64,000 nt of DNA, taken from assembly GCA_028819075.1 (NCBI GenBank), contig JAPPMM010000028.1, positions 124,001 through 188,000 on the forward strand, read 5' to 3'. Positions 1-64,000 of the stretch are shown here, in pieces (within the stretch, counting starts at the first letter, position 1; each line of letters starts with the position of its first letter). The notes under the pieces are model-generated. The model made no database searches. It was given only the letters and a program-made list of their open reading frames with translations, and was not told the origin of the DNA. The position numbers and the translations under genes are program-made. Source of the DNA: Gammaproteobacteria bacterium (GTDB taxonomy: Bacteria > Gemmatimonadota > Gemmatimonadetes > Longimicrobiales > Gaopeijiaceae).

Positions 1-1095
1 CGGTATCTGACATGGCTTGACGAGCAGGAGGAAGTTCTCTCCGCGGAAGATGGCACGGCGCGGTCACTGCTCGCCGACATGACCTGGACGGCCGGCGTGG
101 GACGCAGCCACTTCGCGCGCCGCTCCGGTCTGGTCTTCCGCGACGCCAAGTCGCTGCGGGAGGGCCTGAACGGCGTGCTGCACGCCGACCTGGGGCCCGA
201 GCCCAGGGGAATGCCCAGGCCCCCCGCGCCCCCCAGGACCGCGTTCGTGTACGCCGGCGAGGGGAGCGAGCAGATCGGCATGGGGCAGGATCTGTACGAA
301 GCCGAGCCCGTCGTGCGCGCGCTGCTGGATCGATGCGACGCCGTCTTCGCGACCGAGCGCGGCGGAGCCTCCCTGATCGACGTCATGTTCGGGCGGGCGG
401 GCGCGGCCGGCAGGCTGGACGACCCGGAGTGGGCACAGCCGGCCATCTATTCGCTTGCGTGCGCGCGCACGGCCCTCTGGGCGAGCGTGGGCGTGCGCCC
501 CGGGGTGGTGGCGGGCCGCGGGGTCGGCGAGCTGGCCGCCGCCTAGGCAGCGGGCGTATTTACCCTGGAAGACGGGCTGCGCCTCGCCGCGGCCCGCGGC
601 GCCGCAATGGCGCGGCCGAAGGTGCGGATGGCGGCCGCCGCGCCGGTCGACGATCCCGCCGCTCGGGACCGCGATCCGCTGGCCGAACTGGAAGCGGCAT
701 GCGCCGGGATGTCGTTCTCCCGCCCCGAGGTCGTGATGGTCAGCCAGGCGACCGGCACCACCCCGGCGGCGGACGAGGTGCTCGACGGCGCATACTGGCG
801 CCGGCAGGCGAGCGCACCCGCCTACCGAGCCCTGGCCGGAGCACTCGCGGGACTGGACGCCGAACTCGTCCTGGAGATCGGTCCACGCCCGGGACCGGGG
901 CCCACCCTGCTGCGCGAATGGTCGGACGCGGCCGACCGCCCCGACCGCACCTTCGCGGAGTCGGTGGTAGGCGCCTACGAGGCGGGACTGCCCATTTCGT
1001 TTGCCGGCCTGTTCGCCGGGGAGGCGCGCCGCCGGATCTCTCTCCCGGGCTATCCGTTCCAGCGCAGGCGCCACTGGGTCGGTCCGGCCAGGTGA
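1..1095 (+). pseudogene. Decayed polyketide synthase acyltransferase (AT) region, 5' end outside window
   Basis: The reading frame from base 1 resembles the KS-AT linker and AT domain of a modular polyketide synthase, which loads an acyl extender unit onto an acyl carrier protein. Three things suggest it is dead. A TAG stop at 544-546 interrupts the frame right after the GVGELAAA segment, and the same frame resumes at once with AAGVFTLEDGLRLAAARG, so CAG to TAG is the simplest origin. The nucleophile motif normally read GHSxGE is GRGVGE, so the catalytic Ser is absent. The stretch that should carry the catalytic His (the AFHS region) is shortened to a short Ala/Pro-rich linker. The end, LPGYPFQRRRHWV, is the usual post-AT linker. 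The frame ends at 1095 and overlaps the next start by 4 nt (GTGA). Functional readthrough cannot be excluded, but the missing Ser argues against it. Confidence 0.8.
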
Positions 1096-2855
1096 GCGAT
1101 CACGGTTCTGGCGGCGAACCCGCGCTTCGCTACCAGCCCGACGAGAAGCCCCCGCTCCGGCTCTCGCTCGGGGTCGGCCTGCAGCTCGCGGTGCTCAACA
1201 TCGCCGCCGTGATGCTGATCCCCATGGTGGTGATGCGGGCCGCCGGCGTTACCGACGCCTACCTCTCGTGGGCCGTGCTCGCGTCGGTCACCATCTGCGG
1301 CGTGGCGACCATCCTGCAGGCACGGCGCGGGGGGCGCATCGGAATGGGGCACGTGATGGTCATGGGCACCTCGGGGGCGTTCATCCCGGCGTCCATCATG
1401 GCACTCGACCAGGGGGGGCCTGCCCTGCTCGCCACGCTGGTCGCGATCTCCGCTCTGGTCCCGCTCCTGCTTTCCTGGCGGCTTTCCCTCTTTCAGCGCG
1501 TCCTGACACCCGCGGTTTCGGGCACCGTGATCATGCTCATCCCGGTCACGGTCATGCCGTTCATCTCGACCCTCCTGTCCGGCTTGTCCGGCGCAGGCCC
1601 TCCCCCCGGCGCGCCGCTCAGCTTCCTGGTGACCGTGCTCGTCATCGGAGGCCTCGCGCTCAAGGCGAGCGGAGCGCTGCGGCTCTGGGCCCCGGTTATC
1701 GGCGTGGTCCTGGGCTCGCTGATCGCGGCCGGGTACGGCCTCTACGACCTGGAGCGAGTCGATGCGGCTTCCTGGGTCGATCTTCCGCGAATCCAGGCGC
1801 CCGGTCTCGATCTCGGCTTCGGCGCCGCGTTCTGGACCCTCCTGCCCTCGTTCCTGCTGGTGGCCGTGATCGCCGCCATCCGCACGATGAGCAGCGCGGT
1901 GGCCGTCCAGCGCGTCTCGTGGCGGCGCAGGAGCCGCGCGGTCGACTTCCGCGCCGTCCAGGGCGCCATGGCGGTGGACGGCGTGGGCAACCTGCTGGCC
2001 GGGCTTGCCGGGACCGTCCCGGGAAGCGCCACTACCACGAGCGTCCCCCTGACCCAGCTCACCGGTGTGGCCACGCGCGCGGTCGGGGTCGTGGCCGGCG
2101 CGGCTTTCGTCGCCTTCGCGTTCCTGCCCAAGCCCTTCGCCGCCGTGCTCGCCATCCCCGACCCGGTCTTCGCCGGCTACCTCGTCATCCTGCTCGCCAT
2201 GCTGTTCGCGATCGGCATGAAGATCGTGCTGCAGGGTGGGCTGGGATACCGCGAAGGCCTCGTCGTCGGCATCGCCTTCCTGGCCGGAACGGGCTTTCAG
2301 TACGGGCTGATCTTCCCCGAGCAGGCGTCCCGGTTCGCGGGCGGCCTGCTGGAGAACGGCATGAACGCGGGCGGATTCAGCGCCATCCTCATGACCCTTT
2401 TCCTCCGCCTGACGGAGCCCCGCCCGAGCCGCATCGAAACGGGACCCGGCAGCGCGGAACTCCCGGCGATCCGCCGGTTCCTGGGCGATTTCGCGTCCCG
2501 CAGCGGGTGGGACGAAGAGATGGCCGGCCGGCTGGGGGCCGCCGCCGAGGAGGCTCTGCTCACACTCGCGCGCGAGGAGGATTCGGGACGAGAGGGGGCC
2601 AGGGGCCGCCGGCGCCTCCGGCTGTCGGCCAGCAGGGAGCAGGGCGGCGCCGTGCTCGAGTTCGTTGTCGGCCCCGGGACCGGAAACCTGCAGGACCGGA
2701 TCGCCCTGCTCGGAGAATCCGCCGACGAAGCCTCCATGGAGAGCGAGGTGTCGCTGCGCCTGCTCCGCCATCTGGCGTCTTCGGTTCGCCATCAGCAATA
2801 CCACGACACGGACATCATCACGGTTCGCGTGGAGGCCCCGCGCGACTCCGGCTGA
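1092..2855 (+). CDS. NCS2-type (xanthine/uracil) permease with fused C-terminal HATPase-like domain
   Basis: About 587 residues from a GTG start that overlaps the preceding frame (GTGA). Residues about 20-440 form many hydrophobic segments with NCS2/nucleobase-ascorbate transporter features, such as a substrate-loop region around MGHVMVMGTSGAFIPASI and the central AVDGVGNLLAGLAGTVPGS segment, so it probably imports a nucleobase or related solute. The C-terminal 130 residues are soluble and resemble serine-kinase/anti-sigma type ATP-binding domains: a helix like RRFLGDFASRSGW, then AAEEALLTL, then a final RHQQYHDTDIITVRV strand. That domain looks partial for nucleotide binding and may be regulatory. 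The family call for the membrane part is firm, the substrate is not known, and the tail assignment is inferred from pattern. Confidence 0.8.
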   Translation: MSDHGSGGEPALRYQPDEKPPLRLSLGVGLQLAVLNIAAVMLIPMVVMRAAGVTDAYLSWAVLASVTICGVATILQARRGGRIGMGHVMVMGTSGAFIPASIMALDQGGPALLATLVAISALVPLLLSWRLSLFQRVLTPAVSGTVIMLIPVTVMPFISTLLSGLSGAGPPPGAPLSFLVTVLVIGGLALKASGALRLWAPVIGVVLGSLIAAGYGLYDLERVDAASWVDLPRIQAPGLDLGFGAAFWTLLPSFLLVAVIAAIRTMSSAVAVQRVSWRRRSRAVDFRAVQGAMAVDGVGNLLAGLAGTVPGSATTTSVPLTQLTGVATRAVGVVAGAAFVAFAFLPKPFAAVLAIPDPVFAGYLVILLAMLFAIGMKIVLQGGLGYREGLVVGIAFLAGTGFQYGLIFPEQASRFAGGLLENGMNAGGFSAILMTLFLRLTEPRPSRIETGPGSAELPAIRRFLGDFASRSGWDEEMAGRLGAAAEEALLTLAREEDSGREGARGRRRLRLSASREQGGAVLEFVVGPGTGNLQDRIALLGESADEASMESEVSLRLLRHLASSVRHQQYHDTDIITVRVEAPRDSG

Positions 2856-2943
2856 CGGGTCGTCGCAGGAGTGCTGCGCCGAATCTCGCCCGGGACCGGA
2901 TCGCAGAAACACCGCCAACCTCAGCTCACGGGAGAACCACCCC

Positions 2944-3378
2944 ATGCACGATGTCAACCTGCTCGCAGTCCTGGTCGCCGGGATCGTCCCGATGATCGTC
3001 GGCATGCTCTGGTACGGCCCGCTCTTCGGGAAGCGCTGGCTGGCGCTGATGGAGACGACGCCCGAGGAGATCCGGGAGGGCTTCAATCCCCTGAAGACCT
3101 ACGGCATCAGCTTCCTGCTTTCGCTGGTCACCGCCTTCATTCTGGCCCAACTGATCGCCGATATCGCTCCCGGAGACGTCTCCTCGCTGGGTGGCGGCGC
3201 ATCCGCGATGGTCGGCGTTCATGTGGGGCTCATGGCGCTGGTCGCATTCGTACTCCCGGTCGCGCACCAGGGAGTCACGTTCGAGGGCCGGAAAGCCGGG
3301 CTCGCGTGGCTGAACATCGGCTACAACGGGGTGGCGCTCATCGGCCAGGCGATGGTCATTGCCGCCTGGGGCGTGTAG
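2944..3378 (+). CDS. DUF1761 family four-helix membrane protein
   Basis: A 144-residue integral membrane protein starting at ATG 2944, with four hydrophobic stretches (about residues 5-25, 50-70, 85-105 and 120-142). The opening pattern, with GMLWYGPLFGKRWLALM after the first helix, is typical of DUF1761, a family of small membrane proteins without an established function. It lies 88 nt after the permease gene on the same strand and may be co-transcribed. It ends 1 nt before the converging hydrolase gene at 3380. Confidence 0.8.
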   Translation: MHDVNLLAVLVAGIVPMIVGMLWYGPLFGKRWLALMETTPEEIREGFNPLKTYGISFLLSLVTAFILAQLIADIAPGDVSSLGGGASAMVGVHVGLMALVAFVLPVAHQGVTFEGRKAGLAWLNIGYNGVALIGQAMVIAAWGV

Positions 3379-3379
3379 C

Positions 3380-4300
3380 CTACTCGAGCAGCCCGCTCTC
3401 CTCCAGGAAGCCCCGCATCATCGCGACGCAATCCGCCGGATTCTCCACCTGGAGGAAGTGCGTCGTCTCCGGAATGAAGTCGTAGTCCACCGTCCCGATG
3501 TGGCTGAGGTCGAAGGTGGGCAGATACGCGTAGGGCAACGTCGGATCGGAGCCGATCACCTTCGTCGGACACGGAAGATTCCCGAAGTCCACGAGGAACG
3601 CGAAGGTCCTCACGTAGGCGATGATCTGCGCCTCGTAGTCGCGAGGACAACGAAGCTCGTAGCCCCCTGCCCCTGACGATTCCCGCAGGATCGTTCGAGC
3701 CATCAGATCCGCGGCTCCGGGAACCGCCCTGGTGAGCAGCGGCAGAAAGCTGAGGAGTTCCGTGAAGTCCTCCCTCTTCCGGAACTGGTCCGCGCGGCGG
3801 CTCGCCATCCCGGCCGCCGCCTCGGCGATCGCGTCGTAATCCGGGTCCTTGGGACCGGGCCGGTAGAGGGGTGGATCGAACAGGACCCACGCGGACAACC
3901 TGTCGCACCCACCCGTCCCCAGCGTGGATGAGAGGAGCGCCGTCAGCGCGGAAAGCGAATGAAAGACCCCGGTCGTGGGCCGTTCCCCGTACCGGCGCGC
4001 CGCTGCTTCGATGACGCACTCCTGATCCCGGACCAGGTTGGGCATGTTGTGCTCCGGGCGTGCCCCGACGGCATTCCAGCCATGGTTCCGCAGATCGTAG
4101 AGCAGCACATCGAACTCACCCGTCAGGAGAGACCAGAACGGGTAGTAGAAATCCATGGCCAGCCCGTTTCCGTGGCCCAGCAGAAGACGCGGGCCGGCCG
4201 GATTCCCATGCCTGCGCAGAATCGTGACGCTGCCGTCGTCCTGACGAACCTCGCACACGGAGCGCGGCTCGGGGATCTCCCATCTGGCTGCCCGGTTCAT
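3380..4300 (-). CDS. Alpha/beta-fold hydrolase
   Basis: A 306-residue alpha/beta hydrolase fold protein. The early LLLGHGNGLAMDFYYP segment is the usual oxyanion-hole HG region, and DVLLYDLRNHGWN is the following strand-turn. The nucleophile elbow reads FHSLSAL, so the Ser is kept but the canonical glycines of GxSxG are replaced. A late ETTHFLQVENP segment supplies the catalytic His. No signal peptide is seen, so it is probably cytoplasmic. It lies 89 nt downstream of an acyl carrier protein gene on the same strand, which hints at a thioesterase- or acyl-releasing role, but that is inference. The substrate is unknown. Confidence 0.8.
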   Translation of the reverse strand: MNRAARWEIPEPRSVCEVRQDDGSVTILRRHGNPAGPRLLLGHGNGLAMDFYYPFWSLLTGEFDVLLYDLRNHGWNAVGARPEHNMPNLVRDQECVIEAAARRYGERPTTGVFHSLSALTALLSSTLGTGGCDRLSAWVLFDPPLYRPGPKDPDYDAIAEAAAGMASRRADQFRKREDFTELLSFLPLLTRAVPGAADLMARTILRESSGAGGYELRCPRDYEAQIIAYVRTFAFLVDFGNLPCPTKVIGSDPTLPYAYLPTFDLSHIGTVDYDFIPETTHFLQVENPADCVAMMRGFLEESGLLE

Positions 4301-4341
4301 GCTGGCGGCCGCTACACCCCCGATGCGCTATGTCGAAACCG

Positions 4342-4365
4342 GCACCCGCCCGGCCGGGCGGGTGC
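4342..4365. terminator. Perfect 12-bp GC-rich palindrome between ACP and hydrolase genes
   Basis: The 24 bases form a perfect inverted repeat (GCACCCGCCCGG and its complement) in the 89-nt gap between the acyl carrier protein gene and the downstream hydrolase gene, both on the minus strand. It could attenuate or end the ACP transcript. There is no clear T tract after it, so it may instead be a processing or protein-binding site. Confidence 0.45.
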
Positions 4366-4389
4366 GCGATGAGACGGGATGCGCCCCGA

Positions 4390-4614
4390 TCAGTTGGCGT
4401 CGATGCGAGCGGCCAGACCGCGCAGAGATCCGATGCCCATCCACTCCTCGGGGGCAATCTCGACGCCGAATTCGCTGGCCACCAGCTTCACGAAGGCGAC
4501 GCAGTCCAGAGAAGAAACCCCGGCTTCGCCGAACGCCAGGTCAAAGTCCGGTTCGTGGTCCAGATCCAGGTGCTCGTCGATGAGGGCGCGGAGGCGTGCT
4601 TCGGTCGTAGACAT
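4390..4614 (-). CDS. Acyl carrier protein
   Basis: A 74-residue acidic, helical protein with the acyl/peptidyl carrier signature GVSSLDCVAF around residues 32-41; one of the two serines would take the 4'-phosphopantetheine arm. Length and acidity match a free-standing carrier protein. It is not in a fatty-acid gene cluster: its neighbours are an alpha/beta hydrolase downstream and, on the other strand, an AT relic about 3 kb away. It may therefore serve a specialised acyl pathway now partly lost. A 12-bp palindrome separates it from the hydrolase gene. Confidence 0.85.
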   Translation of the reverse strand: MSTTEARLRALIDEHLDLDHEPDFDLAFGEAGVSSLDCVAFVKLVASEFGVEIAPEEWMGIGSLRGLAARIDAN

Positions 4615-4730
4615 TCTGTGTCGGATCCTTGGGTAGTGGGTAATCTGGTGAAGGTGCTGCCGGTCGATTCTTTAACTCGGCAACGGTGATGTCAAGCCAC
4701 GGGCTCACTTCCGGACAGTGGCGCGTTCCG

Positions 4731-6563
4731 TCAGAACGCGGCTTCGATCTGCCAGAATAGAACCCGGTAGTCGAAGACGGTAAAGGCGATGCGGTCCCCC
4801 GCGGGCGAATAGGCGGGCTGGGTCTTGTGGCAGGGGTCGAAGGTGAGCTGCTCGGCGGCTCCGCCCCCGGCGGAAACCCGGAAGATCTGGAAGAACCCGT
4901 CGCCGGCCCGGTCGACGTACGCCACCCAGCGCCCGTCGGCCGAGACGCCGATTCCCGAGTGGAGCTGGTCCGAGCCATAGTCGTGGAAGCGCTCCGGCGT
5001 TCCACCCGTCCGGGAAACGCGCCACAGGCTCTTGCGCCCAACCGCCTCGGCCGCCTCGAAGATGACCGTCTCGCCCGCGTCGGCCCACTCTCCCTGGATC
5101 ACGTCCTGCTCGAAGCCCTCCAGTTCGATGCGGGTCTGGGGCTGCGTCACTTCGCCGGTCTCCTGGTCGATGCCGATGACGAACAGGTGCGCGCGGCGCG
5201 CGCCGGCATCGTCCACGCGATAGCTGGGGAAGAGGATCCAGCGTCCATCCGCCGACCAGCGCGCCCATCCCGTCTCGTGGCCGTCTTCGCTGATCATGCG
5301 TGCCTCGCCGCTTCCATCGGCGGCCATGAGCCAGATGTCGTCGGATTCCTCGTGGGTATGGAAGGCGATCCAGCGCCCGTTGGGCGAGGTGTGCATGCCC
5401 TGGTCCTCGGAGTAGGACTGGCGCACCACGCGCTCGGGGGCGTCGTGCGGTTCGCTCGCGTTGCCTCCGACGATGCCGATGTGCTGTGCGATGTCGGGGT
5501 AGTGGAAGTCGTCCGTGACGTGGCGCCAACTGCCGAAGGTGAAGGCGACTTCGGATCCGTCCCAGCTCCAGGTCGGCGTTTCCGACTGGAAAGTGGTCAG
5601 CGGGGCGGACGGCCCCCCTGCAGCCGGCGCGGTCGCGACGAACACGCGGTAGTCCTGCGACTTGAACAGGATGCGCCCATCGGCCCCAACCGAGGGGGCA
5701 TAGGCGTCGCGGACGAAACCGGTGAGGCGGGTGGGCGCCCCGCCCGCGGCCGGTCTGGCCCAGAGATCCAGAAAACCGCCTTCGCCCGGTGCCGCGTAGT
5801 AGACCTGGCCGCCGTCCGGTGAGAAAGCGAGCGGCCCGTACGCCTCCTGGTCGGTGAAGAGCGGCTCGGGTGAGTCGCAGGGCAGGTGCAGCCGCTGATG
5901 GTCGTCCTCGAAGGACAGGCAGGCGAGCCGCCCGTCCGGTGACCACGCGGGGAAGGAAAGGCGGGTTCCGGTCGCGGTCGCCCGAGCGCTGCCGCCGTCC
6001 GCGTCCAGGAGCCACACTGCGGCCTCGCCTCCGGCCGACGAAACGCCGGCCACGGTGGTGCCGTCCGGCGACCAGGCGAGCATGTCCAGCGCGAGCAGGT
6101 CAGGCGCCTGGTCACGGCCCGGCCACAGCGGCTCCCGGGCGCCATCCGTCCGGTCGTACAGCCACCACTCCTGCCGGCTGCGGTCGAAGACGCGCTCCCG
6201 CACGGCGACCTGGCGGCTGTCGGGCAGCCAGGCGAGGAAGCGCATCGACGCGCCGCCCGATCCCATGACGCGTTCCGCGCCACCCCGGGCCGGCACCACA
6301 TGCAGGCGGTCGCGCTCGGTGTAGGCCAGCCAGCGGCCATCGGGCGACACCACGCCGAGCGGGTCGCGGTAGGCCACCGGTCCCACCTGCTCCGCGGAGG
6401 CGACGTAGTGGAGGGGCGGGAGGCCCGCTTCCGCTGCGGGGCCCTCGGCACACCCGCCGATCGCAAGCACGAGAAGCGCGACGGAGGGGATCCGGACGGC
6501 AGGACGGACGCAACCGGCCACGCCTTTTCGGCCCCCCGGTCCACCGGTCGCCGCTATCGTCAT
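4731..6563 (-). CDS. PD40/TolB-like beta-propeller lipoprotein
   Basis: 610 residues. A basic N-terminus leads into a hydrophobic stretch (VALLVLAIGGC) with a lipobox Cys near residue 38, so it is a predicted lipoprotein. The rest consists of repeated WD40-like PD40 blades: GVVSPDGRWLAYTERDRL, AWSPDGTTVAG, AFSPDGGQVYYA, TSPNGRWIAFHT, RWSADGRWILFPS, GVSADGRWVAYVD, AYSPAGDRIAFTV. Such propellers act as periplasmic or surface interaction scaffolds or as N-terminal domains of exported peptidases; no peptidase domain follows here. Its ATG overlaps the greA stop by 1 nt (TAATG), so it is translationally coupled to greA. A short inverted repeat spans its stop codon (4722-4740). Confidence 0.85.
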   Translation of the reverse strand: MTIAATGGPGGRKGVAGCVRPAVRIPSVALLVLAIGGCAEGPAAEAGLPPLHYVASAEQVGPVAYRDPLGVVSPDGRWLAYTERDRLHVVPARGGAERVMGSGGASMRFLAWLPDSRQVAVRERVFDRSRQEWWLYDRTDGAREPLWPGRDQAPDLLALDMLAWSPDGTTVAGVSSAGGEAAVWLLDADGGSARATATGTRLSFPAWSPDGRLACLSFEDDHQRLHLPCDSPEPLFTDQEAYGPLAFSPDGGQVYYAAPGEGGFLDLWARPAAGGAPTRLTGFVRDAYAPSVGADGRILFKSQDYRVFVATAPAAGGPSAPLTTFQSETPTWSWDGSEVAFTFGSWRHVTDDFHYPDIAQHIGIVGGNASEPHDAPERVVRQSYSEDQGMHTSPNGRWIAFHTHEESDDIWLMAADGSGEARMISEDGHETGWARWSADGRWILFPSYRVDDAGARRAHLFVIGIDQETGEVTQPQTRIELEGFEQDVIQGEWADAGETVIFEAAEAVGRKSLWRVSRTGGTPERFHDYGSDQLHSGIGVSADGRWVAYVDRAGDGFFQIFRVSAGGGAAEQLTFDPCHKTQPAYSPAGDRIAFTVFDYRVLFWQIEAAF

Positions 6564-7042
6564 TACGCCATCCCCATTCGTTGTGGCAGGGTCTCGAGCG
6601 CGACGATCTCATATCGGCGCGCCCCCCTGGGCAGCTTCACCTCGACCTCCTCTCCCGGGCGCGCGCCCATCAGGCCGCGGCCGATCGCGGAGGCCATCGA
6701 TACATGGCCTGCCTCGATGTCGATGTAGTCGCCGGCCGCGATCGTGTACGTTACCTCGGTTTTCCGTACACAATCACGTACCGTAACCCGCGAACCGAAG
6801 CCAACCCTGTCGGCGGGCATGCCCTCCACGTCGATCTGCGACAACTCGGCCACCCGCTGCGTCAGATGGCCGATGCGCGCGTTCACGAACTGCTGCCGCT
6901 CCAGCGCCGACTTGTACTCCGAGTTCTCGCGCAGATCTCCGAGCTCGACGGCCTTGCGAATGCGCACCGGAAGCTCGAACTGCAGTTCCCGGGAAAGCGC
7001 CTCGATCTCGTCTTCGATCTTCTGCCTGATCTCGTTCAGCAT
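6563..7042 (-). CDS. greA: GreA/GreB-family transcript cleavage factor
   Basis: 159 residues, the normal length for Gre factors. The N-terminal coiled coil (residues about 1-75) contains the tip motif GDLRENSEYKSALERQ, whose acidic residues act in the RNA polymerase secondary channel to rescue backtracked complexes. The C-terminal FKBP-like domain follows, ending in a strand like RYEIVALETL. It is the middle gene of a purE-greA-PD40 run on the minus strand, 42 nt after purE. GreA versus GreB cannot be decided from length alone. Confidence 0.92.
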   Translation of the reverse strand: MLNEIRQKIEDEIEALSRELQFELPVRIRKAVELGDLRENSEYKSALERQQFVNARIGHLTQRVAELSQIDVEGMPADRVGFGSRVTVRDCVRKTEVTYTIAAGDYIDIEAGHVSMASAIGRGLMGARPGEEVEVKLPRGARRYEIVALETLPQRMGMA

Positions 7043-7084
7043 GCGGCCCCTCCGGACGAAACGGGAAGACGGAGCGGCGCGCCC

Positions 7085-7582
7085 TCAGGCACGCGGGTCG
7101 GAGGTGGCCAAGACCACCTCGCGACGGGCCTGACGGTCCGCCCTGACCGCTTCCCGGAACCCGGCGTCCGCGACCCCGAGGATCTGCGTGGCCAGGATCG
7201 CGGCGTTCACCGCCCCGGCCTTGCCGATGGCCAGCGTCGCCACTGGCACGCCCCCCGGCATCTGGACCGTGGAGAGGAGCGAATCGAGGCCGTCAAGCGC
7301 CGAACTCATTGGCACGCCCAGCACCGGCAGCGCGGTGCTCGACGCCACCACGCCAGCCAGGTGCGCGGCTCCGCCGGCGGCGGCGATGATCACGCCCAGC
7401 CCGCGCTCCTCGGCCGTGCGCGAGTAGTCGAGCACCACTTCCGGGGTGCGGTGGGCGGACATCACCCGCACTTCGTGGGGAACGCCGAGCGACTCGAGGG
7501 TGGCGGCGGCATGCGTCATCACAGGCCAGTCGCTCTTCGAGCCCATGATCACGCCGACTTTGGGATTGCCATTGGAGTCCAT
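7085..7582 (-). CDS. purE: N5-carboxyaminoimidazole ribonucleotide mutase (PurE)
   Basis: 165 residues from ATG 7582. Class I PurE features are clear: [13 protein letters not shown] near the start, then the conserved VMSAHRTPE loop with its catalytic His, then [17 protein letters not shown] and the [28 protein letters not shown] run. It converts N5-CAIR to CAIR in purine synthesis in the cytoplasm. purK is not adjacent. It is the first gene of a minus-strand run with greA and the PD40 gene, and its promoter should lie in the 168-nt gap shared with the divergent gene at 7751. A longer upstream open frame lacks PurE similarity, so the ATG at 7582 is the better start. Confidence 0.95.
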
Positions 7583-7750
7583 GCGTACGAGACCGATGCT
7601 GTTGGGGAGAAGTCGGAAGGGAGAGCCCACGATGCAGAACCCCCGCGAAGGGGTCAAGGGTTGAATTGGCGCCGAACCCGGAGTTACTGTCTCGTCTGTC
7701 GCATCCGCGCCCGTCCCGAACATCACCTCAGGATCAACAGGGGAAACCGA

Positions 7751-8164
7751 ATGAACATCAGGGTCACGCTTCGCTGGCTGCAGGTACTCGACAAGCTCGA
7801 ACCCTGGTATAAGAACAAGGGCGAGTTCGTCTTCTGGACCAAAGTCACCAGTGGAGACAGCACGCAGGACCGTCGGTTCCCCGAAGAGGGCCACTATTCC
7901 ATTTCGGACCATCGCCGCTGGAACAAGCTCGACCATCTGAACAAGGTCATGTATGACGGCGAGGCGGGCGACTCGCTGTGTATCGAGCTCCGCGGCGTCG
8001 AGACGGACAGGTTCTCGGCCGACGACGAGCTGGAACGCTACTCACGCGAATTCTCGGGCCCCGTGGAATCCTGGGTGGGCCGTCATCGGCCGGGCGACGA
8101 GGGGCCGCCCGACCCGGAGGCGATGAGCAACTGGCGGATCTGCTATGACGTGGAGATCGTCTAG
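7751..8164 (+). CDS. Hypothetical protein, 137 aa
   Basis: Starts at ATG 7751 behind an AGGGGAA Shine-Dalgarno sequence. The protein is soluble, charged and rich in Trp and Tyr ([19 protein letters not shown] at the start, [11 protein letters not shown] at the end). The alternating pattern suggests a single beta-rich domain. No signal peptide or membrane segment is seen. It is a lone gene between divergent purE and convergent tyrS. I do not recognise the family, but codon use and the ribosome site support a real gene. Confidence 0.7.
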
Positions 8165-8211
8165 GGTCGAGCGTCCCGGCCGGCGTCAGCCAGGCACGGC
8201 GGTCACCGTAC

Positions 8212-9492
8212 TTACGGGCCGATGACACGGACCAGGTGATACCGCTTCTTACCGCGCCGCAGCACCACGAACTCCCCGTGCAACGTGTCGTCCGGCGCCA
8301 CCCGTGCGGAGGCTTCCGCGACCCTCCGGTTGTTGAGGTAGACGCCCCCGCCTGCGATGGCGCGCCGCGCGTCGCTCTTCGAGATCGCCAGGCCGGAACG
8401 GTGTAGCAGATCCACGAGCGGGAGGCCGGTGCTCGCAACGTCTCCGGCCGAGATCCGGCTGGAGGGCACGTCCGCGAAGATGTCCGCGATCTCCGCGGCG
8501 TCCAGCCCTTCGACTTCGCCCCCGAACAACACCTCGCTCGCCTTGCGCGCGCGGCCCAGTCCGTCCTCCCCGTGGAGACGGCGGGTGACATCGGCGGCCA
8601 GCGCCTTCTGCGCGAGACGCCGATGCGGTTCAGCCGCGATGGACGCCTCCAGTTCCTCGACCTCCTCCCGCGGGAACAGGGTGAAGAGGCGCAGATAGGC
8701 CCCCGCGTCCGCATCCGGGGTGTTCATCCAGAACTGGTAGAACCGGTAGGGCGTGGTGCGCGCGGGGTCCAGCCACACGGTCCCGCTCTCGGTCTTGCCG
8801 AACTTGGTGCCCGAGGAGGTGGTCAGGAGCGGGAAGGTGACCCCGTACGCGCGGGCGCCGCGCACGCGCCGGATCAGTTCGATGCCAGCGGTGATGTTTC
8901 CCCACTGATCGCTGCCGCCCATCTGAACGGTGCACCCCATGCGGTCGTGCAGTTCGAGGAAGTCGTAGGCCTGCAGCAGCACGTAGCTGAATTCGGTGAA
9001 CGATATGCTCGCTTCCGGATCCTGTACGCGCCTGCGGATCGAGTCCTTGCCGAGGAGGGCGTTGATGGAGAAGTGCTTGCCCACGTCCCGCAGGAAGTCG
9101 ACCATCCCCACCCGGCCCAGCCAGTCCAGATTGTTGGCCATGCGCGCGGGATTGCCCCTCACCTCGAAATCGAGGAAGTGCGCGAGCTGGGAGTGGATGC
9201 CGGCGGCGTTGGCTTCCGCCTCTTCCTTCGACAGCAGCGCGCGCTCCGCGGCCTTCTCGGACGGGTCGCCGATAAGGCCGGTCCCTCCGCCCACCAGCGC
9301 AACCGGGGTGTGTCCCGCGCGCTGCAGGTGCACCAGCCCCATGATGGGCAGCAGGCTGCCGACGTGCAGGCTGGAGGCGGTCGGGTCGAAGCCGATGTAG
9401 GCGACCCGCGGCCTGGAAGCGAACGCCTGCGCGGCGCCGTCGGTGGCGTCGTAGAGCAGGCCGCGCCACGTGTATTCGTCGAGCAGGTTCAT
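8212..9492 (-). CDS. tyrS: Tyrosyl-tRNA synthetase
   Basis: 426 residues from ATG 9492, typical for bacterial TyrS. The class I signature appears as DPTASSLHVGSLLPIMGL (the HIGH equivalent is HVGS), and the KMSKS loop reads TKFGKTESGTVWLDP. The middle has the tyrosine-site SYVLLQAYDF and the QMGGSDQWGNITAG motif. The C-terminal 70 residues form an S4-like RNA-binding domain (SDARRAIAGGGVYLNN). It charges tRNA-Tyr in the cytoplasm. It is transcribed on its own, converging on the gene at 7751 and lying 115 nt downstream of menE. Confidence 0.97.
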   Translation of the reverse strand: MNLLDEYTWRGLLYDATDGAAQAFASRPRVAYIGFDPTASSLHVGSLLPIMGLVHLQRAGHTPVALVGGGTGLIGDPSEKAAERALLSKEEAEANAAGIHSQLAHFLDFEVRGNPARMANNLDWLGRVGMVDFLRDVGKHFSINALLGKDSIRRRVQDPEASISFTEFSYVLLQAYDFLELHDRMGCTVQMGGSDQWGNITAGIELIRRVRGARAYGVTFPLLTTSSGTKFGKTESGTVWLDPARTTPYRFYQFWMNTPDADAGAYLRLFTLFPREEVEELEASIAAEPHRRLAQKALAADVTRRLHGEDGLGRARKASEVLFGGEVEGLDAAEIADIFADVPSSRISAGDVASTGLPLVDLLHRSGLAISKSDARRAIAGGGVYLNNRRVAEASARVAPDDTLHGEFVVLRRGKKRYHLVRVIGP

Positions 9493-9607
9493 GGGTCGGG
9501 GATGGCGGGACGGCGCCGGGGCTGCGGGTGAACGATGGCGGACGGGCCGGTGCGCGCGGGCTGTCAGGACGGCCAAAGCTACAGGGTCGAGCAGCGTTCT
9601 ACCATGG

Positions 9608-11125
9608 TCAAGGGGGCGTCGTGCCGGAAAGGCGGGCGGCGAGGCGGACGCGGTCGATCTTGCCGTTCGGGTTGCGTGGAAGTCGGGCGAGCACCACGAG
9701 GGCGCGCGGGCGGGCGGCGGGGCCGAGCAGTTCCCGGCAGTGCCGGTGGATCGCCTGGACGTGCAGCTCGCGGGCAACGGCGGGGACGATCGCGGCCGCC
9801 ACCCGTTCTCCCCACTCGGGGTCGGGCAGCCCCACAACCGCCGCCTCCGCCACCGCGGGGTGCGCGGCGAGCACCCGTTCGACTTCGGCGGGGTGGACAT
9901 TGACTCCTCCGCTCACGATGCGGCGGGCCTTGCGCCCGGTGACCCACAGGTGGCCGTCGTGGTCCAGGCGGCCCAGGTCGCCGGTGCGATGCCAGCCGTG
10001 CGGACCGGCGATTGGACCACCCCGGTGGTACGCGCGCGCCACCATGTCGCCGCGCACCTCGATCTCGCCGTCGGCCGCGATGCGGACCTCGACGGCGTCG
10101 AGGGGAGCGCCGGCGGAGCCGGGTTTGGCGCGCACCAGGGCTGGCGGGGCGGTCGCCACCTGCGAGCAGGTTTCCGTCATGCCGTAGGTGAGCGCCACCG
10201 GCACTCCGGCCGCGAGCGCGCGCTCCAGCAGGGCCGGCGGGGCGCCCGCGCCGCCCACCAGCACGCATCGCAGGGAGGCGGGGTGGGGGTGGGGGAGGCC
10301 GGCGTCCAGCAGGTGGCCGAGCATGGTGGGCACCAGGGAGACATGGCTGATGGCGCCCGCCTCGAGCAGCTCGACCAGCGCCTCCAGCCGCCATTCGCCG
10401 CGCGTCACCACCCGGCTGCCGGCCGCCAGCGCCCGGTCGACCAGCGCCATCCCGCCGATGTGGGCGAGCGACAGGGAGGCGTGCCAGGCATCGTGAGGCC
10501 CCAGCGCCAGGCGGGCGCGCACGGCGCGCGCGCTGGCGAGGAAGTTGCGCCGGGTGAGCGCGACCGACCGCGACCGTCCCCCGGTCCCCGAGGTGCGCAG
10601 GACGGCGACCACGTCATCCGGGGTCAGCCCGGGGAGGGACTCGGCGCAGGGGACCACCCGGCGGATGTCGTCGGGGGTGGGATGGCCGGCGCCGGGCTGC
10701 CGTTCCCCGGGCGGGGCCTCGCGGCTCGGAAGCGGGAACACCCGCGACTCCCCCCCGCCCACCGCCCCAACCAAATCGCGCGCCAGCGCCAGGTGAGGGG
10801 GGTCGCACAAGACGACCGCCGGCCGCGCGAGCGCGAAGGCATCCGTCATCTCCCGGCGTGCCAGCGCCGGACTGAGCGGGGCGAGCGCCGCCCCCGCCCG
10901 CGGCGCCGCGTACATCGCCGCCACCGCCCAAGGGCCGGGCGACGCCAGCATTGCGACCGCATCCCCCGGCTTCACGCCGAGCGTCACCAGGCGCCGTGCC
11001 AGGCGGTCGGCAGCCGCGTCCAGGTCGCGGTAGCTCAGCCCTGCACCGCCATCGTCGAGCGCGATCCGGCCCGGATGCGCCCGTGCTCCCGCGGCGACCA
11101 CGTCCTGCACCGGGCGCTCGATCAC
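9608..11125 (-). CDS. menE: o-Succinylbenzoate-CoA ligase (MenE-like acyl-CoA synthetase)
   Basis: An ANL superfamily adenylating enzyme of about 505 residues. The phosphate loop reads LRTSGTGGRSRSVALT, the A5 region is ALTYGMTETCSQ, the hinge is WHRTGDLGRLD, and the catalytic Lys lies in NPNGKIDRVRL near the C-terminus. Placement as the last gene of a menFDBAE run makes MenE, which activates o-succinylbenzoate for naphthoate ring closure, the likely function. The start is uncertain: GTG 11125 leaves 25 nt after menA, while a TTG at 11176 would overlap menA by 26 nt. The GTG gives a normal family N-terminus. Confidence 0.87.
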   Translation of the reverse strand: MIERPVQDVVAAGARAHPGRIALDDGGAGLSYRDLDAAADRLARRLVTLGVKPGDAVAMLASPGPWAVAAMYAAPRAGAALAPLSPALARREMTDAFALARPAVVLCDPPHLALARDLVGAVGGGESRVFPLPSREAPPGERQPGAGHPTPDDIRRVVPCAESLPGLTPDDVVAVLRTSGTGGRSRSVALTRRNFLASARAVRARLALGPHDAWHASLSLAHIGGMALVDRALAAGSRVVTRGEWRLEALVELLEAGAISHVSLVPTMLGHLLDAGLPHPHPASLRCVLVGGAGAPPALLERALAAGVPVALTYGMTETCSQVATAPPALVRAKPGSAGAPLDAVEVRIAADGEIEVRGDMVARAYHRGGPIAGPHGWHRTGDLGRLDHDGHLWVTGRKARRIVSGGVNVHPAEVERVLAAHPAVAEAAVVGLPDPEWGERVAAAIVPAVARELHVQAIHRHCRELLGPAARPRALVVLARLPRNPNGKIDRVRLAARLSGTTPP

Positions 11126-11150
11126 GCGCGCGTCATAGCCCTTTGGCCCT

Positions 11151-12047
11151 TCACCCGAGCGCGAACCCGAGCCCAAGCAGGACCCCGAAGAGCCCCACGA
11201 ATCGCGCGGTCCCGGCCAGCGCGCGGTTCAGGACGGCGGGCTCACGGTGGGCAAGCACCAGCCTCAGCGGCCCCGCCACCGCCGGAAGCGCGCACAGGGA
11301 GAGCAGAACCCAGGTACTCCAGCCGTGCAGCGCCATCCCCGCCAGGGGAATGACTGCGGTCAGCACGACCAGCAGGACGTACTGGACCTTCGTCCACCGG
11401 CCCCCGATGCGCACCGCCAGGGTGCGCTTTCCCGCGCGCGCGTCGGTCTCGATGTCGCGCAGGTTGTTCACCACCAGAATCGCCGTGCTGGAGGCTCCCA
11501 GGGCAACGCCGGCGGTCAGCGAGTCGGGGCGGAACTCCAGCACCTGCACGTAGCAGGTCCCCGCGACCGCCACCAGGCCGAAGAAGACGAAGACGAACAG
11601 GTCGCCCAGCCCGTGATACGCCAGCGGCCAGGGGCCCGCGGTGTACGCGACTCCCGCGGCGATGCTGGCCACCCCGATGGCCACCACCGGCCACCCCGCC
11701 ACCAGCGCCAGGAAGACCCCCGCGCCCATGGCGAGCGCGAACGCCAGCCAAGCCCCCCGCAGCACGTCCCTCCCTTCGATCAGCCCGGCCTGGGTGACGC
11801 GCACGGGACCCAGCCGCCCCTCGCTGTCTCCCCCCTTCTGGTAGTCGTAATAGTCGTTGGCCAGGTTGGTGCCGACCTGGATCAGCACGGCCGCGGCCAG
11901 CGCAGCCAGCGCGGGCAGGAGGGCGAAGCCGCCGTGCATGTGCGCCAGCCCCGTGCCGGCGGCGACCGGCGCGATGGTGGCGGTGAGGGTGCGGGGCCGG
12001 CAGGCCATCATCCAGGCCTGCGTCCGGGAGATGCTCCCGCCGGTCAT
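11151..12047 (-). CDS. menA: 1,4-Dihydroxy-2-naphthoate polyprenyltransferase (MenA)
   Basis: 298 residues with about eight or nine membrane segments, UbiA family. The first Asp-rich motif is NLANDYYDYQKGGD and the second is NNLRDIETDARAGKRT; these bind the Mg-prenyl diphosphate. It attaches the polyprenyl tail to DHNA in the inner membrane during menaquinone synthesis. The SEGRLGPVRVTQAGLI stretch after motif one is typical of MenA within the family. The gene starts 10 nt after the menB stop. Confidence 0.94.
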   Translation of the reverse strand: MTGGSISRTQAWMMACRPRTLTATIAPVAAGTGLAHMHGGFALLPALAALAAAVLIQVGTNLANDYYDYQKGGDSEGRLGPVRVTQAGLIEGRDVLRGAWLAFALAMGAGVFLALVAGWPVVAIGVASIAAGVAYTAGPWPLAYHGLGDLFVFVFFGLVAVAGTCYVQVLEFRPDSLTAGVALGASSTAILVVNNLRDIETDARAGKRTLAVRIGGRWTKVQYVLLVVLTAVIPLAGMALHGWSTWVLLSLCALPAVAGPLRLVLAHREPAVLNRALAGTARFVGLFGVLLGLGFALG

Positions 12048-12057
12048 GCCTCAGTTG

Positions 12058-12894
12058 CTACGGCAGCCACGGATACTTGCGGAAGTCCGGCCTGCGCTTC
12101 TGCAGATAGGCGTTCCTGCCCTCCTGCCCCTGCTCCGTCATGTAGAAGAGCAGGGTCGCGTTGCCGGCCAACTCCTGGAGCCCGGTCTGGCCGTCCACGT
12201 CGGCGTTGAAGGCGGCCTTCAGGCAGCGGATCGCCAGCGGGCTCTTGTCCAGGATCTCCTGCGCCCAGCGCCAGCCTTCCATCTCCAGCTCCTCGACGGG
12301 CACGACCTTGTTGACCAGCCCCATCTCCAGCGCCTCGGCGGCGTTGTACTGCCGGCACAGGTACCAGATCTCGCGCGCCTTCTTCTGCCCCACGATGCGC
12401 GCCAGATACGACGAGCCGTACCCCCCGTCGAAGCTGCCCACGATGGGCCCGGTCTGGCCGAAGACCGCGTTGTCGGCGGCGATCGTCAGATCCGAGACCA
12501 CGTGCAGCACGTGGCCGCCGCCTATGGCGTATCCGGCCACCAGGGCGATGACCGGCTTGGGCATCGTGCGCATGTAGCGCTGCAGCTCGAGCACGTTCAG
12601 CCTCGGAACCCCGTCGCCCCCCACGTACCCGGCGTCGCCGCGAACGCGCTGGTCTCCCCCCGACGAGAACGCGTACTTCCCATCCTTCGCGGGACCGTTG
12701 CCCGTGAACAGCACGACGCCGATGCCCATGTCCTCCCCGGCGTCCCGAAAGGCCTCCTGCAGCTCGAACAGCGTCTCCGGGCGGAAGGCGTTGCGCACTT
12801 CGGGACGGTTGAAGGCGATGCGCGCCACGCCGCCGCTCTTGTGATAGGTGATGTCCCCGTATTCGCGGACCTGTTTCCAATCCGGCTCTTTCAT
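12058..12894 (-). CDS. menB: 1,4-Dihydroxy-2-naphthoyl-CoA synthase (MenB)
   Basis: 278 residues of the crotonase fold. It has the MenB-specific [13 protein letters not shown] segment, which forms the oxyanion hole and disordered loop, [22 protein letters not shown], the [15 protein letters not shown] active-site motif, and the C-terminal DFRKYPWLP typical of MenB. It closes the second ring of the naphthoquinone from OSB-CoA. It lies 120 nt after menD and 10 nt before menA on the same strand. Confidence 0.96.
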
Positions 12895-13014
12895 TCACGA
12901 TCTCCCGGTCTCTGCTTCATGCGCGACCCCCCGGCATTCACGTTGGCCCCAGGCTCGGGCGCCTCTTCCGGCCATCCCGCGGAATGTCGTGCCCGGACAC
13001 CCCGGCAGCGGCGC

Positions 13015-14838
13015 TCAGGGCAGATCGACGGCTTCATACACTGCCCGGCGGCAGAGCCGGTTCCGCTCGCGGTCCGTGTCCACCTCGATGATCCTGCTCC
13101 CTCCCCGCGCGATCGCCTGCTCCAGCGAAGATCCGAGCTCGGCCCGCGTCCGCACCCGCTCGTGCGGCAACCCGTAGAGGGCGGCCGCGTGAGCGAAGTC
13201 CAGCCCGTGCGGCGTCGCGAAGTGCCGGGTGAACGCCGGTTCGAAGTCCCGGATGGGCAGGAAATGGAAGATACCGCCGCCGTCGTTGTTGACCAGAACG
13301 AAGATGACCTCGGCGTGGTCGCGCGCGCTCAGGAGCCCGTTCATGTCGTGGATGAACGCCACGTCGCCGACGATGGCCAGCACAGGGCCCTCTCCCCCGG
13401 CCGCGACGCCCGCCGCCGACGACAGGATGCCGTCGATGCCGCTGGCTCCGCGGTTGCCGTAAACCAGAAGAGGCTTCCGGCGGGGGAAGGCGAAGGCGTC
13501 CAGGTCGCGCACCGGCATGCTCGACGACACGAAGACGGTGCTGCCGGGAGGCGCGGCGTGCACCACCTGCGCACACACGGCGCCCTCGAACAGTTCGCCC
13601 TCCGAGGCCTCGGCGACCCCGCGCGCGGCTGCCTCCTGCGCCCGGCGCCAGACGGCGGACCACCGCTTCTTCGACTCGTTGGGTGCGCCGGCGCGCTCCA
13701 GCCTCTCGGCCTTCGAGGCGGCCTCGCCACCCGCGTGCACGGACCCGGCGCCCATCGCCGCGCACAGCGCTTCTGCGAAGGCCGCCACATCGGCGCGCAG
13801 ATAGTCGCTGGCGACATTGACGTGATCCTTCCAGCGATCCCCCGCGTCGATCACCCACTGCTCGCCTCCCGCTTCCTTCAGGAGCGACAGCAGATTCGCG
13901 GAGGTGGGGCTTGCGCCGAGACGCAGGACCAGCTCGGGACGCAGCGCCTCCCGGGTGCGCGTGCGTTCCAGGAAGAGGTCGTAGCCGCCGATGCGCAGCG
14001 CCCCGCCGGCGTCTCCGAAGCGGGCCCCGGAGAGGGCGTCGGTAAGAAGCGGATAGCCGGTGGCGGCGGCGAGGGCCTTGGCGGCGGGCCCGTCGCGCTC
14101 GGGCTCGGGCGAGGGGCCGGCCACGATCAGGCCGCGATCGACCTCCCGCACTCGCGCGGCCAGCTCGGCCAGTTGGCCGGCGGGCGGTGCGGAGCGGCGC
14201 ACCGCGATGCGCGTGAGGGGCGCCGCCTCCGGGCGGCCCCGTGCGGCCAGCGGATGGGCGGCCGCGAACCCGTCCGGAACGTCGCCGGGGACGCGGGTGG
14301 GCGCGAGCGGCTTGGCGAAGGGCAGGTTCACATGCACCGGGCCGGCGGGGCGACCGAGGGAGGAGGCGACCGCGCGTGCCGCCAGCGCCCGCAGGTGGAC
14401 GAGCGCCGCCTCCTCCGCTTCGGGTGGAGCAGCCTCCACGAAGTCGCGGACGTGCCTGCCGAAGATCCCGGCCTGGTCGATCGCCTGGTTCGCGTCCGCG
14501 CCCCGCAGCCGGTGCGGGCGGTCGGCGGTCAGCAGCAGGAGGGGCGCCTCGCTGTACGACGCCTCCACCACGGCCGGAAGGAGATTGGCGACCGCGGTCC
14601 CCGAGGTGGTGATCACCGCCGCCGGCCGGCGGGCGCGCTTGCCCACTCCGAGCGCGAAGAACGCCGCCGACCGCTCGTCCAGGTGGGTGAAGACGCGCAA
14701 TCGCGCGTCCGCGGCGGCGGCCATCACCAGCGGGGCCGAGCGGTACCCGGGCGCCAGCACCACCTCGCGCACGCCGGCGCGCGCCAGTTCGTCCAGCAGG
14801 ACGCCGGCCCACATCAGGTTCCGGTTCGGACCGGTCAA
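13015..14838 (-). CDS. menD: SEPHCHC synthase (MenD), thiamine diphosphate enzyme
   Basis: About 607 residues. N-terminal Pyr domain: VVLAPGYRSAPLVMAA, then the LDERSAAFFALG motif with the catalytic Glu and TTSGTAVANLLPAVVEA. The C-terminal PP domain binds ThDP-Mg through IVGDVAFIHDMNGL and LVNNDGGGIFHFLP. It joins 2-oxoglutarate-derived succinic semialdehyde to isochorismate. I chose TTG 14838 because it gives a family-like N-terminus (LTGPNRNLMWAGVLL) behind a GGCGGCGGAAG ribosome site. ATG 14814 is the alternative and would cut the conserved NRN segment. It sits 13 nt downstream of menF. Confidence 0.95.
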   Translation of the reverse strand: MTGPNRNLMWAGVLLDELARAGVREVVLAPGYRSAPLVMAAAADARLRVFTHLDERSAAFFALGVGKRARRPAAVITTSGTAVANLLPAVVEASYSEAPLLLLTADRPHRLRGADANQAIDQAGIFGRHVRDFVEAAPPEAEEAALVHLRALAARAVASSLGRPAGPVHVNLPFAKPLAPTRVPGDVPDGFAAAHPLAARGRPEAAPLTRIAVRRSAPPAGQLAELAARVREVDRGLIVAGPSPEPERDGPAAKALAAATGYPLLTDALSGARFGDAGGALRIGGYDLFLERTRTREALRPELVLRLGASPTSANLLSLLKEAGGEQWVIDAGDRWKDHVNVASDYLRADVAAFAEALCAAMGAGSVHAGGEAASKAERLERAGAPNESKKRWSAVWRRAQEAAARGVAEASEGELFEGAVCAQVVHAAPPGSTVFVSSSMPVRDLDAFAFPRRKPLLVYGNRGASGIDGILSSAAGVAAGGEGPVLAIVGDVAFIHDMNGLLSARDHAEVIFVLVNNDGGGIFHFLPIRDFEPAFTRHFATPHGLDFAHAAALYGLPHERVRTRAELGSSLEQAIARGGSRIIEVDTDRERNRLCRRAVYEAVDLP

Positions 14839-14851
14839 CTTCCGCCGCCGC

Positions 14852-16231
14852 TCAGCGGATCCCGCGGGCCCCGGCCGCGTCCAGCGCGCGCAGCACCGGC
14901 TCGAACTTGATCCCGGTCTCGTCCCACTCCCCGTCGGGATCCGAACCGGGCACGATCCCGGCGCCGGCGAAGAGCCGCCAGGTGGTCGAGCGCGCCACAG
15001 CAGTGCGCAGCGCCGGCACGAAGACCCCGTCGCCGCGGGTGTCGAACCACCCCACCGGGCCCGCGTACCATCCGCGCTCGAAGGGTTCGTTCCTGGAGAG
15101 CAGGTCGAGCGCCGCATCCCGGGGCAGACCGCACACGGCGGGCGTCGGGTGGAGCGCCGCCAACAGATCCAGCACCGAGGCGCCGGGCCGCAGAACCGCC
15201 CCGATGCGCGTCTCCAGGTGCTGGATGCGGGCGAGCGTGAGGACGTGCGGTTCATCCTCGGCTTCCACCTTGCGACACAGCGGCTCCAGGCGCGCGACCA
15301 TGTCCCTCACGGTGAACGCGTGCTCGACCCGGTCCTTCGCGCTGTTCAGGAGCTGACGGGCCAGGGCGCGCTGCTCCTCGTCGGTCTCGCCGCGGGACAC
15401 CGAACCGGCCACGGCGGTCGCGCGGAAACGGTCGCCCCGCACCAGGGCGAGCGCCTCGGGGGTGGCACCCACGATCGGCGACCCGGCCTCGGGCTCGAAG
15501 AAAAACACATGGGCGTCGGCGTTTTCGCCGCGCAGGTACGCGAGCACGTCCACCGGATCGATGGCGCCCGTCGTGGACACGTCGAGAATCCGCGCCAGCA
15601 CAGCCTTCTCCATCCGGCCGTCCTTGATGGCCGCCAGGATCTCCTCGACCGCCCGCTGCCAGCTCCGGCGCCCGGACCGCAGTCGGGCGGCGGGATGCAG
15701 CGCCCGATGATCCCCTTTTCGTGCAGCCCGGGCCACACCCTTGAGCGTATAGTCGAGCCGCGCCCGCAGCTGGCCGCGCACCGTCGCCACGTCTTCCCCG
15801 GGGGCCACCAGCTCCTGGGCGCTGAGCCGCACGGCCTCGCCGTCATGTTCGAGCTCCAGGTCCGGAAGAACGAAACGCGCGCGCGGGTACGCGGCCCAGA
15901 AATCCCGCGGCACGTGATCGTCCCGGAACGAGAAGCCTCCGTAGAAGCGCAGCACGGGCTCCGGCCCCGCTCCTCGCCACCCGTTCCCGTTCCCGCGCCC
16001 CGCGCGACGTGCAGCACGGTCCTGGATCTCAAGGAAGCGATTCCGCGGCCCCGATCCGGAATGAACCACGAGCGAGTCGAGTTCCCCCACGTGAGCCAGC
16101 CATCCCCGGCCTCTCGCCCAGAAGCCACGCGCGCGGCCCCGGCCCCATCTCAGGAATGCACCGGGCTCGAGGCCACTGTCCTCGACGGTTTCGCGAACCG
16201 GCACGAAGCGCGGGGGTGCCTGTAGTCTCAT
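14852..16231 (-). CDS. menF: Isochorismate synthase (MenF-type)
   Basis: About 459 residues from ATG 16231. It has the chorismate-binding fold with MEKAVLARILDV, SPIVGATPEALALVRGD, VAGSVSRGETDEEQ, IQHLETRIGAVLRPG, LHPTPAVCGLPRDAA and LFAGAGIVPGSDPDGEWDE in the usual order. It makes isochorismate from chorismate as the entry to menaquinone synthesis, although EntC-type siderophore use cannot be excluded without context. As the first gene of the minus-strand men operon its promoter should lie in 16232-16455, shared with the divergent aminotransferase gene. menC, menH and menG were not found here. Confidence 0.93.
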   Translation of the reverse strand: MRLQAPPRFVPVRETVEDSGLEPGAFLRWGRGRARGFWARGRGWLAHVGELDSLVVHSGSGPRNRFLEIQDRAARRAGRGNGNGWRGAGPEPVLRFYGGFSFRDDHVPRDFWAAYPRARFVLPDLELEHDGEAVRLSAQELVAPGEDVATVRGQLRARLDYTLKGVARAARKGDHRALHPAARLRSGRRSWQRAVEEILAAIKDGRMEKAVLARILDVSTTGAIDPVDVLAYLRGENADAHVFFFEPEAGSPIVGATPEALALVRGDRFRATAVAGSVSRGETDEEQRALARQLLNSAKDRVEHAFTVRDMVARLEPLCRKVEAEDEPHVLTLARIQHLETRIGAVLRPGASVLDLLAALHPTPAVCGLPRDAALDLLSRNEPFERGWYAGPVGWFDTRGDGVFVPALRTAVARSTTWRLFAGAGIVPGSDPDGEWDETGIKFEPVLRALDAAGARGIR

Positions 16232-16455
16232 GTCTCCGGCAGGTGATTTCCGTGGTCCCGGTGGCCCCCGCGGCAACCTTCCGGCGGTGGCCTGTGCTTC
16301 GCCATGCGGCGCTGGCGACCGGCCAGCGGCCACAGCGCCGGAAAACGTTCACTGTGCTTGCGATGACGTGCAAGGGGCGCGTTGCCCCGCACTCCGCGCG
16401 CGTCTATCATCAGCCGGGTTTTCGCCTTGTCCCATCTCTCCGTGTGAGGAACCCG

Positions 16456-17580
16456 ATGGACCGCAGACTCTTCGTTCGATCCGGCGCCACACTGGGCGCC
16501 CTCGGCATGGGAGGCCTGGGCTTCCCCCGCTTCGCAAACGCCACATGGTCGCCCCGGCTCCGGGCCGGCGCCATCCGCATGAACTCCAACGAAAACCCGC
16601 TGGGGCTCTCGCCTGCGGCCCGCCAGGCGGTCATCGACAACCTCGACCTCGCGAACCGGTATCCGGGCGATCTGATCGGGCAGCTCAGCGACAGGATGTG
16701 CTCCTACTACGGCATCAACTCCGATCAACTGGTGCTCGGGGCGGGATCCACCGAGATCCTGCAGATGATCGTGCAGGCGTATGCGTCGCCGCTTCGCAAG
16801 CTGGTGCTCGCCGAGCCCACCTTCGAGGACGTGAACGACTATCGCGACACCTATCCGTACGACGTCGCGACCGTCCCCCTCAACTCCAGGTACGAGCACG
16901 ACCTGGACCGTATGCGCGAGGAATCCGAGAAAGACGGCCGCCCGGCGATGGTCTACATCTGCAACCCCAACAACCCGACGGGCACCATCACGCCCAGCGC
17001 CGAACTCGACAACTGGATCGCGGACGCGCCCGAGCACGTGCTCTTCCTCATGGACGAAGCCTACTACGAGTACGTGGAGGACCCCGCGTACTGGTCCGCG
17101 CTCAAGTGGGTGCACGACCGCCCCAACGTGATCGTGGTGCGCACCTTCTCGAAGATCTACGGAATGGCGGGGCTGCGCCTGGGCTTCGGCATCGCGCACC
17201 CGCTCGCGGTCCGGCGCCTGCAGGACTTCGCCATACACAGCAGCGCCAACCAGCTCGCGCTGGCGGCCGGCATCGCGTGCTTCGGCGACGAGGAGCTGAT
17301 GGCGAAGAGCCGCGAGGTGAACCGGGAGGCCCGCGAGGTCACCGAAGCCTGCCTGGATGAACTCGGCCTCGAGTACCTGCCGACCCACTGCAATTTCCTG
17401 ATGCACCGCATCAGCGGCGATCTGGACACCTACATCAACCGCATGAGCGACGCCGGGCTCCTGGTCGGCCGCAGGTTCCCGCCCATGCTGGGCTACAACC
17501 GCCTCTCCTTCTCCCTCCCCGAGCACATGGAGCAGTGGGCCGAGACCCTGCGCGACTTCCGCAGCAAGGGCTGGGTGTAG
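16456..17580 (+). CDS. Tat-exported PLP aminotransferase (class I/II, HisC-like)
   Basis: 374 residues from ATG 16456. The N-terminus MDRRLFVRSGATLGALGMGG looks like a twin-arginine signal, so the enzyme may act in the periplasm. The catalytic body follows fold type I: NENPLGLSP, the GAGSTEILQMI phosphate-binding region, YICNPNNPTGTI, LMDEAYYEYV, and the PLP lysine in RTFSKIYGMAGLRLGF. The order resembles histidinol-phosphate aminotransferase, but an exported form suggests another amino substrate. It is followed after 6 nt by the CPBP protease gene. Confidence 0.86.
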   Translation: MDRRLFVRSGATLGALGMGGLGFPRFANATWSPRLRAGAIRMNSNENPLGLSPAARQAVIDNLDLANRYPGDLIGQLSDRMCSYYGINSDQLVLGAGSTEILQMIVQAYASPLRKLVLAEPTFEDVNDYRDTYPYDVATVPLNSRYEHDLDRMREESEKDGRPAMVYICNPNNPTGTITPSAELDNWIADAPEHVLFLMDEAYYEYVEDPAYWSALKWVHDRPNVIVVRTFSKIYGMAGLRLGFGIAHPLAVRRLQDFAIHSSANQLALAAGIACFGDEELMAKSREVNREAREVTEACLDELGLEYLPTHCNFLMHRISGDLDTYINRMSDAGLLVGRRFPPMLGYNRLSFSLPEHMEQWAETLRDFRSKGWV

Positions 17581-17586
17581 TCGCCC

Positions 17587-18528
17587 GTGACCGACAGCCA
17601 GGACACATCCGAGCATCCGGCCGATCCGGAGGCCGGGCTGCCTACGGATAACACGCAAGGGGAGGCCCGCGGAAGGAGCCCCTCCACGCACTCCTTCCCC
17701 ACCTTCGGGAAAGCCCTTTGGCTGGTGGTGCTGGTGCTGGTGCTTCAGACCGTTACCGGCCTGCTGGCTCTGCTGCTGGATCCGACCTCCGGCACCTACA
17801 GCCAACACCCGCTCACGCTCGGCGTCGCGAACCTGCTCGCCTTCGGCATCGTGATCGTCGTGGCCACACGGCGCAGCGGCGCAGGCTTCCGCGAGCCCTA
17901 CCCGCTCTCGGCCGTCTCCATTCGGGTGCTCGCGCTCACCGCCGTGCTCATTCTGGGTACGGTCATCCTGCTTTCGGACATCGACAATCTCACGCGGTCG
18001 GTCTTTCCGCCTCCGCAGGCGCTGATCGAAGCGTTCGAGAGCATCATGAATGCGGCGGACTATCCCTTCAGCAGCTTCTTCCTGCTTGTGGTCGTCGCAC
18101 CGGTGACCGAGGAAGTGCTCTTCAGAGGCCTCATTCTGAGGGGCTTCCTCGCCAACTATTCGAAGAGGCGCGCCATCCTGCTCTCCGCGCTGCTCTTTGC
18201 CGTGATGCACACCAACCCCTGGCAGTTCATTGCCACCTTCGTCGCCGGCGTGCTGCTGGCCTGGCTGCTGATCGAGACGGGATCGCTGCTGCCCTGCCTG
18301 TTCGCGCATGCGGTCGCCAACGGCACGGCTTGGCTCGCCGGGATGACCACGGTGGAGATTCCCGGCTTCACGAGCGGAATGGAGGATGCCGTGCAGTTCC
18401 AGCCCTTCTGGCTGAACGCGGTGGGCGTGGCGTTCGCCGTGGGCGGCTATCTGCTGCTGCGGCGCACGTTCCGCGAGGCCGCCCGCCCGCCCGAAGATCT
18501 CTACCGCCGCCCAGGCGCGCTCGCCTGA
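17587..18528 (+). CDS. CPBP-family (CAAX-like) intramembrane metalloprotease
   Basis: 313 residues from GTG 17587. After a hydrophilic N-terminus of about 40 residues come roughly seven membrane segments. The glutamate motif TEEVLFRGLILRG (residues about 177-189) and the downstream LLFAVMHTNPWQ and LFAHAVANGTA histidine motifs match the ABI/CPBP family active site. The family includes bacterial relatives of CAAX-prenyl proteases; the substrate here is unknown. The gene follows the aminotransferase gene closely and precedes a DUF4212 gene by 29 nt on the same strand. Confidence 0.88.
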   Translation: MTDSQDTSEHPADPEAGLPTDNTQGEARGRSPSTHSFPTFGKALWLVVLVLVLQTVTGLLALLLDPTSGTYSQHPLTLGVANLLAFGIVIVVATRRSGAGFREPYPLSAVSIRVLALTAVLILGTVILLSDIDNLTRSVFPPPQALIEAFESIMNAADYPFSSFFLLVVVAPVTEEVLFRGLILRGFLANYSKRRAILLSALLFAVMHTNPWQFIATFVAGVLLAWLLIETGSLLPCLFAHAVANGTAWLAGMTTVEIPGFTSGMEDAVQFQPFWLNAVGVAFAVGGYLLLRRTFREAARPPEDLYRRPGALA

Positions 18529-18557
18529 ACCTCATCGCTCCGCGCGAGGATCCGCCG

Positions 18558-18827
18558 ATGACCTCTCCGCCATCCGTCCGACCGGGATACTGGACCGCCA
18601 ACCTGCGCTATCTGGCCATCCTGCTGTCGATCTGGTTCCTGGTGTCGTTCGGCTGCGGAATCCTGTTCGCGGACGCGCTCAACGGTTTCCGGATTCCCGG
18701 CACGGGATTCAAGGTCGGGTTCTGGTTCGCCCAGCAGGGCGCCATCTACGCCTTCCTGGTGCTCATCTTCGTCTACGTCCGGCTGATGAACCGCCTGGAC
18801 CGCGAGTACGGGGTGGAGGAGGAATGA
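18558..18827 (+). CDS. DUF4212 small subunit of a sodium:solute symporter
   Basis: 89 residues with two hydrophobic segments around residues 15-38 and 58-80, containing the family's LSIWFLVSFGCGILFADALN and GFWFAQQGAIYAFLVLIFVY segments. DUF4212 proteins are encoded just before an SSS-family transporter and are thought to be its small partner. Here the partner starts 13 nt later, which fits that arrangement. Confidence 0.92.
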   Translation: MTSPPSVRPGYWTANLRYLAILLSIWFLVSFGCGILFADALNGFRIPGTGFKVGFWFAQQGAIYAFLVLIFVYVRLMNRLDREYGVEEE

Positions 18828-18840
18828 GGGGGGCGGCTCG

Positions 18841-20562
18841 ATGAACGTTCAGGCCTGGACTTTCACCCTGGTCGCGATCTCCTTCGCGCTCTACATCGGC
18901 GTGGCGGTGTGGTCCCGCGCGAACACAACGCGGGACTTCTATGTGGCGGGCAAGGGCGTGCATCCGCTTTCGAACGGAATGGCGACGGCCGCCGACTGGA
19001 TGTCGGCCGCATCCTTCATTTCGATGGCCGGGCTGATCGCCTTCCTCGGATACGACGGCTCGGTGTATCTCATGGGGTGGACGGGCGGCTACGTCCTGCT
19101 GGCGCTGCTGCTGGCCCCCTACCTGCGCAAGTTCGGGCGCTACACCGTCCCCGACTTCGTGGGCGAGCGCTACTACTCGAAGACGGCGCGGGTGGTGGCG
19201 GTGGTGTGCGCCATCTTCATCTCGTTCACCTACGTGGCGGGGCAGATGCGCGGGGTCGGCATCGTCTTCAGCCGCTTCCTCGAGGTGCCGATCGAGTGGG
19301 GCGTGGCGATCGGCATGGCGATCGTCTTCTTCTACGCGGTGCTCGGGGGGATGAAGGGCATCACCTACACGCAGGTGGCGCAGTACTGCGTGCTCATCTT
19401 CGCGTACATGGTGCCCGCCATATTCCTCTCGATCCTCATCACGGGGAATCCCGTGCCGCAGCTGGGGCTTGGCGGCGCCGACCTGGTCAGCGGCGAATAC
19501 CTGCTTGACCGGCTCGACGGGCTCCACGAACAGTTGGGCTTCGCCGCCTACACGGACGGCTCCAAGTCGACGCTGGATATCTTCGCCATTACGGCCGCGC
19601 TCATGGTGGGCACGGCGGGGCTGCCCCACGTGATCATCCGCTTCTATACCGTGCCGCGCGTGCGCGACGCCCGGATCTCGGCGGGATGGGCGCTGCTCTT
19701 CATCGCAATCCTGTATACGACGGCGCCCGCAGTGGCCGTGTTCGCGCGCACCAACCTGCTCAACACGGTGTCGGAGCAGCCCTACGAGGCGGTCCCCGAG
19801 TGGTTCACCACCTGGGAGAACACGGACCTGATCGCCTACGAGGACCACAACGGGGACGGGCTGATCCAGTTCGTGGGCCCCGATGCCGTCGACGCCTCCG
19901 GGCAGCCGGTGCAGAACGAACTCACCATCGACCGCGACATCATGGTGCTGGCCAACCCGGAGATCGCCGGGCTGCCGGCCTGGGTCGTCGGGCTGGTGGC
20001 GGCGGGCGGGCTCGCGGCGGCGCTCTCCACCGCGGCGGGCCTGCTTCTGGTGGTCTCCTCGGCCATCAGCCACGACCTGCTCAAGGGAGTGTTCCGGCCC
20101 GGCATCTCCGAGCGCGGAGAGCTTGTCTGGGCACGCATCAGCGCAGCCTTCGCGGTCGTGCTGGCCGGCTATCTGGGCATCAACCCGCCCGGCTTCGTCG
20201 CCCAGGTGGTGGCCTTCGCCTTCGGGCTGGCCGCGGCCTCGTTCTTCCCCGCCATCATCCTCGGCATCTTCTCGCGGCGCATGAACCGCGAGGGCGCCAT
20301 CGCCGGGATGATCTCGGGAATCGTGTTCACGGCCGCCTACATCATCTACTTCAACTACGTGAATCCGGCCGCCAACACGGCCGACAACTGGTTCCTGGGG
20401 ATTTCGCCGGAGGGCATCGGTTTCGTGGGCATGCTGATCAATTTCGTGGTCGCGGGCATCGTGTCGCGGTCGAGCGCGGCGCCGCCCGAGGAGGTGGGTC
20501 GGCTCGTGGAGAGCATCCGGGTGCCGAAGGGATCCGGACCTGCGCATGAGGTGTCGGCATGA
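18841..20562 (+). CDS. Sodium:solute symporter family protein, VC_2705-like subfamily
   Basis: 573 residues with about 13 membrane segments of the SSS fold. DFYVAGKGVHPLSNGMATAADWMSAASFISMAGLI is the conserved N-terminal region, and GLAAALSTAAGLLLVVSSAISHDLLK matches the TM8 sodium site. Pairing with DUF4212 indicates the subfamily that carries acetate or other monocarboxylates, but the substrate is not settled by sequence. An extra soluble loop (residues about 300-365, acidic) lies between membrane helices. Its stop overlaps the next start by 4 nt (ATGA at 20559-20562). Confidence 0.92.
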   Translation: MNVQAWTFTLVAISFALYIGVAVWSRANTTRDFYVAGKGVHPLSNGMATAADWMSAASFISMAGLIAFLGYDGSVYLMGWTGGYVLLALLLAPYLRKFGRYTVPDFVGERYYSKTARVVAVVCAIFISFTYVAGQMRGVGIVFSRFLEVPIEWGVAIGMAIVFFYAVLGGMKGITYTQVAQYCVLIFAYMVPAIFLSILITGNPVPQLGLGGADLVSGEYLLDRLDGLHEQLGFAAYTDGSKSTLDIFAITAALMVGTAGLPHVIIRFYTVPRVRDARISAGWALLFIAILYTTAPAVAVFARTNLLNTVSEQPYEAVPEWFTTWENTDLIAYEDHNGDGLIQFVGPDAVDASGQPVQNELTIDRDIMVLANPEIAGLPAWVVGLVAAGGLAAALSTAAGLLLVVSSAISHDLLKGVFRPGISERGELVWARISAAFAVVLAGYLGINPPGFVAQVVAFAFGLAAASFFPAIILGIFSRRMNREGAIAGMISGIVFTAAYIIYFNYVNPAANTADNWFLGISPEGIGFVGMLINFVVAGIVSRSSAAPPEEVGRLVESIRVPKGSGPAHEVSA

Positions 20563-22298
20563 ACGCCCTGCGGTGGAGGCCGGCGGCGGTCGTTTGCCTG
20601 GGCGCGCTGGCGGCGGGATGCGCCGGCGACCGGACCGGGTACGATGTCGTGATCCGTGGAGGCACCGTCTACGACGGTTCCGGTTCACCCCCGGTGGTGG
20701 CCGACGTCGGCATCCGCGGAGACCGGATCGCGGCGCTCGGCGACCTCTCCGGCGCCGAGGCCGCGCAAGTCCTCGACGCCTCCGGAATGGCGGTTTCCCC
20801 GGGCTTCATCAACATGCTCAGCTGGGCCACCGAATCGCTCATCGTGGACGGCCGCTCGCTCGGCGACATCCGCCAGGGAGTGACGCTCGAGATCTTCGGC
20901 GAAGGCACATCGATGGGACCTGCGAACGACGCCATGAAGGCGGACTTCCTCGATGACTTCGTGTCCTGGCTGGGCGGGACGGAAGCCGCTGCACGCGCCC
21001 TGGGTCTGCCGCCGGATGCACCGCTGGAAGTGCCGTGGACGACGCTCGGCGAATACCTGAGCTTCCTGGAACGCAAGGGCGTCGCCACCAACGTGGGCTC
21101 CTTCATCGGCGCCACCACCGTGCGGATCCACGAGATCGGCTACGACGACCGCCCCCCCACCGCAGACGAGCTGGAGCGCATGCGCGCCCTCGTGCGCACG
21201 GCCATGGAGGAGGGCGCCATGGGGGTGGGCTCGTCGCTCATCTACACGCCCGGCTTCTTCGCCGACACCGACGAGCTGATCGCGCTCTCCGAGGTCGCCG
21301 CCGAGTACGACGGGATGTACATCTCGCACATGCGCAGCGAGGGCGCGCGGCTGCTGGAATCGGTCGAGGAGCTCATCACCATCGCCCGCGAGGCGGGCAT
21401 CCGCGCCGAGATCTACCATCTGAAGGCGGCCGGGCGCGAGAACTGGCACAAGCTGGAGGACGTGATCGCGCGCGTGGAGCAGGTGCGTTCCGAGGGGCTC
21501 GGCATCACCGCCGACATGTACACCTACACCGCCGGCTCCACCGGGCTCGACGCCGCCATGCCGCCCTGGGTGCAGGAGGGCGGCTACGACGCCTGGGCCG
21601 AGCGCATCCGGGATCCGGAGATACGCGCGCGCGTGGTGGAAGAGATGCGCACCCCGACCGACGAGTGGGAGAACCTGCTGCTCTCGTCCGGCCCCGAGGG
21701 GGCGCTGCTGGTCGGTTTCCGCAACGAGGAGCTGCGCCGCTACCAGGGCATGACCCTGGCCGAGGTGGCCGAGGAGCGCGGCACGCCGCCCGAGGAGACC
21801 GCCATCGACCTGGTGATCGAGGACGGCACCCGGGTGCAGGTCGTCTACTTCCTCATGTCCGAGGAGAACGTGCGCCGCCAGATCGCGCTGCCCTGGGTCT
21901 CCTTCGACTCAGACGCCGGGTCCATGGCGCCCGAAGGCGTCTTCCTGCAGAACAGCACCCATCCGCGCGCGTACGGCAACTTCGCCCGCCTGCTGGGCAG
22001 ATACGTGCGCGAGGAAGGGGTCATCCCGCTGGAAGAGGCGGTGCGGAAGCTCACCTCGCTTCCGGCCGCCAACCTGCGCATCTCCGACCGCGGGCGGCTC
22101 GCGGAAGGCTATTTCGCGGATGTCGTGGTGTTCGACCCGGCCACCATCATCGACCACGCCACCTACGAGGACGCCCACCAGCTCGCCACCGGGGTGACGC
22201 ACGTGTTCGTCAACGGCGTGATGGTGCTCGAGGACTCCGAACCCACCGGCGCGATGTCCGGCCGTTTCGTGCGCGGGCCGGGCTGGAGAGGTAATTAG
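20559..22298 (+). CDS. D-aminoacylase/N-acyl-D-amino-acid deacylase-like lipoprotein with altered metal motif
   Basis: 579 residues. An N-terminal signal with lipobox (LGALAAGC, Cys 21) precedes an amidohydrolase-superfamily body beginning YDVVIRGGTVYDGSG. The family's HxH after strand one is replaced: the sequence reads SPGFINMLSWATESLI. The later features TSLIYTPGFFADTDELI, YISHMRSEG, IYHLKAAG and VSFDSDAG are kept. So it belongs to the N-acyl-D-amino-acid deacylase family but may have a rearranged metal site. Its start overlaps the symporter stop, which suggests a transport and deacylation unit. It probably acts in the periplasm or at the outer membrane. Confidence 0.85.
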   Translation: MNALRWRPAAVVCLGALAAGCAGDRTGYDVVIRGGTVYDGSGSPPVVADVGIRGDRIAALGDLSGAEAAQVLDASGMAVSPGFINMLSWATESLIVDGRSLGDIRQGVTLEIFGEGTSMGPANDAMKADFLDDFVSWLGGTEAAARALGLPPDAPLEVPWTTLGEYLSFLERKGVATNVGSFIGATTVRIHEIGYDDRPPTADELERMRALVRTAMEEGAMGVGSSLIYTPGFFADTDELIALSEVAAEYDGMYISHMRSEGARLLESVEELITIAREAGIRAEIYHLKAAGRENWHKLEDVIARVEQVRSEGLGITADMYTYTAGSTGLDAAMPPWVQEGGYDAWAERIRDPEIRARVVEEMRTPTDEWENLLLSSGPEGALLVGFRNEELRRYQGMTLAEVAEERGTPPEETAIDLVIEDGTRVQVVYFLMSEENVRRQIALPWVSFDSDAGSMAPEGVFLQNSTHPRAYGNFARLLGRYVREEGVIPLEEAVRKLTSLPAANLRISDRGRLAEGYFADVVVFDPATIIDHATYEDAHQLATGVTHVFVNGVMVLEDSEPTGAMSGRFVRGPGWRGN

Positions 22299-22304
22299 CT
22301 AATT

Positions 22305-22324
22305 GGACTAAACTAGATTAGTCC
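22305..22324. terminator. Hairpin between convergent genes
   Basis: GGACTAA, a 6-nt loop and TTAGTCC form a 7-bp stem in the 38-nt AT-rich gap between the plus-strand deacylase stop and the minus-strand cyclase stop. The local AT content is unlike the surrounding coding DNA. It may terminate both transcripts. Confidence 0.55.
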
Positions 22325-22336
22325 GGTCGCCGTTCC

Positions 22337-23146
22337 TCAGTCGGGCACGAAGGCCACGATGCGCAGCGGCCCTCCGCTGCCCCCCGCGATCTTCATCGGC
22401 AGCGCCACGACGAAGGCGCCCCACTCGGGGAGTTCCGGCAGTGAAACCACGTTCTCGTAGCCCGGGATGTTCTCCCAGTAGAGGATGCGGTGCGTCTCGA
22501 AGTCGCTCGACTGCCCGTAGTCGAGGCTGGGCGTGTCGAGGCCCAGCGCAGCAATGTCACGGTTGTCGACCAGCCACTGCGCCGCCTCCGGGTCCAGTCC
22601 GGGGAAGTGGAGTTCCGGAATCGCCTCCTCGCCTCGCAGGGCAGTCCCCAGGTAACGGACGGGGTCCGGCCAGCGGTCGGCCCAGCCGGTGTCGAGCAGG
22701 ACCGTCGTCCCCGCGGGGATGGGACCATGGCGTGCCTCCCACGCGGCGATCGTCTCCACCCCCACCTGGTGGTCGGGATTGTCCCCCGCAGGGTCGCGGA
22801 TGACGGCGGCCGGCCCGATCAGGGCGGAAAGGGGGATCTGCGCGGTGGTTATTCTTCCCTCGGCGAAGTGGATGGGCGCGTCGACGTGGGTGCCGCCGTG
22901 TTCGGACGACGCGAAGTTGAAGGCGGCGTAGAAGTACCCTCCCTCGGTCATGCCGTAGGCGACCGTGTCCAGCACGAACGGATCCGCGGTGGGCCAGAAG
23001 ACGGCGTCGGCGGACACGTCGTGGGTCAGGTCGATCCAGCGGCCCGCGGTGCCGTCGAATACGGCCGAATAGTCAGGGTCGGCCGGCGCGCATGACGAAG
23101 CCAGCGCGAGTACTGCGAGGATGTGAAGTCCGGTTGTTCGCTTCAT
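22337..23146 (-). CDS. Cyclase family protein (kynurenine formamidase-like), predicted lipoprotein
   Basis: 269 residues from ATG 23146. The signal LHILAVLALASSC has a lipobox Cys at about residue 19. The body carries the cyclase motif: WIDLTHDVSADAVFWPT, then SSEHGGTHVDAPIHFAEG with the HxGTHxDAP-type metal ligands, then AALGLDTPSLDYG. Members hydrolyse formylkynurenine or similar amides using divalent metal; an exported version probably has another substrate. A longer open frame continues upstream but lies opposite a better gene. Confidence 0.88.
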   Translation of the reverse strand: MKRTTGLHILAVLALASSCAPADPDYSAVFDGTAGRWIDLTHDVSADAVFWPTADPFVLDTVAYGMTEGGYFYAAFNFASSEHGGTHVDAPIHFAEGRITTAQIPLSALIGPAAVIRDPAGDNPDHQVGVETIAAWEARHGPIPAGTTVLLDTGWADRWPDPVRYLGTALRGEEAIPELHFPGLDPEAAQWLVDNRDIAALGLDTPSLDYGQSSDFETHRILYWENIPGYENVVSLPELPEWGAFVVALPMKIAGGSGGPLRIVAFVPD

Positions 23147-23336
23147 GAAGACTCCTCCCGGGAAGAAGCGTGATCGGCCCAAATCGACATTCCATCGCCC
23201 GGCCTCGGAGAGTATCATGCATGTACGCCTCCGGCGTTCACTGGCCCGCAGACAATCGATGATTGTGCGGTGGCCGGTAAACCTCAACCTGGGCCGAAGA
23301 TATGCGGTGGGAAAGCCTCGTCGGCGGGGTAGGCCC

Positions 23337-23906
23337 GTGAGCACTGACCTGATCGCAATCCTGACGGTCGGCATAGCGCTGGCCGGCCTCCAGTTGCGCA
23401 TCGCCGGCGTGTTGCGGGCCAGCGTCGCTTCGCTCAAGACCGACACCAAGGCGGGCCTGGAGACGTTGCGGGTTGAGATGACCGACGGCATGGGCGTGCT
23501 GAGAACCGAGTTCAGGAGCGAGACGGCGGCGCTCCGGACTGAGCTAAAGGACGACATTGGCACCCTCAGGACCGAACTGAAGAACGACATCGCTACCGTC
23601 AGGACCGAACTGAAGAACGACATCGCTACCGTCAGGACCGAGGTGCGGGAGGACATCGGCGCCCTCAGGGACGAGGTGCGAGAGGACATCGGCGCCCTCA
23701 GGACCGAGGTGCGAGAGGACATCGGCGCCCTCAGGACCGAGGTGCGAGAGGACCTCAGTGCCTTCAGGACCGAGATGCGAGAGGATCTCGGCGCCCCCCG
23801 AGGGGACGTGCGGGACGGTTTTCGCCAAGTGGACACGCGGGTTCGCTTCCTGGAAGAACGAGCCTTCCTGGGCCAGCGTTCGAGGTCCGGGTCCGGGGAC
23901 AGCTGA
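23337..23906 (+). CDS. Membrane-anchored hendecad coiled-coil protein
   Basis: 189 residues from GTG 23337. A short hydrophobic segment, LIAILTVGIALAGLQLRIAG, is followed by a highly charged helix made of 11-residue repeats of the type LRTEVREDIGA. The 11-residue period predicts a right-handed or straightened coiled coil rather than a normal heptad one. The C-terminus is RFLEERAFLGQR-like. The protein may oligomerise at the inner membrane. It is divergent from the cyclase gene, and I know no function for it. Confidence 0.7.
   Translation: MSTDLIAILTVGIALAGLQLRIAGVLRASVASLKTDTKAGLETLRVEMTDGMGVLRTEFRSETAALRTELKDDIGTLRTELKNDIATVRTELKNDIATVRTEVREDIGALRDEVREDIGALRTEVREDIGALRTEVREDLSAFRTEMREDLGAPRGDVRDGFRQVDTRVRFLEERAFLGQRSRSGSGDS
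23526..23789 (+). repeat. Eight tandem 33-bp units within the coiled-coil gene
   Basis: Units begin at 23526 and recur every 33 bases, each encoding an 11-residue segment such as LRTELKNDIAT or LRTEVREDIGA. Adjacent units are near-identical in DNA (for example the GGCGCCCTCAGGACCGAGG start), which indicates recent unit gain by slippage or recombination. Confidence 0.9.
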
Positions 23907-23998
23907 TCGCACCCGCCGAACCGCCCACAGGCTGGCGTCGCCCGGGACGCTGTTCCATCATCCATGGCGTTGCCCCAATGGTCCCGGAGGAACGCCCC

Positions 23999-25843
23999 AT
24001 GCCTCGATCCGTACACCGTGTTGCCCTCATCGCGCTGGCGCTCGCGCCATGGCTGACGACCACCTGCGGGCCCGGCGAGCGGTCGGGCATGCAGGCGGAC
24101 ATGAACGCGGATCTGCTGGCAGCCGCGGTGCGCACGCACATTTCCGCGGCATCGCTCGAGCCCCACGCGCGCGCGATCGTGGAGCACGACCGCCTCTCCG
24201 GGAGCGAGGGGGAGAACGCTGCGATCGACTACGTCGTCGCGACGCTCGAGGCTGCCGGCGTGCCGGTGGAAGTGCACGCGTTCGAGACCTATGTGTCCGA
24301 TCCGATCTCGGCATCGGTGTCCGTGCCCGACGGCCCCACATTCAGCGCCATCACGTCGTCGTTCTCCGCCACGGTGGGCTCGCTGCGCGCCCCGCTGGTC
24401 GACCTCGGTCCGCTTGCCAATCTGCCTCCCGTTGAGGTCGGCACGGGCGAGCGCATCGTGCTCGCCGGGGAAGGAATGGGCGGAGCCGGCGCAAGCGCCC
24501 TTCCCGACGTGGCAGGAGCCATCGTGCTGGTGGACGGGCAGCCGAGAAACCTGCCGGTCATCATTCTGGACCGGCTGGGCGCCGTCGGGGTCATCTTCGC
24601 GCACCCCGAAGAGCGGGTGAACGACCTCATCGTCACCTCCACCTGGGGCACCCCTTCGCTGCTCAACTACCACCGCCTGCCCGACATGCCCGTCGCGCAC
24701 ATCGCGCGCAGCGCCGGAGAGCGGCTTCGGGCGCTGCTCGCCCGCGGACCGCTCGAGGTCGAACTTTCGGCGCGCGCCGACGCCGGGTGGAAGGAGCTTC
24801 GGCTCGCCATCGCCCGCATCCCCGGACCCGAGCCGGAGAGCCCCTACGTCCTCTTCGGCGGGCACATCGACGGATGGCACTACGCGGCGACTGACGAGGG
24901 CGCGTCGAACGCGGCCATGCTCGACCTGGCCCTCGCTTTCCACGCTGAGCGCGAACGCATGCGGCGCGGCCTGGTGGTGGCCTGGTGGCCCGGGCACTCG
25001 AACGCGCGCTATGGCGGGTCGACCTGGTTCGCCGACCACTTCTTCGACGAGCTGCGCTCACGCGCGGTAGCGCACGTGAACGTGGACGGGATCGGACAGA
25101 TGGGCGCGCGCCTCTTCGCAGCCGCGACGACTGCCTCGCTGGCCGAGGTCGCGCGCTTCGCCATGCAGCGCGGCGTGGACGCCAACATCCAGCCGACCCG
25201 GCCGGGACGAAACTCCGACCAGTCGTTCAACGGAGTCGGCCTGCCGCTCCTGCAGCTCTACCGCAACCGCGCGGAAGAGGACGGCGGATATTGGTGGTGG
25301 CATACCCCCGAGGACACGTTCGACAAGATCGACTTCGACATCCTGGAGGGCGACACCTACCTGTACGCGATCGCGCTCTCGGCGCTGCTCGGCCGTGAAG
25401 TGCTGCCGGTGGACCTGGTGGGCCAGGTCGAGGCTCTGGGCGCCGCCATCGCCGCCCGCTCCGAATTGGGCAGCGGTCAGTTCGATCTCTCACAGGCCTC
25501 CGAGGCCCAGGGCGAACTTCTCGCGCTGGCGGGCCGGCTGGAGGCCGCGCTCCCCCGCGCGACCGGCTCACCCCAGCTCGACATGGCGCTCGTGGACGTG
25601 CTGCGGCCGCTGCACCGGGTACTCTACGTCCCGCTCACCCCGCACCACCCGGACGCGGGCGCGGTCCCCGGCCCGCTTCCCGGCCTCGCCCCGACGCGGA
25701 CCCTCGCCGAAGCGGCGCCCGGCAGCGAGCGCTACCGCCTCGCCATGGCCACGCTGGTGCGCGAGCGGAACCGGCTGATGGAGGCCATCACCGAATCGAA
25801 CCGCCGCGCGACCGCCCTGCTCGCGTCACCGGGGATCCGCTAG
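23999..25843 (+). CDS. M28-family metallopeptidase with PA-like insert, exported
   Basis: 614 residues from ATG 23999, chosen because GGAGG lies 8 nt upstream. The N-terminus has a signal ending near LTTTC, so it may be a lipoprotein. Residues about 120-235 look like a protease-associated insert. The catalytic part includes FGGHIDGWHYAATDEGASNAAMLDLA (first zinc ligands), WWPGHSNARYGGSTWFADH in place of the more usual EE segment, VNVDGIG, and YWWWHTPEDTFDKI with the last His. The order fits the M28 aminopeptidase/carboxypeptidase family. The His-containing GHSNARY variant is seen in some PA-domain M28 subfamilies, so activity is likely. It precedes the epimerase gene by 11 nt. Confidence 0.86.
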   Translation: MPRSVHRVALIALALAPWLTTTCGPGERSGMQADMNADLLAAAVRTHISAASLEPHARAIVEHDRLSGSEGENAAIDYVVATLEAAGVPVEVHAFETYVSDPISASVSVPDGPTFSAITSSFSATVGSLRAPLVDLGPLANLPPVEVGTGERIVLAGEGMGGAGASALPDVAGAIVLVDGQPRNLPVIILDRLGAVGVIFAHPEERVNDLIVTSTWGTPSLLNYHRLPDMPVAHIARSAGERLRALLARGPLEVELSARADAGWKELRLAIARIPGPEPESPYVLFGGHIDGWHYAATDEGASNAAMLDLALAFHAERERMRRGLVVAWWPGHSNARYGGSTWFADHFFDELRSRAVAHVNVDGIGQMGARLFAAATTASLAEVARFAMQRGVDANIQPTRPGRNSDQSFNGVGLPLLQLYRNRAEEDGGYWWWHTPEDTFDKIDFDILEGDTYLYAIALSALLGREVLPVDLVGQVEALGAAIAARSELGSGQFDLSQASEAQGELLALAGRLEAALPRATGSPQLDMALVDVLRPLHRVLYVPLTPHHPDAGAVPGPLPGLAPTRTLAEAAPGSERYRLAMATLVRERNRLMEAITESNRRATALLASPGIR

Positions 25844-25854
25844 GAGCTATTGAC

Positions 25855-27003
25855 ATGACGCACTCTCGCCGCCGCTTCCTGGCCACGTCCGCCGCCGCTG
25901 CTGGCGCCGCGACACTCGGACCCTCCGCATTTGGACCCGCCCGCGCCCTGGCCGCCTCCCCGGGACCGGCCGATCCGACCCGGGCCCTCCCGGCGCCCGC
26001 GGCCCCCGAACCGTCACCGCGCCCCCTCAGCATCCTCATCCTGGGCGGCACCGGGTTCATCGGCCCGCACCAGGTGCGGTACGCCATGTACCGGGGCCAC
26101 CAGGTCAGCATCTTCAACCGGGGACGCACCGCCCCGGACCTCTTTCCCGGCGTGGAGACGCTGATCGGCGACCGAGACGGCCAGCTCGGCGCCCTTGAGG
26201 GCCGCACCTGGGATGCGGTGATCGACAACAGCGGCTACGTGCCCCGCCACGTGCGCGACTCGGCGGCGCTCCTGCGCGACTCGGTGGGCCGATACCTCTT
26301 CACCTCGACCGGATCGGTGTACAGCTTCGACCAGGACGAGCTCACCGAGGACTCGGAGCTCCTCCCCATCGAGGACCCGGAAAGCGAAGACGTCGACCGC
26401 TACTACGGACCGCTCAAGATCCTGTGCGAGAACGCGGTCACCGACACCTACCGGGAACGCGGCACCGTGGTGCGGCTGCATGTCGTCGCGGGGCCCGGCG
26501 ACACCACCGACCGCTTCACCTACTGGCCCGTGCGCATCGACCACGGCGGTGAGATCATCGCACCGGGGAGCCGGGACACACCGGTCCAGTACATCGATGT
26601 GCGCGATCTGGCCGAGTTCATGATCCTGTGCCTGGAGCGCGACATCGGCGGCACCTTCAACGCCGCCGGCCCGACCCTCGCCCCGACCTCGATGGCCGAG
26701 TTCATCTACGGGATCCGCGCGATCACGAGCACTCCGCTGTCCTTCACCTGGATCGACGAGCCATTCCTCGCCGACCGGCAGGCGCGGTTCCCGCTCTGGT
26801 ATCCGCCCACGGAGGGCGCCGTCCGCGGAATCTCGCGCGTCAGGTCCCACAGGGCCGTCGCCAGCGGGCTCAAGTTCCGCCCCATCGCGGTCACCGCCCT
26901 CGACACGCTGGAATGGTTCAGGACGCTTTCCGAGGACCGCCGCAACCAGCTTCAACTCAACCTGGAGCGCGACCGGCAGCTCCTGGAGGAGTGGAAGGCG
27001 TAG
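25855..27003 (+). CDS. Tat-exported NAD-dependent epimerase/dehydratase
   Basis: 382 residues. The N-terminus SRRRFLATSAAAAGAA is a clear Tat signal followed by a Pro/Ala-rich linker. The SDR fold begins at LILGGTGFIGPHQVR (the NAD-binding GxxGxxG) near residue 62. The TSTGSVYS Ser and the YYGPLK Tyr/Lys pair supply the catalytic triad. The later VQYIDVRDLAEFMI is typical of extended SDR epimerases. A Tat signal makes sense because the cofactor is loaded in the cytoplasm. It follows the M28 gene by 11 nt. Confidence 0.88.
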   Translation: MTHSRRRFLATSAAAAGAATLGPSAFGPARALAASPGPADPTRALPAPAAPEPSPRPLSILILGGTGFIGPHQVRYAMYRGHQVSIFNRGRTAPDLFPGVETLIGDRDGQLGALEGRTWDAVIDNSGYVPRHVRDSAALLRDSVGRYLFTSTGSVYSFDQDELTEDSELLPIEDPESEDVDRYYGPLKILCENAVTDTYRERGTVVRLHVVAGPGDTTDRFTYWPVRIDHGGEIIAPGSRDTPVQYIDVRDLAEFMILCLERDIGGTFNAAGPTLAPTSMAEFIYGIRAITSTPLSFTWIDEPFLADRQARFPLWYPPTEGAVRGISRVRSHRAVASGLKFRPIAVTALDTLEWFRTLSEDRRNQLQLNLERDRQLLEEWKA

Positions 27004-27010
27004 CCTGAAT

Positions 27011-27024
27011 CCGGGAAGACCCGG
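27011..27024. terminator. Short hairpin between convergent genes
   Basis: CCGGG-AAGA-CCCGG forms a tetraloop hairpin in the 22-nt gap between the epimerase gene (+) and the ABC permease gene (-). It is a likely shared terminator, though no T tract is present. Confidence 0.45.
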
Positions 27025-27025
27025 C

Positions 27026-28144
27026 CTACACCCGGAAGAGCACCGACTCGCGCCCGTAGAGGCGGATCGAGCACCAGGTCAGCAGCGCGAAGCCCAGGGC
27101 GTTCACGCCGGCCAGCAGCGCCAGCGCCAGCCAGTCGACCTGCCCCTGTATGGCCTCCCGCATCGCCAGCGCGTTGCCGAGGATGGGCACCGCATACACC
27201 GCTGCTCCGAACGAGGCCGGCGCGAGAGCGAAGATGGCCAGGAAGACGGACAGAAAAACCAGCGGGGCAGTGTACATCCCCGCCTCGCGCTGCGAGCGCG
27301 CCCAGGTGCCGATCACCATGACCAGGGCGGACACCAAAAGGGCAAGCGCGGCCAGGTTCACGGCCAGCGCCGCGACCTGCGCAGGAGCCAGCGACAGTTC
27401 GCCCGGCCCCGCGAAGTCCTCCGGCGCGAGCCCCAAGCGGGCCGCCATCATCATCCCGACGATGAGCAGGAGCGACGCCGCCACCGCGAACGTCATGATG
27501 GCCAGGCTCTTGCCGATCACGATCGCGGGACGCGGAACCGTCGACACCAGCAGCGCCGCCAGGGTGTTCTTTTCCTTCTCCCCGACCGCGACGTAGAGCG
27601 CGCGCGCCGCGTTGGTGACCAGCAGGATCACCGCCATGTAGGGGATCAGGAGGCTGAGCGCTCCCCCGATGCCGCCCGAGGTATCGATCAGCACGACTTC
27701 GAACGGACGCAGATCACGCATGCGCAGGCCCCGCTCGGCCAGCCTGTCCTCGACGGCCCGCTGCTGAACCGCCTGCAGATCCCGGCGCAGCGACACCGCC
27801 GCGGCCCAGACCGCGTTCTCGGCGGATGCCGCCCGGATCCGGTACGCGGTCCCTTCCCGCAGCACGGTCACGTGGGCTTCGCCGCCCTCCGCCACTTCTT
27901 CCAGCGTCGCGACGCGCACCAGCGGATTGGCGTCGAGCAGCCGGCGCAGGACATCGTCGCCACCCGGGGCGACCACGGGGACCGGCCCGGAGTCGTCGCC
28001 GCCGAGCCGATCGAGGTTGCTGGCCAGCCCCATCAGCAGGGGGAAGAAGACGAGCGCGCTCGCCACCATCCCTCCGATGAGCCGGAAGTCCCGCCTCAGG
28101 ACCCGCATCTCCTTGCCGTAGATCAGCAGCGCCTTGCGGATCAT
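27026..28144 (-). CDS. ABC-2 type transporter permease, NatB-like
   Basis: 372 residues from ATG 28144. One N-terminal membrane segment (GGMVASALVFFPLLMGLA) is followed by a periplasmic domain of about 130 residues and then five more segments. The LYVAVGEKEKNTLAALLVSTV stretch after the second segment is typical of NatB-type permeases, and the late GREAGMYT-like QREAGMYTAPLVF fits ABC-2. It would export an ion, drug or lipid together with the ATPase encoded just upstream, which it overlaps by 4 nt (ATGA at 28141-28144). Confidence 0.88.
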   Translation of the reverse strand: MIRKALLIYGKEMRVLRRDFRLIGGMVASALVFFPLLMGLASNLDRLGGDDSGPVPVVAPGGDDVLRRLLDANPLVRVATLEEVAEGGEAHVTVLREGTAYRIRAASAENAVWAAAVSLRRDLQAVQQRAVEDRLAERGLRMRDLRPFEVVLIDTSGGIGGALSLLIPYMAVILLVTNAARALYVAVGEKEKNTLAALLVSTVPRPAIVIGKSLAIMTFAVAASLLLIVGMMMAARLGLAPEDFAGPGELSLAPAQVAALAVNLAALALLVSALVMVIGTWARSQREAGMYTAPLVFLSVFLAIFALAPASFGAAVYAVPILGNALAMREAIQGQVDWLALALLAGVNALGFALLTWCSIRLYGRESVLFRV

Positions 28145-28893
28145 GGGCCGCTCGATTCCCCGTCGGCCCCGACGAGGGAAAAGAAGATGTCCTCGAGGTC
28201 CCCGAGCCCGGTGCGGGCCCTCAGCGACTGCAGGGTCCCTTCGGACCTGAGCCTTCCCTTGTGGATGATGCCGATGCGGTCGGCGAGCTTCTCCGCTTCC
28301 CACAGGATGTGGGTCGAGAACAGGACCGTCTTCCCCTCCCCCTTCAGCAGGCGTATGTAGTCGATCACACGCTTGGCTGTGAGGACGTCGAGCCCAGAGG
28401 TGGGCTCGTCCCAGATGAGGATCAGCGGGTTGGTCACCAGCGCGCGCATTAGCACGGTCTTCTGCTTCATGCCGGTCGAGAACGTATCGGTGCGCTCGTC
28501 GGCGAACTCCGTCATGTCCAGCAGATCGAAGATGTACGCGAGGTTTTCTTCGATGGCGGCCGGGGCCATGTCGTTGAGGCGGCCGAAGAAGTGGCCGATC
28601 TCGCGCGGCGTGAGGCGCTCGTACACGCGGGTCTCGTACGAGACGAAGCCGATCAGGGCGCGGATGGCCGCCTTCTCCGTGCGCACCGAGTGTCCCCGCA
28701 CCCAGGCTTCGCCCGAGGTCGGGTCCATGAGGGTGCTCAGAATGCGCAGCACCGTGGTCTTCCCCGCCCCGTTGGGTCCTAGGAGCGCGTAGATCTCGCC
28801 CGGGTCGCAGCTCAGGTCCAGACGATCCACCGCCTGCACCCGCCTGGCCCCGCGAGTCCGGAATTCCTTGCTGAGCGCCTCGGTGCAGATCAT
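28141..28893 (-). CDS. ABC transporter ATP-binding protein, NatA-like
   Basis: 250 residues. Walker A is GPNGAGKTT, the Q-loop region is ALIGFVSYETRVYERL, the signature is FSTGMKQKT (F in place of the usual L), Walker B is LILIWDEPTSGLD, and the switch His is in LFSTHI. It is the ATPase partner of the overlapping permease gene. The order ATPase-permease with no lipoprotein or fusion gene resembles NatAB exporters. Confidence 0.95.
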   Translation of the reverse strand: MICTEALSKEFRTRGARRVQAVDRLDLSCDPGEIYALLGPNGAGKTTVLRILSTLMDPTSGEAWVRGHSVRTEKAAIRALIGFVSYETRVYERLTPREIGHFFGRLNDMAPAAIEENLAYIFDLLDMTEFADERTDTFSTGMKQKTVLMRALVTNPLILIWDEPTSGLDVLTAKRVIDYIRLLKGEGKTVLFSTHILWEAEKLADRIGIIHKGRLRSEGTLQSLRARTGLGDLEDIFFSLVGADGESSGP

Positions 28894-29023
28894 GTCGTTC
28901 TCTTCAGCGGTTCTCCTCGCGTCCCGGCTCCGGCGCGGGCACTGGCCTCCTGCCCTTGATCGTCGATGCCGAAGGCGATCACTATTCAGGGGAAGTTCGC
29001 GGGAGAGGACCCGGAGAAGCTAA

Positions 29024-30193
29024 ATGCGCACATGGCTTTCCGCGATATTGCTCGCCGTCCTGGCATGCGACGGCGGCACCTCGCCCTCGCCTCCCGCCTA
29101 CGTCGCCGTTTCGCCGCAACAGAAGCTGCTGCTTGAGCGGGGCTCGACCATTCGCTTCGAAGCCCGGGTGACCGATGCGCGAGGCGCGGCCATCGCCGGG
29201 GCGGAGGTCGCCTGGTCGGTCGCCGATCCCTCCGTCGCGACCATCGACGCCAATGGGCAGGCCACCGCCGTCGCGACGGGCGGCACCGAAGTTCGGGCCA
29301 CGGCGGGAGACGCGTCCGGCACGGCCACACTGGAAGTCTACATCTCCCAGCCCGTCGCCGAGTACATCCCCGGCCGGACCTACTTCGGGCGCAACCGGTA
29401 CGTCGAGTACATCGCCGGCGACCTGCCCTTGGTGGTGAGCGCGGGGCACGGGGGCGGCGAGGAGCCCGACGAGATTCCACGCCGCACGTACGGAACCCTC
29501 GGGCGGGACTCGTGGACGCAGGAAACGACCCGCGCGGTCCGCGACTCGATCATCGCCCATTTCGGGGGCGGCCAGCCGCACATCGTGATCAGCCGGCTCC
29601 GGCGCACGCGCCTCGACCCCAACCGGGAGATCGTGGAGGCGGCCCAGGGGAGCGAGTTCGCGGAGCAGGCCTGGCGCGAATACCACCGCTTCATCGCGAT
29701 CGCGCGCGACCGGGTCGCGGAAGACCACGGCCGCGGATTCTACGTGGACCTGCACGGCCATTCGCACCCCACCCCGCGGGTCGAGCTGGGATACCTCCTC
29801 ACCGGGAGCGACCTGAGCCGCTCCGACGCCCAGTTGAACGCGCCGCGCTTTCCGGAGCAGTCGAGCATCCGTTCGCTCGCCCGCCGGGTCGACCTCTCCT
29901 TCGCCGACATCGTGCGGGGACCCGAGAGCCTGGGCGCTCTGCTGTTCGACGAGCGGGTCACGACGGTGCCCAGCCCGCTGATTCCCGATCCGCATGGGGA
30001 GCCCTTCTTCAGCGGAGGCTACAGCACACGCCGCCACGGGTCACTGGATGGAGGCGTCATCGACGGCGTGCAGATCGAACTCCATGGCCCGGGGATCCGG
30101 GATACCGAGGAGAATCGCCGGCGATTCGCGGGCGCTCTGGCGCGGTCGCTCAGGTTCTTCCTGGAGACGCACTACCGGTTTGGGTGGGATTAG
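29024..30193 (+). CDS. Lipoprotein with Ig-like domain and N-formylglutamate amidohydrolase-like domain
   Basis: 389 residues from ATG 29024, with GGAG just upstream. The signal AILLAVLAC gives a lipid-modified Cys 15. Residues about 25-110 form a Big2-type Ig-like domain (VSPQQKLLLERGSTIRFEARV and VATIDANGQATAVATG). Residues about 130-389 resemble N-formylglutamate amidohydrolases: VVSAGHGGGEEPDEI, RTRLDPNRE, FYVDLHGHSHP (likely zinc ligands) and VQIELHGPGIR. A secreted version is probably an amidase or peptidase on cell-wall or external substrates. It is divergent from the ABC genes. Confidence 0.8.
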   Translation: MRTWLSAILLAVLACDGGTSPSPPAYVAVSPQQKLLLERGSTIRFEARVTDARGAAIAGAEVAWSVADPSVATIDANGQATAVATGGTEVRATAGDASGTATLEVYISQPVAEYIPGRTYFGRNRYVEYIAGDLPLVVSAGHGGGEEPDEIPRRTYGTLGRDSWTQETTRAVRDSIIAHFGGGQPHIVISRLRRTRLDPNREIVEAAQGSEFAEQAWREYHRFIAIARDRVAEDHGRGFYVDLHGHSHPTPRVELGYLLTGSDLSRSDAQLNAPRFPEQSSIRSLARRVDLSFADIVRGPESLGALLFDERVTTVPSPLIPDPHGEPFFSGGYSTRRHGSLDGGVIDGVQIELHGPGIRDTEENRRRFAGALARSLRFFLETHYRFGWD

Positions 30194-30280
30194 AGGAAGC
30201 TCCGGCCCGTTCACGGAGCGCTTCGACGCGATGGACAAGCGCTTCGATGGCTTGGAAGCGCGGCTGATCGCGTACGGGAT
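30194..30280 (+). pseudogene. Remnant of a coiled-coil gene at a deletion/insertion junction
   Basis: In the frame after the amidohydrolase gene, GPFTERFDAMDKRFDGLEARLIAYG resembles the repeat region of small coiled-coil proteins (DAMDKRFDGLEAR is a common unit). It has no start or coherent end and runs directly into the transposase fragment at 30281, so it is probably a relic from a rearrangement. Confidence 0.35.
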
Positions 30281-30475
30281 CTACTCAACCCTCCGGTCGA
30301 TGATCTTACCCGTCTCGCGGTGCTGGCGGATCAACCTGGTGATCGTCGCCCGAGAGTAGCCCGTTTGCTGCTCCAACAGCCGCTTGATCTTTGACTTCTC
30401 CTTCTTTTTCCGTGATTTGTGGTAGCGGTGGCGCTCCAGTACAAGCGCGATGAACCTGTATTTCGGGTTGCTCAT
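30281..30475 (-). pseudogene. N-terminal HTH fragment of an integrase-type (DDE) transposase
   Basis: 64 residues. RFIALVLERHRYHKSRKKKE followed by LLEQQTGYSRATITRLIRQHRETGKIIDRR resembles the N-terminal DNA-binding region of integrase-core transposases. The catalytic DDE core that should follow is missing; the frame stops at 30281 where a coiled-coil remnant begins. Its ATG overlaps the upstream small gene by 4 nt (30472-30475). A short stand-alone DNA-binding protein is possible but less likely. Confidence 0.55.
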
Positions 30476-30672
30476 TCTGTCGCTCGCTTGTCGAATTCAC
30501 GGGCCACGGCGCGCGCCGCCTGCTCCAGCGCGCCCAACTCTTGCTGGAGGTCTGGCAAGTGCGGGCGATCAGTTGCCCATGGGAACGCCGCGATCACGAC
30601 CAACCTGACATCACCCTCTCTCACAGACATGACGCGGAAACTGGTGCTCCCGCCCGTGCGAGATGCCGCCAT
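30472..30672 (-). CDS. Hypothetical small protein, 66 aa
   Basis: Starts at ATG 30672 behind a GGGAGG ribosome site. The protein opens MAASRTGGSTSFRVMSVREG, then has a hydrophobic strand VRLVVIAAFPWATDRP and an amphipathic helix rich in Glu and Ala. No family is recognised. It overlaps the transposase-like fragment by ATGA, so the two were translated together. It may be an accessory gene of a degraded mobile element. Confidence 0.45.
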   Translation of the reverse strand: MAASRTGGSTSFRVMSVREGDVRLVVIAAFPWATDRPHLPDLQQELGALEQAARAVAREFDKRATE

Positions 30673-30863
30673 CACTTCCCTCCCGTGATGATTCCTTTGC
30701 CCTTGAGCCTACCGTCCAATAGAGGGCGTCCCCAACGTTGTGGAGACGCAGTCGGTCTTTGCCGGCCGCCATCGTGACCCCCCCTTTCGCGCACGCGAGG
30801 TGAGGCCCGCCACGGCGTTCATAGCAGCGCCTTCCGCCGCTCTCCAGGACGATCCCCCCGTCC

Positions 30864-33800
30864 CTACCACAACTTGATCCTCCCGCGGATGCCGACGGTG
30901 TGTCGCGCTCCGCCGAGCCCACTCTCGCGCCGCGTGCCCTCAAGGCGCAGCCCGAGCCCTGACCCGAGGCCGTAGCGCACGCCGCTCGAGAAAGCGCGCA
31001 TGCCGCTGTCCGCCAGGTAGAAGCCGCTGTAGGGCGTCCCCTGGAAGCCGGCGATGCCGTATGCGATCTCACCGTCCACGTTGGGACCCATGCCCATGCC
31101 GTGGCCGCCCACCGCGTCGTGCACCCCGCGCTCCCACAGCTGGTTGATCCCGCTCAGGTGGTCGCCGTACGACGGCGCCACCCGGATCGAGAGGCCCTGG
31201 CCTGGGGTCGCCGGGTCGAACATGAGCGTGCCGCCCATGCCCCATTCCTCGTAGCCGGCGCGCGCCGAGATCACGAACCGGCCGCGGCCCTCCGCGGTCA
31301 GCCCCAATCCCGGGTTCGTGTAGCGCAGCCCGCCGCCGACTTCCGCGCTGGCGCCGTTTATGCCGTCGCCGTCGTCGTAGCGCGTCCCGCCCTCGAGCAC
31401 GAACGCCAGCTCGTTCCCGGTGCCGGTGCGGAAGCCCTGCGTCAGCTCCAGGGCGAGCTTGCCGCGCCGCATCTCGAGCGTCACTTCCTCGATCTGTCCG
31501 CCGCCGTCGACCGTGACCTCGCCGTACCAGCCCTCGGCCTTGATTCGCACGCCACCCACGCCACGCGTGAGCAGCGTGTAGCTGGCACCCCCAGCCCCCG
31601 TCAACAGACTCGCTGAGGTAGTGCGGAACCCTTCGCGCTCGTCGTCGACCTCGATGTCGCCCCGGCCGAGCCCGGCCGAACCCCACACCGAGGCGCCGCT
31701 CCCGCCTGAGAACCACGCCATGTAGGGATGCACGCTGGCCATGGTGGCGCCGTAGGTGCCCCTCACCGGACTGGCGCCGGTCTTGTCGGTGAAGTCGAAG
31801 CTGCCCGAGGAGTACGAGCCCGCGACACCCGCCAGGATGTCCGGCCCCACGCGCGTGTCGATGCCGGCGTGGGCGCTCACCATGTTGCCCTTCCAGTCGA
31901 GGGCGCTCTGGCCCGGTTCGCCGAGGTGGTGGTACTCGCCCGCGCCCCAACCCGCGAGCTGCGTGGCCGTGGCGGACTGCTGCTGCGCGTCGGAGGTGCC
32001 GAGGGGCATCGTAAAGGAGGTGCCGCCGAAGAGGGCGGCGAGGCCGGCCTGGTCGCCCTGCGCGAGACCGAGACCGCCAGCGTCCGGCGCCGACAGGCTC
32101 GCGGCCATCGACGAGAGCCCGTTCGTCTCGACGCGCCGCGCCATCCCCATCCCGCTGGCCACTGCATCCACGCGGCGGGCGATCGCCGAGACGGTGCTCG
32201 ACATCATCGCCGACGCCACGTGCGGCAGGACGCGCGTGTTGAGCCGTCCCGCGCGCCCGATGGGGTCGTCCGTGGCTGCCGAAGCGGTATCCGACGGCGC
32301 GCCGGGGCCCACCCGGTTGATCGCCGAGACGCGGTAGTGGCGCGTGCTCCCCGGCATCAGGCCGGTGTGCTGGAACGCGGTGGCCCTGGACTGGGTGTTG
32401 GTCCTCAGATCCGTCCACGCGGTGCCGTTCTCCGAGACCTCGATGCGGTAGCCGGTGACGGGCGCACCGCCATTGTATGCGGGCGCGAGCCAGAACAGGT
32501 CGATCTGCGTGGACGTGACCGCGGTTGCCGTCAGCCCGGTGGGCGCGTCGGGCACGGTCGCGTCGGTAATGGCGCTCGCTACCCGCGACGCCCGGCCCAC
32601 GCCGATCCGGTTGATCGCCGAGACCCTGTAGTGGCGCCTGGTGGCCGGCTCCAGTCCCGGGTGCACGTGGGTCGTGCGCGTGTTGTGCGAGTTGGCCACG
32701 AGGTCATCCCAGCGGACGCCGCCATCTTCGGACACCTCGATGCGGTAGCCGGTGATGCGAGAGCCCCCGTTGCTCGTGGGCTCTCGCCAGGAGAGCTCGA
32801 TCCGCGAGGTTCCGTCGGCTTCCGCGTCGAGACTCCGGGGCGCGCCCGGCACGGTGGCTTCGGTGGTCGCGTGCGCGGTGTTCGAGAAAGGCCCGGTCCC
32901 CGCGGTGTTGATGGCGGCAACCCGGTAGTGCCGCGTGGTCGCGGGCTCGAGGTTGTTCACGTCGGAGGCGGTCGTTCCTCTCGAGTTGGTGTTGCGGCGG
33001 ACGATGATGTTCCAGGTCCTGCCCCCGTCGCTCGAAGCTTCGATTCGGTAGCCGAGGATGGGGGCGCCGCCGGTGTTGCGGGGCGCGCTCCACGACAGAT
33101 CGATGCGCGAGGTGCCCACCTCCCGGGCCGTCAGCCCGGTCGGGGCGCCGGGAGTGTCGGGGTACGTGCTCGTGCTCGTCTCAAACGACCACTGGCCGGT
33201 TCCCACGCGGTTGATCGCCGCCACCTGGTACCGGTAGGCGCTGGCCGGCTGGAGGTCCGTGTGCGTGAAGGTGGTTTCCTGCGGACCCGTGTTGCGCGGG
33301 ATCGTGATCCAGGTGCCGTCGTTGGGGCCGCGCATCCGAATCGTGTAGCCGGTGATCCGCTCCCCGCCGTCGCTGGCCGGCGCCTCCCACGTGAGCGTGA
33401 TGCTGGTGGGTCCCGCCGCCCGCGCGCGCAGGTTCCGGGGCTGGCCGGGCCGTGCGGCGTTGGTAGTGCCCTCGGCCACGTTCGAGGGGTCCCCGTGCCC
33501 CTGGGCGTTGAGCGCGCGCACCCGATAGAACCGGGTCGTGTTGGGGGCGAGATCGGGGTGCAGGTAGGTGGTGTTGGCGCTGCCGGTGCTGGCCTCGTGG
33601 ATGATCCAGGGGCCGCCGCGGGTGGCGGCCCTCTCGATGCGGTAGCCCGTGATCGGACTGCCCCCGGTCGAGGCCGGAGCCGTCCAGGTGAGCCGGAGTT
33701 CGGTGCTTCCCCTGAGGCCGTTCGGGCTCACCGTGAGGCTTCTGGGCGCGCCCGGAACGGTGAGATCGTCGGTGGTCGCGTCGGCGACGTTCGACCAGTC

Positions 33801-35066
33801 GCTCATGCCCGCCACGCTGATCGCCGCAACCCGGTAGTAGCGCCTGGTGCCAGGCGACAGGCCGTTGTCGTCGGTGTACCTCGTCGTCGTCGAACGCGTG
33901 TCGGCCACAAGAATCCGCCATCTGCCGGTTCTCGAACTCGACCACTCGATCCGGTAGCCGTCCACCGCGGCCGTCCCGCTGGGCGATGGCGCCCGCCAGT
34001 CCAACTCGATGGCCGACATCCCCAGGGGCTCGGCCGTCAAATACCCGGGCGCGTCCGGCACGCGCAGCGGGGTGATGTCGCCCTCGATGTTCGAGGGGGG
34101 GCCCGTGCCGAAGGAGTTGATCGCCGAGACCCGGTAGTAGCGCGTCGTGTTCGGCGCGAGGCCCGTGTCCTCGTAGGTGGTGCGCGTCTCGCCCGTGTTG
34201 GCCTCGATATCCTCCCACCCGCCGGTTCGCGTGCTCGACCCCTCTATCCGATACCCGATGATCTCGCTGCTGCCGGGACTCAGCGGGGCCCACCAGCTCA
34301 GCTCGATCGCCGAGGAACCGACGGCGGTCGCGTTCAGGTCACGGGGCGGCCCCGGGGGCGTTCCTTCTGCCGTGGTGGCGCTCACCGGGGACGTCCAGGG
34401 CCCGGGGCCGTTCGCGTTCCTTGCCCTGACCCGGTAGTGATGGATGTCGCCCGCGGCAAGACTCGTGTGGCGGAACGAGGTCTGGCCTGTGGTCGTCAGC
34501 AGCGTCCACGGAACGCCGCCAGTCGCCGACGTTTCGACCTGGTAGTCGATGATCGCGGTCGCGCCGGGCGAGAACGGCTCGTCCCAGGCGAGGTCGATGA
34601 CCGACGGGCCGTCGTGCTTCGCCGTCAGGTAGAGGGGTGCTCCGGGTACGCCCTCTGCCACCGTGGTGGCGTTCGCGTACGCCCAGGTCCCGAAGGAGGG
34701 TGGGGTGGTGTCGTACACCGCCCTGACCCGGTAGTAGCGGGTGACGCCTGCCGGGAGACCCGGATCCTGATACCCGAACGCGGTGGCGCTCGTGGTCGTC
34801 AGCAGCGTCCACGGGGCGGCGCCAGTCGCCGACACCTCCACCTGGTAACCGGTGATCGTGTTCCCGCCCGTCGCGGTCGGTGGGCCCCAGACGAGGTTGA
34901 TGCTGGTGAGCCCGGCGACCGCCGTCAGATTCTGCGGTGAGGTGGTGACGTTGTTCTGAACCGGAAGCGCAGCCGCGGCTGGCGCGGGAACGCACGGAAT
35001 CGAGCAGGCCACCCCGGTGGCAACCATGAGGAAGCGGGCCAGCGGGCCCAGTCTGTTCCGAGTCAT
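30864..35066 (-). CDS. Autotransporter-like surface protein with nine FN3 repeats (copy A)
   Basis: 1400 residues from ATG 35066, behind AAGGAGG. A signal peptide (ending near PAPAAAALP) is followed by nine fibronectin type III repeats of about 95 residues, each opening with a P-x-x-P-x-x-L type start (VPGAPRSLTVS, VPDAPTGLTAT) and containing a YYRVxAIN strand. From about residue 935 a linker leads to a C-terminal beta-barrel region with alternating strands and a final W (GRIRGRIKLW-like), as in type V autotransporter translocators. So the FN3 stalk is predicted to be displayed on the cell surface. Ligands are unknown. It is the last gene of a minus-strand surface operon, 103 nt after the LRR metzincin. 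Confidence 0.85.
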   Translation of the reverse strand: MTRNRLGPLARFLMVATGVACSIPCVPAPAAAALPVQNNVTTSPQNLTAVAGLTSINLVWGPPTATGGNTITGYQVEVSATGAAPWTLLTTTSATAFGYQDPGLPAGVTRYYRVRAVYDTTPPSFGTWAYANATTVAEGVPGAPLYLTAKHDGPSVIDLAWDEPFSPGATAIIDYQVETSATGGVPWTLLTTTGQTSFRHTSLAAGDIHHYRVRARNANGPGPWTSPVSATTAEGTPPGPPRDLNATAVGSSAIELSWWAPLSPGSSEIIGYRIEGSSTRTGGWEDIEANTGETRTTYEDTGLAPNTTRYYRVSAINSFGTGPPSNIEGDITPLRVPDAPGYLTAEPLGMSAIELDWRAPSPSGTAAVDGYRIEWSSSRTGRWRILVADTRSTTTRYTDDNGLSPGTRRYYRVAAISVAGMSDWSNVADATTDDLTVPGAPRSLTVSPNGLRGSTELRLTWTAPASTGGSPITGYRIERAATRGGPWIIHEASTGSANTTYLHPDLAPNTTRFYRVRALNAQGHGDPSNVAEGTTNAARPGQPRNLRARAAGPTSITLTWEAPASDGGERITGYTIRMRGPNDGTWITIPRNTGPQETTFTHTDLQPASAYRYQVAAINRVGTGQWSFETSTSTYPDTPGAPTGLTAREVGTSRIDLSWSAPRNTGGAPILGYRIEASSDGGRTWNIIVRRNTNSRGTTASDVNNLEPATTRHYRVAAINTAGTGPFSNTAHATTEATVPGAPRSLDAEADGTSRIELSWREPTSNGGSRITGYRIEVSEDGGVRWDDLVANSHNTRTTHVHPGLEPATRRHYRVSAINRIGVGRASRVASAITDATVPDAPTGLTATAVTSTQIDLFWLAPAYNGGAPVTGYRIEVSENGTAWTDLRTNTQSRATAFQHTGLMPGSTRHYRVSAINRVGPGAPSDTASAATDDPIGRAGRLNTRVLPHVASAMMSSTVSAIARRVDAVASGMGMARRVETNGLSSMAASLSAPDAGGLGLAQGDQAGLAALFGGTSFTMPLGTSDAQQQSATATQLAGWGAGEYHHLGEPGQSALDWKGNMVSAHAGIDTRVGPDILAGVAGSYSSGSFDFTDKTGASPVRGTYGATMASVHPYMAWFSGGSGASVWGSAGLGRGDIEVDDEREGFRTTSASLLTGAGGASYTLLTRGVGGVRIKAEGWYGEVTVDGGGQIEEVTLEMRRGKLALELTQGFRTGTGNELAFVLEGGTRYDDGDGINGASAEVGGGLRYTNPGLGLTAEGRGRFVISARAGYEEWGMGGTLMFDPATPGQGLSIRVAPSYGDHLSGINQLWERGVHDAVGGHGMGMGPNVDGEIAYGIAGFQGTPYSGFYLADSGMRAFSSGVRYGLGSGLGLRLEGTRRESGLGGARHTVGIRGRIKLW

Positions 35067-35169
35067 CCTGCTGCCTCCTTCCGCGCGGTGGGAATGACGT
35101 GGACGCGTCTGTGTGTGAAATCCATCGCGATGGGTTGGCGAACCTTCGCCCCGGCCCCCCGTGGCGCCG

Positions 35170-38100
35170 TCATCGCCACCACGCCGCCGCGTCGGGCATC
35201 CCGCGGCTGAAAAGGACCTCGAACTCCGGTTCCGCCGCGGACCGCTCCGCCGCGTCCATGGCGACCCGGCCCGAGGGCGGCACCTGGCGCAGAATGCCCC
35301 GCACCCGGCCGGTGCGCGGGTCGCGCAGGATGGCCGTCGGGAGGTCGCTGTCGTCGTTCAGAGCGAACGTTCCGCCGGGGCCGGCGAGCGTGATGCCGGC
35401 GAGTTCGCCCGCCCAGCCAGGCTCCGCCGGCAGGACGAACGCGAAGCCCGAGCCGCCGTCGCCGTCGGCCGCGCGGGGCATCGCGAAGCGGATCGAGAAG
35501 AGCTCCGTCCCGCCAGCAGTCCGGCCCGTCAACGTGTACGCGCCCGCCGAGTCCGGGAGCGCCGGCGGCGCTTCCACGATGAAGGCCGGGTTGAGGAACG
35601 GCGCGCCGTCGGGGTCCGCGCCGCCCCACATCAGGAGCGACGTTGCGGAAACGGCAGCCGGAGCCGCGGATTCGCGCGCCTCGAACAGCCGGTAGCGGAG
35701 CGCGTTGGCGAAGTGGTAGTCGCTGATCCCGTCGGGAGGGCCGCAGTACGACATCAGGTCCGGCGTCGTGGGACGCACCAGTGCGCCGCGCGCGAAGTCG
35801 TAGCCCCAGGCCCCCGCCGATCCGTCCGGGTGGGGAAACGACGGGTCCGGATCGCCCGCGCCGCCGCACGGGGCGTGGCGGAGACCCAGATTGTGGCCGA
35901 GCTCGTGCGCGACGGTGCCCGGGCGCGGGATCGAGAAGCCCGCCCGGCCGGGGAGGAACGCCGTCCCGGATGGCCCCGTCACCGGGCCCGCCATCGTGCC
36001 CAGGTAGTGGCCGCCCCCGCCCTCCAGCGCGCGGATCGCCTCCGTCTCCTCCAGCAGGCGGCGGGCGTCGTTGCTTGAACTCAGCACGGGCTCGTGCGCC
36101 GTCACATCGAGCGCGCGCAGCGGGAGCAGCGCACGCGCGTCGGCGAGCAGCGCGTGGCCCTCCGGGTCCGCCGCCATCCCCCGGACCGCGTCCAGGATCG
36201 AGGAGTCCGGCGCCTGCGCCCACAGGAACGGAACGACCGTCAACTCGAGCGGCGGCAGAGCCCGCACGTCGACCGCAAGCCGCCCGGTCGCAGGGATCCG
36301 CCGGGCGACGCCCAGCGCCGGGTCCAGCGTCCCGTCCGGGTCGACCTCGACGACCATCTCGAGACCGGGTTGCACCACGCTCCCCGGAATCTCGGCCCCG
36401 ACCGACGTGGCGAGGGAGCCCTCGTCGACTCTGGCCGGGATCGCTCCGGACTTGCCCGGAACGTCCTCCACGTGCGTCTCCCGTCCATCGACGAAGAACC
36501 GGGCCCGGACCGCCGGAACGCCGGCGCCCGCGGCCCGCGCCGCCGTCGGGAACACGCGCAGCAGCGCCCGCGCGCCTGCGACCAGCGGGACCGGGAAGGC
36601 GCGCGACTGCACCGCCTGCACCAGGTACGCCGCCGGCGCCTCCCGCTCGGCGCAGGGGACGACGCGGCGCGTGTGGACCCGGTCGAGCCAGGCCGCAAAG
36701 GCGGGGTCCGCGGGCGCGCACAGCCCTGTGCCACCGGTCAGGAGCCGCTCGAGCCGACCGAGCGACGTCAGTTCGACGGGGAGGGGGCCCGACAGCCGGG
36801 GGTTGCCCGTGAGGCCCAGCCCGCGCAGGCTCGCGAGGCCGCCGAGTTCCGGCGACAGCGGGCCCGACAGGTCGTTGTTCTCGACCCGCAGCTCCTCCAG
36901 CGCCGGGAGGCCGCCGAGCTCCGGCGGAATTGGGCCGGAGAGCGCGTTGCCGTCGAGCACCAGGTGCGTGAGGCCGGACAGGCCGCCGAGCTCCGGCGGA
37001 ATCGCGCCCGTGAGACCGTTGTCGCTCAAGCGCAGGTACTCCAAGTGGACCAGAGCGCCGAGCTCGGGCGGCAGCCGACCCACCAGCCCGTTGTCCCAAA
37101 GCCGCAGTTCGATAACGCTGCCCTGGTCGTCCACCTCGACCCCGCGCCACTCGCCAAGCGGCGCGTCGGTGAGCCAGTTCCTCGCGTCGATCCAGTCGCG
37201 CCCGCCCGTCGCGTCGTGGAGCATCTCGAGGATTTCCCGGTCCGTGGCGGACGCGCACTCGGTTCCGGTGCCCCACAGCAGGGCGATGGCGCCCAGCCAC
37301 GTCCGGAACGTCTCGTCCGCCGGCGCGCACAACTCCGTGCCGGAGTAGTCCAGCTCGCCCAGCGGCAGATCTAGCAAGGTGCGCGGCAGCCGTCCGGACA
37401 GCGCGTTGTCGCCGACGCGCAGCGCCGTCATCGCCGCCAGGTCGCCCAGACCCGCCGGGAGCCGCCCCGCGAGTCCGTTGCCGGCCAGGTCGAGGGTCGC
37501 GACGCGGCCCAGCGAGTCGGTCTCGACTCCGTGCCACCCCGCGAGCGCCACACCGCCCAGCCAGCCCTCCGAGTCGGTCCAGTTCTCGCCGCCCGCCGCC
37601 GCGTGCAGCGCGGCCAGCGCCGCCCGGTCCGTCTCGTTGCAGAACGGGCCTCTCCCAAGCTCCCCGATCCCGTCCAGCCAGGCCATGAACTCGGCGGTGC
37701 CCGGCGCGCAGAGACCGTCGTTCCGCTCGAAACGGAACCGCACGAGCCCGTCGATCCGCACGAGGCTCCGCGGGAGCGCGCCCGTCAGTGCGTTGCCATC
37801 GAGGTGCAGGAACTCCAGGCGCCTGAGACCGCCCAGCTCCACGGGGACCGGACCGTCGAGCGCGTTGCCGCTCAGCGACAGCCCCCTCAGATGCGCGAGA
37901 CGCCCCAGCTCCGGTGGGATCGGACCCTCGAGCCGGTTGGCGTCGAGCCACAGCCCCTCGAGATCGGCGAGGGCGCCCAACTCCGGAGGGACCGGGCCGT
38001 CGAGCGCGTTCCCGCTCAGGCTCAGCGACATCAGGCCCGCGAGACGCCCCAGTTCCGGTGGGATCGGACCCTCGAGCTGGTTGCCGTCGAGCCACAGCTC

Positions 38101-38808
38101 CTCCAGACGGGCGAGATTCCCCAGTTGCGGCGGAATCGGACCCGCCAGCGCGTTGGCCCGCAGGTTCAGTGACGTCAGGCCCGTGAGACTCCCGAGTTCC
38201 GGCGGGAGCGGGCCCCGCAGGCCGTGCGACACCCACTCGCCGGTCTCCCCGTCCTGGCGGCCGCCGAGATCCAGGCGCACGATCCGGCCGAAGGCGTCCG
38301 TCTCCACCCCGCGCCACTCGCCCAGCGGTCCGTCGCCCAGCCAGTTCTCGTCGTCGGCCCAGTTCGGCCCGTCCGTCGCCGCGTGGAGCGCGGCCAGCGC
38401 CGCCCGGTCCCCATGCTCCACCGCCACCGTCACCGTCGCCGTGCCCGCGACCGCGCCGACCGTCGCCGCGATCGTGGTCGTCCCGTTGCCGGCCGCCGCG
38501 ACCAGCCCCGACGCGCCGACCCTGGCGACCTCGGGGCGCACGCTCGTCCAGATCACCGCCACCCCGGACATCGCCCGCCCGTTGCCGTCGCGCACGAGCG
38601 CGTTCAGTTGCACGGTCTGGTCCGGCGTCGTGAGCGACGCGGCCGCGGGCGTGACCGTCACGCTGGCCACGCGAAGCGTGTCGGGCGGAGGGCGCGTGGC
38701 ATCGTCGCCGCACCCCGACGACCCCCACACCGCGATCGCGCAGATGGCCAACAACGGGACGCGAATCCGTGTGCGGTCGTTCGGGACACCGTCGCTCCGT
38801 CGTTCCAT
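35170..38808 (-). CDS. LRR-containing metzincin metalloprotease lipoprotein
   Basis: About 1212 residues from ATG 38808, chosen because it gives a lipoprotein signal (VPLLAICAIAVWGSSGC). Residues about 40-130 form a Big2-like Ig domain. Three LRR blocks follow, each with a cap like DRAALAALHAATDGPNW and plant-type repeats (GPIPPELGRLAHLRGLSLSGN). The catalytic part near residue 930 has HELGHNLGLRH, an HExxHxxGxxH zinc site, and a Met-turn DLMSYCG. It is thus a secreted, surface-anchored protease with a ligand-binding LRR arm. The gene exists only in cassette copy A, between the giant lipoprotein gene and the FN3 autotransporter gene. Confidence 0.88.
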   Translation of the reverse strand: MERRSDGVPNDRTRIRVPLLAICAIAVWGSSGCGDDATRPPPDTLRVASVTVTPAAASLTTPDQTVQLNALVRDGNGRAMSGVAVIWTSVRPEVARVGASGLVAAAGNGTTTIAATVGAVAGTATVTVAVEHGDRAALAALHAATDGPNWADDENWLGDGPLGEWRGVETDAFGRIVRLDLGGRQDGETGEWVSHGLRGPLPPELGSLTGLTSLNLRANALAGPIPPQLGNLARLEELWLDGNQLEGPIPPELGRLAGLMSLSLSGNALDGPVPPELGALADLEGLWLDANRLEGPIPPELGRLAHLRGLSLSGNALDGPVPVELGGLRRLEFLHLDGNALTGALPRSLVRIDGLVRFRFERNDGLCAPGTAEFMAWLDGIGELGRGPFCNETDRAALAALHAAAGGENWTDSEGWLGGVALAGWHGVETDSLGRVATLDLAGNGLAGRLPAGLGDLAAMTALRVGDNALSGRLPRTLLDLPLGELDYSGTELCAPADETFRTWLGAIALLWGTGTECASATDREILEMLHDATGGRDWIDARNWLTDAPLGEWRGVEVDDQGSVIELRLWDNGLVGRLPPELGALVHLEYLRLSDNGLTGAIPPELGGLSGLTHLVLDGNALSGPIPPELGGLPALEELRVENNDLSGPLSPELGGLASLRGLGLTGNPRLSGPLPVELTSLGRLERLLTGGTGLCAPADPAFAAWLDRVHTRRVVPCAEREAPAAYLVQAVQSRAFPVPLVAGARALLRVFPTAARAAGAGVPAVRARFFVDGRETHVEDVPGKSGAIPARVDEGSLATSVGAEIPGSVVQPGLEMVVEVDPDGTLDPALGVARRIPATGRLAVDVRALPPLELTVVPFLWAQAPDSSILDAVRGMAADPEGHALLADARALLPLRALDVTAHEPVLSSSNDARRLLEETEAIRALEGGGGHYLGTMAGPVTGPSGTAFLPGRAGFSIPRPGTVAHELGHNLGLRHAPCGGAGDPDPSFPHPDGSAGAWGYDFARGALVRPTTPDLMSYCGPPDGISDYHFANALRYRLFEARESAAPAAVSATSLLMWGGADPDGAPFLNPAFIVEAPPALPDSAGAYTLTGRTAGGTELFSIRFAMPRAADGDGGSGFAFVLPAEPGWAGELAGITLAGPGGTFALNDDSDLPTAILRDPRTGRVRGILRQVPPSGRVAMDAAERSAAEPEFEVLFSRGMPDAAAWWR

Positions 38809-38907
38809 ATCCGCGGGATGACTCGGCCCCGGGTCCACGACGAGCTCGGGTATCGTTCGGCGGGCCGCCCGGAGCCGGTTGTTGTTGCCATTGCTGAATA
38901 CGGAGCG

Positions 38908-38963
38908 ACCCCCCGCCCGGCGAACCGGACGGGGGGTTGCTGCTGCCATCAGTCAGGCTGATG
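38908..38963 (-). terminator. Two consecutive hairpins after the giant lipoprotein gene (copy A)
   Basis: Bases 38908-38937 form a GC stem (CCCCCCGCCCGG against CCGGACGGGGGG, one mismatch) with a 4-nt loop. Bases 38947-38963 form a short CATCAG/CTGATG stem. They follow the copy A lipoprotein stop on the minus strand, and an equivalent pair follows copy B (54282-54365). There is no T tract, so attenuation or transcript processing is as likely as termination. Confidence 0.5.
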
Positions 38964-38979
38964 GGGTTGGAGGGTTTGG

Positions 38980-41900
38980 TTATGGAATCGTTGCCGAGCC
39001 GTGATCCGTCTTCCACGTGCCCGCCGGATCCGTCCTGGTATCGACGCGAAGCATGTCCGCTCCCTGCAGGTCGGTCGCGGTTAGGGTGTAGGTGGCGCCT
39101 CCGCCGGCGTCAGGCCAATCGGCAGCGCCAGTGCTGAGGTCAAACGTCCAACTCCACCTGCCCCAGTTGGCGCCCGTGTCGGTGGCTGTGTTGGTGGCCC
39201 TCGCTTCGGCAGGTTCCGCGACCGCCGGGCTGGTGCCCTCAAAGATGACCCATCTCGGGGCGCCGTTGACGCTGACACGCAGCGCGATTCGCTGCTCCAA
39301 CCGCGGGCTGCCCTCTCCACGCCAGGTAGCTGTGATCGAGGTGCCGCTGCGTGTCACCGCGAGGCTCCTGACATCCACATTCACACCGGCAAGCGCCCTG
39401 GGGGCACTGTTGGCGATGGCTGCGGCTGCTGTTCCGTCCGCACCAACCACGGTGTTTCCGATCCTGACGTTGATGTCACCGTAGTCCGGGGCGTCACCGG
39501 CGTCGGAAAGGATGTAGGTGGTCGTCCGCGTGTGCGTTACGGAGGTGCCGTCGGTCGCGGTCGCCGGCCGGGCGTCGGCGTCCGGGGTGTTAGGCGTGCC
39601 GGTGGGCGCAGCAAGGCTGGTGCCGGTCCCGGTCGTCAACTCGACGGTAGCACCAACTGCGGCGGAGTACGCGCCGGTAGCGTTTCTGGTCTCGTACTGC
39701 CACGTCACCCTGACCGTATCCGTAGGCTCCCCGCCGAGGAGAGTGAAGCCACGGGTGGCGGCGTTCGGCACAATGGCGCTGGCCGTGACCTCGCCTTCAT
39801 AGTAGTCCGCTATCGCCACCCGCTGGACCCTCGTGATTCGAGGCTGGACGCTATTCCCCGTGAAGGTGCCGAAACTCAAGGGCTGGCCGGGGATCACCGC
39901 GATCGCACCACCGGGTCTGGTATCGGGGGCATCGAACCAGACATACCTCTCGGCGTCCCTCAACCTCAGGAAGCTCGGGCTGGAGGGCCCATAGTTGCTG
40001 CGAGGCTTGGCGTCGAGGTAGACGGTGCCGCTAAGGGTGGGCACGAAGACGCTGAAGGTCCCGGTCTCCGAGGTTGTGAAGGCATACACGGAATCCGTCA
40101 TGGCCGCGTCTGCCCAAGCCGTGACCGTAACGTCGCGCATGGGTCCGCCACCCGGCGCAGTCACCATGCCGGTAATCTCGGCGGCCCTGCGGCCTTCGAA
40201 GTTGGCTGTGCCGCTCGAGCCGGCGATGGCGGGAACGGGGAAGCTCGTGGGCAGGAAGTGCCAGCCGGACCTGCTCGCGCTCACGTTGACGAGTGGGTCG
40301 TCAAATGGCTGGGCTTCGACAACCGCCATGTAGGAACCGTCGTCCCCCGTCAGGAGCCTCCTCGGGGACCCCGACGCGTTGAGCGGGGCCGCACCGTCCA
40401 CCCGGATCTGCACGCCCTTGATCCCTGCGCCGGTGCCGCTTTCCGTGACCACGCCGCTGATCGTGACGGTGTTGTTCGCGCCATGGAGGGTGAAGTCGTA
40501 TCGCGTCACCGTGTTCGCGGTGAACCCGGGCACGGGGTTGTCGTGCGGGTTGGCGGCGTCGTGGTAGCGCGGGTTGTTGGTGGAATCGGCCCAGGTCGCC
40601 GGGAATCCCGCCCTCGCGGTATTCACGAAGAGCTGGCCCCTCATGGCGGTGATGCCGGGCACGATGTAGCGGCCCAGGTCGTCGGTCGTGGCCGACTCAC
40701 CGTTCACGGTCACGGTCACGTTCTCGAGGCCGAAGCCATCCGTGCTCCGAACGAAGCCGTAGACGGTAGCGGTCGACGGCGTGACCTTGATGTCGAGGTC
40801 GCTTGCAAGCGGGTTGAGCGCGACCGCTGCCCTCATGTCGGCCGCCATCCCCATCCATCCGTCGGGAAGACCGAGCTCGTAGGAGCCGGCCGCCATGGTG
40901 CCGAAGTCGTGGTCCGTGCGCTCGTCGATCGCCGTCGTCGGGTCGTTGCTCCTCGCGGTGGTGAAGGACCGTCCGTCACCCGCGAGATTCTTGCCTTCGA
41001 TCGGCGTCAGGCTGACCGTGATCCCCGACGCCCGCTTGAGACTGGCAGCAGTCGTATTGAACCCGGTGCCCGACTTCGCGACGCCTCTCTTCGACACGTT
41101 CGCGGTCACATTGTGCGTGGTGACGACGGCGAACGAACTGCACTTGCCGAAGTCCTGGCCCGTGGGCTCGACCTCCGTCAGCGGACAGAGCGTCACCGTG
41201 TGCCCCCAGCCGCCCATGTCGCCGAACGCACCGCCCATCACGCCGTTCTCTTCCATGTTGCGATAGGTATCGAGCCGGTCGAGATCCAGCAGCTTGTAGC
41301 CGTCCCTGGCGTTCGCCCGAACGACGATGTCCATGTCCGCCGGCAGGTGGGCGAAGGTGTATTCGCCCGTGGCGTGGCTTGTGTTCTCCCTGGCGTCCCA
41401 GTCGTCGCGCGAGATCGGACGGGTGAGCCTGCCGTCGTTGCCGCTCACCTGGCGGATCTCGAGATCGACCAGTTCTTCCGAAACCCTCTGGTCGCCGCCC
41501 AGGACGTTGCCAGTGTAGCCCATCACCTGGTCGCGCTCGTGGTGCACGTAGACCTTCAGCGTCTGCGTCGTGTAGCTCACCACGATCGGGTCGGCTTCCG
41601 CGGTGGCGCCAGCCACCTTGAGGCCGGTGTGCATGTACGCGCCGTCGACCCCCTCGTACATCTCGCCGCCGTCCAGATCGTCGTCCTGGTCCTCGGCAAC
41701 CGAGAACGTGAAGCTTGCCGGGACCGACGCAACCGTTGTCGCGAAAGCCGCGCTGCCGTCAGCGCCCAGCATCGTCGGCGCGCCCTCGACCGCGGCATCG
41801 CCCATCATGACGCTGATCGCCCAGCCGGCGAGCGCTTCGCCGCCGCCGAAGTCGGTCATGACTGTCGCGCCGCTGACGCTCACGTCGACGTTCAGGTTGA

Positions 41901-43704
41901 CGATGTCGTTGTCGTTCGCGCCCGAAGTCGCAAACATCTGCGGATCCCACGTGACTTCCGTCATGCCGTCGGCCACGTCGTAGCCTTCGGCAGAGACGCC
42001 GGCCATCACCATGTTCCCGCTGGTCATGGCGCGCGCGACCTTGATCGCCACCGAGCCGTCGTCACCGGTCATGCCGCTGCCGACGTTGGCGTCGCTCGCC
42101 CCGTAAAGTGTGACGGAGGCGCCGGGAAGCGCGTCACCCATGTCGTCGCCGCTCCTCAGCGAGACCGAGAAGTTGACCGTCGTGTGGGTGATGTCGAAGG
42201 GAATGGCCTGGGACATGGCCTCGCCGACTCCGAGGGCGAAGGCGTAGCCCGTCCCCGGTCCGCCGTACGCGACGTCGTTGGCCGCGAGCGTGGCCGCAAC
42301 CGTGGCGTCGATCGGCACGACCAGCTGGTAGGAGCCGGCGCGCAGACCCGAGAACATGAACGAGCCGTCAGCCCCGGTCGCGCTCAGCCGCTGGTCATTG
42401 ACCCCCGGGCCCACCAGCGCCACCGGAATACCGGCGTGAGCCAGCGGATGCTCGCCCGCGTCCATCATGTCGTTCTTGTCGAGCTCGTCCAGGAACAGGT
42501 GACCGGAAACGCTCGCGGTGCGCGCGTGCGCGCCCTCGAAGTTCACGATCGCCGACTCGTCGTCGCCGACCGTCCGGTCCATGCTCATCGAGTCGAACAC
42601 GTAGGCGGGGTCGTCGACCGCGATCGAGACCGTGTAGTCGCCCGCCGCCAGACCCGCGAAGGCGTACTGGCCGCCCGCGTCGGTGGTCGTGCTCGCGTCG
42701 GCCGCGCCCGACAGCGTGACCGCGATGTCGCCGAGGCCCATGCCCTCGACGCTCACCCGGCCGCTGATGCCGGAGGTGCGGAGCAGGACGCCCGTGAACG
42801 ACACCGTTCCCGTCTCGTCCAGGTCCACGCTCACGTCCTGCGACGTAGCCGCGAACTCGTAGTCGCGGGTATCGAAGTCGGAGATGCTGACCGTGTAGTC
42901 GCCGGGGCGCAGGTCCTCGAACCTGTACATGCCGTCGACGTCGGTCATCATGGTGAAGTTCTCGTCGGCGGGACCGCCGGCCAGCGTCACCAAAACGCCC
43001 TGGAGGCCTTCGCCCTCGATGACCACCTGGCCCTCGACCGCGGAGGTGCGGATGTAGTGGCCCGTGAAGTCGGCCTGGCCGACCTCGCCCACGTCGACCT
43101 CGACCTCGACGCTCACCGTCTCGAAGGAGACGTCCTCCGGGAAGTCGCTGATCGTCACCGTGTAGGTGCCGGCCCGGAGCCCGGTGAAGGCGAAGCCGCC
43201 GTCCATGCCGGTCTCCATGATCTCGCCCATGGCGTGCTCGCCGCCGAGCGTGACCGTCACGCCGGCCAGCGTTTCGGGCTGGCCGTCGCCGCCGCTCATC
43301 ATGGCGTCGGCCGCGACCACGCTGCCGACCACCGCCGAGGAGCGGATATACTCACCGGCGAAGTTGAGTTGCACGTTCTGACCATCGCTCGCGATGGTCG
43401 CGGACTGCGTCACCTGGGCGAACGTCGCGTCCTCGGGGAAGCCGCTGATGGTGACCGTGTAGGTCCCGGCTTCGACACCCGCGAAGGCGAAGTTGCCTCC
43501 CGCCCCGGTCGTCTGGGTGGCACCGGAGGAAAGGGTGGCGGTGATGCCGGCGGCGGCCGTGCCTTCAATCGTCACCGACCCGGAGATGGTTCCCACGGGA
43601 GTCGGCGGCGGCGGGGGCTCCACCGGCGGTGGAGTGCCCTCGTCGCAGGCAGTGAAGGCCAGCGCCACCAGCGTTGCCGTGGCAAGGATTTTGAGTCGGT
43701 TCAT
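38980..43704 (-). CDS. Giant surface lipoprotein of carboxypeptidase-regulatory-like repeats (copy A)
   Basis: 1574 residues from ATG 43704 behind AGGAGG. Signal LVALAFTAC gives a lipidated Cys. A proline-rich linker follows, then many beta-sandwich repeats of about 75-95 residues of the CarboxypepD_reg/SdrD-B type, with cores like GTYTVTISGFPEDATF, GDYTVSISDFDTRDYEF and GGQYAFAGLAAGDYTVSI. The later part has less regular Ig-like domains. Such proteins form long fibres on the cell surface; no catalytic motif is visible. It heads a three-gene minus-strand set with the LRR metzincin and FN3 autotransporter genes. The second copy is at 54379-58902. Confidence 0.88.
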   Translation of the reverse strand: MNRLKILATATLVALAFTACDEGTPPPVEPPPPPTPVGTISGSVTIEGTAAAGITATLSSGATQTTGAGGNFAFAGVEAGTYTVTISGFPEDATFAQVTQSATIASDGQNVQLNFAGEYIRSSAVVGSVVAADAMMSGGDGQPETLAGVTVTLGGEHAMGEIMETGMDGGFAFTGLRAGTYTVTISDFPEDVSFETVSVEVEVDVGEVGQADFTGHYIRTSAVEGQVVIEGEGLQGVLVTLAGGPADENFTMMTDVDGMYRFEDLRPGDYTVSISDFDTRDYEFAATSQDVSVDLDETGTVSFTGVLLRTSGISGRVSVEGMGLGDIAVTLSGAADASTTTDAGGQYAFAGLAAGDYTVSIAVDDPAYVFDSMSMDRTVGDDESAIVNFEGAHARTASVSGHLFLDELDKNDMMDAGEHPLAHAGIPVALVGPGVNDQRLSATGADGSFMFSGLRAGSYQLVVPIDATVAATLAANDVAYGGPGTGYAFALGVGEAMSQAIPFDITHTTVNFSVSLRSGDDMGDALPGASVTLYGASDANVGSGMTGDDGSVAIKVARAMTSGNMVMAGVSAEGYDVADGMTEVTWDPQMFATSGANDNDIVNLNVDVSVSGATVMTDFGGGEALAGWAISVMMGDAAVEGAPTMLGADGSAAFATTVASVPASFTFSVAEDQDDDLDGGEMYEGVDGAYMHTGLKVAGATAEADPIVVSYTTQTLKVYVHHERDQVMGYTGNVLGGDQRVSEELVDLEIRQVSGNDGRLTRPISRDDWDARENTSHATGEYTFAHLPADMDIVVRANARDGYKLLDLDRLDTYRNMEENGVMGGAFGDMGGWGHTVTLCPLTEVEPTGQDFGKCSSFAVVTTHNVTANVSKRGVAKSGTGFNTTAASLKRASGITVSLTPIEGKNLAGDGRSFTTARSNDPTTAIDERTDHDFGTMAAGSYELGLPDGWMGMAADMRAAVALNPLASDLDIKVTPSTATVYGFVRSTDGFGLENVTVTVNGESATTDDLGRYIVPGITAMRGQLFVNTARAGFPATWADSTNNPRYHDAANPHDNPVPGFTANTVTRYDFTLHGANNTVTISGVVTESGTGAGIKGVQIRVDGAAPLNASGSPRRLLTGDDGSYMAVVEAQPFDDPLVNVSASRSGWHFLPTSFPVPAIAGSSGTANFEGRRAAEITGMVTAPGGGPMRDVTVTAWADAAMTDSVYAFTTSETGTFSVFVPTLSGTVYLDAKPRSNYGPSSPSFLRLRDAERYVWFDAPDTRPGGAIAVIPGQPLSFGTFTGNSVQPRITRVQRVAIADYYEGEVTASAIVPNAATRGFTLLGGEPTDTVRVTWQYETRNATGAYSAAVGATVELTTGTGTSLAAPTGTPNTPDADARPATATDGTSVTHTRTTTYILSDAGDAPDYGDINVRIGNTVVGADGTAAAAIANSAPRALAGVNVDVRSLAVTRSGTSITATWRGEGSPRLEQRIALRVSVNGAPRWVIFEGTSPAVAEPAEARATNTATDTGANWGRWSWTFDLSTGAADWPDAGGGATYTLTATDLQGADMLRVDTRTDPAGTWKTDHGSATIP
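42509..42819. repeat. 311-bp tract identical to the copy B lipoprotein gene
   Basis: Every base in this tract matches 57707-58017 by direct reading, including third codon positions, whereas the flanks diverge within a few bases. It lies within one of the repeat domains of the lipoprotein gene. This pattern suggests recent gene conversion between the two cassette copies. Confidence 0.85.
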
Positions 43705-43897
43705 GGAACCTCCTGGGGTTGGGAATGAAAACCGGCCTGAAGTGGCTGGAAAGAGTCGCGTCCCCCGGGACTCGCAAAAGTGGTGCCAACTTTGAGATCT
43801 GCTTGTTTTTCAATCAGTTACGGACTGTACGCCCTACTCCACGGCATTCGACATCCACGAAAATCCTCGGATTATCGAAACCGACCACTGTTTTCTG

Positions 43898-43938
43898 ATA
43901 CGAAAAAAAGTCGATGCTATATACGAAAAAAAGTCGAT
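43898..43938. promoter_or_regulatory. Direct-repeat operator candidate, copy A
   Basis: Two identical 18-base units at 43898-43915 and 43921-43938. The 23-bp step is about two helical turns. The upstream TTTTC plus GAAAA also forms a small inverted repeat. Copy B has degenerate units at 59097 and 59120 with the same 23-bp step. A regulator dimer, possibly the AraC-like protein, could bind here. Confidence 0.5.
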
Positions 43939-44003
43939 TATCCCGGCAACCATGTTCTGCATAGCTCTTCGACTTCAGGAAGCGATCACCCGGTAAAAAG
44001 TCC

Positions 44004-44014
44004 GGTATAATACC
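44004..44014. promoter_or_regulatory. Palindrome GGTATAATACC, copy A
   Basis: A perfect 5+1+5 inverted repeat that includes a TATAAT-like -10 box. Copy B has GGTACGATACC at the same distance (71 bp) before the shared CCATATTGCGATAG segment. It is a candidate promoter-overlapping operator. Confidence 0.45.
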
Positions 44015-44235
44015 CGGAAACAAATACAGGATGAAACCCGGTATCCTGACCGGCGCGACGAAACGGTGTTCCTCCCATATTGCGATAGTCGAGCGCATAC
44101 GGGCAAGGGCTGACAAAATCACGGTCGCCCGCCCTGCACCGGGAGGCACGGATCAGATCGGAACGCCCCATCTACGCGCTGTATTGCAAGGACAACGAGC
44201 TTGGACTCCTGCTGCAGCGCGCGCTCGCCAGTGCA

Positions 44236-52800: not shown

Positions 52801-54222
52801 GACGCGGTAGTGACGGGTTATGCCGGGCCTGAGGTCGCGGTGGGTGTATGAGGTGGCCCGTGATTCGGTGTCGGCCACGAGTGTGATCCACCCGCCGGTG
52901 CCCGAGGGAGACGCCGGTAGGCAACCTGTCGCGCTGGTGCTCGAGCACACCTGGATCCAGTAGCCGGTGATCCGGGACGAGCCACTGGAGGTGGGGACGC
53001 TCCAGTTCAGCACGATTTCGGACGTCCCGCGGGCCCGCGCCGTCAATCGCCCGGGAGCGTCCGGCAGGACATGCTCCGTGGTGGCGCTGGCGACGTTGGA
53101 GGGGGATCCCTCCCCGTTGAAGTTGACCGCCGACACCCTGTAGTGGCGCGTCTCGCCCGCCGAGACGTCTTCATCGCGGTAGACGGTTGCCGTGTCCCGA
53201 CTGCGCACCAGAGTCGACCAGGGGTCGCGGCCGTCCTCCGACCACTCGATGAGGTACCCCGTGATCCTGGCGCCGCCCTCCGAGCTCGGCGGATCCCAGT
53301 CCAGGTCGATCGCGTCGGCGCCGTCGGCCACCGCCGTGAGGTTGCGGGGCGCGCCGGGAAGCCCGGTGGGCGTGCTTCCGGTGACGTTTCTCACGCATTC
53401 ATCGAATCTCGATGGAGGACACCCCGGCAATTGGAAGCCCGATGCTCGATTGCCGACCAGGTCCCGGATCGCGTTCGGGCCGGTGTCGAAATAGATCACC
53501 TCAACCACGTCGCCCGCCTCGACCGGGCTGTCCAGGTACAGGACCACTTCGCGCGTGGACATCTCGACCTCGACTACGGTTTTGCGGTCGAACGCACCTC
53601 TCCTGGTGAAGCCAACCGCGAAGTCCTTGACTGCCGGAACGAAGCGCCTGTCAAGGTCTTCGTCGAAGACGATGAAGACTCGGTCGCCGTTGATCCTCGT
53701 AGCAGTGGGGACCCTACCAGGGGCCTTCGTGTCCACGGGCTCGACGATCGTAGTCGACGGGAGATTCCCCTCCGGCGGGTTCGAGTTGTTGTGTACCCTG
53801 TCGGCAGGGATGTGGACGGTCACAAGGCCGTCATAGTCTTCCGGCATCTCCAGTCTGGCGGAAAAGGACCGGGAATTCGTGCCCACGTCGACCAGGGTAG
53901 CCACCGTGACGCACGTCGTAGTCGAGTGCGGGCATGTGATTTGGATGTCCTCGATCGTGAAGCCGTTCACGGGTTCCGAGAAACCGATATCAAGCCTGGC
54001 AGTTTCCTGTGCCGGTCCAATCCATGTCCAGCTGAGAGTCGTGATCGTGGGCCGGGCGGCCGTCGCCCCCCGGGCGCTCGCCGCGACCGGCCGGACCACC
54101 TCTGTCCAACCGTCCGGAGACGGCTCCTCGGCGCGCACGCCCGTTGAGGGATTCAGGAACCCGCAGATCACTACGGCGGCCAGAAAGGCGCGGACAGGTA
54201 GGCCAGGCTGGTTCGGGATCAT
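49831..54222 (-). CDS. Autotransporter-like surface protein with seven FN3 repeats (copy B)
   Basis: 1463 residues from ATG 54222. The signal (LAAVVICGFLNPSTGVRA) leads to about 260 residues not found in copy A, including a SwmB-like segment (VFIVFDEDLDRRF and AGDVVEVIYFDTGPNAIRDLVGN). Then come seven FN3 repeats, each ending in HYRVSAIN-like strands, and a C-terminal beta-barrel closely similar to copy A, with the same autotransporter linker (RAGRLNTRVLPHVAAAMTSSTV). The last residues are RIRFR rather than an aromatic. It should be displayed at the outer membrane. It follows the copy B lipoprotein gene by 156 nt with hairpins between. Confidence 0.85.
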   Translation of the reverse strand: MIPNQPGLPVRAFLAAVVICGFLNPSTGVRAEEPSPDGWTEVVRPVAASARGATAARPTITTLSWTWIGPAQETARLDIGFSEPVNGFTIEDIQITCPHSTTTCVTVATLVDVGTNSRSFSARLEMPEDYDGLVTVHIPADRVHNNSNPPEGNLPSTTIVEPVDTKAPGRVPTATRINGDRVFIVFDEDLDRRFVPAVKDFAVGFTRRGAFDRKTVVEVEMSTREVVLYLDSPVEAGDVVEVIYFDTGPNAIRDLVGNRASGFQLPGCPPSRFDECVRNVTGSTPTGLPGAPRNLTAVADGADAIDLDWDPPSSEGGARITGYLIEWSEDGRDPWSTLVRSRDTATVYRDEDVSAGETRHYRVSAVNFNGEGSPSNVASATTEHVLPDAPGRLTARARGTSEIVLNWSVPTSSGSSRITGYWIQVCSSTSATGCLPASPSGTGGWITLVADTESRATSYTHRDLRPGITRHYRVAARNRAGWSEWSNIAQATIEPVVPGAPTELTVTPSPLAGSTQLDLTWLAPFDDGGSAITGYLIEWSATRVGPWLPLVTDTESLVRSYTDRGLGPNITRFYRVSAINSKGPGRPSNVAQGTTNAGPPGPPQNVRARSTGPHSILLAWDRPESDRGARVTGYAIQRIGPDDNDWITHRANTGTTATTFTDKGLEPVTRYQYRVAAINRVGPGEFAPLPSELPASAITHADLAGAPTGLTARAVGTARIDLSWNAPRYTGGVSIIGYRIETSDDGGATWNLLRRNTNSTATTFSDVNLRPATTRHYRVAAVNLAGPGSWSNTARATTDATLPSVPRRLSAEAVGTSQITLSWQAPSDDGGARITGYRIEVSADGGRSWEDLVGNTRTTATVYTHSGLEPASTRHYRVSAVNRIGVGDASRVAGSTTDATVPDAPTGLAANDVTPTQIDLFWIAPAYNGGARITGYRIEVSEDAAVWADLVTNTESTVTAFSHTGLLPGSTRHYRVSAINRAGTGAASANASAATDDPVQRAGRLNTRVLPHVAAAMTSSTVSAIAGRVDAVARGMGMERRVETNGLSSMAASLSAPGGGGIGLAQGDQAGLAALFGGTSFTMPFRASDAQPQSATGTQLASWGAGEYHYLGEPGASGVDWKGNMVSAHVGVDLRVGPDILAGVAGSYSSGSFDFTDRTGARPVTGTYGTTMASVHPYVAWFSDAPGTSVWGSAGFGRGDVEVDDVREGLRTSPASMLTGAGGTSYQLLTRGSGGVRLKAEGWAGQVMVDGTEQIEEVTLSMQRGKLALELTQAFRASEGQEMAFVLEGGMRYDNGDGVNGASAEVGGGLRYTNSGFGLTAEGRGRFVISARDGYEEWGLGGTLMFDPAARGEGLSIRVAPSYGDQTSGVNQLWERGVYDAVGGHDLGMSPNVDGEVAYGLADFHGTPYGGFHLAESGMRAFSSGVRYDLGADVGLRLEGTRRESGLGGAQHTVGVRGRIRFR

Positions 54223-54281
54223 CGTATCGTCTCCGCGTCAGGTGGATAACGCGCGGTGGAATAGTGACTTGAACGAGCGTC

Positions 54282-54365
54282 ACCCCCCGCCCGGGAAGTC
54301 CCGGACGGGGGGTGAACCGTCCCACGACCATCAGCCTGGCTGGTGGCGAGTCAGCCAGGCTGATG
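54282..54365 (-). terminator. Two hairpins after the giant lipoprotein gene (copy B)
   Basis: The first, 54282-54313, has CCCCCC/GGGGGG plus a CCGGG-type stem. The second, 54329-54365, is a perfect 14-bp stem (CATCAGCCTGGCTG and its complement) with a 9-nt loop. Both lie between the lipoprotein stop and the FN3 autotransporter start. The equivalent pair in copy A is weaker. No T tract follows. Confidence 0.5.
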
Positions 54366-54378
54366 GTGTTGAAGGTTG

Positions 54379-57300
54379 CTAGCTTCCACCGGTGACAGAG
54401 GCTGCGACGCTCATCCAATCGCCGGTCGCGCCTTGTCTCGACTCGACTCGGACCATGGTGGCTGCCCTGAGTTCGGCCGCGGTGATGGGGACGTCTGCCG
54501 CACCGCCCGTGACCGCAACGTCCCACGCAACGTTGCCCGCGGGCGCAGTTCCACCGGCGATCTCCAATTCCCACTCCCTGGTAGAGCTGGTAAGCGCGGC
54601 GGGAGCGCCGCCCTCAGCGACGAACCAGAACGTCTGCCCATTCAGCGAGGCCGGAGCCAGCTGGACGGTGATCCGGAACTCCGAACGGTCGTTCGTCGTC
54701 GCGTCCCAGGTGACGGTGAACGTGTCGGCAACGGTGGTATCGGCAGTCACATCAAGTGCAGCCGCGACACCGCTGACTGACGGATCGACCGCCGCAAGCG
54801 TAAACGGACCGGAGTTGAGCACCAGGGGATCGGTGTGCTGCGGATCCACGTCGGTGTCGTTCTGAGCCGTGGCTACGACCCGAACCATGAACTCGCCGTC
54901 GTCGTCGGCGCCGGCAGTGAATCTGCCGAGTCCGGTCGTATCTCCGCCGGCGAGCGCGCCGCCATCAGCGGCCTCCCAGGCACCGTCAGTGCCGGTGTTG
55001 GTCTCGAGGCTGTAGACGGCGTCGCTGTACCCGACGGGCACATCGTCAGCGCTGTCGATCCACCTCACCGTTACGGTGCCGTTGTAGGTCGAGACTCCCG
55101 CCACCGTCGTCGTATCCGTCTCGCGCATCGCACTGACGTTTCTGGCCATCGCCGTCATCGCCTGGATGCGGCCAATGTCCACGGTCTGGCCCGGAGCCGT
55201 GGGCACCGTCCAGCCGGTCGACGACGCCGAGGGGTCGCCGAAGACGTGGTTGTCCAACGACGCCGCGACGGTGTAGCCGCCGTACGGCACGCTGAGCGAG
55301 AACCGGCCAGTCACACCCGTGGTGTCGTGCACGACCAGGGTGGTGTCGGTCGTCGACGTCGCCGAAAGCGCCACGCCGCTCAACGGGCCACCGCCCGGAG
55401 CAACCACTACACCGGTGATCGTGGCGTGCACGAAGCCGGTGAAGTCGATTCCCGAGATGGCCGAATTGGCGTGCGCGGGAAGACCACCGATCGACGCAGG
55501 CGCGAAGCTCATGCCCTTCTTGGAGACGGACACCGAGACCGTTCCGCCCAGTTCGACAGCCTCGACGATCGCCGTGTAGCTGCCTTCGGCGTCCGTCAGG
55601 AGCTTACCGTTCTTGTCGAGGTTGGTCACCTTCGAGCCGGTCACCGTGACCTCTGCACCGGCAACCGGTGCGGCGGTGCCGGACGCCCTGACCGTGCCGC
55701 TGATCGAGGCGGTCTGCCCCACGGCCGACAGGTCGATGTCGAACCTGCTCACCGTGTTCGCGCCGAATTCGACGCCGGTGGAGTCCGGCTTGGTGGCGTT
55801 CTGCCCCTCCTTGGCGGCCGAAACGAAGACCTTGCCCCGCACCGCGCTGACACCGTCCACGATGTAGCGGCCGCTGGCGTCGGTCATGGCCGTCCGTCCG
55901 TTCACGTCCACGGTTACGCCTTCGAGCGGGAAGCCGTCACCACCGTCGACACGGCCGTAGACGGTAGCCGTCGCCGGCGTGACGTCGAGCGAGACCGGGC
56001 CATCGAGCGGGCTGAGCGCGTCGCCGACGTCGGCGGTGGCGCCCTTGTCGCCCATCTTCGCGCGCCATCCGTCCGGAACGTTGAGTTCGTAGGCGCCCGA
56101 GGCGACACCGCTGAAGCTGAATGCGTGGGTCGGGTCGGCGCCCTTGGTCTTGTCCTTGCGATCGTCCTTCTCCGTGGTGGTGAAGGACTCTTCCTCCCCC
56201 GCGAGGTTCTTGCCTTCGACCGGTGACAGGCTGACCGTCTGACCGGGTACGAACACAGGATCCTTCTCTTCGAAGTCGTCACCGCTCTTGGAGACACCCA
56301 TCTTCCACACCAGCCCGCTCACGGTGTGGGTGGTCACGTAGGCGAACGATGCGCACTCGCCGTGGTCCTGAGGCGTGGTGGCCTGTAGCGGGCAGAGCTC
56401 GACCGTGTGGTTGAAACCGCCCATCGCACCGAAGGCGCCGCCCGTGATGCCGTTGACATCCATGCCCGTGTATGCCGCGAGCTCATCGGGCTCGAGGAGC
56501 TTGATGCTCGAGGCGGCGTCGGTCTTGCTCGCCTGGACGATGACGTTCTTGTCGGCCGGCACGTTGGTGAAGGTGTGCACGCCACCGCTGCTGTTGCTCT
56601 TGACCTTGTCCGCCGAGGTGAACGCACGGGAGCGTCCGCTGTCGTCGACGTAGCGGATGCCGACGGAGACCATGCCCTCGTCTCTCACGTCGCCGCCCAG
56701 GAGGTTGCCGGTGTAGCCCATCACCTGGTCGCGCTCGTGGTGCACGTAGACCTTGAGGGTCTGGGTCGAGTAGGCAACCTCGATCGTGCCGGCGTCCATC
56801 GTGCCCGCCAGCGCGAGACCGGTATGCGTGTACTCCACCGCGCTGCCCTCGTAGCTCTCGCCGCCGTCCATCCTGTCGTCCTGGTCGTCGGCGACCGCGA
56901 AGGCGAAGGTCGCGGGCAGGTCGTCCTTGGCCACGGTGGTCATGAGCGCCGCGTTGCCGTCGTCGTCCAGCATCTCGGGCGCGCCTTCGACCGCGTCTTC
57001 GCCGTGCATGACGCCGATCGCCCACCCGGCGAGCGCTTCGCCGCCACCATAGTCGGTGGTGATCGTGGCGCCGCTCACGGTCGCGTCGACGTTCAGGTTG
57101 ACGATGTCGTTGGAGTTCCCGGCCGCGGTCCCGAACATCTGCGGATCCCAGGACACTTCGGTCATGCCGTCGGCCACGTCGTAGCCGTCTGCGGCGACGC
57201 CTGCCATCACCATGTTCCCGCTGGTGCCGGCACGCGCGACCTTGATCATCACCGAGCCGTCGTCGCCGGTGTCGCCGCTGCCGACCTTGTTGTCACCCGA

Positions 57301-58902
57301 GTAGAGCGTGACCGTGGCGCCGGGAACTGCCGCACCCATGTCGTCGCCGTGCTTCAGCGACACCGTGAAGTTCACGGTCGTGTGCGTGATGTCGAACGGG
57401 ATGTTCTGCGCTGCGGCCTCGCCGACGCCGAGCGCGATCGCGTAGCCTTCCCCGGCTCCGCCGTACGCCACGTCGTTGGCCGCGAGCGCTGCCGCGACCG
57501 TGGCGTTGATGAGCACGACGAGCTGGTACGGGCCGGCCTGCAGCTCCGTGAACGAGAACGCGCCGGTCGCGTCGGTCGCGCCCAGCCGCTGCTCGTTGAC
57601 GCCCGGGCCCACCAGTGCAACCGGAATGCCGGCGTGCGCCAGCGGATGCTCGCCCTCGTCGTACATGTTGTTCTTCGTCGCCTCGTCGAGGAACACCATC
57701 CCCGAGACGCTCGCGGTGCGCGCGTGCGCGCCCTCGAAGTTCACGATCGCCGACTCGTCGTCGCCGACCGTCCGGTCCATGCTCATCGAGTCGAACACGT
57801 AGGCGGGGTCGTCGACCGCGATCGAGACCGTGTAGTCGCCCGCCGCCAGACCCGCGAAGGCGTACTGGCCGCCCGCGTCGGTGGTCGTGCTCGCGTCGGC
57901 CGCGCCCGACAGCGTGACCGCGATGTCGCCGAGGCCCATGCCCTCGACGCTCACCCGGCCGCTGATGCCGGAGGTGCGGAGCAGGACGCCCGTGAACGAC
58001 ACCGTTCCCGTCTCGTCGAGATCCACGCTCACGTCCTGCGACGTGGCGGCGAACTCGTAGTCGCGGGTGTCGAAGTCGGAGATGCTGACCGTGTAGTCGC
58101 CGGGACGCAGTTCCTCGAACCGGTACATGCCGTCGGCGTCGGTCATCGCGGTGTAGCTCTCGTCGGCCGGGCCGCCCGACAGGGTGACCGTCACCCCGGC
58201 AAGGCCCTCGCCTTCGATGACCACCTGGCCCTCGACCGCGGAGGTGCGGATGAAGTGGCCCGTGAAGTCGGCGCTGCCGACCTCGCCCACCTCGACCTCG
58301 ACCTCGACGCTCACCGTCTCGAAGGAGACATCCTCCGGGAAGTCGCTGATCGTGACCGTGTAGGTGCCCGCGCGGAGCCCGGTGAAGGCGAAGCCGCCGT
58401 CCTCGGCGGTCTCCATCGTCTCGCCCATGGCGTGCTCGCCGCCGAGCGTGACCGTTACGCCGACCAGCGTTTCGGGCTGGCCGTCGCCGCCGCTCATCAT
58501 CGCGTCGGCCGCAACCACGTTGCCGACCACCGCCGAGGAGCGGATGTACTCACCGGCGAAGTTGAGTTGCACGTTCTGACCATCGCTCGCGATGGTCGCG
58601 GACTGCGTCACCTGGGCGAACGTCGCGTCCTCGGGGAAGCCGCTGATGGTGACCGTGTAGGTCCCGGCCTCGACGCCCGAGAAGGCGAAGCTGCCACCCG
58701 ACCCCGTCGTCGTGGTCGCACCCGACGACAGAGTGGCGGTGATGCCGCTGGCGGCCGTCCCTTCGATCGTCACCGTCCCGGAGATCGTTCCCACGGGAGT
58801 CGGCGGCGGGGGCGGCTCCACAGGCGGCGGAGTGCCCTCGTCGCAGGCGGTGAAGGTCAGGGCCATCAGCGTTGCTGTGGCAAGGAGTTTGAGTCGGTTC
58901 AT
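54379..58902 (-). CDS. Giant surface lipoprotein of carboxypeptidase-regulatory-like repeats (copy B)
   Basis: 1507 residues from ATG 58902 behind AGGAGG. Signal LMALTFTAC gives a lipidated Cys, and the N-terminal third is nearly the same as copy A (same GTISG start and repeats). The C-terminal two thirds are more divergent, with other Ig-like domains such as RFDIDLSAVGQTASISGTV. A 311-bp tract (57707-58017) is identical to copy A. It heads a two-gene minus-strand set with the FN3 autotransporter gene. No enzyme motif is visible; a structural or adhesive role is inferred. Confidence 0.88.
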   Translation of the reverse strand: MNRLKLLATATLMALTFTACDEGTPPPVEPPPPPTPVGTISGTVTIEGTAASGITATLSSGATTTTGSGGSFAFSGVEAGTYTVTISGFPEDATFAQVTQSATIASDGQNVQLNFAGEYIRSSAVVGNVVAADAMMSGGDGQPETLVGVTVTLGGEHAMGETMETAEDGGFAFTGLRAGTYTVTISDFPEDVSFETVSVEVEVEVGEVGSADFTGHFIRTSAVEGQVVIEGEGLAGVTVTLSGGPADESYTAMTDADGMYRFEELRPGDYTVSISDFDTRDYEFAATSQDVSVDLDETGTVSFTGVLLRTSGISGRVSVEGMGLGDIAVTLSGAADASTTTDAGGQYAFAGLAAGDYTVSIAVDDPAYVFDSMSMDRTVGDDESAIVNFEGAHARTASVSGMVFLDEATKNNMYDEGEHPLAHAGIPVALVGPGVNEQRLGATDATGAFSFTELQAGPYQLVVLINATVAAALAANDVAYGGAGEGYAIALGVGEAAAQNIPFDITHTTVNFTVSLKHGDDMGAAVPGATVTLYSGDNKVGSGDTGDDGSVMIKVARAGTSGNMVMAGVAADGYDVADGMTEVSWDPQMFGTAAGNSNDIVNLNVDATVSGATITTDYGGGEALAGWAIGVMHGEDAVEGAPEMLDDDGNAALMTTVAKDDLPATFAFAVADDQDDRMDGGESYEGSAVEYTHTGLALAGTMDAGTIEVAYSTQTLKVYVHHERDQVMGYTGNLLGGDVRDEGMVSVGIRYVDDSGRSRAFTSADKVKSNSSGGVHTFTNVPADKNVIVQASKTDAASSIKLLEPDELAAYTGMDVNGITGGAFGAMGGFNHTVELCPLQATTPQDHGECASFAYVTTHTVSGLVWKMGVSKSGDDFEEKDPVFVPGQTVSLSPVEGKNLAGEEESFTTTEKDDRKDKTKGADPTHAFSFSGVASGAYELNVPDGWRAKMGDKGATADVGDALSPLDGPVSLDVTPATATVYGRVDGGDGFPLEGVTVDVNGRTAMTDASGRYIVDGVSAVRGKVFVSAAKEGQNATKPDSTGVEFGANTVSRFDIDLSAVGQTASISGTVRASGTAAPVAGAEVTVTGSKVTNLDKNGKLLTDAEGSYTAIVEAVELGGTVSVSVSKKGMSFAPASIGGLPAHANSAISGIDFTGFVHATITGVVVAPGGGPLSGVALSATSTTDTTLVVHDTTGVTGRFSLSVPYGGYTVAASLDNHVFGDPSASSTGWTVPTAPGQTVDIGRIQAMTAMARNVSAMRETDTTTVAGVSTYNGTVTVRWIDSADDVPVGYSDAVYSLETNTGTDGAWEAADGGALAGGDTTGLGRFTAGADDDGEFMVRVVATAQNDTDVDPQHTDPLVLNSGPFTLAAVDPSVSGVAAALDVTADTTVADTFTVTWDATTNDRSEFRITVQLAPASLNGQTFWFVAEGGAPAALTSSTREWELEIAGGTAPAGNVAWDVAVTGGAADVPITAAELRAATMVRVESRQGATGDWMSVAASVTGGS
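57707..58017. repeat. 311-bp tract identical to the copy A lipoprotein gene
   Basis: The partner of 42509-42819. The identical block ends within a few bases on both sides where the genes diverge, which fits gene conversion better than uniform constraint. Confidence 0.85.
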
Positions 58903-59096
58903 GGAACCTCCTGAGTGGTGGGAATGGAGTACCGGCCTGAAGTGGCTGGACAGAGTCGCGTGCCCTCGGATAGGCAAAGGTGGTGCCAGTTTGGGAACTT
59001 TCATATTTGACAACCAGTTACGGACTATCACTCCGCTCCTGGGCAAATGGTCAGTCGCGAAATCCTCGAATTATCGAAGACGACCACTGTTTTCTG

Positions 59097-59135
59097 ATAC
59101 GAAAAAAGCGCCGTAATATATACGAATAAAACGAT
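59097..59135. promoter_or_regulatory. Degenerate direct-repeat operator candidate, copy B
   Basis: Two related units, ATACGAAAAAAG at 59097 and ATACGAATAAAACGAT at 59120, spaced 23 bp like the exact pair in copy A. Retained spacing with sequence drift suggests that a protein still uses the pair. Confidence 0.45.
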
Positions 59136-59200
59136 GATTATCTCGGGCGGCCATGTCCACAGTGCTTCGGACCAGGAGGCGCGCAACCTTCAACTCAGCA

Positions 59201-59211
59201 GGTACGATACC
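59201..59211. promoter_or_regulatory. Palindrome GGTACGATACC, copy B
   Basis: Keeps the GGTA and ATACC arms of copy A's 44004-44014 palindrome with two changes in the middle, and lies 71 bp before the shared CCATATTGCGATAG block exactly as in copy A. Confidence 0.45.
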
Positions 59212-59316
59212 CTGTATGAATATAGGGGCGATACCCTTTTTCCTGAAAGGCGCGACGGAACGGTGTTCCTGCCATATTGCGATAGTCGAACGCAAACGGG
59301 CAAGGAGAGGCGCCTC

Positions 59317-59853
59317 GTGAAAGTTCCTGAGAGTTCCGGGAGGCCGAGCCGGGATCCGATGCACGGTCTCGGCTTGAGGCTGCTCTCCGACCCGTCCTTC
59401 AGACCGTCCGTCAGGGAGGCGATCAGCCATGTTTGCGGCCTGCACGACGACGCTGCCGCCACGAGGTTCGTGCCGGCGAGTTCAGTTCACCGGCTGGCGG
59501 GCCAGGTCAACCTGGCGGCGTCGACACTGCGCCAGTACTGGAGAGAGGACCCGCCGCTCCGGTGCCGCCTGAAGGAGTTCATGAACTGGGCTGTCCTGCT
59601 CTGGGCCGTTCGCGCTCGCGCCGGGGCCGGCTGGGAGGCGATCGCCGACCAGGTGGGGCTGCGGCGCCGCACGCTGGAAATCAACGTCGCGCGGATGGCC
59701 GGATGCACGCTCGCGGCGGCGGCCAGGGATCCGGAACGGGTCGTCGAGCGATTCGATGAGTGGGTCGATTCCGTGTGGGAGCCCCGCTCCGTCAACGGAT
59801 CGGGGCCGCACGATCCGGTTTCCGCGCCGGCACCCGACCCACGGGCGACGTGA
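59317..59853 (+). CDS. AraC-like regulator lacking the N-terminal domain (copy B)
   Basis: 178 residues from GTG 59317, behind AAGGAGAGG at 59301-59309. The helix-turn-helix half matches copy A (LRQYWREDPPLRCRLKEFMNW and VGLRRRTLEINVARMAGCTL). About 350 nt coding for the receiver-like domain in copy A are deleted between CGGGCAAGG and GGAGAG. A longer frame from ATG 59134 would replace it with non-coding-like sequence. The stop overlaps the TnpB-like start by GTGA at 59850. The short form suggests constitutive or altered DNA binding. Confidence 0.7.
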   Translation: MKVPESSGRPSRDPMHGLGLRLLSDPSFRPSVREAISHVCGLHDDAAATRFVPASSVHRLAGQVNLAASTLRQYWREDPPLRCRLKEFMNWAVLLWAVRARAGAGWEAIADQVGLRRRTLEINVARMAGCTLAAAARDPERVVERFDEWVDSVWEPRSVNGSGPHDPVSAPAPDPRAT

Positions 59854-60896
59854 CCGTGGACGCATCGGCTGCCCGGCGCTACGTCGGCTGGCGCTGCAGG
59901 CTCTACCCGAGCCCCACCCAGGATGCGGCTCTGCTCAGTTGCAGGAACGGTCTGCGCGAACTCGCGAACGCCCTGCTCGCAGCCTCCCAGCTCAGGTACT
60001 GGGAGACCGGACGGCGCCTGCCGTTGAGCGAGATGCGCGCTTTCGCGCGCGAGTGGCAGCGGAAACCGGAACACCGGGGATCCCCCGCCAGCGCGATCTA
60101 CCGCGTCGCCAGCGATCTCGACCAGGCCTTTCGCAACTGGTTCAGCAAACCCGGCAGACGCGGGCAGGGCGGCTTCCCCCAGATCAAGAGGTTTGGCCGG
60201 GAGCCCGGCATCTACCTGAGCAACCAGGGCATTCGTTTCGAGCACAACCGGGTGCGGTTGCCCAAGTTCGGCTGGGTGCGCTGGAAGGGCGGGAAACTGC
60301 CCGGGAAGAGGCTCTCCGGGCCACGCGGACGCAAGACGCGTGGTCTGCTCTCCGGGCGGGCGTGGCTGGATGCGGGGAACCGCTGGATGCTCTCGTGCCT
60401 GTTCGAGTGCGCGCCGCTCACTCGGGTGGAACCGAGGACGGACAAGGCGGCGGTGCGCCAGAAGGGCAACGAGATCACGGTGTCGGCCGACGGCGGCTCC
60501 GTCCACGTGGTCCGCGAGAGCAGGACGCTCAGGAACGCGCGACGCCGCCTGGCGAGGCTCGAGCGGCGACTGGAGCGATGCGAGTTCGGGTCCGAAGGCC
60601 GCAAGCGCGCCCTTGCTCTCGTGCGCAACCAGGCGCGCAAGGTGAGGAATCGCCGGGGCGATCTGCAGCACAAGACCACCACCGGGGTCGTGCTCGACGC
60701 CCGCGAGATTGAAGTGGAGGGCGCGAGCAGCGAACTGCTGCGCCAGCTCGAATACAAGGCGGAGTGGCACGGCCGCCAACTGAAGGTACGGCGAGGCCCG
60801 CCGAAACCGGGGATCGGCAAACCCCGACGCGCGCGGAGACCGGGAAGCCGGTCAATGAAACGCGAATCGCGGACGCGAAGGCCGAAAGCTCTGTAG
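59850..60896 (+). CDS. Nuclease-dead TnpB-like (IS605 OrfB-derived) protein, copy B
   Basis: 348 residues from GTG 59850, the same length as copy A. It keeps the TnpB landmarks (RLYPSPTQDAALLSC, LDQAFRNWFSKPG, VRLPKFGWVRWKGG, RQLEYKAEWHGR) and the same losses: R203 (KAAVRQK) where the RuvC-I Asp is expected, no insert after EVEG, and no zinc finger or third motif. Many amino-acid differences from copy A are conservative, and no stop or frameshift has appeared. Two independent intact copies argue for selection for a non-cutting function. It overlaps the regulator gene by 4 nt. Confidence 0.8.
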   Translation: MTVDASAARRYVGWRCRLYPSPTQDAALLSCRNGLRELANALLAASQLRYWETGRRLPLSEMRAFAREWQRKPEHRGSPASAIYRVASDLDQAFRNWFSKPGRRGQGGFPQIKRFGREPGIYLSNQGIRFEHNRVRLPKFGWVRWKGGKLPGKRLSGPRGRKTRGLLSGRAWLDAGNRWMLSCLFECAPLTRVEPRTDKAAVRQKGNEITVSADGGSVHVVRESRTLRNARRRLARLERRLERCEFGSEGRKRALALVRNQARKVRNRRGDLQHKTTTGVVLDAREIEVEGASSELLRQLEYKAEWHGRQLKVRRGPPKPGIGKPRRARRPGSRSMKRESRTRRPKAL

Positions 60897-60923
60897 TCGT
60901 CTGCGAAGGCCGGAACGAATCAG
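60717..60923 (+). ncRNA. Candidate omega-RNA-like scaffold at the 3' end of the TnpB-like gene, copy B
   Basis: Same length and endpoint (GGAACGAATCAG) as in copy A, with nine differences by hand count. Several of these fall in loops of putative hairpins. Beyond 60923 the two copies diverge, which could mark the start of a guide segment (CGGGGTGCGAGGG here, GGGATGCGAAGG in copy A). A target for either has not been identified. Confidence 0.48.
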
Positions 60924-60985
60924 CGGGGTGCGAGGGACATGCAAGGCTGGAACACGATCGCCACGACGCCTGCCCGGGTCCGGGG

Positions 60986-62137
60986 TCAGGGGCTGAAGTC
61001 CGGAAAGCCCTCCAGCGACAACACCCGCCGCACAAGATCCGCCTGACCCGAGATGCCCTGTTTGCGGAAGATGTTCTGTATGTGCCAGCGCACCGTGCCT
61101 TCGCTGCGTCCCGTGCGCGCGGCTATGTCACGTGCGTGTTGCCCGGCGGCCACCATGACCGCCAGCCGGCTCTCGGCCGGGGTCAGGTCGAGCGCGGCTT
61201 GCACAAGGCGGACGTCGATGCTGGGCCGACGTTCCGGGTCGACGACCAGGACGAGCGCGGCGACGTGCCCGGCGCGGAAGTCCCGCTGGCGCACCGCCAC
61301 GGGGGTGACGTGCACGACCAGGTTGGTGCGGGATGACGAACGCCTGATGGTCATTGACCCGGACGATCCCGGGCCGCCGAGCCGCGGCAGCGCCTGAGCC
61401 AGCAATTGCTGCAACTCGCCGTTGTCGCGAGGCGTAGTGGCGCTCAGGAACCCTTCCCGGTCCGACAGTTCTCTTGTCTCTCGCAGCAAGCGGCAGGCCC
61501 GGTCGTTCGCCGCAATGATTCGCGCGTTCCGGTCGAGCTGGATGACGCTGCAGCGGCTCTCGTCGAGCAACGCGAAGAGCGAGCGTCCCAGCGCTCCGGC
61601 ATCGGTCAGCGTCTTGCGAACTCGCACGAACTGCCGCACGTGCGGGAGCAGGCGCCGGACCACGGCCAGCTGAGCCGAACTCCAGCCTCCCGGTTCCCGG
61701 GAGTCCGCGAGACTCAGGACGATGTTCGATCCGCCCGGTCCATCCAACCGCACGTTGAGGCCGTTCTGCATCCCGGTCCTGCGCCTCGCCTCGGTGTACG
61801 CCGGCGACTTCTTCTTCTCCCGGTCCGTGTACAGTTCGGCGGTGGGCACCAGCACTCCGTCCGCCAGACGGCCGATGCGGGGAATGCTCTCGTCGCGTTC
61901 CCAATACTCCCTGAAGTACTCCCTCTCGAGGTCCTCGCGGCGTTCGCCGTCGTGGCACAGCTGCATGAACAGGAAGTGTGCATCAGCCTGGGCGCGGCCG
62001 TCGGCAAACGCCAGGGCGCCACCCCTCGTCCCGCTGATCTCGTTGATCAGCAACGCCGCCTCCGACCAGCGCGCCTTGCCGAGCGCCGCCTCCTGCAGCG
62101 ACACCACGACGCGCTCGAACAGATCCGGTGGGTTCAT
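60986..62137 (-). CDS. LuxR-type transcriptional regulator with PAS-like domain (copy B)
   Basis: 383 residues, same layout as copy A: an unassigned N-terminal region, a PAS-like segment (SVIQLDRNARIIAANDRAC), and a C-terminal LuxR helix-turn-helix (LTPAESRLAVMVAAGQHARDIAARTGRSEGTVRWHIQNIFRKQG). It ends 90 nt from the TnpB-like stop and is divergent from the copy B kinase gene, with which it shares the 304-nt region at 62138-62441. Confidence 0.9.
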   Translation of the reverse strand: MNPPDLFERVVVSLQEAALGKARWSEAALLINEISGTRGGALAFADGRAQADAHFLFMQLCHDGERREDLEREYFREYWERDESIPRIGRLADGVLVPTAELYTDREKKKSPAYTEARRRTGMQNGLNVRLDGPGGSNIVLSLADSREPGGWSSAQLAVVRRLLPHVRQFVRVRKTLTDAGALGRSLFALLDESRCSVIQLDRNARIIAANDRACRLLRETRELSDREGFLSATTPRDNGELQQLLAQALPRLGGPGSSGSMTIRRSSSRTNLVVHVTPVAVRQRDFRAGHVAALVLVVDPERRPSIDVRLVQAALDLTPAESRLAVMVAAGQHARDIAARTGRSEGTVRWHIQNIFRKQGISGQADLVRRVLSLEGFPDFSP

Positions 62138-62441
62138 GGTACCTGCCTCGCCGCGTCACCCGAACACGCGCCTCCGGTAGCCAAATGGAGCCATAGCCTG
62201 GACACAGCGCCCCCATGCTTACCGCAAGCCCGTCATTCAAGGTAGCCGATAACATGTGATTTGTCAGTCATATTCTGAGGTCGATTAGTGATATTTAAGT
62301 GATATTACGAAATGCGGACACGTCCGGACTAGTTCTTATATGAGGATTGGATGACATTTTGAGTCGGGTTTGCGATGTTTTGGTGACGCACCGGTTGTAT
62401 CCGGGGACAGGACGACGGACGAGCTCCGGGGGGGTGGGCCG
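62138..62441. promoter_or_regulatory. Divergent regulatory region between LuxR and kinase genes (copy B)
   Basis: 304 nt without a gene. The section 62240-62345 is AT-rich and holds two direct AGTGATATT half-sites at 62287 and 62298, an 11-bp step, followed by a CGGACACGTCCG palindrome at 62315-62326. A short GGGGGG stretch precedes the kinase start. Confidence 0.55.
62287..62306. promoter_or_regulatory. Tandem AGTGATATT half-sites, PhoB-like spacing
   Basis: AGTGATATT occurs at 62287-62295 and 62298-62306. An 11-bp step is the usual arrangement of OmpR/PhoB-family operators. It lies upstream of the kinase; copy A's kinase carries an OmpR-type winged helix, but copy B's own C-terminus lies outside the window. 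Confidence 0.4.
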
Positions 62442-64000
62442 GTGACAGGCCACCCGGACGCGCTGGGAATCGAGGAGCGCGTTTCGCAACTCTGCAACGC
62501 GATCCTGCGCATCAATGCGAGCCTGGACCTTGCAACCGTCCTGCAGGAAGTCGTCGACAGCGCCCGAGCCCTGACCGGTGCCCGCCATGGCCTGATCGCC
62601 ACCGTCGACGATGCGGGCGAACCCGAATCCTGGGTCGCCTCCGGGCTGACGCGGGAGCAGTTGCGGCAGCTCGAGGAATGGGAAGATGCGCTCCGGGTCT
62701 TCGAGCGTTTCCGCGATCTTCCGGATGCGGTGCGGATCGGGGATCTGCCGACCTGGCTCCGGTCGTGCGGTTTCCTGCCCGTCGCCATTGCATCCCGGAC
62801 GCTGCAGGCCACGCCGATCCGTCATCGGGGCATCTACGCCGGCAGTGTCTTTCTCGTCGGAAAGGACGGAGACCGCGAGTTCACCCGCGAGGACGAGGAG
62901 GTTCTCGTGCTGCTGGCGTCGCAGGCAGCGACGGCGATCGCCAATGCCCGCACCTTCCGCGAGGAGCAGCGTGCGCGCACGAAGTTCCTGGGGATCGTGA
63001 CGCACGAGTTGCGCGCGCCGCTGGCCGCCATCAAGGGCTCGTCAACCACGGTGCTCGGGGCGTCCACGCGCTTCTCTTCCGCCGAGATGCTGCAGTTCTT
63101 CCGGATCATCGACGAGCAGGCCGACAACATGAGCGTCCTCATGGGCGATCTGCTCGATGCGGGGCGGATCGCGACGGGCACCCTGTCAATCTCGCCCGAA
63201 GCCTCGGACGTCGGAGCGCTGATCGACCGGGCGAGGAACACGTTCCTGGGCGCCGGCGGCCAGCAGGGCGTGCGCGTCGACGTTCCTCCGGACCTGCCGA
63301 GCGTGCTGGTGGACCGGAAGCGCATCGTGCAGGTCCTGGGCAACCTCCTCTCCAATGCGGCAAAACACTCTCAGGCATCGTCCCCGATAGAGGTGAGCGC
63401 CCGGCGGGACGGCGTGCACGTCGCGATCTCGGTCTCGGACTATGGCAAGGGCATCCCGCCCGAACGGCTCGCGCGATTGTTCTCCCGGCGGGCCGGTGCG
63501 GGCGACGGAAGGCGGGGTGTGGCGACGGGCCTGGGGCTCGCCATCTGCAATGGGCTGGTGGAGGCGCACGGAGGGCGCATCCGGGCGGAGAGCGGAGGCG
63601 AGGACCGGGGCGCCCGGTTCACGTTCACCGTCCCCATCGCCGAGGAGGCCGGCGGCGACGTGACGGCGCCGGAATCCTACGCGCGGCAACGCTCCCATCG
63701 AGGCGGGAAGCCGACGCGCATCCTGGTGGTGGACGACGACCCGCAGGCGCTGTTCTTCGTCCGCGATGCGCTCACCACGGCAGGGTACGCCGTGCTCGAG
63801 ACGGGCGAGCCGCGGGAACTGTCGAGCATCATTCGCGCGGAGCGGCCGCACCTGGTCCTGCTCGATCTGATGTTTCCCGGGACCGACGGCATCAAGCTGA
63901 TGGAACAGGTTCCGGACCTGGCCGATCTGCCGGTCATCTTCATCTCCGCCTACGCGCGGGACGAAACGATCGCGAAGGCTTTCGAAGCCGGGGCCGCCGA
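62442..64000 (+). CDS. Hybrid histidine kinase with receiver, 3' end outside window (copy B)
   Basis: At least 519 residues from GTG 62442. Domains: GAF (about 20-170), HisKA with His near 188 (VTHELRAPLAAIKGS), HATPase (SDYGKGIPPERLARL, TGLGLAICNGLVEAHGGR) and a receiver with DLVLLDLMFPGTDG-like DLMFPGTDG. Compared with copy A the PAS domain between GAF and HisKA is absent. The DNA-binding domain expected by analogy with copy A would lie beyond base 64000 and cannot be confirmed. It is divergent from the LuxR gene. Confidence 0.87.
   Translation, partial: MTGHPDALGIEERVSQLCNAILRINASLDLATVLQEVVDSARALTGARHGLIATVDDAGEPESWVASGLTREQLRQLEEWEDALRVFERFRDLPDAVRIGDLPTWLRSCGFLPVAIASRTLQATPIRHRGIYAGSVFLVGKDGDREFTREDEEVLVLLASQAATAIANARTFREEQRARTKFLGIVTHELRAPLAAIKGSSTTVLGASTRFSSAEMLQFFRIIDEQADNMSVLMGDLLDAGRIATGTLSISPEASDVGALIDRARNTFLGAGGQQGVRVDVPPDLPSVLVDRKRIVQVLGNLLSNAAKHSQASSPIEVSARRDGVHVAISVSDYGKGIPPERLARLFSRRAGAGDGRRGVATGLGLAICNGLVEAHGGRIRAESGGEDRGARFTFTVPIAEEAGGDVTAPESYARQRSHRGGKPTRILVVDDDPQALFFVRDALTTAGYAVLETGEPRELSSIIRAERPHLVLLDLMFPGTDGIKLMEQVPDLADLPVIFISAYARDETIAKAFEAGAA

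Follow-up and report, generated by a model that had tools for sequence, protein, structure and literature searches.

TldRs are TnpB-like, nuclease-dead repressors that have evolved associations with genes outside transposons; according to the accessible part of the paper describing them, their guides are effective down to a length of 6 nt, and paralogous TldR loci are predicted to cross-target (PMC13418256). They show that transposon nucleases can turn into gene regulators, and the published cases in the literature that we searched concern flagellin, as far as the accessible text of these sources goes. In this literature, which took in little from subscription journals, we found no mention of the system described below, nor does the accessible part of the Palauibacterales paper (PMC10469786) mention it.

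The window, i.e., the whole 64,000-nucleotide stretch of DNA analysed here, is part of a host genome of 4.4 Mb in 65 contigs. We take the host to be a Palauibacter-type member of the Gemmatimonadota, presumably of marine-sponge origin. Self-comparison of the DNA places two TnpB-like genes, copy A (45012..46058, plus strand) and its paralogue copy B (59850..60896, plus strand), in a duplicated block of approximately 10 kb. The gene order is the same in blocks A and B: a giant surface lipoprotein gene on the minus strand (38980..43704 in block A; 54379..58902 in block B); an AraC-type regulator gene on the plus strand (44236..45015; 59134..59853, the latter with an approximate start); the TnpB-like gene; a PAS-LuxR-type regulator gene on the minus strand (46102..47253; 60986..62137); and a hybrid histidine kinase/response regulator gene on the plus strand (47380..49803; 62370..64000, where it runs off the window). 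The lipoprotein gene is divergent from the regulator-TnpB pair, with a leader/promoter region in between (43705..44235; 58903..59133) that, for block B, is kept across clade-1 loci. DNA identity between the two blocks is approximately 0.75-0.95 in the genes for the regulator, TnpB, and LuxR and falls to near 0.5 where the lipoprotein gene reaches its distal end. Between the lipoprotein paralogues themselves, identity is 93-100% at the N-terminus and approximately 50% at the opposite end, which gives them the look of a mosaic-like surface protein.

Copies A and B each have 348 codons and agree at 290 of 348 residues (83%) and 905 of 1044 bases. Both overlap the upstream regulator ORF by 4 nt (ATGA in copy A, GTGA in copy B, where the start codon is GTG). 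The best PDB sequence matches are TnpBs (E about 3e-13), and the NCBIfam model guided_TnpB is matched at 74.8 bits, below its curated cut-off of 100. Copy A is predicted to have the TnpB fold (mean pLDDT 75), and its model matches the TnpB-omegaRNA-DNA complex 8h1j (E 2.8e-19, TM 0.73) and other TnpB and Cas12f structures. When aligned to ISDra2 TnpB, both copies have R203 where its first catalytic residue, the RuvC-I aspartate (which we take to be D191), would be. E290, present in both copies, aligns with the second catalytic residue. In the same alignment the third catalytic aspartate and the zinc finger are absent from copies A and B, and the stretch between E290 and a conserved LEYKAEWHGR motif is shortened. 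These residues suggest that both copies have lost cleavage.

Are such losses confined to the two copies? The RuvC-I aspartate is kept in none of the 32 family loci. This count leaves out L079, L095, L096, and L097 (from G009, which belongs to the window's own species), the contig-end fragment L098, and, as repeat records of counted places by identity and coordinates, L035-L037 and L039-L050. Most loci have arginine at this position, the others being histidine in L075, alanine in L064, L077, L087, and L088, glutamate in L091, and methionine in L094. The equivalent of E290 is aspartate in L063 and glutamine in L070. The zinc finger is retained and the third aspartate is gone in L064 and L077, in a comparison from which rows A, C10a, and G6b were left out. 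In a tree built with eight triad-intact TnpBs of the same family, a branch with support 88/96 groups the 15 dead rows together, so that a single loss of catalysis in the dead lineage is the simplest reading; the wider tree is less certain because of its long branches. One apparent loss of catalysis would then have been followed by graded losses, with the zinc finger retained in some branches and absent in others.

Matches occur in 24 of the 121 family genomes searched, including the window genome and the genome of the same species, and within the genus every genome except one that is incomplete has a match. Five OrfB_IS605 matches are found in the window genome, four of them above the Pfam cut-off and all belonging to the nuclease-dead family; no Y1 transposase was found in this genome. 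A phage origin was considered and rejected: in viral contigs, one distant relative was found, at 22% identity.

The initial annotation had seen in copy B a second intact copy, of the same length and with the same losses as copy A, and had concluded that a function without cleavage is under selection. Both copies are indeed open over 348 codons with R203 and the 4-nt overlap in place. Over codons 1-297, the A-B comparison gives dN 0.091, dS 0.676, and dN/dS of 0.134 by YN00 and 0.292 by NG86. Within clade 1, dN/dS ranges from 0.054 to 0.193 by YN00 (median 0.107; 88 of 91 pairs among 14 rows, dS>0.1) and from 0.154 to 0.416 by NG86 (90 pairs). YN00 returned no value for two clade-1 and nine clade-2 pairs, and the pairs with dS<0.1, B-G3 and G23-G19a, were set aside; B-G3 alone has dN/dS 0.445 at dS 0.019. 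With dN/dS of 0.13 in the A-B body, the copies are therefore under selection. The frame is fully open in 14 of the 16 clade-1 loci, and G005 and G007 have a common 1-nt deletion that is confined to the RNA-scaffold tail. The annotation's reading is thus borne out by dN/dS far below 1, between the copies and across clade-1 homologues, and by relatives that are mostly intact rather than broken, with the loss of cleavage read from the residues. Among the candidates set aside, a decaying transposase is rejected in view of dN/dS and of the intact frames in relatives.

In 21 aligned gene ends, the DNA is near-invariant from the LEYKAEWHGR codons to 28 nt past the stop codon. The invariant stretch ends in GGCCGGAACGAATCAG, after which the sequences are unrelated. 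Such a pattern is typical of TnpB, where the omegaRNA scaffold leads directly into the guide. The omegaRNA-like scaffold is 134 nt long (45952..46085 for copy A; 60790..60923 for copy B; both on the plus strand) and in copy B covers the final codons and a further 27 nt past the stop. In the body, 67 of 89 fourfold columns are variable, whereas the tail has 6 such columns out of 28 (Fisher p 6.5e-7), and pairwise fourfold differences amount to 27.8% versus 6.7%. The scaffold DNA continues beyond the frameshift in G005 and G007 and past an earlier stop in three clade-2 genes (G019, G023, G029). Tail dN/dS by NG86 is often 0.5-1, with frozen synonymous sites, and on these grounds we reject the identical C-terminus as a sign of selection on the protein. 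The shared length and C-terminal truncation, which had been counted in favour of protein function, follow largely from the RNA scaffold, of which the shared C-terminus is for the most part read-through.

The consensus fold of the scaffold has 30 pairs, with compensatory changes at five; support from covariation is modest because these changes are mostly one difference between two clades. Taken alone, the scaffold of copy A folds no better than shuffled sequences (z -0.21). Of 117 family genomes, 15 have a scaffold detected by a covariance model, and a search of Rfam gave one sub-threshold match, to Transposase-2 RNA (13.9 bits vs 42.7). One gene in G001 is surrounded by three scaffolds, and at L077:8085-10004 one TnpB gene with three scaffold copies lies upstream of a lipoprotein gene. 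A stand-alone scaffold at C50 was considered as a retained second RNA, which its pair-breaking substitutions make doubtful. At L062:9930-12108, two copies of the TnpB 3' end plus scaffold flank 2 kb of inserted DNA with two toxin-antitoxin-type ORFs, one AbiEi-like and one RES-like (named by eye from their translations). At L070:1300-6300, several kilobases of unrelated genes directly follow the scaffold, among them an AbiEi/AbiEii-like pair and a P450-like ORF, and the scaffold end here resembles an insertion hot spot.

We are also interested in the neighbours of the dead genes. Within the flanks fetched, 24 of 32 dead loci have a gene for a lipoprotein of the same family, versus 0 of 14 triad-intact loci (Fisher p 1.3e-6, which describes the contrast and not independent events because the loci are related by descent); the 14 include two near-identical fragments from a single genome and two loci on contigs of approximately 4 kb. 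The distance of the lipoprotein gene from the regulator-TnpB unit is mostly within about 1.6 kb, with 4.6 kb in L085 and approximately 9 kb in L063. For five of the eight dead loci without a lipoprotein gene (L066, L068, L070, L080, and L081), the sequence on the side in question stops after no more than about 2 kb; the other three, L074, L078, and L086, have none in a flank that is at least partly present. The lipoproteins contain CarboxypepD_reg, SdrD_B, and related repeats and start with a lipobox-like LAFTAC (by eye); the window genome has several paralogues.

The AraC-type regulator of block A appears to combine an alpha/beta half at its N-terminus with an AraC/MarA-like double HTH at its C-terminus; the N-terminal half is missing from the regulator of block B. 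The regulator model (mean pLDDT 71) reaches Z 9.9 to the AraT C-terminus and 9.7 to MarA, and weak matches come from Foldseek (E 0.025) and Pfam (HTH_18, below the cut-off). For the N-terminal half, alpha/beta in the model, no receiver domain appears among the matches listed, which excludes nothing. The AraC-type partner is co-encoded in clade 1 and is also found near L092 and L094. The clade-2 loci L082, L083, and L084 have a lipoprotein gene nearby and no AraC-type regulator in the fetched flank, so the partner is not essential there. Homologues of the regulator also exist without an adjoining TnpB; at L149:4091-8167, a LuxR-type gene is found with a frameshifted AraC-type homologue, and neither TnpB nor lipoprotein is nearby.

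What might a dead TnpB do in such a setting? The lost cutting residues, the purifying selection, the conserved scaffold, and the association with a regulator and a giant surface protein, all of them read from sequence, together make it probable that the protein controls genes rather than cutting DNA. We lean, with somewhat better than even confidence, towards a new TldR-like clade, in which a nuclease-dead TnpB ribonucleoprotein (RNP) with an AraC-type partner acts on the adjacent surface-protein gene. A Gemmatimonadota family (Palauibacter relatives) would have taken over a nuclease-dead TnpB from IS200/IS605-type transposons. The protein, produced along with the putative DNA-binding AraC-type protein of the overlapping gene, would bind its own omegaRNA-like RNA from the 3' end of the gene and form a non-cutting RNP. 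The most likely role of this RNP would be transcriptional control of the neighbouring giant lipoprotein gene, which it would probably repress, as a TldR does, from the divergent promoter region. Our search for a sigma-70-like promoter and a terminator found none, which counts against this reading.

The presumed guide follows the scaffold on the plus strand, at 46086..46101 in copy A (up to the stop codon of the LuxR-type gene) and at 60924..60943 in copy B (start within a few nucleotides). It differs at nearly every locus, including between A and B, for which the initial annotation had suggested that paralogues might have different targets; our searches found no target for either. The related loci G005, G007, and G008 have indels in the first bases after the scaffold, while B, G003, and G010 have a post-scaffold stretch in common, the meaning of which is blurred by recombination patches. 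In some loci, strong hairpins begin right behind the scaffold and would mask a guide: C10a (L063:11036; z -5.0) and G6b (L078:8665; z -4.3), with different sequences, and G8 and G5 (both z -2.3). Exact and mismatch searches in the fetched loci for targets of clade-1 and clade-2 guides gave nothing above chance, at guide lengths above the 6 nt that would escape such searches. Guides matched the upstream region of their own lipoprotein gene as well as they matched those of others (17 guide entries); genome-wide pattern searches with guides A and B gave as many matches as the reversed-pattern control, and neither guide has a 16-nt match with at most one mismatch elsewhere in the genome. The sequence supports an RNA-binding dead TnpB, and RNA-guided targeting is putative. 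With guides unconserved among relatives and promoter matches at chance, there is room for guide-independent action.

It is therefore worth taking seriously, as an unlikely alternative, that the guide has been abandoned, the RNA being a structural cofactor or an autoregulatory element of its own mRNA and the AraC-type partner providing DNA specificity. A strongly conserved scaffold beside an unconserved, indel-ridden guide position would fit, as would the post-scaffold hairpins, the negative target searches, and the AraC-type partner co-encoded in clade 1 and found near L092 and L094. However, L082, L083, and L084 stand near lipoprotein genes without such a regulator in the fetched flank, and guides may be very short, 6 nt being enough for one TldR in the accessible text (PMC13418256). 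As a conclusion in its own right, an RNP without guidance, in which the scaffold RNA is a structural or regulatory cofactor and the AraC-type protein of the same operon gives DNA specificity, seems to us decidedly unlikely; a former RNA-guided nuclease would then have turned into one of two parts, the RNA-dependent one, of a transcription factor controlling a giant surface protein. We also regard as unlikely an RNA-guided binder with targets elsewhere, such as lipoprotein paralogues or mobile DNA, for which the adjacent lipoprotein is a partner and not the target. Guides that differ at nearly every locus and several lipoprotein paralogues in one genome agree with this idea, and Oscillibacter TldR paralogues are reported to cross-target fliC homologues (accessible part of PMC13418256); yet the absence of 16-nt matches (at most one mismatch) to guides A and B elsewhere in the genome and the long-standing lipoprotein neighbourhood speak against it. 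A transposon remnant that has no function, is decaying, and was duplicated together with the genes around it would account for two copies in one duplicated block, the loss of catalytic residues and of the C-terminal domain, and the one broken family member, G022, but is very improbable given dN/dS far below 1, 14 of 16 open clade-1 loci, and a scaffold conserved at synonymous and non-coding sites. Just as improbable is an accessory nuclease of a transposon that still works through a rearranged active site: E290 is present in both copies, but all 32 loci have R, H, A, E, or M instead of the first aspartate, A and B lack the third aspartate as well as the zinc finger, the E290 equivalent varies (D in L063, Q in L070), and the genome has no Y1 transposase.

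How does the TldR-like clade proposed here compare with known systems? ISDra2 TnpB (IS200/IS605) is similar in fold (TM 0.73 to 8h1j) and sequence (E about 3e-13), but copies A and B lack its first and third catalytic aspartates, its zinc finger, and its mobile context. The nuclease-dead Cas12f complexes 9n9c and 9n9m, matched by structure, are non-cutting, RNA-guided relatives of similar fold. Dead Cas12f works with a sigma factor, whereas the partner here is AraC-type. The closest likeness is to TldRs, which, in the accessible part of their description, also have a TnpB homologue with an inactivated RuvC, a scaffold resembling a guide RNA at the gene's 3' end, a stable association with a non-transposon gene for a surface structure, and several paralogous loci per genome (PMC13418256). 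Unlike TldRs, the dead TnpBs described here come from a different phylum and have lost the C-terminal domain, their guide-target searches are negative, and their partners are an AraC-type regulator and a giant CarboxypepD_reg lipoprotein rather than flagellin, CsrA, or a prophage. The lineage makes it testable whether RNA guidance is dispensable, and control of the giant lipoproteins, if real, may set the surface presentation of a sponge symbiont. As a second lineage, in another phylum and with a different surface-protein partner, it would be an independent case of an RNA-guided nuclease becoming a regulator.
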